Shown: piece by piece, positions 1 to 43,915 of the stretch
Position numbering within the stretch: position 1 is the first letter of the stretch
How the letters are laid out: each line of letters starts with the position of its first letter
From: Pirellulaceae bacterium
Lineage (GTDB): Bacteria; Planctomycetota; Planctomycetia; Pirellulales; Pirellulaceae
Direction: 5' to 3'
NCBI GenBank assembly: GCA_030681235.1
Contig: JAUXWY010000390.1
Coordinates: 1-43,915, forward strand
DNA length: 43,915 nt
Notes under the pieces: model-generated
The model's input: the letters and a program-made list of their open reading frames with translations, nothing else
Databases searched by the model: none
Told to the model about the DNA's origin: nothing
Position numbers and translations under genes: made by a program

Positions 1-1
1 C

Positions 2-1102
2 AACCAACCAAGCCGACTCCAATTGTCTGCCGAATTGCAGCAGGCCGAGGCCGCGTCGCAATTGCAAGTGTCGGTGGGAGAAAAGACATTCGAGGTCGAC
101 GTCGATCGAGCGGGAACACACGAGTATGCACTGGGTGACGTCGAAGTAACCAACGCGGGCTACGTTCGCGTGGACTTTCAGGGTATCAAACGTCTTGGTC
201 GCAGCTATGCCGGAGTGGTGACGTTGATCGTTGCCGCCGACACGCCGGATTTGAAGGTGCATTACGTTCGCAATAATGACGACAACATGTTTTATTGGGG
301 CAGGCGCGGCCCGTCGGTTCACTTGACTTATCGATTGCCCAAAGACTTGGATGTTGAATACGCGTACAGCGAGATCACCGTCCCGGCCGGCGAGGACCCC
401 ATCGGCTCCTATTTTATGGCCAACGGTTTTGGCGAAGGATACTTCGGTTTTCAGGTTAACAGTGCCACCGAACGCCGCGTGTTGTTTTCCGTGTGGAGTC
501 CCTTCCAAACGGACGATCCAAAGAGCATTCCACTCGAGCAACGAATCGAAGCCTTGGACCGAGGCCCGGAAGTCACGATTGGCGAGTTCGGCAACGAGGG
601 CTCGGGCGGACAGAGTTTCTTGGTCTATCCGTGGCAAGCCGGCAAAACGTATCGCTTTTTGACTCGAGTTGTGCCCGACGGAAAGGGCAGCACGATCTAC
701 TCGGCGTGGTTCGGAGACCAGGCCGCCAACGAATGGCGTTTGATCGCGACGTTTCGCCGTCCGCAGACGAATACCCACTTGCGCGGCTTTCATTCATTCT
801 TGGAGAGTTTTGATCCCAGTCATGGCCATGTGCATCGGCGGGCTCGGCATCACAATGTTTGGGTTCGCGATACCCAAGGGCGATGGCATCGCAGCCAATC
901 GGCCCGACTCTCGGTCGACGGGACCGGTGGTCAGAAACATCGCTTGGACTTTGGCGGCGGCGTGGACGGCGATGGATGGTTCCTCGAGAACTGCGGGTTC
1001 TTTAGCGGCCAAGTTCAACCAGGAGCAACCTTCGATATTCCTGAATTAAAAATCACTCCGCCGGAACTGCCAACGTCCGGCTTGGGGATTGTCCCGAATT
1101 AA
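2..1102 (+). CDS. DUF5077/DUF3472 secreted-type protein, 5' end outside the window
   Basis: The reading frame is open from base 2, so the gene very probably starts upstream. The first possible start inside the window is a TTG at 23, with no clear ribosome binding site. The N-terminal ~110 residues resemble the DUF5077 beta-sandwich found in front of DUF3472. The rest carries DUF3472 hallmarks: a FGEGYFGFQVNS stretch, then RRVLFSVWSPF, then YPWQAGKTYRFLTRV. Such proteins are usually exported in Planctomycetota and Bacteroidota and are thought to bind or act on carbohydrate, but no enzymatic activity is established that I know of. It ends at TAA 1100-1102, 182 bases before the next gene. Family assignment is fairly sure; function is not known. 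Confidence 0.85.
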   Translation, partial: NQPSRLQLSAELQQAEAASQLQVSVGEKTFEVDVDRAGTHEYALGDVEVTNAGYVRVDFQGIKRLGRSYAGVVTLIVAADTPDLKVHYVRNNDDNMFYWGRRGPSVHLTYRLPKDLDVEYAYSEITVPAGEDPIGSYFMANGFGEGYFGFQVNSATERRVLFSVWSPFQTDDPKSIPLEQRIEALDRGPEVTIGEFGNEGSGGQSFLVYPWQAGKTYRFLTRVVPDGKGSTIYSAWFGDQAANEWRLIATFRRPQTNTHLRGFHSFLESFDPSHGHVHRRARHHNVWVRDTQGRWHRSQSARLSVDGTGGQKHRLDFGGGVDGDGWFLENCGFFSGQVQPGATFDIPELKITPPELPTSGLGIVPN

Positions 1103-1143
1103 CTTCCCAGATAGCAGCGTGGAATAATGAATTCTCTTTTTCG

Positions 1144-1239
1144 ATGTTTTTCCGAACCCGTCGGTTCGCTTTGGGGTTGTTGGTAGTTATCCTAGGAAAT
1201 TGGTCGATGGCGATGACCTATGTCGCGTCGTCGGCCTAA
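1144..1239 (+). other. 31-codon ORF resembling an isolated signal peptide
   Basis: ATG at 1144 opens 31 codons ending at TAA 1237-1239. The peptide has a basic n-region (RTRR), a hydrophobic core (ALGLLVVILGNW) and a small-residue end (ASSA), the shape of a Sec signal peptide with no mature domain. It could be a tiny membrane peptide, the remnant of a decayed secreted gene, or chance. No convincing ribosome binding site was seen. Confidence 0.2.
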
Positions 1240-1284
1240 AAAATTGAAACACGCGTTTCGTTCAGACATTCAGGAGCTACCGCT

Positions 1285-4200
1285 ATGCCGTTGGATCAGC
1301 AGTTCTTAGCCCGCAAGTTTTTGGCCCGCAAGTTTTTGGCCCGCATCAAGAGCTCGCTTTGGAGCTTCGGAATTTTGATTGTGTGCGTGGCAATGCGCTC
1401 CGAAGTTGGGCTGGGGATGAACGCTGGTTCGGCGACGGAGTTTTCCGCTGCGGTCTTGATGCAAGAGGCGATCGGTCAGCAACAGGAAGGCCAACAGGAA
1501 GGCCAACAGGAAGCCACAGGGGAACGCGAAAGCGGGGCTGGGCGACAAGGCAGTGGTCAACGACGCGGCAGCGGCCGCCGCCGACCGGCACAAGCGGGTG
1601 CGGCTCAACAAGGCGCGCAAGTTGAAGGTCCAGCGTCGGCTCAACAGTCGCCGGCCCAGGCCGCTCCTGTCGCTGTTGCACCAACACAAGAATCGGAATC
1701 CGGCCAGCGGCAAGAGGGAGAAGGTCGCGGGCCGGTAGGCCGTGGACAGGCTCCCGGTCGTGGCCAAGCAACTGGCCCACGAATCGAGCCCGCACCCACG
1801 ACGGCGACCAACATTCCGGCCTCGTGGTTGGATCAGTTCAAGTGGGAATCGATCGGACCGGCCAACATGAGCGGCCGCATCACGGCGTTGGCGGTGTACG
1901 AAAAAGATCCTTACACCTGGTGGGCGGCTTCGGCTTCGGGCGGTTTGCTCAAGACGGTGAACAACGGTTATTCATTTGAGTTCCAATTTGATCGTGAAGC
2001 GGTGGTTTCGATCGGGGACGTGCAAGTCTTTCAACAGGATGCGAACATCTTGTGGGTGGGAACCGGCGAAGCCAATCCTCGCAATAGTGTGTCGTGGGGC
2101 AACGGCGTCTACAGGTCGAACGATGGTGGGAAGTCTTGGCAACATTTGGGACTGAACGAGACGTTTCAGATTGGCCGAATCGCTTTGCACCCAACGGACC
2201 CGAACATCGCTTATGTTGGCGCGTTGGGTCGGTTGTGGGGTAGCAATGAACAACGGGGCGTATTCAAAACGTCCGACGGTGGCAAGACTTGGGAAAAAGT
2301 GCTGTACATCGACGACAAGACCGGAATTATTGATCTGCAAATGCATCCGACCAACCCGGAAGTACTTGTGGCAGCGGCTTACGAACGACTGCGAGATGGA
2401 TTTGATGGCAATGATCCGGTGAAGAAATTTGGTCCTGGCTCGGGATTGCACAAGACCACCGACGGTGGCAAAACGTGGACGAAATTAACTCAAGGATTGC
2501 CGACCTGCAATTTGGGGCGCATCGGCTTGGACTGGTCGCGTTCGAATCCTGATCATCTGTATGCGATCATCGAGTCGGAATTGATCGGCAGTGGTCCGAC
2601 GGAGACGGCCTTTTTGGGCATTCGCAACGAAGCCGCCGACGTCGGAATCCGTGTGACCGAAGTGGTCGCTGACGGCCCAGCCGCCAACGTGTTAAAAACC
2701 GGCGACATCTTGCTACAGATGGATGATCAATTGATCATCAAAGCGGATGACATGACCAAACTTTTGGCGAGAAAGAAAGCCGACGAAGAAGTCAAGTTGG
2801 TGGTGGTACGGGATGGGCAAAAAGTCGAGACTTCGGTCAAGTTGGTCATGCGACCGGTGCAGGTGCAAGCCCAGCGTGGATCACCGCCGCGACCGTTTGC
2901 AGCCTCGTTGGGTGGCCAGCGCGAAAATGTGCAGGATCTGCAAGGAGCCGATGGATATCAATACGGTGGCGTCTATCGCAGTACCGATGCCGGTGAAACT
3001 TGGACGCGCATCAACAGCGTCAATCCGCGTCCGATGTACTACAGTCAAGTTCGTGTCGATCCCGTCGATGAAAACAATATCTACATCTTGGGTACGTCGC
3101 TTTACAAGTCCAGCGATGGCGGAGTGACGTTCACCGGAGACGGACACGGCAACGAAGTTCACGTCGATCATCACTCGATGTGGATCGACCCCAAAGATTC
3201 GCGACATATCATCTTGGGCAATGACGGTGGCGTTTACGTGACGCATGATCGCATGAAGACGTGGGACCATCACAACCACTTTGCGATTGGCCAGTTTTAC
3301 CATATCGGCATCGACAACACGCCCGATTACAAGATCTACGGTGGGTTGCAGGACAATGGTTCTTGGGGCGCGCCGCGACGCAGTCGCACAGGTGCGATCA
3401 TCAATAGCGATTGGTTCCGAATTGGCGGCGGCGATGGGTTCATCTGTTTGGTAGATGCAGAAGATCCCGATCAGCTGTATGCCGAGAGCCAAAATGGTGC
3501 CATGTCGCGGTTCAATTTGCGAACGGGCGAGCGCGGTTCGATTCGACCGCAGCCACCGCGTGGCGTGACGTATCGATTCAATTGGAAGACGCCATTTATT
3601 CTCTCGCCGCACAACAGCCGAATCCATTACAGCGCGGGGAACTACGTGTTCCGTTCGTACAATCGCGGCACGGCGGTCGAAGCGATCTCTCCAGAGATTA
3701 CAAATACCAATGAAGGCTCGGGTAGCGCGATTTCGGAATCTCCTGTGCGGGCTGGAGTGGTGTACGTCGGAACAACCGACGGCGCTTTGTGGGTGACGCA
3801 AAATGGCGGGCAAACTTGGGAGCCCATCTTCCATGTGCCAAAAGCGGCCCCAGCGGCAGCCCCGGCGGCTCAGGCCACGGAAACTCCGACAGCTCCGGTT
3901 GTTGAAACTCCGGCACCGGCCGCAGCGGTGACTCCACCGGCGACAGCTCCGGTCGCAGCCATTGAAATGCCCGCCAAGGAAACACCGGCCGTTACGAAGC
4001 CCACCGAAGCTTTAACCGAAGAAGTGAAGGCGGAAGAGACCGTGAAGAAGGATGATCCGTTGACGGGCACTTGGGACGGTCGGTTCAGTACTTCAGGTGG
4101 CGAGATCGCAGGTGAATTCCAAATGACCGTGACCCTAGAAGAGTCGGGGGCTGTCGCTGGGAGCATGAATTCTGACGAAGGCTCGTTGGAAATGGCTGAT

Positions 4201-5442
4201 TGTCAGTTTGATCGCGAGAAACAAACGTTGCGGTTTACAATCCAGACTCCATTCGGTCCGATCCAACCGCAGTTCCAACTCAAAGATCAGGAGATGACGG
4301 CCCAGTTGCCACTGCCCAATGGCGAGATCCTCTCGATCTCGGCCACCAAGCGACCGCCGGTTCGCCCTTTGGTCCATACGGCGTTGAAGCAGGAGACCCC
4401 GCCGGCCGCCGAGCAGGCAACGGCTGCGGTTCCGCCGCAGGAAGCCGCTCCACCTCAAGAAGCGGAGGTGGCAACTCCCGCGACCGAACCAGCGGCCCAG
4501 GCAGCTAATCCGGCGCCGGGTCCTGCTGCGTTGGCCAGTTTGTTACCGGGCCCTCGTTGGGTATCCAGCATTGAGGCCTCGCGTTACGCGGCAGGGCGGT
4601 GCTACATCACGCTGGATGGACATCGCAGCAATGATGACGAAGTGTATGTGTTCACGACCGAAGATTTTGGCAAGACTTGGAAGTCCCTTAAAGCCAACTT
4701 GCCAGCAACGGCGGGTATAGCTTGGGTGATTCGCGAAGACATTGCCAACCAAAACGTGTTGTATTTGGGCTGTGAGTTTTCGACTTGGGTCAGCATCGAT
4801 CGCGGACTAAGTTGGAACAAATTCTCCACGCTGCCGACGGTGGCCGTACACGAGTTGGCTCAACACCCCACCAGCGGCGAATTGATCGCGGGAACGCATG
4901 GTCGAAGCATCTGGGTATTGGATGTCACGCCACTGCGTCAGTTGACGGCAGAAGGGGTTGCAAAAACGGCCAATTTGTTGCGACCGAATCAAGTGACTCG
5001 CTGGCGATCGTTGCCCGAACGTGGCAGCAATACCACTCGGGAATACCAAGCTCGCACGCCGAACAAAAATGCCGAGGTTTATTTCACCTTGGCGCGTCCG
5101 GTGGGATCGGCAGTTTTGACGGTGAAGGATATTCGCGGCCGCGAATTGTATCGGACGGAAGCTCCAGTCACTGCCGGCCTCAACCGAGTTGAATGGAATT
5201 TGCGAACAGGCGCACCCGCCCCAACCGGACCCCGACCAGGCGGTGCTGGTGGTGCTGGCCGAGCTGGGTTTGGCGGACGTGGGCAGGGAATTGCCGCGAA
5301 CGGGACCTATTTGGTGGAGCTAACGGTCGACGGAGAAGTCTCTTCCGAAACGATCACGATCGTTGGTGACCCGGATTACCCAACCCAACCCACCGGGCGT
5401 GGGGAAGAAAAAGAGGATCAGTCGGATCAGTCGGATCGATGA
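1285..5442 (+). CDS. Large exported Asp-box (BNR/VPS10-like) beta-propeller protein with inserted PDZ domain
   Basis: The ATG at 1285 follows AGGAG at a workable distance. The start of the protein is odd: a FLARK unit is repeated before the hydrophobic export segment (residues ~27-40). A Q/G/A/P-rich low-complexity tract follows to ~residue 165. The body has many Asp-box motifs, for example SNDGGKSW (~276), TSDGGKTW (~329), TTDGGKTW (~391), STDAGETW (~566) and TQNGGQTW (~839), as in VPS10/sortilin-like and glycosidase-like propellers. Residues ~440-522 form a PDZ-like insertion (VVADGPAANVLKTGDILLQM). Residues ~865-1060 hold an Ala/Pro linker around a small beta-rich domain (DPLTGTWDGRFS). 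The C-terminus has a FlgD-like segment, then an acidic SDQSDR tail encoded by a DNA repeat. Probably a periplasmic or surface binding protein; catalysis is unproven. Confidence 0.85.
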   Translation: MPLDQQFLARKFLARKFLARIKSSLWSFGILIVCVAMRSEVGLGMNAGSATEFSAAVLMQEAIGQQQEGQQEGQQEATGERESGAGRQGSGQRRGSGRRRPAQAGAAQQGAQVEGPASAQQSPAQAAPVAVAPTQESESGQRQEGEGRGPVGRGQAPGRGQATGPRIEPAPTTATNIPASWLDQFKWESIGPANMSGRITALAVYEKDPYTWWAASASGGLLKTVNNGYSFEFQFDREAVVSIGDVQVFQQDANILWVGTGEANPRNSVSWGNGVYRSNDGGKSWQHLGLNETFQIGRIALHPTDPNIAYVGALGRLWGSNEQRGVFKTSDGGKTWEKVLYIDDKTGIIDLQMHPTNPEVLVAAAYERLRDGFDGNDPVKKFGPGSGLHKTTDGGKTWTKLTQGLPTCNLGRIGLDWSRSNPDHLYAIIESELIGSGPTETAFLGIRNEAADVGIRVTEVVADGPAANVLKTGDILLQMDDQLIIKADDMTKLLARKKADEEVKLVVVRDGQKVETSVKLVMRPVQVQAQRGSPPRPFAASLGGQRENVQDLQGADGYQYGGVYRSTDAGETWTRINSVNPRPMYYSQVRVDPVDENNIYILGTSLYKSSDGGVTFTGDGHGNEVHVDHHSMWIDPKDSRHIILGNDGGVYVTHDRMKTWDHHNHFAIGQFYHIGIDNTPDYKIYGGLQDNGSWGAPRRSRTGAIINSDWFRIGGGDGFICLVDAEDPDQLYAESQNGAMSRFNLRTGERGSIRPQPPRGVTYRFNWKTPFILSPHNSRIHYSAGNYVFRSYNRGTAVEAISPEITNTNEGSGSAISESPVRAGVVYVGTTDGALWVTQNGGQTWEPIFHVPKAAPAAAPAAQATETPTAPVVETPAPAAAVTPPATAPVAAIEMPAKETPAVTKPTEALTEEVKAEETVKKDDPLTGTWDGRFSTSGGEIAGEFQMTVTLEESGAVAGSMNSDEGSLEMADCQFDREKQTLRFTIQTPFGPIQPQFQLKDQEMTAQLPLPNGEILSISATKRPPVRPLVHTALKQETPPAAEQATAAVPPQEAAPPQEAEVATPATEPAAQAANPAPGPAALASLLPGPRWVSSIEASRYAAGRCYITLDGHRSNDDEVYVFTTEDFGKTWKSLKANLPATAGIAWVIREDIANQNVLYLGCEFSTWVSIDRGLSWNKFSTLPTVAVHELAQHPTSGELIAGTHGRSIWVLDVTPLRQLTAEGVAKTANLLRPNQVTRWRSLPERGSNTTREYQARTPNKNAEVYFTLARPVGSAVLTVKDIRGRELYRTEAPVTAGLNRVEWNLRTGAPAPTGPRPGGAGGAGRAGFGGRGQGIAANGTYLVELTVDGEVSSETITIVGDPDYPTQPTGRGEEKEDQSDQSDR

Positions 5443-5510
5443 TCGGTCGGATCGGTCGGATCAGACGGATCGGTCAGATCGGTCGGATCCGACCGATCAG
5501 TCCGACCCGA
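5415..5510 (+). repeat. 9-nt GGATCRGTC tandem repeat with a 22-nt palindrome
   Basis: Degenerate copies of GGATCAGTC/GGATCGGTC run from inside the last codons of the propeller gene into the intergenic space. Bases 5477-5498 form a perfect 22-nt palindrome centred on GGTCGGATCCGACC. There is no T-run after it, so it is not a standard intrinsic terminator. The unit length is a multiple of three, so the array stays open in several frames and encodes the S-D-Q/R tail of the upstream protein. Confidence 0.75.
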
Positions 5511-5588
5511 AATGCTGTCACAAAGGGTTCTTGAACCTGTATGGTCTGTGAAGTCACTCACAACGAACCTTACAGAAAGAACCCAGCC

Positions 5589-6410
5589 ATGAAACGTTCC
5601 ACTTCCCAATTGTTTGCCCTGTTTGTTTTGACCCTTAACGGTCTGTTTTTCTCCACCGTAGCCGCTGGCGACGAAAACGTCTACGCCAACGCCGTTCGTT
5701 CGACGGTTTTGATTATGACGCAAAGCGCCTCCGGGTCGGGGGTTTTGGTGGACCAAGACCGCCGTTGGGTTGTGACCAACGAACACGTTGTTGAAGGACA
5801 TCAAGATGTCACGGTCTTCTTCCCAGCAGAGCAGCATGGGTTGATCGAAAGTGAAATGGCCTACTATGTCAGCAATCGCAGCCGATTGGAAATCGCCGGA
5901 AAAGTGATTGCGGTCTGCAAACGCCGCGACTTGGCTTTGGTGGAATTGGATAGCCTGCCGGAGAACAGACCGGCGATCCCCTTTGGCAAGTCGGCCAAGC
6001 CGGGTCAGTTGCTGCACTCGATCGGCAATCCGTCGGCCAGTGACGCGTTGTGGGTCTATACCAACGGGTACGTCCGTGCCAACTACTTCAAGACCGTCAA
6101 TGAATGCCGGATGCAAGTGGTCGAAACCTCCGCTCCGATCAATCCGGGCGACAGTGGCGGGCCGATCTTGAACAGCGAAGGTCAATTGGTCGGGATCAGC
6201 CAGTCCTTTCACAAAGATGGTCGCTTGGTCAGCAACGGGGTCGACATCTGCGAAGTGATCTGGTTCGTCAACAAGAACCGTCGCCAAAAGGATGGTTCGA
6301 CGGTCATCGCACAGGACAATCCGGTGATCGGCGATGCGAATTCAAGCAGCGAATCGCCGGTTGCCGCGAAACCTTCACTACTCGGTTTGCTGGCAGGGGC
6401 CAAGGAATAG
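5589..6410 (+). CDS. Secreted trypsin-like (S1C/HtrA-type) serine protease without a PDZ domain
   Basis: The start at ATG 5589 is preferred over an upstream frame extension because it gives a clean signal peptide (MKRSTSQLFALFVLTLNGLF, cut near TVAAG). The 273-aa protein has the full triad: His66 in TNEHVVEG, Asp114 in RRDLALVEL and Ser189 in NPGDSGGPILN. The fold matches the DegP/HtrA protease domain. The C-terminal ~60 residues are a short polar tail with no PDZ domain, so substrate recognition must differ from classical HtrA. It probably degrades or processes proteins in the periplasm. It lies 146 bases after the propeller gene, separated by the GGATCRGTC repeat. Confidence 0.9.
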   Translation: MKRSTSQLFALFVLTLNGLFFSTVAAGDENVYANAVRSTVLIMTQSASGSGVLVDQDRRWVVTNEHVVEGHQDVTVFFPAEQHGLIESEMAYYVSNRSRLEIAGKVIAVCKRRDLALVELDSLPENRPAIPFGKSAKPGQLLHSIGNPSASDALWVYTNGYVRANYFKTVNECRMQVVETSAPINPGDSGGPILNSEGQLVGISQSFHKDGRLVSNGVDICEVIWFVNKNRRQKDGSTVIAQDNPVIGDANSSSESPVAAKPSLLGLLAGAKE

Positions 6411-6681
6411 TCGAGAGTACGTGGGAGAAGCGGAATTCGCCGAGAATTCAGTTGGACAGATTCGTCAAGTTAGCCAAATTGTCGCTCGTCAAAATCAAGT
6501 CTAAAATTAGAGCCGTACGGAAGCCCCGCACAGCGGGTCGCAGGTCAACCGGGGCGTTTCGCCGCAGCTCAATCGTAAGAACTTCGGGAACTCCCTCTAC
6601 AGGAAGCACGTCTGAGTGGGGTTGACCTCCTGGAGGTTCCCCCCGTTTTAATGTTACGGTTCTATTCTCAGGATATTCTGC

Positions 6682-9600
6682 ATGAACGCCCGCTGGCTGG
6701 TTGTTGGAAACTTTGGCAAGTTTGGTCATTGGTTATTTGGGCTATTTGCCTTGAGTCTGCTGGTTTTCATGGGTGTCGCTAAGCCCGGATTTCCGTTGGT
6801 TCAACAGGCCTCGGCCACTGAGGAGCAGCGATTTATGTATCAGGGCGAGTTTATGTACCAGGATAAGGACGGACGATTGAAGTTATGGCAGCAGGTTCAA
6901 GAAGCGCAAGATTCTGGACTGCCCAAAACCGCCGTCGAGCACTTGGAGACGATCCGCAAAAGCGCTCAGCAAGACGGAGCCCATGCCGAAGCCCTCAAGG
7001 CATTGGGCATGAAATTGGCCATCGAGTCATCATTGGACCAACCGGCAGCGCCAAAAATGATTCGTGGGCTGGAAGCCGCCTTACCCGAACTGCCCCCGAC
7101 CATGCAGCCGTTGGCCAAAGGCTTGTTGGCCAATTGGTACTTCAGCTACTTCCAGCAGAATCGTTGGCAATTCTCGCAGCGCAGTCAAACCGAAGCACCG
7201 CCCAGCGACGATTTTGAAACCTGGGACCTGAAGCAGTTCCTCAAACATGTGGACCACCTTTATCGCGACGCGTTAAGCGCCGGGGAAACACTCCAAAAGA
7301 TCTCGATCAGCGAAGTAGCGGCGATTCTAACCGAAGTTCCGGCCGCCGACGAATTTCGTCCGACACTGTACGACTTCTTGGCTTTTCAATCGCTTGATTT
7401 TTATCAGCTAGACGAACAAATCATTCGCCAACAAGGTTCGTTTCAAATCGCCGCCGACGGCCCGGTGTTTAGTTCGCTGGATGAATTTGTATCCTGGATG
7501 CCGGAAACACTCGACGAAGACTCGTATGTCTTGCAGGCCATCAAGACCTACCAAGCCCTACTCAAGTTTCACGCGGCCGACGAAGATCAAAGTGCGCGAT
7601 TGGATGCCGACTTGCAACGCTTCGAATTCGGTAACCAAGTTGCCTATGGCAGCGACAAGACGGCTCGTTACGAAGCGGCGCTGCAGCGATTCGCGGCAGA
7701 ACACAAAGGGCATCCGCTGTCGTCGTTGGCCTTGGCTCGGTTGGCTGGCAGCAAGTGGGCCAACAAGCAAAACATAGAAGCCCACCAATTGGCCGCTCAA
7801 GGTCGTGATCGTTTCCCCAAGAGTCGCGGCTCAGCGCAGTGCTACAACTTGATTCAAGAGATTGAAGCCCAAGAGTTGGCGATTCAAACGGAGCGTATTT
7901 GGAACTCGGCCGGGCCAACGTTGCAGATCAGTGCGCGGAACCTCACCAAGGTCCATTTCCGCTTGCTGGCGTTTGACTTCGACAAATGGGCTTGGGGCAT
8001 GTACCAAGACCCGACGAATATGGAGTACGAAGAGCGACTGAGGCTAGGAACACGCCCCAGCGTTGCGGCTTGGACCGTCGACCTACCCGCCCGCGATGAT
8101 TACAGCACGGTCTATCAAGAGTCGGGAACGTTGCCGGACGTCAAACCGGGTTGCTACTTGCTACTGGCCAGCGCCAACGCGGAGTTCAATGTCGAGAACA
8201 ATCAGCTTTCCGTGACAGAGATTTGGGTCAGCGATTTGTCGTTTTTGATTCGCGAAGATTACCATTCGGGCGAGGTCATCGGCCAAGTCGTCAACGCGCT
8301 GGATGGGCAACCACAAGCCGAAGCGACCGTGACGGTCCGCGCTTGGAAGCAGGATGGGAACAACAGTCGCGAAGAAGTGCGACCGGATCTCACCACCGAT
8401 GCCAACGGCTTTTTCCGCTTGGCTCGGGAACAGCAAGTCGTCTACAAGTTTGTCGCTAAAGTCGGATCGCAATCATTGGGCTACATCGATACCCGTTGGT
8501 ACTACGGGCAGGGTCAAGGAGATCCAGGCGTCGAACGCTACGCCATGTTCTTTACCGACCGGTCGATCTACCGTCCGGGCCAAACCATCCAGTTCAAAGG
8601 CGTGCTGCACGAGGCCAATCAAACCACGGCCGTCTATCGAGCGGTTGGCGGACGAAACGTGAAAATCGGCTTGTGGGATATGAACAACCAATTGGTCGAT
8701 CAATTGCAATTGACCAGCAACATCTATGGATCATTCAGTGGGAGTTTTGTGGCCACGCGTGACCGAGCGACCGGCCCGATGCGTATCGGGACCATCGAAG
8801 GCCGCTTCAACGGAAACCAAACATTTCGAGTTGAAGAATACAAGCGTCCCAAGTTCTACACAGAAGTCACTCGGCCGGAGCAACAGTTCCAATTGAATGA
8901 TCAAGTCACGGTGAAGGGGAAAGCCACGGCTTACACGGGTGCTCCCATCGATGGAGCCAAAGTGAGCTATCGCGTGGTGCGCGAAGTTCGTTACCCCATG
9001 TGGTGGATATGGCGTTGTTGGTATTGCCCGCCGATGCAGGGCGAATCCCAGGAGATTGCCAACGGCGTGATTACGACCCAGGTCGATGGTTCGTTCGAAG
9101 TTCCGTTTACAGCTCTGCCAGATTTGAAAGTGGACCGGACAAGCCAGCCCGTATTTTCATTTACCGTCTACGCCGACGTGACGGATACGGCCGGGGAGAC
9201 TCGGTCGGCTAACACCGCCATTCGTCTGGGCTACACGTCGTTGGAAGCCGCAGTTTCCGTGGACGAGTGGTTGACAACCGCTGCGGCCACTGAGATCAAG
9301 TGCCACGTTACGAATCTGGACGGGCAACCGCAAAGTGTCGATGGAACGTTGAAGGTTTACAGCCTCAAGGCACCTGACAAAGTTCAACGAGCCCAACTGC
9401 CTGGTTTGTACAGTTATCGATTGACCTATTTGGGCGACTTGGCCATGCGGGGGGCTGCCATCGATCCGAAGTTAGCGCAACCGGATCTTTCGCAAATCAA
9501 TTCATGGCCATCGGGCGATGAAGTGGCGACGGTGGCTTTGAAGACCGATGGTGAAGGCAAAGCCAGTCACTCGGTGACGCTGCCTGAAGGAGCTTATCGC

Positions 9601-12600
9601 GTCCAATGGCAGACCTTGGATCGCTCGGGGCAATCCATTTTGGCGGAGCAAACTTTCCAAGTAACCGATTCGGCGAAAACCAAGTTCGGCATCAAGATTC
9701 CTCACTACTTGAGCGCCGCGAAATGGTCGGTTGAACCCGGCGAAAAATTTACTGCGGTCTGGGGTACTGGGTACGAAACCGGCCGAGCGTTTGTGCAATG
9801 GATTCATCGTGGGAAAGTCGTGCAAGAATTTTGGACGGACGCGAACCGGACGCAAGTGCCACTGGAGTTCACTCCGACCGAAGAACATCGGGGTGGGTTA
9901 CAATTGTTGGTAAGTTACGTACGTGACAATCGAGCCTACATCGAATCGCGAACCATCAGCGTGCCCTGGACAACCAAGCAATTGACGGTGAAGTGGGAAC
10001 GCTTTGTTTCGAAGCTCCAACCAGGTCAAAAGGAAACGTGGACGGCGGTCATCAGTGGCCCTGATGCCAAAACGGCAGCCGCGGAAATGGTCGCGACATT
10101 GTACGATGCTTCGCTGGACGCTTTTGCGCCGCACAATTTTGCCTCCACGTTTGGCACCTTTTACAATGATTATCTACATTGGAGCATTTCTCATTCGAAT
10201 CGCCTGCAGAGCCTGAATGTCTTCCATTACGGTTGGCAGCGTGAGTATCGCGATCCAAGTTTCGGTTATCGACAATTTGATCATCGCTTGTTGCTGGACA
10301 ATTGGCAGCAACCAATGATGGCATTCGGAATGCCGGGTGGTGGCGGTCGAGCGATGTCGTCGCGAGGTTTCGCCGGTGGCATGGAAGGCGAAATGTTGAT
10401 GGATGCGGCAGCGGCTCCGATGTCCATGGAGAAGGGTGGAATGCCGGAATCAGCGATGACCGGACTTGGCGGACTTGGCGGTGAACCCAGCCTGGGCGAA
10501 AACACGCCGGCTCCCGCACCAGGCCCTGGACCAAATTTGGACCAAGTTCAAGCCCGACAGAACTTGAACGAGACGGCATTCTTCTTCCCCCATGTGGTGT
10601 CGGACAAAGACGGGGTCGTGCGGCTCGAGTTCCAAATGCCCGAAGCACTGACGAAGTGGAAGTTCATGGGCTTTGTACACGATGCTCAGTTGCGAGCCGG
10701 GCTATTGACTGATGAAGTGGTCACCAGCAAAGACCTGATGGTCCAACCGAATCCACCGCGGTTTCTGCGCGAAGGTGACAAGTTGGAATTCTCGGTCAAG
10801 ATCGTCAACCAATCGGCCACGCGACAAACGGGTCGTGCGAAGTTGACTTTGAGCAACTTGCAAACCGACGAATCCATGTCGGCCGCGATGGGCGTGGCGA
10901 CCGAAGAACTCAACTTTGACATTCCCGCCGGACAATCGACCAGTTTGTATTGGATGTTGGACGTCCCGGATTTCTCAGGTGTGCTGGGTTATCGCGTGGT
11001 GGCAGCCACCGAGCGTTTGTCGGATGGTGAAGAAGGATTTCTGCCGGTTCTCAGCAAACGAGTCCTGGTGAAAGAAGCCCTGCCCTTGCCGATTCGTGGC
11101 CAAATGACCAAGAAGTTTGAGTTCAAATCGCTATTGAACTCTGGCGAGAGCGATTCTCTGCGTCATCAGTCGCTGACGGTGCAAATGACCTCGAACCCAA
11201 CTTGGTACGCGGTCATGGCGCTTCCCTATCTGATGGAGAATCAATACCCCAGTAGCGAAAGTATCTTCAGTCGCTTGTATGCCAATGCGTTGGGGCATCA
11301 CATCGTGGGCAGCAACCCGCGAATCGAAAAAGTGTTCAAGCAATGGGAAGGCACCGATGCCTTGGATAGTCCGTTGGAGAAGAACGAGGACTTGAAGAAC
11401 ATCTTGATCCAACAAACGCCGTGGCTGCGTGATGCCAAATCCGAAAGCCAAGCCCGCCGACAAGTGGCGGTGCTGTTCGACAAAAATCGCTTGCAAGCTG
11501 AAATGGCCACAGCCCAGCAACGCTTGGCTCAGATGCAATACAGCGACGGCAGTTGGCCGTGGTGCCCCGGTGGACCAGGCAACGACTACATCACGCTGCA
11601 CATCGTGACGGGGATGGGTCGGTTGCGGCATTTGGGTGTCGAGTTGGATCCGGCCATGGCGATCAAGGCTCTCGATCGCTTGGACAACTTCATGGATCAA
11701 ACCTATAAACGCATCCTCCAAACGAAGCATGAACAGAACAACCATCTGTCTTCGACGGTTGCGATGTATTTGTACGGTCGCAGCTTTTTCTTGAAGGATC
11801 AAGCGATCGATCCCAAGTACAAGCCCGCAGTGGACTACTTCTTGCAACAAGCCCGTGACCATTGGCTGAGCCTGGACGCTCGCTTGCCGCAAGGATACGT
11901 GGCCATTGCGTTGAAGCGATTCGGCGATCTAGAAACTCCCAAGAAGATCGTGGCCTCACTGACCGAACGAAGTCTGGCCGACGAAGAAATGGGCATGTTC
12001 TGGCGTGAAGGACAATCGCGCTGGCGTTGGTGGGAAGCTCCGATTGAAACTCAAGCCATGATGATCGAAGTGTTTGATGAAGTGGCCGGTGATGCCGAAC
12101 GAGTTGAAGAGTTGAAGGTTTGGTTGCTCAAGCAAAAGCAAACGCAGAACTGGAAAACTTCCAAAGGCACAACCGATGCGATTTATGCCTTGTTGTTGCG
12201 AGGCACTGCCGGGTTGGCTTCGACTCAATTGGTGGAGGTCCAGATCGGTGCCACGAAGATCGAGCCGCAAAAGACGGAAGCCGGAACAGGCTTTTATCAA
12301 GAACGCTTGGTTCGTGCAGAAATTGCCGCAGACATGGGCCAGATCACGGTGACCAAGAAAGACGCCGGTGTAGCTTGGGGCAGCGTGCATTGGCAGTACT
12401 TGGAAGACATTTCCAAGGTCAAAGCATATAGCGAATCGCCACTGACCTTGACCAAGTCGTTGTTCAAGAAGGTCAATACGCCAGAGGGACCCGTGATTCA
12501 GCCGGTGGTGGGTGCCTTGGAAGTGGGCGATCAGGTCGTGGTCCGATTGGAATTGCGAACCGATCGTGATTTGGAGTATGTTCACTTGAAGGACGATCGC

Positions 12601-12852
12601 GGTAGCGGGACGGAACCCGTGGATGTGCTATCCGTCTATCGGTACCAAGATGGGCTCGGGTATTACCAATCGACTCGCGATACCGGTAGCCACTTCTTCA
12701 TCGAGTCGTTGCCGCGTGGCGTGTACGTGTTCGAGTACTCGGTCCGAGTCCAACATCGGGGCCAGTACCAAACCGGCATGGCATTGCTGGAGTGTTTGTA
12801 CGCTCCGGAATTCAATGGCCACAGCCAAAGCTTGCCGATGGAGGTGAAGTAG
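6682..12852 (+). CDS. Bacterial alpha-2-macroglobulin-like protein lacking the thioester residues
   Basis: The 2056-aa protein begins with a signal-type N-terminus (hydrophobic core about residues 18-32, possible cut after QQASA). The long N-terminal part is helical and repeat-like. MG-type domains follow, with FTDRSIYRPGQTIQFKG at ~620, the usual MG2 signature. A Met/Gly-rich low-complexity insert (~1210-1285) lies at the bait-region position, followed by NETAFFFPHVVSDKDG. The thioester-domain signature is recognisable (SRLYANAL, SDGSWPWCPGG), but the expected Cys-x-Glu-Gln is Ser1524-Ser-Glu-Ser1527. It therefore cannot form the covalent thioester trap, although physical trapping remains possible. 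Family members guard the periplasm against proteases. No PBP1C partner gene is adjacent. A 6-bp dyad (ACCTCC/GGAGGT, 6625-6637) precedes the gene. Confidence 0.92.
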   Translation: MNARWLVVGNFGKFGHWLFGLFALSLLVFMGVAKPGFPLVQQASATEEQRFMYQGEFMYQDKDGRLKLWQQVQEAQDSGLPKTAVEHLETIRKSAQQDGAHAEALKALGMKLAIESSLDQPAAPKMIRGLEAALPELPPTMQPLAKGLLANWYFSYFQQNRWQFSQRSQTEAPPSDDFETWDLKQFLKHVDHLYRDALSAGETLQKISISEVAAILTEVPAADEFRPTLYDFLAFQSLDFYQLDEQIIRQQGSFQIAADGPVFSSLDEFVSWMPETLDEDSYVLQAIKTYQALLKFHAADEDQSARLDADLQRFEFGNQVAYGSDKTARYEAALQRFAAEHKGHPLSSLALARLAGSKWANKQNIEAHQLAAQGRDRFPKSRGSAQCYNLIQEIEAQELAIQTERIWNSAGPTLQISARNLTKVHFRLLAFDFDKWAWGMYQDPTNMEYEERLRLGTRPSVAAWTVDLPARDDYSTVYQESGTLPDVKPGCYLLLASANAEFNVENNQLSVTEIWVSDLSFLIREDYHSGEVIGQVVNALDGQPQAEATVTVRAWKQDGNNSREEVRPDLTTDANGFFRLAREQQVVYKFVAKVGSQSLGYIDTRWYYGQGQGDPGVERYAMFFTDRSIYRPGQTIQFKGVLHEANQTTAVYRAVGGRNVKIGLWDMNNQLVDQLQLTSNIYGSFSGSFVATRDRATGPMRIGTIEGRFNGNQTFRVEEYKRPKFYTEVTRPEQQFQLNDQVTVKGKATAYTGAPIDGAKVSYRVVREVRYPMWWIWRCWYCPPMQGESQEIANGVITTQVDGSFEVPFTALPDLKVDRTSQPVFSFTVYADVTDTAGETRSANTAIRLGYTSLEAAVSVDEWLTTAAATEIKCHVTNLDGQPQSVDGTLKVYSLKAPDKVQRAQLPGLYSYRLTYLGDLAMRGAAIDPKLAQPDLSQINSWPSGDEVATVALKTDGEGKASHSVTLPEGAYRVQWQTLDRSGQSILAEQTFQVTDSAKTKFGIKIPHYLSAAKWSVEPGEKFTAVWGTGYETGRAFVQWIHRGKVVQEFWTDANRTQVPLEFTPTEEHRGGLQLLVSYVRDNRAYIESRTISVPWTTKQLTVKWERFVSKLQPGQKETWTAVISGPDAKTAAAEMVATLYDASLDAFAPHNFASTFGTFYNDYLHWSISHSNRLQSLNVFHYGWQREYRDPSFGYRQFDHRLLLDNWQQPMMAFGMPGGGGRAMSSRGFAGGMEGEMLMDAAAAPMSMEKGGMPESAMTGLGGLGGEPSLGENTPAPAPGPGPNLDQVQARQNLNETAFFFPHVVSDKDGVVRLEFQMPEALTKWKFMGFVHDAQLRAGLLTDEVVTSKDLMVQPNPPRFLREGDKLEFSVKIVNQSATRQTGRAKLTLSNLQTDESMSAAMGVATEELNFDIPAGQSTSLYWMLDVPDFSGVLGYRVVAATERLSDGEEGFLPVLSKRVLVKEALPLPIRGQMTKKFEFKSLLNSGESDSLRHQSLTVQMTSNPTWYAVMALPYLMENQYPSSESIFSRLYANALGHHIVGSNPRIEKVFKQWEGTDALDSPLEKNEDLKNILIQQTPWLRDAKSESQARRQVAVLFDKNRLQAEMATAQQRLAQMQYSDGSWPWCPGGPGNDYITLHIVTGMGRLRHLGVELDPAMAIKALDRLDNFMDQTYKRILQTKHEQNNHLSSTVAMYLYGRSFFLKDQAIDPKYKPAVDYFLQQARDHWLSLDARLPQGYVAIALKRFGDLETPKKIVASLTERSLADEEMGMFWREGQSRWRWWEAPIETQAMMIEVFDEVAGDAERVEELKVWLLKQKQTQNWKTSKGTTDAIYALLLRGTAGLASTQLVEVQIGATKIEPQKTEAGTGFYQERLVRAEIAADMGQITVTKKDAGVAWGSVHWQYLEDISKVKAYSESPLTLTKSLFKKVNTPEGPVIQPVVGALEVGDQVVVRLELRTDRDLEYVHLKDDRGSGTEPVDVLSVYRYQDGLGYYQSTRDTGSHFFIESLPRGVYVFEYSVRVQHRGQYQTGMALLECLYAPEFNGHSQSLPMEVK

Positions 12853-12920
12853 CGGCGAAAGTGCACGGCCGGAATAATGTAGCCAGAATCGAAAGAACTG
12901 GCGAACCATATCAAAAGCGG

Positions 12921-13017
12921 GGTAGCGAGCGCTGGTGTACCGGCTTCAGCCGGTGGGAGTGGCGAAAGTCCATTTTTCAGCACAGCGCCGGCTAAAGCCG
13001 GTACACCAGCGTGCGCT
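12921..13017. repeat. Intergenic inverted repeat, family C
   Basis: The left arm at 12927-12953 (GCTGGTGTACCGGCTTCAG core) is the near-exact reverse complement of the right arm at 12988-13015 (CTAAAGCCGGTACACCAGC core), with a loop of about 34 bases. A half copy is at 29299-29329. In this 346-bp gap there is also a direct repeat of CTCTATCAGAACT at 13048-13074. I see no gene here. The element may fold in RNA between the macroglobulin and permease genes. Confidence 0.8.
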
Positions 13018-13198
13018 AAATCAGCTTTGTTTGGGTTGTGAGTGTCCCTCTATCAGAACTCCTCTATCAGAACTAGCAGCGTCTGGGTTATTATCGTTTG
13101 GCGACGGTCCGGTAGTGACTTGTCCTGGGAGTGTTGGCCCACTCCTTGGATCAAGGGCCGTGAACGACGTTAGCCTTTTGACTTAGAGTGCGCTGCCC

Positions 13199-14692
13199 AT
13201 GCGAAAAATGATGACGGTTGCTGGTCGCGAATTCCGTGCGATGGTGGCGACGAAAGCGTTTTTGCTCTCCTTGGTCGTGATGCCGGTTCTGATGTTCGGT
13301 GGCATATTGGCCATGAACTTCATGGGACGATTGACGAAATCGGAAACGCTCAAAATCGCGATTTGGGACCCCAAAGACCTTTTTATTAGCGATCTGCAAC
13401 AATCCGCCGAAATGCGGAACCAGGTCCTCGCAGCCGCAGCGACTCAAGCTCCGCTGGATTTGGCGGCTCAAATGAAGCAAGAATTGCCGGACGAATTCAA
13501 GAATGCAACCGGCGCAAGCGAGGCGGCAAAGGGTGAATCAAAGACCCAACCCAGCGCCGGTTCATCGATCGACAAATCGGATTCAGCCAATCAATCCAAA
13601 GGCGGGCCGTTGGCCGAGAACGATCAATTCGAGTTGATTCGACTGACGGAGGCGACCTTGGACGACGCTCGCCGATTGGAACTGTCGGCACAGGTTCGCG
13701 CGAAAGAGCTGCACGCCTTTGTGGAGATCCCGGCGGATTTGGAAACGTGGCTGGCAGATGTTTCGCTCAACGGCTCACCAGGAGCAAAAGTGCCGTCGGT
13801 TCAATTCTATTCCGAAGGATCGGGGTTGGATTCAGCGAGGCGGTGGATCGGCGAGGCCATGAATCAATTGGCGAAGAACAAACGATTCGAACAGTTGGGC
13901 CTGAGTCCGCAACAGGTGATGATCGCGAATCAACCAGTGCCTGTGCAGTCGATGGGCTTGGTAACAAAACGTAGCGACGGCAGCGTCTCCAGTGAAGCGT
14001 CGCGCGACATGATGACCGCGATGTTCTTGCCGATGGGCATCATGATGCTGATGTTCATGGTGGTGATGATGGCCGCCCAGCCCATGTTGGAGACCGTTCT
14101 CGAAGAAAAGTCGCTTCGAATCGCGGAGGTCTTGTTGGGCAGTTGCAATCCATCTCAATTGATGATGGGCAAGTTGTTGGGGACGGTTGCCGGGTCGTTG
14201 TTGATCTTCTCGTTTTATTTGTTTGGAGCACTTGGTTTTGCTTGGAATCAAAACTTGCTGAGCAATGTCCCGCTGTGGGTGATTCCTTGGTTTTTCTTGT
14301 TCCAGCTGTTTGCGGTTTTGTTTTATTCGGCGATTTTTATGGCGATCGGTGTTTCGGTATCCCAGTTGAAGGACGCCCAGCCGATGATGATGCCGGTATG
14401 GATGATGCTGATGTTGCCGCTGATGACCTGGTTTGTCCTGGTGCAGAAGCCCGATGGAGCCTTTGCATTCTGGTTGTCGATGTTCCCTCCAACGGCCAGC
14501 ACGGTGATGGTCCTGCGAATTTCGACCGGCGTGACCGTGCCTATGTGGCAGATTCTTTTGAGCCTGGGGCTGTTGATGGGCGCGACCACCTTTGTCGTGT
14601 ACATGGCCGGACGTATCTTCCGCGTGGGTATTTTGTGGCAGGGCAAGACTCCGAAGTTGTCCGACCTGCTGAGCTGGGCTTTCGTCAAATAA
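13199..14692 (+). CDS. ABC-2 type transporter permease (NatB-like)
   Basis: The 497-aa membrane protein has one N-terminal transmembrane helix (~20-45), a large extracytoplasmic region rich in Gln, Ala and Ser (~50-270), and a C-terminal block of about five helices from ~275. The segment LEEKSLRIAEVLLG followed by QLMMGKLLG is the characteristic coupling region of ABC-2 exporters of the NatB/YhaP type. The helices are unusually Met-rich (MFLPMGIMMLMFMVVMM). Such permeases need an ABC ATPase, and none is encoded next to it. The next gene starts 13 bases after its stop, suggesting co-transcription. The substrate is unknown. Confidence 0.9.
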   Translation: MRKMMTVAGREFRAMVATKAFLLSLVVMPVLMFGGILAMNFMGRLTKSETLKIAIWDPKDLFISDLQQSAEMRNQVLAAAATQAPLDLAAQMKQELPDEFKNATGASEAAKGESKTQPSAGSSIDKSDSANQSKGGPLAENDQFELIRLTEATLDDARRLELSAQVRAKELHAFVEIPADLETWLADVSLNGSPGAKVPSVQFYSEGSGLDSARRWIGEAMNQLAKNKRFEQLGLSPQQVMIANQPVPVQSMGLVTKRSDGSVSSEASRDMMTAMFLPMGIMMLMFMVVMMAAQPMLETVLEEKSLRIAEVLLGSCNPSQLMMGKLLGTVAGSLLIFSFYLFGALGFAWNQNLLSNVPLWVIPWFFLFQLFAVLFYSAIFMAIGVSVSQLKDAQPMMMPVWMMLMLPLMTWFVLVQKPDGAFAFWLSMFPPTASTVMVLRISTGVTVPMWQILLSLGLLMGATTFVVYMAGRIFRVGILWQGKTPKLSDLLSWAFVK

Positions 14693-14705
14693 TCGGGAGG
14701 CCCGT

Positions 14706-15656
14706 TTGGTCGCGAACCTTAACTTTGGCCGCAGGTATTCTCGGACCGCTTTGTGGAGCTTGGGTGCTGCGAGCTTGATGCTGTTGTCGTGCGGTTTGGC
14801 TTCTCAGCAAAGTTTCGGCTGGCAGGAGCAAGCTCCGGTCACGGAATCAGCCCCGGCACCTGACGAAGACTGGCTCTACCTCCAAAACACCGATTTGCGA
14901 ATCGGCTTTTTGCGATCCCATGGTGGAGCGGTGGCTTATCTTTCTCCGGTGGACTCCAAGGTCAACCTGCTGAACCACTTCGATCATGGGCGTCTGATCC
15001 AACAGTCCTACTACGGCGACACCGATGGTTCACTATGGGCGAAAGAGCCGTGGCGTTATAACCCGGTCCAAGGAGGTGACTACCAAGGAAGCGCGGCCAA
15101 GTTGCTCGCGTTCACATCGACCGAAAGTTCCGCTTATGCAAAGACAACACCGCGCCATTGGGCGACCGGCGAATTGTTAAACGAGTGCATCATGGAACAG
15201 TGGATCGAATTGCGCGGACCCGTTGTCAAGCTAAGGTTCAAGTTTCACTACGCCGGAAAGAAGAGCCACGGTCAACGACACCAGGAAACTCCGGCCATGT
15301 TTTTGGCGCCGGAATTGAGGACGTTGGTAACCTACGATCAAGACAAACCGTGGACCGATGGCCCGTTGTCGCGGCGAATTCCGGGTTGGCCCAATGAATA
15401 TGTTGCGATGACCGAAAGTTGGATCGCGTACGTTGGCGAAGATGGTCGTGGCGTCGGCATCTACGTACCCGAGGTCACGGAAGCGACCGCGTATCGCTTT
15501 CAAGGGGGAAGCGGGTCGGATTGTTCCTATGTCGCGCCACTCAAGACCTTCGCGCTGACGCCTGAGTTGACGTATGCTTATACGGCCTATTTGACTTTGG
15601 GCGATGTCGAAACGATTCGCGCACGATTCGCAGAGATCGTCAAAGAGCAACCTTAG
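14706..15656 (+). CDS. Secreted protein of unknown function, TTG start
   Basis: The start is a TTG at 14706, chosen because GGGAGG lies about six bases upstream and the N-terminus then forms a signal peptide (ALWSLGAASLMLLSCGLASQ). The 316-aa product has many aromatic residues and short beta-type segments (LQNTDLRIGFLRSHGGAVAYL, PETRTL-like strands, WIAYVGEDGRGVGIYVPEV). This suggests a beta-sandwich of the galactose-mutarotase or glycoside-hydrolase-accessory type, but I do not recognise a family and assign no activity. It is closely coupled to the permease upstream. Repeat A begins four bases after its stop. Confidence 0.8.
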   Translation: MVANLNFGRRYSRTALWSLGAASLMLLSCGLASQQSFGWQEQAPVTESAPAPDEDWLYLQNTDLRIGFLRSHGGAVAYLSPVDSKVNLLNHFDHGRLIQQSYYGDTDGSLWAKEPWRYNPVQGGDYQGSAAKLLAFTSTESSAYAKTTPRHWATGELLNECIMEQWIELRGPVVKLRFKFHYAGKKSHGQRHQETPAMFLAPELRTLVTYDQDKPWTDGPLSRRIPGWPNEYVAMTESWIAYVGEDGRGVGIYVPEVTEATAYRFQGGSGSDCSYVAPLKTFALTPELTYAYTAYLTLGDVETIRARFAEIVKEQP

Positions 15657-15659
15657 CTT

Positions 15660-15763
15660 AGAGCCTATCCCCAAAGGGGTCTGACCCTCTCGGGCGAGTC
15701 TCGTAAATAGGTTAGAAAAGTGACTCGCCTCCAAAGGGCCAGCCCCCTTTGGGGATAGGCTCT
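15660..15763. repeat. Intergenic inverted repeat, family A, copy 1
   Basis: Arms AGAGCCTATCCCCAAAGG (15660-15677) and its exact reverse complement (15746-15763) enclose an inner pair, GCGAGTC/GACTCGC. The whole element could fold into a long hairpin. It sits directly after the stop of the gene ending at 15656 and 36 bases before the glycosyltransferase gene. A second copy is at 25329-25451. Confidence 0.85.
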
Positions 15764-15799
15764 TAGAATTTAACCGCGAACAAACAAGGTTCCGTTCCA

Positions 15800-17020
15800 A
15801 TGTCGCAGGGTTCACGTCGACCGATCCGAGTTTGTTGCGTGATCGGTGCGCTCACAACCGGTGGCAGTGAACGACAGATGCTGGGCATCCTCCAACAATT
15901 GGATCGCAACCGATTCCAACCGCACCTGTTTACGTTCTATCGCGACAGCCCATTGGTGGACGAAGTTCCAGCGGATGTTCCGCATTTCTGTTACGAACAA
16001 CACGGCGGACCGCTGAGGCAAGGTTGGGTTCCCGGTCGCATTCAACGTGTGTTGGCCCAAAGCCTTGCGGAGTATTGCGTCCAACATCAGATCGACGTCG
16101 TTTACGATCGTACCTACCATGTATCGCTAGTGACCGGAGCAGCCAGTCGGCGATCGGGTACTCCTTACGTCAACACAGTCGTCGAAAACCCAGCGATTGG
16201 TTTCTATTCAACGGCCGGATTGTTTGGTTGTTTGAAGTACTATCAATTGCGAGCGATCTATCGCCGCGCCGCCAAAGTGCTGTGTGTGAGCCAAGGCTTG
16301 CTCCGCGGAACAGCCGATTTTTTCCATCTACCGAAATCAACTTTTTCGGTTTGTTATAATTTTGTCGATTCGACCCGGTTGGCTGCCATCGATGCAGCGG
16401 CCCAGCATCGATTGTGTTTGGCGAACGAGCTGGCTTCCCCTGCCCTGTTGGGCCAAACACGTCGACCCTTGAAGATGGTTGCCGTCGGTCGGTTGCATTG
16501 GCAGAAGGGGCTGGATGTTTTGCTCCAGGCCATGGCGAAGGTTCGAAATGAACAGGAGTTGTTCAGTCAACTGACTTTGGTCGGTGACGGACCGGAACTG
16601 GATAAGTTGCGCGACCTCGTCCGTCAGCTTGGGCTGGAAGCCGACGTGCAGTTTATGGGTTGGCAAAGTGAACCCGCATCTTTTGTTTCACAAGCCGATT
16701 TGTTCATTCTTCCGTCGTTGACCGAAGGGTTGCCGAACAGCCTGCTGGAAGCGCTGCTGATCGGCACACCGGCCATCGCCAGTGACTGCAACTATGGACC
16801 ATCGGAACTAACAGACAACGGTCGCTGGGCAACGCTCGTTCCACCCAGCGATCCCGCAGCATTGAGCCAAGCGATCTTGGCGTTTGTTGCCGATCCCGCC
16901 GCTGCACAACAGCGTGCCATCGCCGCCCGCGAAGTTCTTCTCCGTCGATTCCAACCGGAAGTTGGCTGCCGCCGATTGGAGGAGCAACTTGCAGACGCGG
17001 CTCGAAAAAGTTCACTCTGA
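15800..17020 (+). CDS. Glycosyltransferase family 4 (GT-B fold)
   Basis: The 406-aa protein begins at ATG 15800. The N-terminal acceptor domain shows GALTTGGSERQMLGIL, the glycine-rich loop of GT4 enzymes. The C-terminal donor domain shows VAVGRLHWQKGLDVLLQA, then LFILPSLTEGLPNSLLEAL containing the E-x7-E motif that contacts the nucleotide-sugar. No transmembrane segment is evident, so it is probably cytosolic or peripheral, transferring a sugar during surface polysaccharide or glycolipid assembly. No other polysaccharide genes are nearby, so the acceptor cannot be guessed. It converges with the DUF1080 gene, with 58 bases between the stops. Confidence 0.92.
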   Translation: MSQGSRRPIRVCCVIGALTTGGSERQMLGILQQLDRNRFQPHLFTFYRDSPLVDEVPADVPHFCYEQHGGPLRQGWVPGRIQRVLAQSLAEYCVQHQIDVVYDRTYHVSLVTGAASRRSGTPYVNTVVENPAIGFYSTAGLFGCLKYYQLRAIYRRAAKVLCVSQGLLRGTADFFHLPKSTFSVCYNFVDSTRLAAIDAAAQHRLCLANELASPALLGQTRRPLKMVAVGRLHWQKGLDVLLQAMAKVRNEQELFSQLTLVGDGPELDKLRDLVRQLGLEADVQFMGWQSEPASFVSQADLFILPSLTEGLPNSLLEALLIGTPAIASDCNYGPSELTDNGRWATLVPPSDPAALSQAILAFVADPAAAQQRAIAAREVLLRRFQPEVGCRRLEEQLADAARKSSL

Positions 17021-17078
17021 TTGTTGATTGTAGATCGTTTGAGAAAGCAATTGCGAATTACAATTCACTCGGGCCAAT

Positions 17079-18245
17079 CTACCTTGCCGGCAACTCGACA
17101 ATGTTTAAATTCTTGAAGTCCACCTGAGTGCTCGGATCATGGGCTTGAAGCATGACCGTGCCGGCTTCCAATCTTCGACCGCGGCGAGGGTTTTCATTCG
17201 GTGGGCGCTGATCCGACCAATCGGTCACTTGATATCCGTTGACCCACACGGAAATCTGACCACCACATACCATGATCACTTTTCGAAACCATTGTCCTTC
17301 GTCCGCGACCACGCGGCGCGCGTTGACACGGCGAAAGATTCCGCCAGTACCACAATCTTCGGGCTGAGCTCGATCTCCGCCGACCGTGCCGTTGTGAATC
17401 TGGCTTTCATACCCGTTGAGGTCTTCACCCGGTATACAGCGGAAGAACACGCCGCTGTTGGTGCCCGCCTGGGCTCGAGCGTCGATTGACAACACGAAGT
17501 CGGCATAACTCGGTGTGGTTGCCAGATATCCTGGCCCACCGCGAACGGCGATCACACCATCGACCAGTTCCGCTCGAGCGGCACCAATGCCCCGCAGGTC
17601 GAAACCGCGGTTTGCCTCCAGCGTCGAATAGAGTTCCGCAGCTGGCAGCGTCGGCAACAAGGAGACTTGCTCGATGTGCAACGTCCCAACGGTGACCCGA
17701 AAGCCCAAATAGCCTCGTCCCAAACTCGACTCGCCGATTTTTGGTTCGCCATCGGCCTGCCCTTGCCCGTTGTGGAATTGATATTTCACCGACGATTTGG
17801 CCGGCCCCGAGTTTTGATTCTCCTGAACCACAACGACGGAAAGTTGATTTTGGTCCGGTACGAAGCGCAGCGATACGTGATCAACACCCGCTTCTCTCGC
17901 GCGAGGATTGGCCAACAACAGCAGTTCGGCTTCACTGTTTGGTTCGAGCCGATACTTGATTTGGAGCGTGAACGCACTGAACTGGGCCGATGTGCGGGCC
18001 ACAGCTCCGGCTCGCAGCACCAATTGCCCGTCTTGAATGACTTGTGCCTGGGCACCTCGCCAGCCAAACGTGGTCGCCTGATCGAACAATTGGATCCATC
18101 CGCTTTGCCAATCTTGGGCGGCGTCAACCGGCACGGCGGCAACCTTTTGTTCGCCGACTGGTTCTTGAGCCACAGCTTGGCCAAGGACTAGGACAAAGCA
18201 ACATAGCACTGTGGCAAGGCGATCCATCGATAGACGGCGCATCAT
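17079..18245 (-). CDS. Secreted DUF1080 (3-keto-disaccharide hydrolase-like) protein
   Basis: The start is taken at ATG 18245, overlapping the stop of the sigma factor gene by four bases (ATGA), giving 388 aa. A signal peptide follows (LATVLCCFVLVLGQAVAQ). The C-terminal half carries the DUF1080 pattern: NSGVFFRCIPGEDLNGYESQ, then a Cys-Gly-Thr-Gly-Gly segment, then GQWFRKVIMV and ISVWVNGYQV. The N-terminal half looks like a second, more divergent concanavalin-like domain. DUF1080 proteins have a concanavalin-like fold, and some hydrolyse 3-keto-glycosides; they are greatly expanded in Planctomycetota. The overlap implies translational coupling with the ECF sigma gene. Confidence 0.88.
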   Translation of the reverse strand: MMRRLSMDRLATVLCCFVLVLGQAVAQEPVGEQKVAAVPVDAAQDWQSGWIQLFDQATTFGWRGAQAQVIQDGQLVLRAGAVARTSAQFSAFTLQIKYRLEPNSEAELLLLANPRAREAGVDHVSLRFVPDQNQLSVVVVQENQNSGPAKSSVKYQFHNGQGQADGEPKIGESSLGRGYLGFRVTVGTLHIEQVSLLPTLPAAELYSTLEANRGFDLRGIGAARAELVDGVIAVRGGPGYLATTPSYADFVLSIDARAQAGTNSGVFFRCIPGEDLNGYESQIHNGTVGGDRAQPEDCGTGGIFRRVNARRVVADEGQWFRKVIMVCGGQISVWVNGYQVTDWSDQRPPNENPRRGRRLEAGTVMLQAHDPSTQVDFKNLNIVELPAR

Positions 18246-18823
18246 TGATCCATTCCCAGGAGTTCGCGTTGCAGCCACGCGCGAGCATATGTCCAATAAC
18301 GATGAGCGGTACGTTCGGAGACGCCCATCGCTTCGGCTGCTTGGTTCATGGTCAAGCCACCGAAGTATTTTAACATGACCAAACGATACGCGGCGGGATC
18401 TTCGGTTTCGAATTTCGCCAACGCTTCGTCCAGGCTGAGCAGACCTTCCCAATCGGTTTCATCCGTCAGTATGATTTCTTCGGGCAGTTCGGAGCGTCGG
18501 AGCAGTCCGCCACGTTTTTCGCTGCGACGTTTTCGAGCGGCTTCAATGAGGATTCGTCGCATGGCTTCGGCGGCCGCCGCGAAAAAATGACTTCGGCTGC
18601 GCGGTTGCCAATCGCCTAGCTGCTCCTCCGAATGGGGTTTGACCAAACGCAGAAATGCTTCGTGGACCAACGCCGTGGGCTGGAGCGTATGATCGGCCCG
18701 TTCGCGAGCCATCTTGGCGGCGGCCATTTTGCGCAACTCGTGATAGACCAGCGGCAATAGTTCAGCGGCGGCTTGCTCGTCGCCAGCGTCCACTCGTTCT
18801 AATACTCGGGATACATCGGACAA
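18242..18823 (-). CDS. ECF RNA polymerase sigma factor (TIGR02999-like, planctomycete type)
   Basis: The start is taken at TTG 18823 because AGGAG lies eight bases upstream, overlapping the end of the preceding exbD gene; this gives 193 aa. The region-2 segment is LLPLVYHELRKMAAAKMARE, then HTLQPTALVHEAFLRL and HFFAAAAEAMRRILIEAARK. The region-4 helix-turn-helix is LTMNQAAEAMGVSERTAHRYW. These are hallmarks of the ECF subfamily common in Planctomycetota, Acidobacteriota and Verrucomicrobiota. No anti-sigma gene is adjacent. It directs RNA polymerase to a small regulon, which may include its own operon. Confidence 0.92.
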   Translation of the reverse strand: MSDVSRVLERVDAGDEQAAAELLPLVYHELRKMAAAKMARERADHTLQPTALVHEAFLRLVKPHSEEQLGDWQPRSRSHFFAAAAEAMRRILIEAARKRRSEKRGGLLRRSELPEEIILTDETDWEGLLSLDEALAKFETEDPAAYRLVMLKYFGGLTMNQAAEAMGVSERTAHRYWTYARAWLQRELLGMDQ

Positions 18824-18834
18824 GCCAAGCACTC

Positions 18835-19293
18835 CTAGCGGGCGGCCGGCGGTTTGGCCGCAAACGATACTTTGGAAAAACCGCATTGCCGCGAGATGTC
18901 CAGCAAGCCAACGATGGGCCCAATCTCGATCTGGTCGTCAGGATGGATCACGACCGGCGCATCCGGATTGATCGCGACAATTTTTTGCAGGAAAACGCGA
19001 ACATCTTCGGCGCTGCCCAGGGCTTGGTCATTGACACGATACTGGGGACTCGCCGCGTCACCAGTCAATCGCACGACAATTCGATCGAAATCGACTTTCG
19101 GGTCCAAGTCTTCCAAGTTCGAATCTAATTTCCCAGCTTCTCGACTGACGTTGCTGGGCAGCAAACGCTCGATGGCTTGGAAGCTAATCGTCCAGACGAA
19201 GAAGATCAACAACAAGAACACGACGTCGATCATCGGCGTCATGGCCGAGTTCATGTCCAGAGAATCGGAGCGATGCGAACGAGCCACTCTCAC
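18835..19293 (-). CDS. ExbD/TolR family protein (second of a pair)
   Basis: GTG start at 19293, overlapping the stop of the upstream exbD by four bases (GTGA). The 152-aa product has the family signature NSAMTPMIDVVFLLLIFFVW, a short N-terminal cytoplasmic tail, one membrane helix and a periplasmic domain. The conserved Asp in the helix (MIDVV) is the residue used for proton coupling in ExbD and TolR. It would work with an ExbB/TolQ proton channel to energise an envelope process, but no exbB or tonB is in the window. The sigma gene starts 11 bases after its stop. Confidence 0.9.
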   Translation of the reverse strand: MRVARSHRSDSLDMNSAMTPMIDVVFLLLIFFVWTISFQAIERLLPSNVSREAGKLDSNLEDLDPKVDFDRIVVRLTGDAASPQYRVNDQALGSAEDVRVFLQKIVAINPDAPVVIHPDDQIEIGPIVGLLDISRQCGFSKVSFAAKPPAAR

Positions 19294-19739
19294 GACGCCG
19301 GTGCCTCCTCGGGCGAGTAGACTGCAAACGTCACGTTCCAGATTCCTTGCTGGACACAGCCCGTGAGAATCGGCTGGACAAATTCGTAGGGCGTCTGACG
19401 AGCACAGCGAATTCGAACCTCAAAGTTCTCGCGCTCCCCCGCGTCCAATCGTTCCAAAGATGCTCCGATTTTTTGGCCGATTAAATCCTGTGCGACGTCT
19501 TCGTCTTGGATCACCAACCGACCATCGGCCATCAAGTTAATGATCAGCCGCGGATTGGTGAGTTGCGTCGGATGTGCCCCCGTCTTGGCAATCGGCAACG
19601 CCAGTTTCACTTGCTGTTCCTGCCGGGTCAGATGGCTAGAGATCAAGAAAAAAATGATCAATAGAAACACGACATCGATCATGGGGGTCATGTTGAACCC
19701 CAATGATCGATCGCGATTCTGCGCGGGCATGGCAACCAT
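19290..19739 (-). CDS. ExbD/TolR family protein (first of a pair)
   Basis: ATG at 19739, 149 aa. The N-terminal signature LGFNMTPMIDVVFLLIIFFL holds the membrane helix with the conserved Asp. The rest is a periplasmic beta-alpha domain (LIINLMADGRLVIQDEDV). It begins 39 bases after the rho stop and overlaps the second exbD. The two paralogues differ clearly in the periplasmic domain, so they may form a heteromer around one ExbB/TolQ channel encoded elsewhere. Confidence 0.9.
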   Translation of the reverse strand: MVAMPAQNRDRSLGFNMTPMIDVVFLLIIFFLISSHLTRQEQQVKLALPIAKTGAHPTQLTNPRLIINLMADGRLVIQDEDVAQDLIGQKIGASLERLDAGERENFEVRIRCARQTPYEFVQPILTGCVQQGIWNVTFAVYSPEEAPAS

Positions 19740-19778
19740 GAGTAACGTGGTTCCTATGGAAACAAACGGCGTGGCCCG

Positions 19779-22076
19779 TTAGTCGTTCGTCATTTTACCA
19801 CTGATCAAGTTGATGAACTCGGCATTCGAATCGAATCGGCCCAACTGTTTGGTCAGTTGTTCCATGGCTTCGATCGGATTCATCTGAGTCAAGGTTCGCC
19901 GTAGCGCCGTGACTGCTGACAGAGTTCGTTCGGGCAGCAGCAGTTCTTCGCGTCGGGTGCCGCTCTTCGAGATGTCGATCGAAGGCCACACTCGGCGTTC
20001 GGCCAACTTGCGGTCCAAGACCAGTTCCATGTTGCCGGTACCTTTGAACTCTTGGAAGATCAGTTCGTCCATGCGGCTGTCGGTATCGACCAACGCGGTT
20101 CCCGCGATCGTCACCGAGCCACCTTCTTCGAAGGCACGAGCCGTAGCGAACAACTTCTTGGGAATGTCCATGGCCTTGATATCGACGCCACCGGACATGG
20201 TGCGACCGGAGTCGCCGACCCATTTGTTGAACGCGCGAGCCAAACGAGTGATCGAGTCCATCAGCAAGAACACGTCCTTGCCCATTTCAGCCAATCGTTT
20301 GCAGCGTTCGATGACCAATTGGCTCAAGCGGACGTGGCTTTCAATTTCCTCGTCCAAGCTGCTCGCGATCACTTCACCGTTGACGTTGCGGCGCATGTCC
20401 GTGACTTCTTCGGGTCGTTCATCCACCAACAACACGATCAATTTGGTGTCGGGATAGTTGGTTGCAATACCCATCGCGATGTGTTGGAGCAAAATCGTCT
20501 TGCCGCTGCGTGGCGGCGCGACAATCAAAGCGCGTTGCCCCTTGCCTACAGGTGCCAACAGGTCCATGACTCGATTGGTCAGCGGCTTGGGGCCAATTTC
20601 CAATCGATACCATTCTTCCGGATTGATGGGCGTCAAGGAATCAAAAGGCTTGATGTCCAAGCAGGCTTCTGGTTCCAAGCCGTCGACATCCATGATCTCT
20701 TTCACGCGCGGCCCGGTTTGACCGCGACCGGGTCGAATCATCCCGCGAATCATCATGCCTTCGCGCAGCCCAAATCGCTCGATCATGGTTCCCGGCACAA
20801 AGGGGTCAGTCCGTTCCCGCGAGTAATTGTTGGACGGCTTACGCAAGAAGCCGTATCCGTTGGGGTGCATCTCCAACATGCCCGACTCTTCGTGTAGTTC
20901 GACCGTGACGTCGTCGAAGCGATCCTGATCCACCAAATACGGGTCCGTGGCGCGAGGTGGTTGATAAGGGCCACGGTAGTTCGACTGCCGATTGTTCGGA
21001 GGCCGTCGCGCACCGCCACGTTGGGCTGGGCCGGGAGCAGGTGCATTCGAATTGGGGCCGCGTCCGTTGGAGTTGTATCGTCCTGTTGGGCGTCCGCCTC
21101 CCATCGCGGGACGTCCAGGCGCTCGTTGTTGCTGACGAGGGTTGCTGCCGCGTTGATTCGGATGTCGTCCGCCTTGGTTAGGACCGGGTCCGGGGACTCG
21201 ACTGCCACCTTGACGATTGGATGGACCTTGCGGTCGGCCCCGAGAGTTGCCCCGTTGTTGGTCGCCCGCTCCCGCTCGCTCATTGTTCCTTGGCGGGTTG
21301 TTATACGGGTTGTCGCCGTCTCCTCCGTCATCGGAATAGTCCCCGCCCACAAAATCCGGGTTATCCAATTCGGAAGTCGATTCGTAGTCGTAAACCGTGC
21401 GTTCAAAGCCTCCGCTTCGACCGCCGCGATCGCCACCATCGCGATCATTTCGTTCGGCACCGTTGCGGTCATTTCGTTCGCCACTGCCGCGATCACTGCG
21501 TTCGGCACCGCCGCGGTCACTGCGTTCGCCTCTCACGGAGCGACCACGTTCGCCGCGATCCGAGCCGTCGCGATCAAGTGCACGTTCGGAGCTGCCACGA
21601 TCTGGGCCGCCACGATCTGGGCCAGCGGCTCCTCTCGCTGGTGGCCGTCGGTTTAGCCGCGGTGGAGCCGCGTCAAAGTCGTCGTTCCGCGACGCAGGTT
21701 CCTGATACGACGGTTCCTGGTAATTGGAGTTGCGGTAGCCCGTATCGAAGTTGTCATCGGGAGGGGCGTCCACCGGCTCGCTTCGGCGACGACCCGTTGG
21801 TCGGCCACGCCGAGCCGGGCTGGGGCCGGGTCCTGGAATCGACGAGGGGGACTGGCCTGGACCTGGTGCGGGAATGTCGGTTCCACTGTCCTGGTCGTTG
21901 GCAAAACTGCGGCGGCTGCCACGAGGACTCCGCGATGGCCCAGGAGCCGGAATACCGTACCCGTCGTCATAGCCGCCGCGCGGTCCAGGCGCCGGAATGT
22001 CGGACGCTGGAGCCGAATACGTTGCTTCAGCCGGAGCCGCATCCAACTCTTCGTTTTTACTGCGTTTCTTTCCCAT
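19779..22076 (-). CDS. rho: Transcription termination factor Rho with a ~375-residue disordered N-terminal extension
   Basis: 765 aa against about 420 in E. coli. Residues ~376-765 form the Rho core. The RNA-binding cold-shock-type domain contains ESGMLEMHPNGYGFLRK. The ATPase has Walker A APPRSGKT (~520), LLVDERPEEVTDMRR, MDSITRLARAFN, the catalytic ring segment ARAFEEGGSVTIAGTAL and DELIFQEFKGTGNMEL. The first ~375 residues are low complexity: repeated PAPGP motifs, then runs of DRGG/ERNDR, then Asn/Arg/Gln/Gly-rich sequence. The usual helical Rho N-terminal subdomain is not recognisable. Long disordered Rho inserts are known in other phyla, and one in Bacteroides drives condensate formation. 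Weak SD (GGTGA) before ATG 22076. The 3' neighbour exbD is 39 bases away. Confidence 0.96.
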   Translation of the reverse strand: MGKKRSKNEELDAAPAEATYSAPASDIPAPGPRGGYDDGYGIPAPGPSRSPRGSRRSFANDQDSGTDIPAPGPGQSPSSIPGPGPSPARRGRPTGRRRSEPVDAPPDDNFDTGYRNSNYQEPSYQEPASRNDDFDAAPPRLNRRPPARGAAGPDRGGPDRGSSERALDRDGSDRGERGRSVRGERSDRGGAERSDRGSGERNDRNGAERNDRDGGDRGGRSGGFERTVYDYESTSELDNPDFVGGDYSDDGGDGDNPYNNPPRNNERAGAGDQQRGNSRGRPQGPSNRQGGSRVPGPGPNQGGRHPNQRGSNPRQQQRAPGRPAMGGGRPTGRYNSNGRGPNSNAPAPGPAQRGGARRPPNNRQSNYRGPYQPPRATDPYLVDQDRFDDVTVELHEESGMLEMHPNGYGFLRKPSNNYSRERTDPFVPGTMIERFGLREGMMIRGMIRPGRGQTGPRVKEIMDVDGLEPEACLDIKPFDSLTPINPEEWYRLEIGPKPLTNRVMDLLAPVGKGQRALIVAPPRSGKTILLQHIAMGIATNYPDTKLIVLLVDERPEEVTDMRRNVNGEVIASSLDEEIESHVRLSQLVIERCKRLAEMGKDVFLLMDSITRLARAFNKWVGDSGRTMSGGVDIKAMDIPKKLFATARAFEEGGSVTIAGTALVDTDSRMDELIFQEFKGTGNMELVLDRKLAERRVWPSIDISKSGTRREELLLPERTLSAVTALRRTLTQMNPIEAMEQLTKQLGRFDSNAEFINLISGKMTND

Positions 22077-22179
22077 TTATCATCACCGTGTGGTTGCGAT
22101 ACATTTGGTCCGCCAAAACCATCATCAACAGAAGATGTTGCTGGCAACCAATGTCCAAATTTAGATAGAAACAAAGCCG

Positions 22180-22214
22180 AAGATCTACCCGCGGGCAACT
22201 TGCCCAGCGATCTT
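22180..22214 (-). promoter_or_regulatory. Nested stem-loop in the rho leader
   Basis: The outer arms AAGATC (22180-22185) and GATCTT (22209-22214) enclose an inner perfect dyad, GGGCAA/TTGCCC (22193-22205). It lies about 105 bases upstream of the rho start on the transcribed strand. A role in rho autoregulation is only inference. Confidence 0.3.
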
Positions 22215-22688
22215 AGAACGAGATCTTCTCACTCAACTTTATTTCCCGAGCCCCGAACTTTCTGAGTGGTTACTCAGAGACCATTCTTAGACGCCATTCT
22301 CCGTACGACAAAACAACGAGTTTCATCTGAACGAACAGCAAGAAGGGATTTTGCCCCGAACTAACAAGCCAACAGGGAGGCCTTGCATTGAAGAACCTCA
22401 GCCATTGCCGAAACTGCCCTTGAATTCCCAACTCCAAAATTCCAGAACCGGAATTCCATCATTAGGAACTTGGTATCGATCAGCTACCGACGAAACAAAT
22501 TACAGACCGTCACGGCGGTTACCGAACCATTAAGACGCTGGCAACGAAAGACTAATGAACATCAGCTCGTTACCGCGTTGGCCTAGTTATACAGCTTTCT
22601 CAACTTCGTTCAAGCCCGCTTTGCTCGCCGCATCGGAACTCGCGTTCGATCACCAGCGGATAAGGTCCCCTGACCGGTTCCTCGCGTT

Positions 22689-22729
22689 TGACCCGTTAAT
22701 TTGACCCGTTAAAGAGCCTGACCCGTTAA
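22689..22729. repeat. Three direct copies of TGACCCGTTAA
   Basis: Copies lie at 22689-22699, 22702-22712 and 22719-22729, spaced 13 and 17 bases. The last two form a 17-bp tandem (TGACCCGTTAAAGAG plus CC or TC). They could be an array of regulator binding sites or a small tandem duplication. Confidence 0.7.
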
Positions 22730-22781
22730 AGAGTCGCAACCAGCGAGATCGCATTGGCCGCAATGGAGTAGAAGAAAGTGT

Positions 22782-22799
22782 GAGGGACGCCAATCCCTC
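22782..22799 (-). terminator. Possible terminator hairpin after rdgB-arfB
   Basis: GAGGGA (22782-22787) pairs with TCCCTC (22794-22799) around a 6-base loop. In the minus direction it is followed by a pyrimidine-rich stretch (ACACTTTCTTCT). It lies about 155 bases past the arfB stop. The T-tract is weak. Confidence 0.3.
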
Positions 22800-22953
22800 G
22801 ACCATCGACGAAGAGATCCAGCAACCGAAAGGTCCGCCGTCACTCGCCCCGCCCGTCGCCTTAAGTCTTTCTCGGGATCGGCGATTTGTCAACGTTGAAG
22901 CCAATGTTTTTTTGGATTCTCCCAAGAACGGGACGGATTATCGGGGAATCGGA

Positions 22954-23388
22954 CTAATCCCGACTCCAATTTTGCCGTCCGCGTCCCGCTTTTTTCTCGG
23001 ACACTTCGCGTTTCGCTGTCAATCGGCGCTGCTTGGCCGCCCGCGAAACCTTGGTGACTTTGCGAACCTTCGGCGGAGGAAGTGCTTGGAGGATGATCTG
23101 CCGAATCTTGGCGTGGCAAAAGGCCAAATTCTCGGGCTGGTTGCGCGACTGATGACTGGAAACGACCAAACACCCCTCGTTGTTGATGCGGTTCCCAGCT
23201 TGAGCCCGGATTCGGTCGACGACTTCGGGCGGGATTTGGCGATTCGCAGCCAAATTCCAGTGCACAATGGCTTTCGAATTGACTTTGTTGACGTTCTGCC
23301 CCCCCGGCCCAGGCGAACGCACGTATTGGATCGACAACTCGTCCGAATCCACCGTAATCGAGCTGTTGACGAAAATCGCGCTACTCAC
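22954..23388 (-). CDS. arfB: Ribosome-rescue peptidyl-tRNA hydrolase ArfB (YaeJ-type)
   Basis: The start is taken at GTG 23388, overlapping the rdgB stop as GTGA; this gives 144 aa, close to the 140 aa of E. coli ArfB. The catalytic GGQ loop is intact (SPGPGGQNVNKVNSK, residues 25-39). The C-terminal tail is basic (KVRKVTKVSRAAKQRR), as needed to enter the empty mRNA channel of a stalled ribosome. There is no codon-recognition domain, so it is not RF1 or RF2. It releases nascent chains from non-stop ribosomes. The frame extends upstream, but that part overlaps rdgB and has no family features. Confidence 0.9.
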   Translation of the reverse strand: MSSAIFVNSSITVDSDELSIQYVRSPGPGGQNVNKVNSKAIVHWNLAANRQIPPEVVDRIRAQAGNRINNEGCLVVSSHQSRNQPENLAFCHAKIRQIILQALPPPKVRKVTKVSRAAKQRRLTAKREVSEKKAGRGRQNWSRD

Positions 23389-24014
23389 CGTGACGCTCCC
23401 GTTTCTCGCAAGGCTTGCTGCAGTTGTGCCAATTGACGACAAAAGTCGCGCAAGGCTCGAGCCCGATGGCTGATCACGCTCTTGGCCACCGAACCCAAAC
23501 GCCCAAAGGTGATGTGGTACTCCATCAGCTCGAACAACGGATCGTAACCGAACCCACCCTGCCCATCGGCCTCGTGCCGCAATTGCCCTCGGCAAATTCC
23601 TTCGCTGCGAATACGAATCGTCCCGCTGGGGTCCGCTAGAGCGATATGACACGAATAGTGGGCGGTACGTTCACGGTCGGGGACACCGGCCAATTTTTCG
23701 AGCAGCAAACGGTTGTTCGCCTCGTCGTCGGCATCGGGCCCAGCAAACCGAGCCGAATAAATCCCCGGCGCTCCATCCAACGCATCGACACTGATCCCGC
23801 TGTCGTCACAAACCGTCCAACAACCCGTGGCTAGAGCGTAACCACGTGCCTTCTTTTCCGCGTTCTCGGCAAACGAATGGCCGTCCTCGACAACCTCAGT
23901 GATTCCCTCGAAGTCTGCCAAAGTCTGGAGCCGCAAGCCAGTGCCCCGCAACAGGCTTTCCATTTCCAGCAGTTTTTTCCGGTTCCCGGTTCCTAGCACC
24001 AAACGATCAATCAT
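23385..24014 (-). CDS. rdgB: Non-canonical purine NTP pyrophosphatase (RdgB/HAM1)
   Basis: The start is taken at ATG 24014 (MIDRLVLGTGNRKK), because the preceding frame extension has no family similarity and would run into the divergent thiS region; this gives 209 aa. The motifs are TGNRKKLLEM (nucleotide binding), DDSGISVDALDGAPGIYSAR and GQGGFGYDPLF, ending with SHRARALRDF. It hydrolyses dITP and XTP to monophosphates, keeping deaminated purines out of nucleic acids. The stop overlaps the arfB start by four bases, so the two are translationally coupled. It is divergent from thiS with 51 bases between. Confidence 0.93.
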   Translation of the reverse strand: MIDRLVLGTGNRKKLLEMESLLRGTGLRLQTLADFEGITEVVEDGHSFAENAEKKARGYALATGCWTVCDDSGISVDALDGAPGIYSARFAGPDADDEANNRLLLEKLAGVPDRERTAHYSCHIALADPSGTIRIRSEGICRGQLRHEADGQGGFGYDPLFELMEYHITFGRLGSVAKSVISHRARALRDFCRQLAQLQQALRETGASR

Positions 24015-24065
24015 GGCAAAATACAAATCTCCCGCAAGCGTAACCCAACGAAGTGATGTCCAACC

Positions 24066-24266
24066 GTGCATGTTACTGTAAACGATCAACCCCAGCAGTA
24101 CCCAGGCCCGCTGACCATCGCCGAATTACTGGAGCGATTGGGGCTTGCCGATCGGCCTGTCGCGGTGGAATTGAACCAGGAACTCGTTCCCAAATCCCAG
24201 CATGGCACCGCCCGGGTCAAGGACGGCGACTGTTTGGAAGTCGTTTCCCTGACCGGCGGAGGATGA
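24066..24266 (+). CDS. thiS: Sulfur carrier protein ThiS
   Basis: GTG start at 24066, 66 aa, a normal ThiS length. It is ubiquitin-like (MHVTVNDQPQQYPG, TIAELLERLGL, VAVELNQELVP) and ends SLTGGG, giving the C-terminal Gly-Gly that is adenylated and thiocarboxylated. It supplies sulfur to ThiG for the thiazole of thiamine. It lies six bases upstream of thiG. No TPP riboswitch was found in the 51-bp leader. Confidence 0.92.
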   Translation: MHVTVNDQPQQYPGPLTIAELLERLGLADRPVAVELNQELVPKSQHGTARVKDGDCLEVVSLTGGG

Positions 24267-24272
24267 CTCACC

Positions 24273-25151
24273 ATGAATTCGAAATTGATGAACGTCGAAC
24301 CGACCACTGTCGTCGCCAACTACTCGATCCCACCCTTGCAGATCGGCACGCACACACTGGCGAGTCGACTGATCTTGGGCTCGGGCCGTTACCGCACATT
24401 GGCCGAAATGCGCGACTCGCTACTGGCCAGCGGCACGGACTGCGTCACGGTCGCCGTTCGCCGCGAGCGACTGTTCGACGAATACGGTCAGAACATTCTC
24501 GACTACTTGGACCCGACTCGGTATTGCCTGTTGCCGAACACGGCTGGTTGTTACGACGCGGCCACTGCCGTTCGTTGTGCCAAGATGGGCCGCGAGATCT
24601 TGTTGGGGCTGGAGAACCCAGGATCCGACTGGGTCAAGCTAGAATGTTTGGGCGACCCGAAGACCTTGTTGCCCGACCCCATCGAAACCTTGCGAGCCAC
24701 GGAGTCGCTGGTGGCATTGGGCTTTCAAGTGTTGGTCTACACCAGCGATGATCCGGTGTTGGCTCGCAAGTTAAAAGCGGCCGGTGCGACCGCCGTCATG
24801 CCCGCCGGCAGCCCCATTGGATCGGGACAAGGCATCCTCAATCCGAACAATCTTTCGATCATCTTGGAGTTTCTCAAAGCCGACGACCCGAACTATCCCG
24901 TCATCATCGACGCAGGCGTGGGCACCGCCAGCGACGTGGCCATCGCGATGGAATTGGGCGCTGACGCCGTGCTGCTCAACACCGCCGTCGCGCATGCTCG
25001 GGAACCCATCCCGATGGCGATGGCGATGCGGCTCGCTACTGAAGCCGGCTATTGGGCCGCCCGCTCCGGTCGCATCCCCAAAAACCGCTACGCCACCGCC
25101 TCCAGCCCCGAATCCGGCGTCATCGCCTCACGGCCCTATTTGGGAACGTGA
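24273..25151 (+). CDS. thiG: Thiazole synthase ThiG
   Basis: 292 aa from ATG 24273, with GGAGG about ten bases upstream inside the end of thiS. A short N-terminal extension precedes the TIM-barrel core: [33 protein letters not shown] with the Lys that forms the Schiff base with deoxyxylulose phosphate, then [14 protein letters not shown] and [29 protein letters not shown]. It makes the thiazole moiety of thiamine from DXP, dehydroglycine and ThiS thiocarboxylate. No thiF, thiH/thiO or thiE is in the window. Confidence 0.95.
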
Positions 25152-25184
25152 GCCTTAGTTGAACGGCATTTCCGTTGATTGTCG

Positions 25185-25290
25185 TTAACCGCGTGGCCAG
25201 AGCAAGTTTGGCGTATTCCAACTCAACGCCAAAAAACAATTTCAACCGCCAAATTTGCGGCGGCCCGCGTTTTGCGTGTGAGCGGTTACC
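25185..25290. repeat. Intergenic repeat, family B, copy 1
   Basis: A ~105-bp element with a 7-bp terminal dyad (TAACCGC...GCGGTTA), containing GGCCAGAGCAAGTTTGGCG and a near-palindrome, GCCGCCAAATTTGCGGCGGC. Other copies lie at 29343-29448, 31808-31913 (inverted), 34757-34787 (partial, inverted) and 34840-34932 (inverted). Together with family A it fills the thiG-kinase gap. Confidence 0.85.
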
Positions 25291-25328
25291 GAAACTCAAC
25301 CTAATTCTTGATAACTGACGAAGCACTA

Positions 25329-25451
25329 AGAGCCTATCCCAAAAGGGGTCTGACCCGCTCCGGCGAGTCTCGTAAATTGGTTAGAAGAGCGACTCGCCTC
25401 CAAAGGGTCAGACCCCTTTTGGGATAGCAGACCCCTTTTGGGATAGGCTCT
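25329..25451. repeat. Intergenic inverted repeat, family A, copy 2, with 19-bp arm duplication
   Basis: The left arm (25329-25352) and right arm (25428-25451) are perfect 24-bp reverse complements (AGAGCCTATCCCAAAAGGGG core). A 19-bp unit of the right arm, CAGACCCCTTTTGGGATAG, is tandemly duplicated (25409-25427 and 25428-25446). The element ends inside the stop codon of the kinase gene. Confidence 0.88.
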
Positions 25452-28401
25452 AATTCCCTGTAGCAAAGACGTGTTCCAATCGACTGAGCTGTTCGTCGAC
25501 AGGCAGTCCAGCCTGTTCCGAATAGATCAACCAAGTTCCAATCACGAGCTCCGCGAAGTTGTCTCTGACATGTTTTGTATCGCCTGGAGTCGGCCCCGTA
25601 ATTGGAGTGTCGGGTAGAATCGGTTCGGGACACCACGCGCCGCTTGCAATATGTTCTCGTAATTGGTCGCCAGGAAGCCTAGACAAACGATATTCTGGAA
25701 AGAGTCTCTCGAAACGGGTGGCTATGATCTCTTCCTTTAGCTGCACTTGCCACGCTTCAAGATCGACCGCTGCGCTTTCGCGAAGGCCGCCCGCAGCCAA
25801 GTAGCGTTCCAACTTGGTCGCTACGAAGGCTGCCTCTTTATCAGTTGCGTAAGGAGCAAGATTGTGCAGGATTCGAAGCAGGCTGAACGTCTTGTAGTCC
25901 ACTTGGAGCTGGTCAGGCAACTCATGAGCAAATCCATCTATAAACAATGAAACGATCACATTCTCATGCTCCGGAGAAAAAAGCGAAATCGCCGCACGTC
26001 GTTCATCATGGGTGAGTTGAAGCAAGCGAATTTCATCAATTGCGACCCGCAGGACTTTACGAAAATTGTCTGCGGATTCCGTTGACTTGGCGCAACGTAA
26101 CATGTACGTGATGTTGCTTAAGAGGTACTCGACTTCATTTCTTGGCCAAGTACTCGCTTTTAGCGTCGCAATATAGTGAAATACCCGCATGTACATGAAG
26201 TACTGGGCAACCGATATTCGAGCGGTTTTCGAAGCGTCGATCGAGACCAATTTACTCAAGTCTCGTAATACGACCACTTGTTGCTTCGGTTGCATCTGCA
26301 CGACAGCCACCCGCAAGCGGTCCCAATTCTCTTGGGACAAACCATCAATCGTAAATGCTCGCTGCGCAAAATCGATAAATTGATCCACATCACCTGGAGC
26401 GATGCTGAGCAAAATCTCAGTAAATTGGTCACGACTGTTCTTGAGTTGCTCGGGTTCACGAAAATGCGCCAAAGCATCCAAGGCTTGATTTCTCGCTTCC
26501 GGATCGCGTTCATGTTTGAAGACATCGGCCCAGTGTTGATAGGTTTTGCCCTTGTACACCGCTTCTACAGGAGGTTGATCCCGCGTCGCGGCCACAGATG
26601 GATCGGTTGTGGAATCGCGATCTTTCGGCGTTTTAGTAACCACCGCACCGGTCTCTTCCGCAACGGATGGCACAGTATTCTCCTTCGCTTTTGCGGCACT
26701 CGCCAGCGAATCCGTCGCGGCGTTAAACGGAGAAACGGGTGCTTCAGCTTCGGGCATTTCGGCTTTCTGACGCTGGCTAACTTTTACCAAGACAGCTTGG
26801 CCGCGTTTGACGATCACCGATTGTTGATCCAGTTCAAAACCGTCGGCCTGCCCATCAACAATGATTTCGTAGGTCCCCGCCCAAACGCGAGTCTGATTTA
26901 CGCCCGATTTTAGTTCGAGATGTTCGAGCGACTTCCCATCTTGGCGCAGCGACACCTGGATGTTCGCCGAATCCGATTCGATCACTATAACGCCCTGTTG
27001 GGTTTCAATTGTGATCACGATACCAAGCAAAACGGCGGCACCAAAAGCTGCCAAACCGGCCCATTGCCAAAACCATCCGTCGCGCCGGTTGCGTCGAGGT
27101 GGTTGCTCCAACTCTCGGCCCGTCCATGGTTGGACCGACGCCACTGGACTTGGTAATCGACACGGTGGAGGTGCCACTTTGGTTTCCTCGACCCACAAAC
27201 TCAGATCCGCCTGCGCACAATAGGGCTCCAAGGCTTCGGCCAAATGAACGCCACTGGGCGGCCGATTCCCAGGGTCACGCTCCAAGCATTGGTTGATGAC
27301 CGACGCCAATTCCGCCGGCAGATCTGGACGCAGTGATTCGATTCTTGGCGGTTTTGTCATCGCCAATAACCGGATCTTTTCCAAGGGTGACTGATACAAC
27401 GACGCCGCATACGGAGCGCGGCCACAAAGCAAACGGAACAAAGTCGCTCCCAACGCGTAGATGTCCGAACGATGATCAACAGCCGTGGCTTTGTCCGCTT
27501 GTTCCGGGGCCATGTAGTCCAGCGTTCCCACCAATTGGCCAACGGTTGTCAGTTCCATCGCTTCTTCTTGCCAACCGTCCAGATGAACAAGACCGAAGTC
27601 CAAAATCTTGACTTGCCCTTGTCGGTCAATCATCAGATTCGATGGCTTGATATCTCGATGCGTTACGCCTTGCGCGTGAGCATGGGCCAATCCCAGAGCC
27701 GCGATTCGGATGGCCTGACAAGCATCGGCAGTGCGTGGCGGATGCTGGCGGGCCAATTGGCTGAGGTTGAAGCCATCGATATATTCGGTAACCAAATAGG
27801 GCAGCCCCTCGAACAAACCTGTATCGGTTGCCGCAACAATCGCCGGATGATGCAATTGACCGACCACAGCGATCTCGCGTTCCAAACGACTGAGGGAATG
27901 AGCGACGTGCCACGGCGAAACGTTGAGTAGTTTAATCGCCACCGTCCGTTGCAATCGTTCGTGTCGGGCTCGGTAGACTTGAGCCATTCCACCTTGCCCT
28001 ATCAATTCCAATAACTCGTAATGATCGATCATTCTCGGCAATGGTGTCAACTCTGCCGGCCGAGGAGCGTTGCTGCTTGTCCACTGTTCGATTTCCTTTA
28101 GCGACTCTTGAACCAATGATTCTTGAACCAGTGACTCGTCGCCCGGGTCTAGTGAATTCAAGGGATCGACGATTGCCGCTGGGTCCAGCGGCGTTTTCGT
28201 CAATTGGTCGCCGTTGCTTGCTCGAGCCAACTCCAAGAGTTCGTCCGACGGGGCCTCCGATTCCAGATCCACCATGGTTCGCTCGCAGGTCGCGCAATGT
28301 TGCGAGTGTTCTTCGATCATGACAGCCTCCGTGTCGGAGGCCCAACCTTCCAAGTTCTGTTGCAGTTCGTGTCGTGTTCGACAGGTCTGGAGATTGCTCA
28401 T
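25450..28401 (-). CDS. Membrane Ser/Thr protein kinase with N-terminal zinc-finger-like motif
   Basis: 983 aa. Residues 32-39 (HSQHCATC) form HX3CX2C, the pattern of zinc-binding anti-sigma domains. An acidic linker follows (with a small LVQES duplication). The Hanks-type kinase domain spans ~128-385: Gly loop GQGGMAQVY, Lys157 in VAIKLL, HRD Asp250, DFG Asp268, APE Glu300, all intact. One membrane helix follows (WAGLAAFGAAVLLGIVITIE, ~450). A PEGA-like beta domain comes next (VIVIESDSANIQVSL, GTYEIIVDG). The C-terminal ~380 residues are helical, with no family I recognise. The kinase domain should be cytosolic and the PEGA-like part periplasmic. It diverges from an ECF sigma gene 175 bases away, an arrangement known in Planctomycetota. 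Confidence 0.93.
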   Translation of the reverse strand: MSNLQTCRTRHELQQNLEGWASDTEAVMIEEHSQHCATCERTMVDLESEAPSDELLELARASNGDQLTKTPLDPAAIVDPLNSLDPGDESLVQESLVQESLKEIEQWTSSNAPRPAELTPLPRMIDHYELLELIGQGGMAQVYRARHERLQRTVAIKLLNVSPWHVAHSLSRLEREIAVVGQLHHPAIVAATDTGLFEGLPYLVTEYIDGFNLSQLARQHPPRTADACQAIRIAALGLAHAHAQGVTHRDIKPSNLMIDRQGQVKILDFGLVHLDGWQEEAMELTTVGQLVGTLDYMAPEQADKATAVDHRSDIYALGATLFRLLCGRAPYAASLYQSPLEKIRLLAMTKPPRIESLRPDLPAELASVINQCLERDPGNRPPSGVHLAEALEPYCAQADLSLWVEETKVAPPPCRLPSPVASVQPWTGRELEQPPRRNRRDGWFWQWAGLAAFGAAVLLGIVITIETQQGVIVIESDSANIQVSLRQDGKSLEHLELKSGVNQTRVWAGTYEIIVDGQADGFELDQQSVIVKRGQAVLVKVSQRQKAEMPEAEAPVSPFNAATDSLASAAKAKENTVPSVAEETGAVVTKTPKDRDSTTDPSVAATRDQPPVEAVYKGKTYQHWADVFKHERDPEARNQALDALAHFREPEQLKNSRDQFTEILLSIAPGDVDQFIDFAQRAFTIDGLSQENWDRLRVAVVQMQPKQQVVVLRDLSKLVSIDASKTARISVAQYFMYMRVFHYIATLKASTWPRNEVEYLLSNITYMLRCAKSTESADNFRKVLRVAIDEIRLLQLTHDERRAAISLFSPEHENVIVSLFIDGFAHELPDQLQVDYKTFSLLRILHNLAPYATDKEAAFVATKLERYLAAGGLRESAAVDLEAWQVQLKEEIIATRFERLFPEYRLSRLPGDQLREHIASGAWCPEPILPDTPITGPTPGDTKHVRDNFAELVIGTWLIYSEQAGLPVDEQLSRLEHVFATGN

Positions 28402-28576
28402 CGTTTCTACCTCTACAAGTCGAATTCCATCAGTCGTTTCCGCTATGCCCTAGTATAGACGTTTCCAGTGTGACAAAAAAATGGATTGACGTGCGGGATG
28501 TATTCCATCTGCCTTCGTGTCTGATAGACTCAGTGACTTGTCGGACAGCTTCACTCCAGTGCCAAGGCTACTTTGT

Positions 28577-29272
28577 ATGCGACCCGATATATCGCCGAGC
28601 GCCAGTTCCAGTTCACTGAGCCTTTTAGACCGAGTTCAGGCCAATGACCCCCAAGCTTGGCCGCAATTCGTGCAACTCTATGGTCCGTTGGTGGCTCATT
28701 GGTGTCGTGGCCAGGGTTTACAGGCCAACGATATCGCCGACGTCACTCAAACCGTTTTCTTAGCGGTTTTTCGCGGACTGGCGAAGTTCCGTCAGGAATC
28801 AACCCCTCTCGTGGCGTCCCTGGAAAAGCAGACTAACAAAGGCCCGGACTTGAGGCACTCGCCTACACGCAGCAGTCGCCTTCGCAGTTGGATCTGGAAA
28901 ATCACGCGACGAAAAATTCTCGACTGGGCTCGAAGCCAGCGACCGGATACCGCTCGAGGTGGAAGTTCGGTGATGAGCATTTTGGCAGAACTGCCAGCCC
29001 CAACTCTCTTCGAAAACGATTCATCCGACGGTCAAGGCTCGAATGCGACATCTCTCGGCGAAGGTGTGGCCTGGCGAGCGGTTATTCGCCGAGCCATGGC
29101 GCAGATCCGCCCGGACTTTCGACCCGAGACTTGGGATGCGTTTTGGCGATCGGTTATTGAAGGCCAGACGACAGCCTTCGTATCCGACCAAACGGGCCTT
29201 AGCCACGCCGCCATTCGCCAAGCACGCAGCCGAGTCACTCGCAGATTACGCCAACAAATGGGCGAACTGTAG
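28577..29272 (+). CDS. ECF RNA polymerase sigma factor, divergent to the kinase
   Basis: ATG 28577 is chosen (231 aa); a GTG at 28517 in the same frame is possible but adds non-conserved residues. Region 2: QFVQLYGPLVAHWCRGQGLQ, then DIADVTQTVFLAVFRGLAKF and WIWKITRRKILDWARSQ. Region 4: FRPETWDAFWRSVIEGQTTAFV, then TGLSHAAIRQARSRVTRRL. A polar insert of ~23 residues (TPLVASLEKQTNKGPDLRHS) interrupts the end of region 2. Partnership with the kinase facing it is likely from position: the kinase carries an anti-sigma-like zinc motif. Regulation by phosphorylation is known for some kinase-linked ECFs, but is inference here. Confidence 0.88.
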   Translation: MRPDISPSASSSSLSLLDRVQANDPQAWPQFVQLYGPLVAHWCRGQGLQANDIADVTQTVFLAVFRGLAKFRQESTPLVASLEKQTNKGPDLRHSPTRSSRLRSWIWKITRRKILDWARSQRPDTARGGSSVMSILAELPAPTLFENDSSDGQGSNATSLGEGVAWRAVIRRAMAQIRPDFRPETWDAFWRSVIEGQTTAFVSDQTGLSHAAIRQARSRVTRRLRQQMGEL

Positions 29273-29298
29273 TCAAAGAACCCGCCATGGAATCCGTT

Positions 29299-29448
29299 TA
29301 GCGAGCGTTGGTGTACCGGTTTCAACCGGCGGGCAGAGTTAGTTAACCGCGTGGCCAGAGCAAATTTGGCGTATTCCAACTCGACGCCAAAGGAACCATT
29401 CCAGCCGCCAAATTTGCGGCGGCCCGCGTTTTTCGTGTGAGCGGCTAC
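29299..29448. repeat. Composite repeat: half copy of family C next to family B copy 2
   Basis: Bases 29299-29329 match one arm of the family C dyad (TAGCGAGCGTTGGTGTACCGG). Bases 29343-29448 are a full family B element (GTGGCCAGAGCAAATTTGGCG). They occupy most of the 332-bp gap between the two ECF sigma genes, where I see no gene. Confidence 0.8.
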
Positions 29449-29561
29449 AGTTTCGTCTCTCAAGGCAATCGGCAGCTTGCAATTGGACTCTTTGGGTAAT
29501 TCTGCCAAATGTTTCAAATTGTCGGCAACCATATTTGTTTAGAATCGACTTCTCTCAAGGA

Positions 29562-29575
29562 ACTATTGAAATAGT
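29562..29575. promoter_or_regulatory. Dyad ACTATT-GA-AATAGT upstream of the ECF/DUF6768 operon
   Basis: A perfect 6-bp inverted repeat with a 2-base centre, ending 29 bases before the ATG at 29605. GGAAC occurs just before (29559-29563) and after it (29578-29582). It may be an operator or part of an ECF-type promoter; this is not established. Confidence 0.3.
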
Positions 29576-29604
29576 GGGGAACGAGATTCAAGCTTAGGTC
29601 GAAA

Positions 29605-30177
29605 ATGCAACGTTCGAAACGAGACATCCTGATTGAATTGCTTGTGATCCAAACACAAGCGGGCGACGAACGAGCGGCTGCGGACCTGTTCGAGTTATGG
29701 AACCCCAGCGTTCTGAGTTTTGTGAATCAACGGATACTCAATTCTCAGGACGCTAACGATGTCGCCCAAGAATCATGGTTAGCGATCATGAAGGGCTTGA
29801 ATCGACTGCGAGATGCAGCAACGTTTCCCGCTTGGTCGTTGCAAATCGTCCATCACAAGCACACAGACTTTATTCGGCGCCAGATTCGCGAACGCGAAAA
29901 CTTAAAAGGTCGGCATCAGCAATTGCAAGCGGAACAAACGACCTCAACCGCAGCGCAGCACCAAAGCCAGATGGCCGATGTCGGTCGCGCCGTCGAGCAA
30001 GAGATCGGTCAACTGCCGTTGGAAGACCGGCGTTTATTGACATTGTTTTATCATCAAGCGATGTCCATTGAAGAGGTAAGCAAAATCACAGGTCGATCGG
30101 TTGCAGCAGTCAAGTCGAAGTTGTTTCAACTGCGGCAGAAGATCAAAACGAACATCGAAAGGAATTTTCATGAGTGA
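29605..30177 (+). CDS. ECF RNA polymerase sigma factor coupled to a DUF6768 gene
   Basis: 190 aa from ATG 29605. Region 2 shows DLFELWNPSVLSFVNQRILN, DANDVAQESWLAIMKGLNRL and FPAWSLQIVHHKHTDFIRRQ. Region 4 shows LPLEDRRLLTLFYHQAMSIE and EVSKITGRSVAAVKSKLFQL. The last eight bases overlap the start of the downstream DUF6768 membrane protein, so the two are co-translated. The conserved pairing suggests that DUF6768 controls the sigma factor, but this is inference; no zinc-type anti-sigma motif is present. Confidence 0.92.
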   Translation: MQRSKRDILIELLVIQTQAGDERAAADLFELWNPSVLSFVNQRILNSQDANDVAQESWLAIMKGLNRLRDAATFPAWSLQIVHHKHTDFIRRQIRERENLKGRHQQLQAEQTTSTAAQHQSQMADVGRAVEQEIGQLPLEDRRLLTLFYHQAMSIEEVSKITGRSVAAVKSKLFQLRQKIKTNIERNFHE

Positions 30178-30547
30178 AGAATTTGTTGATCGAAAAATCC
30201 AAGAGGCCTTGGCCAGAAGTTCTCCGGATATCGAAGTATTTGCCAACCAGCAGTCGCTGCTGCATGATATTTTGCAGATATTCAAGGGCAGAAATTGGTG
30301 GATCAATTCGATCATGGTCGTAGTAACGTTGGCGATCTTGGTATTGTGCATCTACTCTGGTTTTCGGTTCTACCATGCGACCGAACTCAAAGAAATGGTC
30401 GGCTGGTCCATGACCTTGATCGTCAGCGCTTTGTGCATTTCGATGCTCAAGATTTGGTCGTGGCTGGAAATGGACAAATACAGTTTGATCCGCGAGATCA
30501 AACGGGTGGAACTTCAAGTCGCGATGCTACGAGACGAGAAAAAGTAA
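30170..30547 (+). CDS. DUF6768 small membrane protein
   Basis: 125 aa from ATG 30170, inside the last codons of the sigma gene (overlap 30170-30177). The N-terminus is cytosolic (MSEEFVDRKIQEALARSS). Two membrane helices follow (WINSIMVVVTLAILVLCIYS and MVGWSMTLIVSALCISML). The C-terminal LKIWSWLEMDKYSLIREIKR, then VELQVAML, is the family signature, with coiled-coil character. DUF6768 proteins recur next to ECF sigma factors, as here. A role as membrane-bound sigma regulator is plausible but unproven. Confidence 0.88.
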   Translation: MSEEFVDRKIQEALARSSPDIEVFANQQSLLHDILQIFKGRNWWINSIMVVVTLAILVLCIYSGFRFYHATELKEMVGWSMTLIVSALCISMLKIWSWLEMDKYSLIREIKRVELQVAMLRDEKK

Positions 30548-30569
30548 CCATTCAGGGATGGCAAAGTGT

Positions 30570-30595
30570 AGAACCCACTATTCGCAGGTGGTTCT
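30570..30595 (+). terminator. Possible terminator after the ECF/DUF6768 operon
   Basis: AGAACCCAC (30570-30578) pairs with GTGGTTCT (30588-30595) with one bulged base. A weak T-containing stretch (TATTCCCTTGT) follows. A tandem ATTCCCTTGTCCGA (30597-30610, 30612-30625) comes directly after. The short U-tract makes this uncertain. Confidence 0.35.
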
Positions 30596-30776
30596 TATTC
30601 CCTTGTCCGAAATTCCCTTGTCCGACTCGACGATGCTCGAAAACGCTGACGCCACACCGATCCAGAGTTTCACTCACTTGTGGGAACACGCCCATTCGTA
30701 GCTGCAAGCATACATGGAACTTCGGAACCATGTTATACTCGTGCGACACATGAACCTTAACTGAACAGTCGATGAG

Positions 30777-31601
30777 ATGATTATCCGAGTAGGCTTTGAG
30801 ATTGCGTTTGAGTTGCCGTTGCCTGCGCCCGTTCTGTTGATGCTGTACCTTCACCCATCGCGGGCGGCGACGACGCGAAGTCCGGATCGGCTGGAGGTTT
30901 CACCAAGAGTTCCGATCCGTGAGTATATCGATTCTTACGGGAACCGATGTGGGCGGATGGTTGTTCCTGCAGGGCGGCTCGTGATCAAGAACGATGCGGT
31001 CGTCGCGGATTGTGGCTTGCCCGACCTCCAAGTGCTGACGGCCGCGCAGTTCCAAGTGGACCAGTTGCCTGATGAAGTGCTGCTATATCTGTTGGCGAGT
31101 CGCTACTGCGAAGTCGATAGCGAATTGAAAGATATCGCTTGGAGTTTGTTTAAAGACACCGCTCCGGGCTGGCCCAGGGTGCAAGCGATTTGCGATTTTG
31201 TTCACCGGCATATTCGCTTTGACTATTTGCAGGCCCGAGGGAATCGCACCGCACTGGATGTGTATCGCGAGCGGGTGGGCGTTTGCCGAGACTTCATGCA
31301 CTTGGCGATTGCGTTCTGCCGCTGCTGCAACATTCCGGCTCGGTATTGCACGGGGTATCTGGGCGATATCGGAGTGCCTCCTGTGGCGGCTGTCATGGAT
31401 TTTAGTGCGTGGTTCGAAGTCTATTTGGGTGGGCAGTGGTATGCGTTTGATGCTCGCAACAACGTGCCTCGGATCGGACGAGTTTTAATGGCTCGGGGAC
31501 GAGACGCGGCCGATGTGGCTTTGACTACCATTTTTGGCGAGAATCAACTGCAGTCATTTACAGTCTGGTCGGACGAAATCCATCACAACCACGAGGCTTG
31601 A
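30777..31601 (+). CDS. Transglutaminase-like (papain-fold) protein
   Basis: 274 aa from ATG 30777, no signal peptide, so cytosolic. The N-terminal ~90 residues match the bacterial transglutaminase N-terminal domain (LHPSRAAT, YIDSYGNRCGRMVVPAGRL). The core has Cys170 in VGVCRDFMHLAIAFCRCCN and YCTGYLGDIGVPPVAAVMDF. At the usual catalytic His (H-A-W) there is Ser210 (MDFSAWFEVYL), followed by YAFDARNNVPRIGR with Asp225. From memory many members of this subfamily also have Ser here, so the variation may be subfamily-typical. Peptidase or crosslinking activity is not assured. Confidence 0.88.
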   Translation: MIIRVGFEIAFELPLPAPVLLMLYLHPSRAATTRSPDRLEVSPRVPIREYIDSYGNRCGRMVVPAGRLVIKNDAVVADCGLPDLQVLTAAQFQVDQLPDEVLLYLLASRYCEVDSELKDIAWSLFKDTAPGWPRVQAICDFVHRHIRFDYLQARGNRTALDVYRERVGVCRDFMHLAIAFCRCCNIPARYCTGYLGDIGVPPVAAVMDFSAWFEVYLGGQWYAFDARNNVPRIGRVLMARGRDAADVALTTIFGENQLQSFTVWSDEIHHNHEA

Positions 31602-31803
31602 CGCGTGTGAGATTGGTCGCGATGCACGCGCGTGGTTAGCATTGGCGTTTGTGGTCTGCGGTTTTGGTTCAATGGTGTTTGACAGAACGGTTTTTTACCC
31701 GACTACCAATTTTCAGTCTATCAATATCGTGTTCTGTATCTACATTGTGGCATCGCTATTTCTGCCCTGGAAGTACGGCGATTTGACTTCCCGAACGAAA
31801 TAA
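31534..31803 (+). other. Possible small two-helix membrane ORF overlapping the transglutaminase gene end
   Basis: The frame runs to TAA at 31801-31803. Its C-terminal part has two hydrophobic stretches (WLALAFVVCGFGSMVF and INIVFCIYIVASLFLPW) and a charged tail. The only starts are a TTG at 31534 inside the upstream gene or a TTG near 31639, and neither has a ribosome binding site. It may be a gene remnant. Confidence 0.2.
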
Positions 31804-31807
31804 GCAC

Positions 31808-31913
31808 TTAACCGATCGTGCCCAAACGCGGGCCGCCGCAAATTTGGCGGTTGGAATTGTTATTGTTCGCCAAGTTGGAATTTGCCAAATTTGCTCTGGC
31901 CACGCGGTTAACC
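31808..31913. repeat. Intergenic repeat, family B, copy 3 (inverted)
   Basis: Reverse-orientation copy with CCCAAACGCGGGCCGCCGCA at the left and GCTCTGGCCACGCGGTTAAC at the right. It lies in the 458-bp gap before the MoaD-like gene; the remainder of that gap (31914-32059) shows nothing recognisable. Confidence 0.82.
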
Positions 31914-32059
31914 AACTCAGTTTGCACCCACGTGAATGCCCGATGTTGGCTGCTTGGATGACGGTCGTTTGGAATAGTCGCAATATGGGGCTCGGTCGAT
32001 TAGAATCCCAAGAAGATCGAACGAACATCGGTCTTCTTGCAATCCCCCGGATGATTCCA

Positions 32060-32329
32060 ATGCCTCGAGTTGTGTTTACTGCCAACTTGCAACGACACAT
32101 TGCAGCGCCTCCGGCAAACGTCCAGGGACGTACCGTACGGGAAGTGCTGGAGTTTGTGTTTGCGGCCAATCCAGCCGTGCGCGGTTATGTGCTGGATGAA
32201 AGCCATTCGCTGAGGAAGCACATAGTGATCTTCGTCGCTGGGGAACCGCTACAAGACCGAGTCCATCTGTCCGACCCGGTCAGTGAACAGTCAGAGATTT
32301 ACATCATGCAGGCTTTGTCTGGAGGATAA
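32060..32329 (+). CDS. MoaD/ThiS-family ubiquitin-like protein
   Basis: 89 aa from ATG 32060 (another in-frame ATG at 32051). Beta-grasp pattern: MPRVVFTANLQRHIA, GRTVREVLEFVFAANPAVR, VIFVAGEPLQDR, and a C-terminal IMQALSGG ending in Gly-Gly, as needed for activation by an E1-like enzyme. It is longer than ThiS and no molybdopterin genes are near. The next gene starts five bases later and is a propeller protein. I recall the same pairing in other genomes, suggesting a shared but unknown function. Confidence 0.85.
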   Translation: MPRVVFTANLQRHIAAPPANVQGRTVREVLEFVFAANPAVRGYVLDESHSLRKHIVIFVAGEPLQDRVHLSDPVSEQSEIYIMQALSGG

Positions 32330-32334
32330 CCGTT

Positions 32335-33118
32335 ATGAGTCAGCAAATCTTGGCGGCGACCCGCAAGGGCCTGTTCACGATCGCGCAAGACCATGGTCAG
32401 TGGACGATCCGTGACGCCGCGTTTCTGGGTGATAACCTCTCGCTGGTTGGCTACGACTCGCGAGATAGTGCGCTTTATGCGGCTTTCAGCCATGGACACT
32501 TTGGCATCAAACTTCAGCGCAGCGACGACGGAGGAAAAAACTGGCAAGAAATTGCCGCCCCGGCTTATCCTGCCGATATCGTTGAATCGCCACCGTTGGT
32601 AGATGATTTTCGCAAGGTGCCGATTCCCTGGTCCGTACAATTGATTTGGGCGCTTGAGCCCGGCGGAAGTGATCAGCCAGGAACATTGTGGTTGGGCACC
32701 ATTCCTGGCGGGCTCTTTCGCAGCGACAACCGAGGCGAATCGTGGGAGCTGGAGCGAAATCGCGAATGTTCGACCGTCGGTGTTTGGGTTTGCCATTGCG
32801 GTCCACCCGAGCAACAGCGAACTTGCCTGGACTGTGCCGGCCGTCAAAGATGAAAAACGATATCCGGTCGACGGAAACGTGGTCGTCGCTCGGACTCGCG
32901 ACGGCGGAACGTCATTTGAAGTTTTGACGAACGGGCTACCTCAGGGCCACGCGTACGACCTCACGTATCGACATAGCTTGGCGATCGACTCGACGGGCGA
33001 TCTTTTGGCCTTTGGCTCAACGACGGGTTCGTTATGGGTCTCGGACGATCAGGGCAGCCGTTGGCAAAACGTGTCGACCCACCTCCCGCCGATCCATTGC
33101 GTGCGGTTCGTTCGGTGA
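32335..33118 (+). pseudogene. Asp-box (BNR/exo-sialidase-like) propeller gene broken by an internal deletion
   Basis: The first part reads from ATG 32335 to about 32760 (QQILAATRKGLFTI, GIKLQRSDDGGKNWQEIA, LWLGTIPGGLFRSDNRGESW). The second part continues in the next frame, from about 32738 to TGA 33116-33118 (ANVRPSVFGFAIAVHP, WTVPAVKDEKRYPVDGNVVV, FGSTTGSLWVSDDQGSRW). Intact relatives are about 350-380 aa, with roughly 100 further residues of blades between these parts. The junction sits at two similar Asp-box codings (GESWEL in one frame, GSWSEIA in the other), so recombination between internal repeats removed the middle and shifted the frame. After the shift, frame one stops at 32853. Probably non-functional. 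Confidence 0.85.
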
Positions 33119-33180
33119 AAGACCATGATGTCCTCCGAGCGTCAAACATTTTCGACAAAGTCGCGGAGTTTTAAGAGTTT

Positions 33181-33870
33181 ATGAATTCAGAACCGAATAA
33201 TCGACCAAGGCCGACCATTGTGCGACGGGTTTGGGGTTGGCTAAAGCGAGCGATGAAAGTTGGCGGGTTATTGTTCGCTACGTATCTCTTAATTCTGTTG
33301 GTCGGTTTGTTCCCGCTCAACAACGACTACGACGTTGTCGATTGGCGGACTTGCTTTCCGGTCTCTCATTTTGCAGGTGACGTCAGTTCGGCGAAACACT
33401 TGGTCGTTGGTTGGGGTGATCGTGGCTTCTTCGTCGACACGGAGCGATGGAGTGATTTGAAGGTCTCCACTGCCCTCCACGCTCTCTGGTCGAACGATAC
33501 GGTTTTGCACGTGTCGCAGACCGAGCATAATGATTGGGAAACTCGAGCCGTTAAAGTTCGAATATCGGCGGAGCAATACTCGGCATTGGTCCGGTACGTG
33601 CGTTCAACCCTAGCCGATGTGGAGCGGAGTCACGCTACCACGGGGGACTTCACCGAGTTGTTGCAGAAACCCGTTGACGGTCAACTTGTCGGCGCGCGTT
33701 ACGGTGAGAACGACGCGTTTTACCACGCTCACGGTCGCTATCATGTACTCAATACCTGCAATAGTTGGGTCGGCAACGGCCTTCGTCAAGCAGGAGTTCG
33801 CGTCGGCGCCTGGACACCACTCCCGAAGACCGTCTACTTCTATTTGCCAAATTTGGGGAACAACGATTAG
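33181..33870 (+). CDS. DUF2459 (TIGR02117) membrane-anchored protein
   Basis: 229 aa from ATG 33181. One N-terminal membrane helix (VGGLLFATYLLILLVGLFPL, ~27-46). The body has HLVVGWGDRGFFVDTERW, VLHVSQTEHNDW, and then VLNTCNSWVGNGLRQAGVRV, matching the DUF2459 pattern (GWGDxxFY, then an NTCNxW segment). The conserved Cys in NTCN and nearby His residues hint at a papain-like fold, but no activity is established that I know of. It lies after the broken propeller gene, with 62 bases between. Confidence 0.85.
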   Translation: MNSEPNNRPRPTIVRRVWGWLKRAMKVGGLLFATYLLILLVGLFPLNNDYDVVDWRTCFPVSHFAGDVSSAKHLVVGWGDRGFFVDTERWSDLKVSTALHALWSNDTVLHVSQTEHNDWETRAVKVRISAEQYSALVRYVRSTLADVERSHATTGDFTELLQKPVDGQLVGARYGENDAFYHAHGRYHVLNTCNSWVGNGLRQAGVRVGAWTPLPKTVYFYLPNLGNND

Positions 33871-34030
33871 TCGGTCGTCCCCCCAACGACTGCCCCCAAC
33901 TTGGCTCGTCTCGCTAATGCTCAAGCTTGAAGCCTAGAAGGACGTCCGATACTCGGAAAAGTGTAGGCGGGTTATTGCTCAGATAGCCATCGACAATTCG
34001 ACGGTACCGCCCGATCTTCAAACGTCGATC

Positions 34031-34705
34031 TTGAGTTCCAGTTCATCGGGTCAAATAACCGGCATTAAAATTGGTCCGGAAAGTCTGTTGCCGCAAAACG
34101 CGTTACGAACATCTTCGAGACCGATTCAAAGATCACTGGATTGGATTTTCGTCGACTGCATCGACCACAGGTCGGTTTTAGCGATTGATCCGCAAATCCA
34201 GTCCTTGATCCCAAACACTGGCTTGGTCATTGCCGATCGCATCGGACGTTTGGAAGACCTCCGTACTTTACTCGACAATGCGAATGCCGCCCGCAGTTTA
34301 GAAACCGTTGCCCTACAACTATCTTGGCACAATGGTTATGGCATCGATCCAGAATATGACTTTGACGACTGGCCGGAGATAACGACGCTATTTCTCGATT
34401 ATTATCCTGACCAACGAGAAGCGTCATTCGAAGCCCTTTCTTGCTGGACCAATCTGAAGCGGGTGGTGCTGATCGCGCGACCTTCAGGCATCGAAGAATT
34501 AACACGCATGGACCCCCGCTGTGACGCGATCTTCGACGGCCCCGTCAATCTAAGCGAAATACTACGGACCATTGAAGAGCCTACCAGGGAATGGCAACAA
34601 ACCTTGAAGGATTTACCGTTCGAAATCATAGTGGCCCCCGTTACGACTTCGAATGACGAAAAAGTAGAATTGATTTGGACGGATGATAGTCGGTTTGGGT
34701 CATAG
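34031..34705 (+). CDS. Hypothetical protein, unrecognised
   Basis: The frame runs from a TTG at 34031 to TAG/TGA-type stop ending at 34705, 224 aa, with no ATG start and no clear ribosome binding site. There is no signal peptide or membrane helix. The middle alternates hydrophobic strands with acidic loops (WPEITTLFLDYYPDQREASF, LSCWTNLKRVVLIARPSG), faintly like leucine-rich-repeat or SMI1-neighbourhood proteins, but I cannot assign it. Its length and amino-acid composition argue for a real gene. It lies next to repeats and a truncated gene, so this may be an accessory patch. Confidence 0.5.
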   Translation: MSSSSSGQITGIKIGPESLLPQNALRTSSRPIQRSLDWIFVDCIDHRSVLAIDPQIQSLIPNTGLVIADRIGRLEDLRTLLDNANAARSLETVALQLSWHNGYGIDPEYDFDDWPEITTLFLDYYPDQREASFEALSCWTNLKRVVLIARPSGIEELTRMDPRCDAIFDGPVNLSEILRTIEEPTREWQQTLKDLPFEIIVAPVTTSNDEKVELIWTDDSRFGS

Positions 34706-34757
34706 TCGTCCCTGTCGCCGATTTAACCGAATCCCCAAGAACTTGCTGAATCAGTTA

Positions 34758-34963
34758 GCCAAATTTGCTCTGGCCACGCGGTTAACCATCATCCGCTCGG
34801 TTTGTGAACGAGGACCTGTTTTGGTGTACCCGTCTGCAGCCCAAACGCGGGCCGCCGCAATTTTGGCGGTTCGAGTTGTGGTGCGATGCCAAGTTGGAAT
34901 CCGCCAAATTTGCTCTGGCCACGCGGTTAACCATCATTCGCTCGGTTCGTGAACGGGGACCTG
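34758..34963. repeat. 61-bp direct repeat (period 145) containing family B ends, plus family B copy 5
   Basis: 34758-34818 and 34903-34963 are near-identical. Each holds GCCAAATTTGCTCTGGCC and then ...GTGAACGRGGACCTG, so the copies share sequence beyond the family B boundary. Family B copy 5 spans 34840-34932 and partial copy 4 spans 34757-34787. The pattern indicates a local tandem duplication. Confidence 0.8.
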
Positions 34964-34983
34964 CTCGCAGGAGCAACGAAGCG

Positions 34984-35310
34984 ATGAAACGCGGAACAAA
35001 GAAGCCCGCAAGTCGAAAAGAGGATAGTCCGCTCGTGAATCGCTCGTCACGGGATAAGAAAACTGCCACCGATATCGCTGTCCCCGCCCAACCGGTGGCT
35101 CTGCTGTCGGACGTGCGGGAACTGATCCAACAAGCCCGCGCCAGCATCGCCCGAGCCATCGACTCGGGATTGGTCATGCTCTATTGGCATGTCGGCCAAC
35201 GTATGCGGCAGGATATCCTGAAGGAGAAGCGGGCGGAGTACGGATCACAAATTAATCCATACTTGAAAGTATCCTTACATCAAGCCCGGTTTGGCCAAAT
35301 CAAACCGTAA
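34984..35310 (+). pseudogene. Truncated YhcG-type (DUF1016) PDDEXK nuclease gene
   Basis: From ATG 34984, a basic leader (MKRGTKKPASRKED) precedes a clear DUF1016 N-terminal domain: LLSDVRELIQQARASIARAI, then SGLVMLYWHVGQRMRQDIL and KEKRAEYGSQI. After about residue 90 the similarity ends abruptly, and ~18 unrelated residues run to the stop at 35310. Full members are ~330-370 aa and carry a C-terminal PDDEXK nuclease domain, absent here. It follows the duplicated repeats, which may have taken part in the truncation. Confidence 0.8.
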
Positions 35311-35401
35311 CTTGATTGCAAATGCGATCGACGCCGCGCCAACGAAGGGCACCTGGATCCGAGTAGTCGGATAGAGCACGACATTGGGCCAACGAACAAT
35401 G

Positions 35402-36610
35402 CTATTCGCCTGGTACACGTACGGCGGTCGGCTTGGTTGGTAGCGGTACGGCGGTTTGGCTTAGGGCGAGGATGCTCATGGCGGTTCCGAAGGCGCGAGA
35501 GCGGTCGAAGACTCGGTCGTTCCAGGTATAATCGTCGTCCATCGTTTTTCGTAAAACCGCTTCGAATCGCTGGTGTTCGCGTTCGCGAGTTTCCTCGGGC
35601 AGGAGTTCAATCGATTGGGCCAAGTAACGATGCCCGTAGTAGAAGTAGTACGGAGCGACTCCGTAGGGCGCTACGTGAGTGCCCGTTTTCTTCCTCCGCT
35701 TTTCCAGTTCATCCCAGTGTTCATAAAAGGCGTCGATCGCCGCTTGCAAGTGCTGGACGTTGCCTTTATCCAGCATCAGCAGCGTGGCCTCGCTGACCGG
35801 GTTTCGGGCGATGGAACCCGGCAACTTTTCGCCGCCACCGCTGACCGAAGTCTTGCCACTGTACGAGAAGGCACCGTTGGTCCCACGAGAGCCTAATAAC
35901 GCCTCAACTCCGCGTTCGAAGACGGCAGCGTCAATGGTCATTCCGTTGGCACGAGCCGCGAGCAAGGCTTGGAGTGCGGGAGCGGTCACAAACGGAGCAT
36001 GCTGGTTTCGCGACGCGTAGTTCCAACCGCCATCCTCCAGTTGCTCTTCGAGCAAAATCGGAATCAGTCGTTCGATCCACGGCTGCATGGCATCTTCCAA
36101 GTCCGCAAATCTCCCACTGGCTTTCAACCGGACAAACGTTTCCAGGCCGTAAATGTGGCCCCACACTCGGACGTCGTATTGATTCGCTTGGCTAACGGCC
36201 ATCAAGGGATGCTCCAGTTCGGTCAGGATCAACTTGACGCCTCGGCGAATCGCCGCGTCGACGCCGCTGCGATCTTGGAGGGGCGCGTCCAACAGAGCCT
36301 GGCACACAATTGCGGTTCCGCCAATTCGATATCCGACCGGGATCTGCCGATTGACTCGGTAGACACCTTCGTACGGCCAAGCCCCATCCGGTTCCTGGAT
36401 TTCGATCAAACGCGCAACAGCACGCTCGATCAGTTCGGCTCGCTCGATGGATTGGACCTCTTGGCCATAGGAATTGATGCTAAACGCCAGCGGCGAAAGC
36501 CAGACGAGCGGAAGAACAAACGCCAAAGTGATTCTTCTGAACACCACAGTTATAAAAGTTGCGCGGATTCGCATCCAATTTTTAGGCGAATTCGTTTTTG
36601 GCATGGGCAT
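35402..36610 (-). CDS. Exported terpenoid-cyclase/prenyltransferase-fold protein
   Basis: ATG 36610 is chosen because GAAGGAG lies six bases upstream; 402 aa. A hydrophobic export segment follows (TLAFVLPLVWLSPLAFSI, ending near SYGQ). The body is an alpha/alpha toroid with repeated aromatic-Gly turns: IEIQEPDGAWPYEGVYRVN, EEQLEDGGWNYASRNQHAPF, LLGSRGTNGAFSYSGK, then VAPYGVAPYYFYYGHRYLAQ. This is the squalene-cyclase-like repeat family common as secreted proteins in Planctomycetota. The DxDD motif of true squalene-hopene cyclases is not seen, so the protein is probably not a cyclase. Lies 91 bases past the nearest upstream repeat-rich gene. Confidence 0.87.
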   Translation of the reverse strand: MPMPKTNSPKNWMRIRATFITVVFRRITLAFVLPLVWLSPLAFSINSYGQEVQSIERAELIERAVARLIEIQEPDGAWPYEGVYRVNRQIPVGYRIGGTAIVCQALLDAPLQDRSGVDAAIRRGVKLILTELEHPLMAVSQANQYDVRVWGHIYGLETFVRLKASGRFADLEDAMQPWIERLIPILLEEQLEDGGWNYASRNQHAPFVTAPALQALLAARANGMTIDAAVFERGVEALLGSRGTNGAFSYSGKTSVSGGGEKLPGSIARNPVSEATLLMLDKGNVQHLQAAIDAFYEHWDELEKRRKKTGTHVAPYGVAPYYFYYGHRYLAQSIELLPEETREREHQRFEAVLRKTMDDDYTWNDRVFDRSRAFGTAMSILALSQTAVPLPTKPTAVRVPGE

Positions 36611-36700
36611 GGGTGTCTCCTTCGAAATTTGTGACGTGGCGACGCTCACGAGAGCGGGGTCGGCAGCAGTCACATTCTCGCGAACGTAACTACGCGTGTT

Positions 36701-37804
36701 TCAGGATTCGTGACGTAGAACTTCGGCGCGGCGATGGCAGCGGGCGGCGCGTTCGTATTGGCCCAAGGCTTCACAGGCCTTGGCCTTGCCTTCCAGTGCT
36801 GCCATGTGGAACGGGTTGCGGGCCAAGACTCGATCGAATTTCCGCAGGGCCGCTTCGTAAGACTGTTCGGCCAACAAAGCGGTCGCCGCAGCATACGCCA
36901 ACTGGTTCACTTTGACATCGTCGGCCTGCAACTCTTCTTGCAACGCATCTTCATCATGCACGACCAACAGCGAACACGGCAACTTGCGGAGGACGCGTCG
37001 GGTGGTACTGCCCAAGAGCATACGAGTCACGCCTGATTTGCCGGTCGCGCCCATGACGATCAGATCGGCCTGCATCTCCGAGGCAGCCGCCAAAAGCTCC
37101 TGAGACGCTGAACCACTGCGAACTTCGGGACTCCAATTCACACCGCCGAAGTCCGTTTTGCCGAGTGCCGTGTGGAAACTCTCTTCCCATTGCTGCGAGT
37201 ATTGCTCGTGGACGTTCGAGAACGAGCCAACCTCGGCGGCGGCCGTGACCCAATTCACTTGCGGGACGACGGTGACCACGCGGAGTTCCGCTTGAAAGGC
37301 TTGGGCCAGTCGAATCGCGTTCTTCAGACCCCGCAACGCAGTCTCGGAGCCATCGAAGGGACAGAGAATTCTTTGCAAAAACAACGGTGTACTCGGATGA
37401 ATCACCAGCACCGGTTGATGCGCGCGCTGCATCACGGCTTCGGCGTTGGGGCCCGCAGACACCGTGCCGTAATCGTCCGGCTCGCCGACCCCCAGGATGA
37501 TCATGTCGGCTTCCAGCTCATCGGCCTTGCGGAGGATCTGATCGACCACCGAACCCGTGAGTACGATCGGGTGCGCCAACTCAACGTTTTCCTCTTTCAG
37601 CGTTTCCACCAAGGGGTCCATCAAGCGTTGCCCAATTTGGCGTCGGTAGTAGTCGACCAAGATCGAATCCGAATGAACATCCACCACGTGCAGCGGCACC
37701 ACTCGCGAACCGAATACTCGTGCCAGACGAGCAGTGACCAGCGTGAGGGAATGGCTGGCCGAGCCAAAATCAGTGGCCATCAACAGCGTTTGCAACGAGC
37801 GCAT
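36701..37804 (-). CDS. Tandem universal stress protein with C-terminal TPR-like segment
   Basis: ATG 37804 is chosen (GGAGAG six bases upstream) over a TTG at 37816; 367 aa. Two USP domains: residues ~5-140 (TLLMATDFGSASHSL, MIILGVGEPDDYG) and ~146-285 (RILCPFDGSETALRGLKNAI, LIVMGATGKSGVTRMLLGST). Only the second has the G-x2-G-x9-G-S/T ATP-binding motif; the first has lost it. The C-terminus (~300-365) is helical, with a TPR-like pattern (AEQSYEAALRKFDRVLARNP). Cytosolic; USPs support survival under stress, but the partner is unknown. A TATAAT box lies 41 bases upstream. Confidence 0.92.
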   Translation of the reverse strand: MRSLQTLLMATDFGSASHSLTLVTARLARVFGSRVVPLHVVDVHSDSILVDYYRRQIGQRLMDPLVETLKEENVELAHPIVLTGSVVDQILRKADELEADMIILGVGEPDDYGTVSAGPNAEAVMQRAHQPVLVIHPSTPLFLQRILCPFDGSETALRGLKNAIRLAQAFQAELRVVTVVPQVNWVTAAAEVGSFSNVHEQYSQQWEESFHTALGKTDFGGVNWSPEVRSGSASQELLAAASEMQADLIVMGATGKSGVTRMLLGSTTRRVLRKLPCSLLVVHDEDALQEELQADDVKVNQLAYAAATALLAEQSYEAALRKFDRVLARNPFHMAALEGKAKACEALGQYERAARCHRRAEVLRHES

Positions 37805-37844
37805 GGTACTCTCCAAGCATTAAGGTTATTCCCGCCCGACCTGA

Positions 37845-37850
37845 ATTATA
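37845..37850 (-). promoter_or_regulatory. Probable -10 box (TATAAT) of the universal stress protein gene
   Basis: A perfect TATAAT on the minus strand, 41 bases before the ATG at 37804. No good TTGACA is found at 16-18 bases, so activation or another sigma factor is possible. Confidence 0.4.
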
Positions 37851-37994
37851 ACCGATCGCCCACTGGCCCGTGATGGAAGTGCGACCAAGAAAAGGTGCCA
37901 GGACTGAATGGCAATCCCGAACTGCGGATGACGCTGCCATTCATAGGCATTTCCGGGATCCGGAGGTATTTCGCCGTCAAATCAATTCAGGCCG

Positions 37995-38108
37995 TCACTT
38001 GTAGTAACTCACCGGGCGGGGTTTCACGCCTAGTTCTTGGTAGTTGAAACCGGGCTGTAATGGTTGGTACTCGCCAACGATTTCGACGGGACTATCAGCG
38101 CGCATGTC
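37995..38108 (-). pseudogene. 3'-end fragment of a ThuA-type gene, paralogous to 42130-43915
   Basis: On the minus strand, 37 codons plus TGA match the C-terminus of the ThuA protein at the window end. Both contain RADS-VEI-GEYQPL and end in LGV-P-PVSYYK, and the bases just past the stop also agree (GCCGTCACTTGTA on the plus strand). Upstream of codon 1 similarity stops and an in-frame TAA follows soon. No other part of the gene is present. The rest of the 37805-38232 gap shows no gene. Confidence 0.88.
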
Positions 38109-38232
38109 AATGGCTGGTTGGCACCATATTTATAGAACAATATGTTTAGCTCACACTGTTCAGTCGTCGCGCACGCAGCCAGTTGGACACAGAAATGTTT
38201 AATTCAACGACTCGCGAGCACGCTCAGAGGAC

Positions 38233-39600
38233 TTAACCACCGAATTCCAATGAACAGGAGGCGGACGTTGGCAAGAAAACCGAAAAGGTGGTGCCTTCCT
38301 GTGAAGTCTCGAATTCGATCCGCCCATCATGTTGGCGCACGATTTTTTCACTCAGCGCCAATCCCATTCCCGAACCGTCCTTGCGAGTCGTAAAATAGGG
38401 TTCAAAAATGAGTGGTTGATTCTCTTCGGGAATACCCGTTCCCGAATCGCTTACATCCACGCGAAGCATGTCATCGCAATTGGAAACGTGAAAGCGAAGA
38501 AGACCACCGCCCGGCATAGCCGCAATACCATTAATCGCTAAATTCAACAGCACCTGCTCCAACTGGTTGGCGTCGGCTTGGATCATCGGGATATTATCGT
38601 CGGCTGGACGGATCTCGATGCGGACGTTCTTTTCTTCAGCGTCAGGGCGCATGAGTCGGCTCAGTTTTTCAATCAGTTTCCTGACATCCACAGGTGTTCG
38701 ACCAATTTCATGGATTGATGCATAGTTTCGAAAGCCGTCCAATACGTCTCCAATTCGTTTGAATTCGGACTTCAACACGTCGAGGATCGTATTGACTTCT
38801 TCGTCACCAGTTTCCTTCTGCAATCGCTCACAGAGCAACTGCACATGCAGCGACAGCGCACTGAGCGGATTCTTGATTTCATGTTGCAAGCCAGCCGCCA
38901 GGGCTCCCAACCCGATATACCGTTCCATTCGGCGAAGGCGCTCCTGCATTAAAAAATGCGCGGTCACATTTCGAATATGGAGCACCAGCCCAATTTCCTC
39001 ATTTTGTCGATTTCTTAACACACTACCGCCAGCTCGCAAAATGACTCGGTGTCCGTTCCGGAGCGTTTGGTATTCCCGATCTCGAATTGTTTGCTGGGTC
39101 TTGTCGATCTCTTCGCAGATTTCAGCCAACGCAGAATGTTCTGGACCAAGCGTTTGGATTGATTGAAGGGGATTCTCCAAGGTCAAACCAATCAATTGGC
39201 GACCGCTCGGATTGATACTGATGATGCGCTGATTTCGGTCAATGGTGATGACCCCGGCATCCATGCTGGCCAGAATATCCGTCGACAAAACCTTGATATC
39301 CTTCAGATTGCGCTCGCTACTTAAATAGCCTCGCAACAAAAAAGAAAATGCCACAACCGTCGCACCCAGGTTGATCACCAACAACACGACCAGACCCAAT
39401 TGCAAGACCAACTCGCTCGATAACTCACGAGCCAACTGCAAATCCATTCCTTCGAGATGCCCCAACAACCTCTTGACAGTAGCCTGCTCGTGTCTAACGT
39501 TTAACAGCACCCAAGCCGTTACCACCATCGAAACCAAGCTCAGAAGGCCAAGTCCAAACGTCAAGCGTTTGATGCTGCGGTTTTCGTTGATTTCGAGCAT
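38233..39600 (-). CDS. NtrB-like membrane sensor histidine kinase
   Basis: ATG 39600 is chosen (455 aa); the longer frame upstream has no family features and would cover the sigma-54 promoter. Two membrane helices (~13-34 and ~65-89) enclose a short periplasmic loop of ~30 residues. Then a PAS domain (~101-215, ILASMDAGVITIDRNQRIIS). The H-box has His240 in LAAGLQHEIKNPLSALSLHV. The ATPase domain has an N-box (QLEQVLLNLAINGIAAM), DSGTGIPEENQ and KDGSGMGLALSEKIV. All motifs look intact. It would phosphorylate the sigma-54 regulator at 40429-41793. The two genes point the same way but are 828 bases apart, with a plus-strand promoter between. Confidence 0.94.
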   Translation of the reverse strand: MLEINENRSIKRLTFGLGLLSLVSMVVTAWVLLNVRHEQATVKRLLGHLEGMDLQLARELSSELVLQLGLVVLLVINLGATVVAFSFLLRGYLSSERNLKDIKVLSTDILASMDAGVITIDRNQRIISINPSGRQLIGLTLENPLQSIQTLGPEHSALAEICEEIDKTQQTIRDREYQTLRNGHRVILRAGGSVLRNRQNEEIGLVLHIRNVTAHFLMQERLRRMERYIGLGALAAGLQHEIKNPLSALSLHVQLLCERLQKETGDEEVNTILDVLKSEFKRIGDVLDGFRNYASIHEIGRTPVDVRKLIEKLSRLMRPDAEEKNVRIEIRPADDNIPMIQADANQLEQVLLNLAINGIAAMPGGGLLRFHVSNCDDMLRVDVSDSGTGIPEENQPLIFEPYFTTRKDGSGMGLALSEKIVRQHDGRIEFETSQEGTTFSVFLPTSASCSLEFGG

Positions 39601-39875
39601 AGAGTCCAATCCGGCTAACGACGGTTTTAAAGGGTCGCACCATGGCGGAACCGGCATCTGCAATTTCTTGCACATGCTGCACCGGATTGCGGCCCCGCCT
39701 CCCATATTCGGGAGAGCTAGCCACAAATGGCGGGGGAATCCCGAGATTTGTCGAGAAACCCGTCCGAACGAGACGAAGATCGCCGGCCCGAAATGCCCGA
39801 TATGATAAGCATAGCTGTAACCGTCAGCGCGAAAATCCCCCGATCTTGAATTCACCGGAGCGTTACTCGCATCAG

Positions 39876-39891
39876 TGGCACACCGATTGCA
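39876..39891 (+). promoter_or_regulatory. Consensus sigma-54 (RpoN) promoter
   Basis: TGGCACACCGATTGCA matches the sigma-54 consensus TGGCACR-N4-TTGCW at every defined position, with GG (-24) and GC (-12) exactly ten bases apart. The start would be near 39902, about 100 bases before the small ORF at 40004. It faces away from the histidine kinase gene and lies in the intergenic space between kinase and sigma-54 activator. No strong enhancer palindrome was identified by eye upstream. Confidence 0.8.
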
Positions 39892-40003
39892 ATAGTTACC
39901 ACGCACCGACCGAGTGTGGCAAACTTTTGCCCCGTGTGCCGGCAGATCGGCTGCGGATTTCGCAGAGGAAGCAAGACGCAAACTTTACGACAGGAACAGT
40001 AAA

Positions 40004-40219
40004 ATGGTTCGCCCCTCAATTGTTTTGTACCTAATTACCGCAGTCCTCGCCACGGATAGTGGAACGACGGCAGCCGCTTCCCGAACGTCTCCAGCAGCGG
40101 GGAACGTATCCAGCAGCAATGTGCAGGTCGTGAATCAGGAAGCCTCCTGGGTTGCACGCGAGAAACGGCAAATTCGCGAAGACGCGCGGAGCAAAATTGG
40201 CCGCGAGCTTTGCGACTAA
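40004..40219 (+). CDS. Small secreted protein downstream of the sigma-54 promoter
   Basis: 71 aa from ATG 40004, with AGGA eight bases upstream. The N-terminus is a signal peptide (MVRPSIVLYLITAVLATDSG, cut near TTAA-AS). The mature part is ~47 residues: a Ser/Asn/Val-rich stretch (SSSNVQVVNQEASWVA), then a charged segment (REKRQIREDARSKIGRELCD) likely to be helical, with a single Cys two residues from the end. I recognise no family. The position directly after a sigma-54 promoter and between the two-component genes argues it is real and is their target. An exported peptide or small periplasmic protein is the best guess. Confidence 0.5.
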   Translation: MVRPSIVLYLITAVLATDSGTTAAASRTSPAAGNVSSSNVQVVNQEASWVAREKRQIREDARSKIGRELCD

Positions 40220-40337
40220 CGGCAGTTACCGACCACATGAGTTTCCGGAACTCAGGTTTGGTATCCCAGCGGCTGTCGTTTGATTGAACCATCAATCCAG
40301 TCAATCGCATCAACAAATGGCCCAAAAAGAGATAAAG

Positions 40338-40403
40338 ATGTTGGTACTGTCGCGACGGGCGGAAGAAATCTTTGCGTCGGCTTCGTTAGCCGCCCGAGGT
40401 TAA
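40338..40403 (+). pseudogene. csrA-like N-terminal fragment
   Basis: ATG 40338 opens MLVLSRRAEEIFASASLAAR and stops at TAA 40401-40403. The first residues match the highly conserved start of CsrA (MLVLSRK/R, then Gly-Glu-x-Ile), with one codon apparently lost before EEI. The RNA-binding beta strands that should follow are absent. A decayed or transposed csrA copy is likely, though a chance match of seven residues cannot be excluded. Confidence 0.45.
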
Positions 40404-40428
40404 AGACTTGTTCCACGAGCTCAGGAGT

Positions 40429-41793
40429 TCAATGCAGCCCGTATCGACCCATTTTGTAGTGCAAGGTCCGGATGCTGATACCAAGCGCCTTGGCCGTGTT
40501 TTCGCGATGAAATCGACAAGCAGCTAATGTCGTTGAAATCGTTGTCTTTTCACACTCGTCCATTGCGTCTGCCAGTGACTTTGGCAACTTGGAGTTGGTG
40601 CGAGAAACCTTGACCAGTTCCAAGGGAAGATCGCGCTCCATGATGAGTTCGTCGGCACAGGTGACTACCATGCGCTCGATAATGTTGCGGAGCTGTCGCA
40701 CGTTTCCCGGCCAAGCGGCATTGACCAGCAGCAGCATGGCTTCCGACGAGATACGTTTTAAAGGACGCTTGTGTCGCATACAAAAATGCTCCAAGAAATG
40801 TTCGACCAGCAACGGAATGTCTTCACGACGGTTTCGCAGTGCCGGAATTTCGATCGGAATCACGTTGAGTCGATAGAAGAGGTCTTCGCGAAACGATCCT
40901 TCTTCAATTAACACTTGTGCCGTTCGATTGGTCGCGCAAATGATTCGAGCATCCGATTGTAATCTTTCTTCGCCACCGACTCGTGTGTATTCCCCGGTCT
41001 CTAGTACCCGAAGTAAATCCACTTGGCTCTTGGCCGACATCTCGGTGACTTCATCCAGGAACAAAGTACCTCCCGCGGCCTGCTCAAAGCAACCGGGTTT
41101 CTGCCGAATCGCGCCGCTAAACGATCCTTTCTCATGGCCGAAGAGCTCGCTCTCGAGCAACGAATCCGGAAGTGCGCCCAGATTGACCGCGATAAAAGTG
41201 CCACGGCTCCGCTGGCTCAAGTTATGCACAGCTCGGGCTATAAGCTCTTTGCCAGTACCGCTTTCACCATGAATCATCACCGTCGCCTCCGTCCCGGCAA
41301 CTTGTCGAACTTGACGAAAGACGTGCTCCATTGCGGCTCCGCTAGCAATAATATTGGACATCTGAACAGAGTCCGCCAATCGGTGACGCAGCGTGAGGTT
41401 TTCCTGTCGCAGCTCGTAATTCTCGCGCGCCTTTCGCACTTGTTGTCGAACCAGATTGAGGTCCACCGGCTTGCCAATGTAATCGGATGCACCGGCTCGC
41501 ATGGCTTCGACTGCCGTTTCGACCGTTCCATGGGCTGTGATCACGATGACGGCGGTTTGCGGACGACTTTGCAGCATTCGCTTCAACAGCTCAATGCCCG
41601 TCATGCTGCAATTCAAGCGGACATCAATGATGGCTAAGGCATGTTGTTTCTGTTGAAATTTGACCAGTGCTTCCTCGGAATTAGCAGCCGTATCGATCTG
41701 ATCCGCTTCCGAAGCCAGCCCGCGCGCGAGTCCAGATCGAATGTTTGGCTCGTCATCCACAATCAAGACGTTAAATCGATCAGCATCGAACAT
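40429..41793 (-). CDS. NtrC/AtoC-type sigma-54-dependent response regulator
   Basis: 454 aa from ATG 41793. The receiver domain (1-120) has DDE acidic residues 13-15, phospho-acceptor Asp57 in LAIIDVRLN, and Lys109 in GKPVDL. The AAA+ domain (~145-385) has Walker A GESGTGKE (176-183), Walker B GGTLFLDEV with Asp247-Glu248, and FREDLFYRLNVIPIEIPALR. The sigma-54 contact loop, normally GAFTGA, reads GSFSGA (223-228), a conservative variant. The C-terminal Fis-type helix-turn-helix is AKALGISIRTLHYKM. It activates sigma-54 promoters with ATP. Its partner should be the kinase at 38233-39600. Confidence 0.95.
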   Translation of the reverse strand: MFDADRFNVLIVDDEPNIRSGLARGLASEADQIDTAANSEEALVKFQQKQHALAIIDVRLNCSMTGIELLKRMLQSRPQTAVIVITAHGTVETAVEAMRAGASDYIGKPVDLNLVRQQVRKARENYELRQENLTLRHRLADSVQMSNIIASGAAMEHVFRQVRQVAGTEATVMIHGESGTGKELIARAVHNLSQRSRGTFIAVNLGALPDSLLESELFGHEKGSFSGAIRQKPGCFEQAAGGTLFLDEVTEMSAKSQVDLLRVLETGEYTRVGGEERLQSDARIICATNRTAQVLIEEGSFREDLFYRLNVIPIEIPALRNRREDIPLLVEHFLEHFCMRHKRPLKRISSEAMLLLVNAAWPGNVRQLRNIIERMVVTCADELIMERDLPLELVKVSRTNSKLPKSLADAMDECEKTTISTTLAACRFHRENTAKALGISIRTLHYKMGRYGLH

Positions 41794-42073
41794 TGGACTT
41801 TAAACCCATTGGAGTTGCGTTTCACAACACGCCTACCCCAAAAGGGGACGGAGATCTGGATTCTACTTCCATCGAAAAAGTATCGCAATGGATTACATCC
41901 CCTTTGATCACGCCTCCATTGGCTCGCAGTTTCGCGCCAGGGCGTTGCTTCGGTGAAAAAGTGGTAGGACTTTTTAGTAGCGGCGAAGTTGTGTCGGCAT
42001 TTCAGGCCCTTTTTTTGATCGAGAGGTCATCCTAATCCTAACGGTGGCTAACGCACACCGGCAGAGGTTGTTT

Positions 42074-42089
42074 AGGCCCATTTGGGCCT
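42074..42089 (-). terminator. Hairpin after the ThuA gene
   Basis: AGGCCC (42074-42079) and GGGCCT (42084-42089) form a perfect 6-bp stem with a 4-base loop, 41 bases past the ThuA stop. There is no U-tract, so a Rho-dependent or processing role is as likely. The rest of 41794-42129 shows no credible gene, only a CCCC-AAAA-GGGG dyad near 41836. Confidence 0.35.
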
Positions 42090-42129
42090 GTGAAAGGTTG
42101 TCATTTCATTTGCGGCACAATCCAAGCCG

Positions 42130-43915
42130 TCACTTGTAATAGCTCACCGGATGTGGTCTCACGCCAAGTTTTTGGTAATCAAAACCACCTGGCAATGGTT
42201 GGTACTCGCCAATGATTTCGACGGAACTGTCGGCCCGAATCTTTTCTTCCATCCCCAGACCCCAATAGACCGCGTTGATGGTCAACCGGCGCACTCCCGC
42301 GTTCTCGAAATCCTCGGCCGATCCCATCGTGAAATGAAAGATGCGGCTGGGCAGATTCCGATTGCCCACCCAAGTCTTCGTCCAAGCGATGGGCAGCGGT
42401 TCTTTGCTCTTGTTCGGCGGCGAGTCGGGTTTGAGGTCCACCAACGGTTGGCCGTACACCAGCACTTCGCAGTCGGCCGGAACAGGATGCTTGTCGTCAT
42501 GGCAGCGATACACGTCCGATGTGCCCCAGATGTCCGTGACGCCCGTCAGAATTGCATGGGCTGGGTTTTCAGGTGCCAGTTGTCCGCGAGTCGATTCGCT
42601 GTGCCAACCGCCGTGATGCTCCATAAACGTTCCGCCCAACAATTGACTCAGCGACACGTTTTTCCCGTCTTTTGAATACGGCTTGCCACCCCAAAAGCCA
42701 TGGTTGGCGGTGCGCAGCGCGATGATCGGTTTGCCAGAATCAAAGTAATTGTGCCAAAGCTGCATTTGGTCATCCGGCAACTGCATGAAGCGAGATAACC
42801 AAATCACACCATCGGCCTTTTCGAGGAGTTCCAAGCCGGGAATCCGATGATGCTTGGTTTTGTCTTCGAAAGGTGCCGGCAGGGTTGGGTCGACTTCATC
42901 TTGTTCGTTGACCGAAAACAAGACCGTGCAATCAAACCCGTGGCGTTGCGACAAAATCTTGGCCAACATCGGCATCGATTGCTCGCTGCGATATTCTTGC
43001 TCTGCCGCAATCAAGACAATGTGTTTGCCTAGACCGGGCCCCTCGCCCCCTGCGTATGTCAACCAAGGATTCGCCTCGTTCTGGGTAGCATCGTTGGCAC
43101 TTGTTTGGCTTTTCTGGACCAATGGGATTTCGTTCAACGTGTAGTACGCGTTCGTGTGCAGCAATTTCTCACCGTCAGCAGATCTCATATCAGGAAGATA
43201 AAAATCGTGAACATGACCTTTCATCAGTCCATCCACTTGGATTTCGACTTTCATGCCATCGTCACTGACCGTGGCTGACATTGCCTTGGGCACGGTCTGG
43301 TCCACTTCCGGACTGCCATAGCCTTGGTGATAGATGTGCGTGAAGGTCTTGAGTTGATAAACGTCAGGACGAGCGGCAAGGTCACGATCCACGGGTTTGG
43401 TGAAAGTCAATTCAAAACCCGTTGGTCGCGCTTTGATTTCTTTGATTTCGAAGGGAACAAGTCCCGTCCAATCCAGTCGTTGCACGGAATAGGCTTTAGG
43501 CCCGCGAACCGGCCAGCCACGATTCGTGCCACCGGCGATCAAGTTGCCATTGGGCGTGAACTGGACCGCCAACAATCCGGTGTCAAAACCTTCGCGAAAT
43601 GGATAACAAGCACCCTGCCACACGCCGTTCACTTTTTCTGTCGTCGCTCGCATGACAACGCCGAGACTGAAGTCGCCAATAAAAATTTGGTTCTCAAACG
43701 GACCGAACTTGCCACCGGTCTCATCGACCATAAAGCCTGAGATCGACCGTCCCATGCGGATGTATGGAAAAACCACCGCGTAAGGCACTAGCTCTTTGAC
43801 CCTTTGCCGTTCGATCTCCAATCGCGAGGGTGTATTTGGTTCGACCGGAGCCGGCCCCATTTCGGGCGCGAGTTCGTACCAGTTGTAGCTAATGGGGTGT
43901 CCCATAAAGCCACCG
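42130..43915 (-). CDS. ThuA-domain protein with propeller-type N-terminal part, 5' end outside the window
   Basis: The frame is open to the window edge (an internal Met at 43905 is preceded by Gly-Gly-Phe codons), so the start is missing. Visible: ~595 residues. The first ~280 resemble the end of the PQQ-sugar-dehydrogenase-like propeller proteins of Planctomycetota (FGPFENQIFIGDFSLGVVMR, CYPFREGFDTGLLAVQFTPN). The C-terminal ~270 form a ThuA-type class I glutamine-amidotransferase-like fold (KHIVLIAAEQEYRSEQSMPM, ALRTANHGFWGG, HAILTGVTDIWG, RIFHFTMGSAEDFE). ThuA-fold proteins act on sugars or serve as trehalose-utilisation proteins, but the role of such fusions is unknown. A copy of its last 37 codons is at 37995-38108. 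Confidence 0.9.
   Translation of the reverse strand, partial: GGFMGHPISYNWYELAPEMGPAPVEPNTPSRLEIERQRVKELVPYAVVFPYIRMGRSISGFMVDETGGKFGPFENQIFIGDFSLGVVMRATTEKVNGVWQGACYPFREGFDTGLLAVQFTPNGNLIAGGTNRGWPVRGPKAYSVQRLDWTGLVPFEIKEIKARPTGFELTFTKPVDRDLAARPDVYQLKTFTHIYHQGYGSPEVDQTVPKAMSATVSDDGMKVEIQVDGLMKGHVHDFYLPDMRSADGEKLLHTNAYYTLNEIPLVQKSQTSANDATQNEANPWLTYAGGEGPGLGKHIVLIAAEQEYRSEQSMPMLAKILSQRHGFDCTVLFSVNEQDEVDPTLPAPFEDKTKHHRIPGLELLEKADGVIWLSRFMQLPDDQMQLWHNYFDSGKPIIALRTANHGFWGGKPYSKDGKNVSLSQLLGGTFMEHHGGWHSESTRGQLAPENPAHAILTGVTDIWGTSDVYRCHDDKHPVPADCEVLVYGQPLVDLKPDSPPNKSKEPLPIAWTKTWVGNRNLPSRIFHFTMGSAEDFENAGVRRLTINAVYWGLGMEEKIRADSSVEIIGEYQPLPGGFDYQKLGVRPHPVSYYK

Follow-up and report, generated by a model that had tools for sequence, protein, structure and literature searches.

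A candidate ZraPSR-like sigma-54 two-component circuit with a small, putatively exported protein encoded inside its own sensor locus in a Pirellulaceae bacterium

The window considered here is a stretch of 43,915 nucleotides from a Pirellulaceae bacterium (assembly GCA_030681235.1, contig JAUXWY010000390.1, positions 1 to 43,915 of the forward strand), in which the genes of a sensor kinase and a response regulator enclose a small gene (Table 1). The preliminary description of this DNA named the two larger products an NtrB-like kinase and an NtrC-like activator, and the domain matches agree for both genes: PAS, HisKA and HATPase_c are matched in the kinase, while the regulator is placed in the NtrC family by matches above cut-off to Response_reg (PF00072), Sigma54_activat (PF00158) and HTH_8 (PF02954). 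Across the 58 regulators listed, the C-terminal HTH is, by eye, strongly conserved. Kyte-Doolittle hydropathy gives the kinase two transmembrane segments; the short loop expected between them is there, at a length of about 36 rather than about 30 residues. An rpoN gene is present in the genome.

Table 1. Features of the locus, in positions of the window.
Feature	Position	Strand	Remarks
NtrB/ZraS-like sensor histidine kinase	38233..39600	-	455 aa, 2 TM, PAS-HisKA-HATPase_c; end at 38233, start ATG chosen at 39600
Tandem palindrome, CTGCAATTTCTTGCAC - 3 bp - CTGCACCGGATTGCGG	39658..39692	.	between kinase start and sigma-54-like site
Sigma-54 (-24/-12) promoter-like site, TGGCACACCGATTGCA	39876..39891	+	between kinase and regulator, 112 bp before small-ORF ATG
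Ribosome-binding-site-like AGGAA	39992..39996	+	7 bp before ATG, read from sequence
Small protein, probably exported (predicted)	40004..40219	+	71 aa, hydropathy and family profile
NtrC-type response regulator	40429..41793	-	454 aa, receiver, sigma-54 AAA+ domain, Fis-type HTH

The small gene is the 71-codon ORF with a ribosome binding site noted earlier. Its product has a short hydrophobic N-terminus, a variable middle and a conserved C-terminal segment (consensus RIxxDAR/EARxxxGxEL); export is predicted from the hydrophobic N-terminus by Kyte-Doolittle hydropathy alone. The protein had been called unrecognised, and indeed, in scans of 23 of the 27 family members, nothing in Pfam or NCBIfam passed the cut-off. 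The single Cys near its end (position 70), also singled out at the time, is not kept across homologues and was dropped as a conserved feature. Matches to the small-protein profile were found in 27 of 242 family genomes, a count that leaves out G112, G181 and the weak matches G493, G248, G491, G052 and G118, all of which lie within longer open frames (rows L268-L270 of A3 start one codon early, and the start of L277 is also offset). A structured RNA of known family was not matched in Rfam at gathering score, and a pattern search on the strand of the small ORF gave no terminator after it; folding of the 100 nt downstream yielded a z of -2.24 in the window and of -4.79 to 0.50 in nine others.

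Sigma-54 promoters carry GG and GC at -24/-12, 10 bases apart. The site TGGCACACCGATTGCA has this arrangement together with near-consensus hexamers, and thus the sequence of such a promoter; it lies on the plus strand between the two genes as the preliminary description stated, with the ORF following at a distance earlier put at about 100 bases. The consensus was rejected as stand-alone evidence, since the genome has 34 occurrences of TGGCACNNNNNNTGCW as against 32 for a reversed control. Among relatives, sites scored with our own weights, based on the sigma-54 consensus, and with a loose threshold of 9.5 that was fixed after the first sites had been seen, lie 50-129 bp upstream of 24 of the 27 small-gene copies, that of the window included, and span nine of ten genera; they are absent before the copies in G204, G244 and G239. 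Seventeen of the 20 copies outside regulator-kinase gaps have such a site, and in 12 of these 20 the strict form TGGCAC-N6-TGC is present. The loose site was met at 524 of 14,602 control positions (3.6%) and before 81 of 1,332 control ORF starts, the strict form at 57 of the 14,602.

Between the kinase start and this site the motif TGCA-N6-TGCA stands twice, and this tandem palindrome, a candidate upstream activating sequence, is probably where the regulator binds. The pattern TGCAN6TGCAN{4,10}TGCAN6TGC has a single exact match in the 6.4-Mb draft genome of the window. Of the 72 sensor loci, 36 have a tandem pair upstream of the kinase or of the regulator, and seven of the 20 unlinked small genes are preceded by one, the other 13 by none; such pairs occur in 0 of 1,458 and 1 of 331 control windows and in 40 of 8,100 shuffled upstream regions. 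Windows taken around unlinked small genes have one in 3 cases out of 412, and in two of these it stands before the dabA of G239. In G078 and G016 at least three exact motif places have no evident tie to the system. Single palindromes were discarded as a test because 164 of 710 control ORFs carry one, and tandem pairs alone were counted; the ORF-start control (tandem pair in 100 of 710) was set aside because those loci include the sensor and dabA sites themselves. Taken alone, the sigma-54-like site is no more than chance would give; by these sequence comparisons, the site and ORF kept in relatives, together with the tandem palindrome, are more than that.

At E<=1e-75 the kinase is matched in 75 of the 242 family genomes, the window's own counted (77 places were matched and 71 fetched, which with one from outside the family gives the 72 loci, three of them left unparsed for neighbours). 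The preliminary description had staked its claim on conservation in relatives, of the small ORF as well as of the promoter, and both recur: the regulator-small gene-kinase arrangement with a promoter-like site in the gap is found in six genomes, that is, the window's and five further ones, the gap site of G119 being weak, and in G078 a site and the small gene lie upstream of the kinase on a contig that ends inside the small gene. The small gene is also found away from sensor genes, 20 of the 27 copies not being between kinase and regulator. With counts of genomes and loci not adjusted for relatedness, the kinase is present in 24 of the 27 small-gene genomes versus 51 of the 215 without a small gene. 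No small gene was detectable in 51 of the 75 kinase-bearing genomes, and it is therefore not an obligate output of the sensor pair.

DabAB and DAC are inorganic carbon uptake systems, according to an excerpt of one report (PMC13144422). In 32 of 69 parsed loci a DabA cluster lies at most four ORFs from the kinase, and of the 25 dabA examined, 12 have the tandem motif upstream (of 39 match rows, the other 14 were lower-scoring matches or fragments), so that the regulon in relatives appears wider than the small gene, taking in dabA. The motif is missing before all nine examined dabA of the window's genus or kinase clade, and the carbon link there is therefore indirect. In the window's genome dabA sits on another contig and was rejected as a target, as no tandem motif precedes it.

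Taken together, we consider it reasonably probable, though well short of certain, that the locus encodes a ZraPSR-like sigma-54 two-component circuit with a new small protein, predicted to be exported, derived from an inorganic-carbon-linked regulon. The gene family, the conserved site, the recurring tandem palindrome and a motif common to dabA in relatives are supported by the sequence data, and these likewise support the earlier view that the activator may control an adjacent sigma-54 promoter and thereby a putative small secreted protein; regulator binding, activation, export, feedback and the cue are what we infer from them. The membrane kinase would sense an envelope or cytosolic cue and phosphorylate the NtrC-type regulator, which would bind the tandem palindromes and activate sigma-54 RNA polymerase at the promoter-like site, so that the small gene is transcribed. 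Once exported, the small protein would work in the envelope; an accessory or feedback part in this response is most likely, of the kind that ZraP plays for ZraSR, where zinc is the cue and the small protein represses the kinase. The cue is probably tied to inorganic carbon, pH or proton-motive force, because the sensor pair descends from a family with dabA in the regulon of relatives.

A bolder form of this proposal, which we regard as conceivable and rather doubtful, is that planctomycete-like bacteria, presumably heterotrophs, have a sigma-54 two-component regulon dedicated to inorganic carbon or pH, with a new family of small, putatively exported proteins as its envelope arm beside DabAB uptake; in the clade of the window only the small protein, and perhaps the kinase itself, would be left of it, nested in its own sensor locus.

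Among the other explanations, AcrZ, a small accessory protein of the AcrB efflux pump, offers a precedent for one that we judge unlikely, namely that the small protein serves an RND efflux pump encoded nearby, which the sensor pair would switch on under envelope stress. Eight of 23 genomes have an RND-like permease gene no more than about 6.5 kb from the small gene and six have a fusion-protein gene there, a permease gene also adjoins the G028 locus, and in G078, G122 and G132 a sigma-54-like site stands before the gene of the fusion protein; in G147, which has no kinase at E<=1e-75, fusion protein, RND and small gene are found together, and the permease shares 85-86% identity with its counterparts in G078 and G119. 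However, 14 of the 23 genomes have no such pump near the small gene, the next gene in the window encodes a universal stress protein and no pump, and the RND-like neighbours in G201, G202 and G222 are 23-36% identical, or unalignable, to the pumps of small-gene sensor loci. Clearly less probable still is a peptide-type autoinducer loop, in which the small protein, once exported, would act back on the kinase as an outside signal. The adjacency of small gene and sensor in one clade, the apparent (predicted) export and the conserved C-terminal segment would fit such a loop, but most copies lie elsewhere, the kinase loop looks alike by eye whether or not a genome has the small gene (e.g., L105, L110 and L101), and matches to pheromone models are weak (PhrK and PatX, E 0.015 and 0.058, one member each). 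That neither site nor ORF is more than chance or non-coding sequence, conserved by spacer constraint only, is very improbable: the sigma-54 pattern by itself occurs as often as the reversed control and the small gene of the window has diverged too far from the other copies for Ka/Ks, but all 13 computable homologue pairs of >50% identity (the window's copy being in none) give a Ka/Ks of 0.03-0.53, hence below 0.55, the frame is kept at unlinked places with its own site, and the exact tandem-palindrome pattern is unique in the genome.

In the ZraPSR-like circuit that we favour, a small protein family new to Pfam and NCBIfam scans gains candidates for its regulator, its promoter and the motif bound, and its role is therefore directly testable. 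The circuit may also show a larger regulon contracting to one self-enclosed target. Judged by title or abstract opening, a literature search gave no sensor system linked with the uptake of inorganic carbon; one is proposed here.

CpxP and AcrZ are small proteins of the envelope, linked to a two-component system or to an efflux pump, but the small protein had no such match in the Pfam and NCBIfam scans. To go by its title, a 2004 study by Studholme and Dixon reportedly dealt in silico with sigma-54 activators in the planctomycete Pirellula strain 1. As for DabAB/DAC, the sensor family of relatives is often near dabA (PF10070), a DabB-like subunit and beta-carbonic anhydrase, whereas the dabA of the window's genome is on a separate contig and without the motif. 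In ZraPSR, to go by excerpts of two reports, sigma-54 control acts on a periplasmic accessory protein, the main target in E. coli being zraP/zraSR (PMC4987338; PMC8249747). Unlike in the ZraPSR of enterobacteria, the order here is regulator, small gene and kinase, so that kinase and regulator do not form one divergent operon; homology to ZraP was not found in the family scans, and the tandem motif is common to dabA in relatives. Like it, the locus has an NtrC-family pair whose candidate sigma-54 target is a small protein read away from the kinase gene.

The preliminary description placed a sigma-54 site and a 71-codon open reading frame (ORF) between an NtrB-like kinase and an NtrC-like activator, and both are present in the window. 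The draft genome to which the window belongs, as contig C3, totals 6.4 Mb in 521 contigs, is ~92% complete, and also contains rpoN. Conservation of promoter and small ORF in relatives had been set as the test of this arrangement, and both occur in the regulator-kinase gap of further genomes of the family (numbered G001 onward; G000 contains the window). G002 and G028 carry a similar ORF in the same orientation, preceded at 103-105 bp by a sigma-54-like site, and the same gap arrangement is found in G119, G122, and G132, the site in G119 being weak (score 9.5). In G078, site and ORF lie upstream of the kinase; the contig stops within the ORF, so that no regulator is seen. In a kinase tree of 72 rows these seven small-gene loci form one clade (support 100/99), nested inside a family often linked to DabA, and their aligned small proteins have conserved ends and a variable middle. 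Seven regulator-then-kinase loci have a gap of at least 489 bp, and six of them contain the small gene; the seventh, in G244, has a carbonic-anhydrase-like ORF in its place. In six further such loci the gap is at most 44 bp. A profile search did not detect the small gene in 51 of the 75 genomes bearing the kinase.

Features of the sensor locus and regulator-like ORFs beside the small gene in two relatives
Feature	Position	Strand	Remarks
Universal stress protein	36701-37816	as kinase	next gene beyond kinase; two Usp stretches
Kinase	38233-39600	-	PAS, HisKA, and HATPase_c domains
Near-consensus sigma-54 site	39876-39891	+	between kinase and regulator
Small gene, 71-codon ORF	40004-40219	+	between kinase and regulator
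Regulator	40429-41793	-	receiver, sigma-54 AAA+, and Fis-type HTH domains
Regulator-like ORF	L266:5011-5859 (G147)		beside small gene; receiver and HTH parts, no sigma-54 AAA+ domain
Regulator-like ORF	L277:5052-5897 (G239)		beside small gene; receiver and HTH parts, no sigma-54 AAA+ domain

A 123-nt direct repeat (80% identical) lies on both sides of the sensor locus, at 37983-38105 and 42118-42240. The 3' end of a 591-aa ORF (42130-43905) extends into the second copy, which makes the first resemble a leftover piece of that gene; insertion or rearrangement of the sensor locus may have taken place here. The universal stress protein also has a TPR-like match below cut-off.

The small-protein family extends beyond the sensor locus. 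A seven-sequence profile matched 25 of the 242 family genomes (E<=0.01; two matches were discarded), and a 23-row profile matched 27 (E<=0.001), with no convincing member outside the family among 396 genomes sampled from the order. Ka/Ks was 0.03-0.53 in the 13 homologue pairs above 50% identity with computable Ks, none of which includes the window's own, too diverged gene; in four more such pairs synonymous change was saturated. Pfam and NCBIfam scans gave no family at cut-off, and the top PDB profile match was to an antibody chain, across a signal-like segment (E 0.0067). Judged by hydropathy, the protein is putatively exported.

With corrected starts, a sigma-54-like site ends 50-129 bp before the ATG in 24 of the 27 small-gene copies, scored with the sigma-54 consensus, our own weights, and a loose threshold (9.5) chosen after the first sites had been seen. 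The strict form TGGCAC-N6-TGC accounts for 18 of these sites, and G204, G239, and G244 lack one. Loose sites occurred at 524 of 14,602 control positions (strict, 57) and 81 of 1,332 control ORF starts (Fisher p for the 24 copies = 9e-32 and 4e-25, respectively, kinship ignored). The 20 copies outside the regulator-kinase gap had a loose site in 17 cases and a strict one in 12 (p = 4e-22 and 5e-24, again ignoring kinship). Copies from 9 of 10 genera have the site, the counts including near-identical copies (G189/G195 and G199/G200/G009). The pattern by itself is not enriched across the window's genome.

Upstream of the kinases, palindromes of the form [GC]TGCA-N6-TGCA[GC] occur in pairs, mostly spaced 19-23 bp. 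Tandem pairs that score at least 14.5 at a spacing of 18-24 precede the kinase or regulator at 36 of 72 loci and 7 of the 20 unlinked small genes. Among controls they were found in none of 1,458 windows from unrelated loci (26 when the score is relaxed to 13.5), 1 of 331 from related genomes, 40 of 8,100 shuffled upstream regions, and 3 of 412 windows surrounding unlinked small genes, two of these before dabA in G239. The exact pattern has a single match in the window's genome (39659-39690) and none in G028 or G122, and the reversed pattern is absent from all 10 genomes scanned. Most of the 14 exact-pattern places, in this genome and others, coincide with the small gene, dabA, a regulator, or the sensor pair; one in G078 is inside an rpoN-like ORF, and for two in G016 no connection to the system is apparent. 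We infer that the regulator binds this palindrome, in which case conservation of its HTH would be expected; by eye it is strongly conserved among the 58 regulators compared. The regulator-like ORF products lacking the AAA+ domain could sit on this motif yet fail to activate, and so act as natural antagonists.

Within four ORFs of the kinase, among 69 parsed sensor loci, neighbor clusters (one representative of each Pfam-checked) included DabA, of an inorganic-carbon uptake system (32), beta-carbonic anhydrase (13), Porin_O_P (12), a DabB-like subunit (11), RND fusion protein and RND permease (9 each), and SulP transporter (8). A search of 29 genomes, comprising the 27 that have the small gene as well as G001 and G003, recovered dabA in 24. 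Of 25 dabA genes examined, 12 have the tandem motif upstream, in 11 cases with a sigma-54-like site in the same stretch; five of the 12 (G016, G190, G202, G204, and G239) are distant from the kinase. The motif precedes none of the nine dabA genes that come from the genus or kinase clade of the window (G000, G001, G002, G003, G028, G078, G119, G122, and G132), and the carbon link therefore belongs to relatives and is for the window an ancestral hint only. In G239 (locus L277), dabA lies ~2.2 kb downstream of the small gene on the same strand, with its own tandem motif. At L314 (G202) and L267 (G190) a CitMHS-family (PF03600) transporter ORF, NhaD-like by eye and Pfam-checked in G202, is divergent from the small gene; ORFs related to this transporter cluster in both genomes. 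Among the openly licensed papers listed, no title or abstract beginning describes a two-component regulator of dabA or the small-protein family.

In the simplest reading, the regulator would bind 39658-39692 and drive the small gene from the sigma-54 site; since the motif is 57 bp upstream of the kinase start, the kinase itself may also be a regulated target. Feedback on the kinase is our preferred candidate role for the small protein. By eye the kinase loop looks alike whether or not a genome carries the small gene, which argues against the small protein as an obligatory ligand. Pfam and NCBIfam scans found no ZraP homology in the small protein, so the likeness to ZraPSR is one of resemblance, not membership. 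ZraR controls divergent sigma-54 promoters of zraSR and zraP, the latter encoding a periplasmic accessory protein (PMC4987338, PMC8249747), and ZraPSR is the closest working analogue of the circuit in the window.
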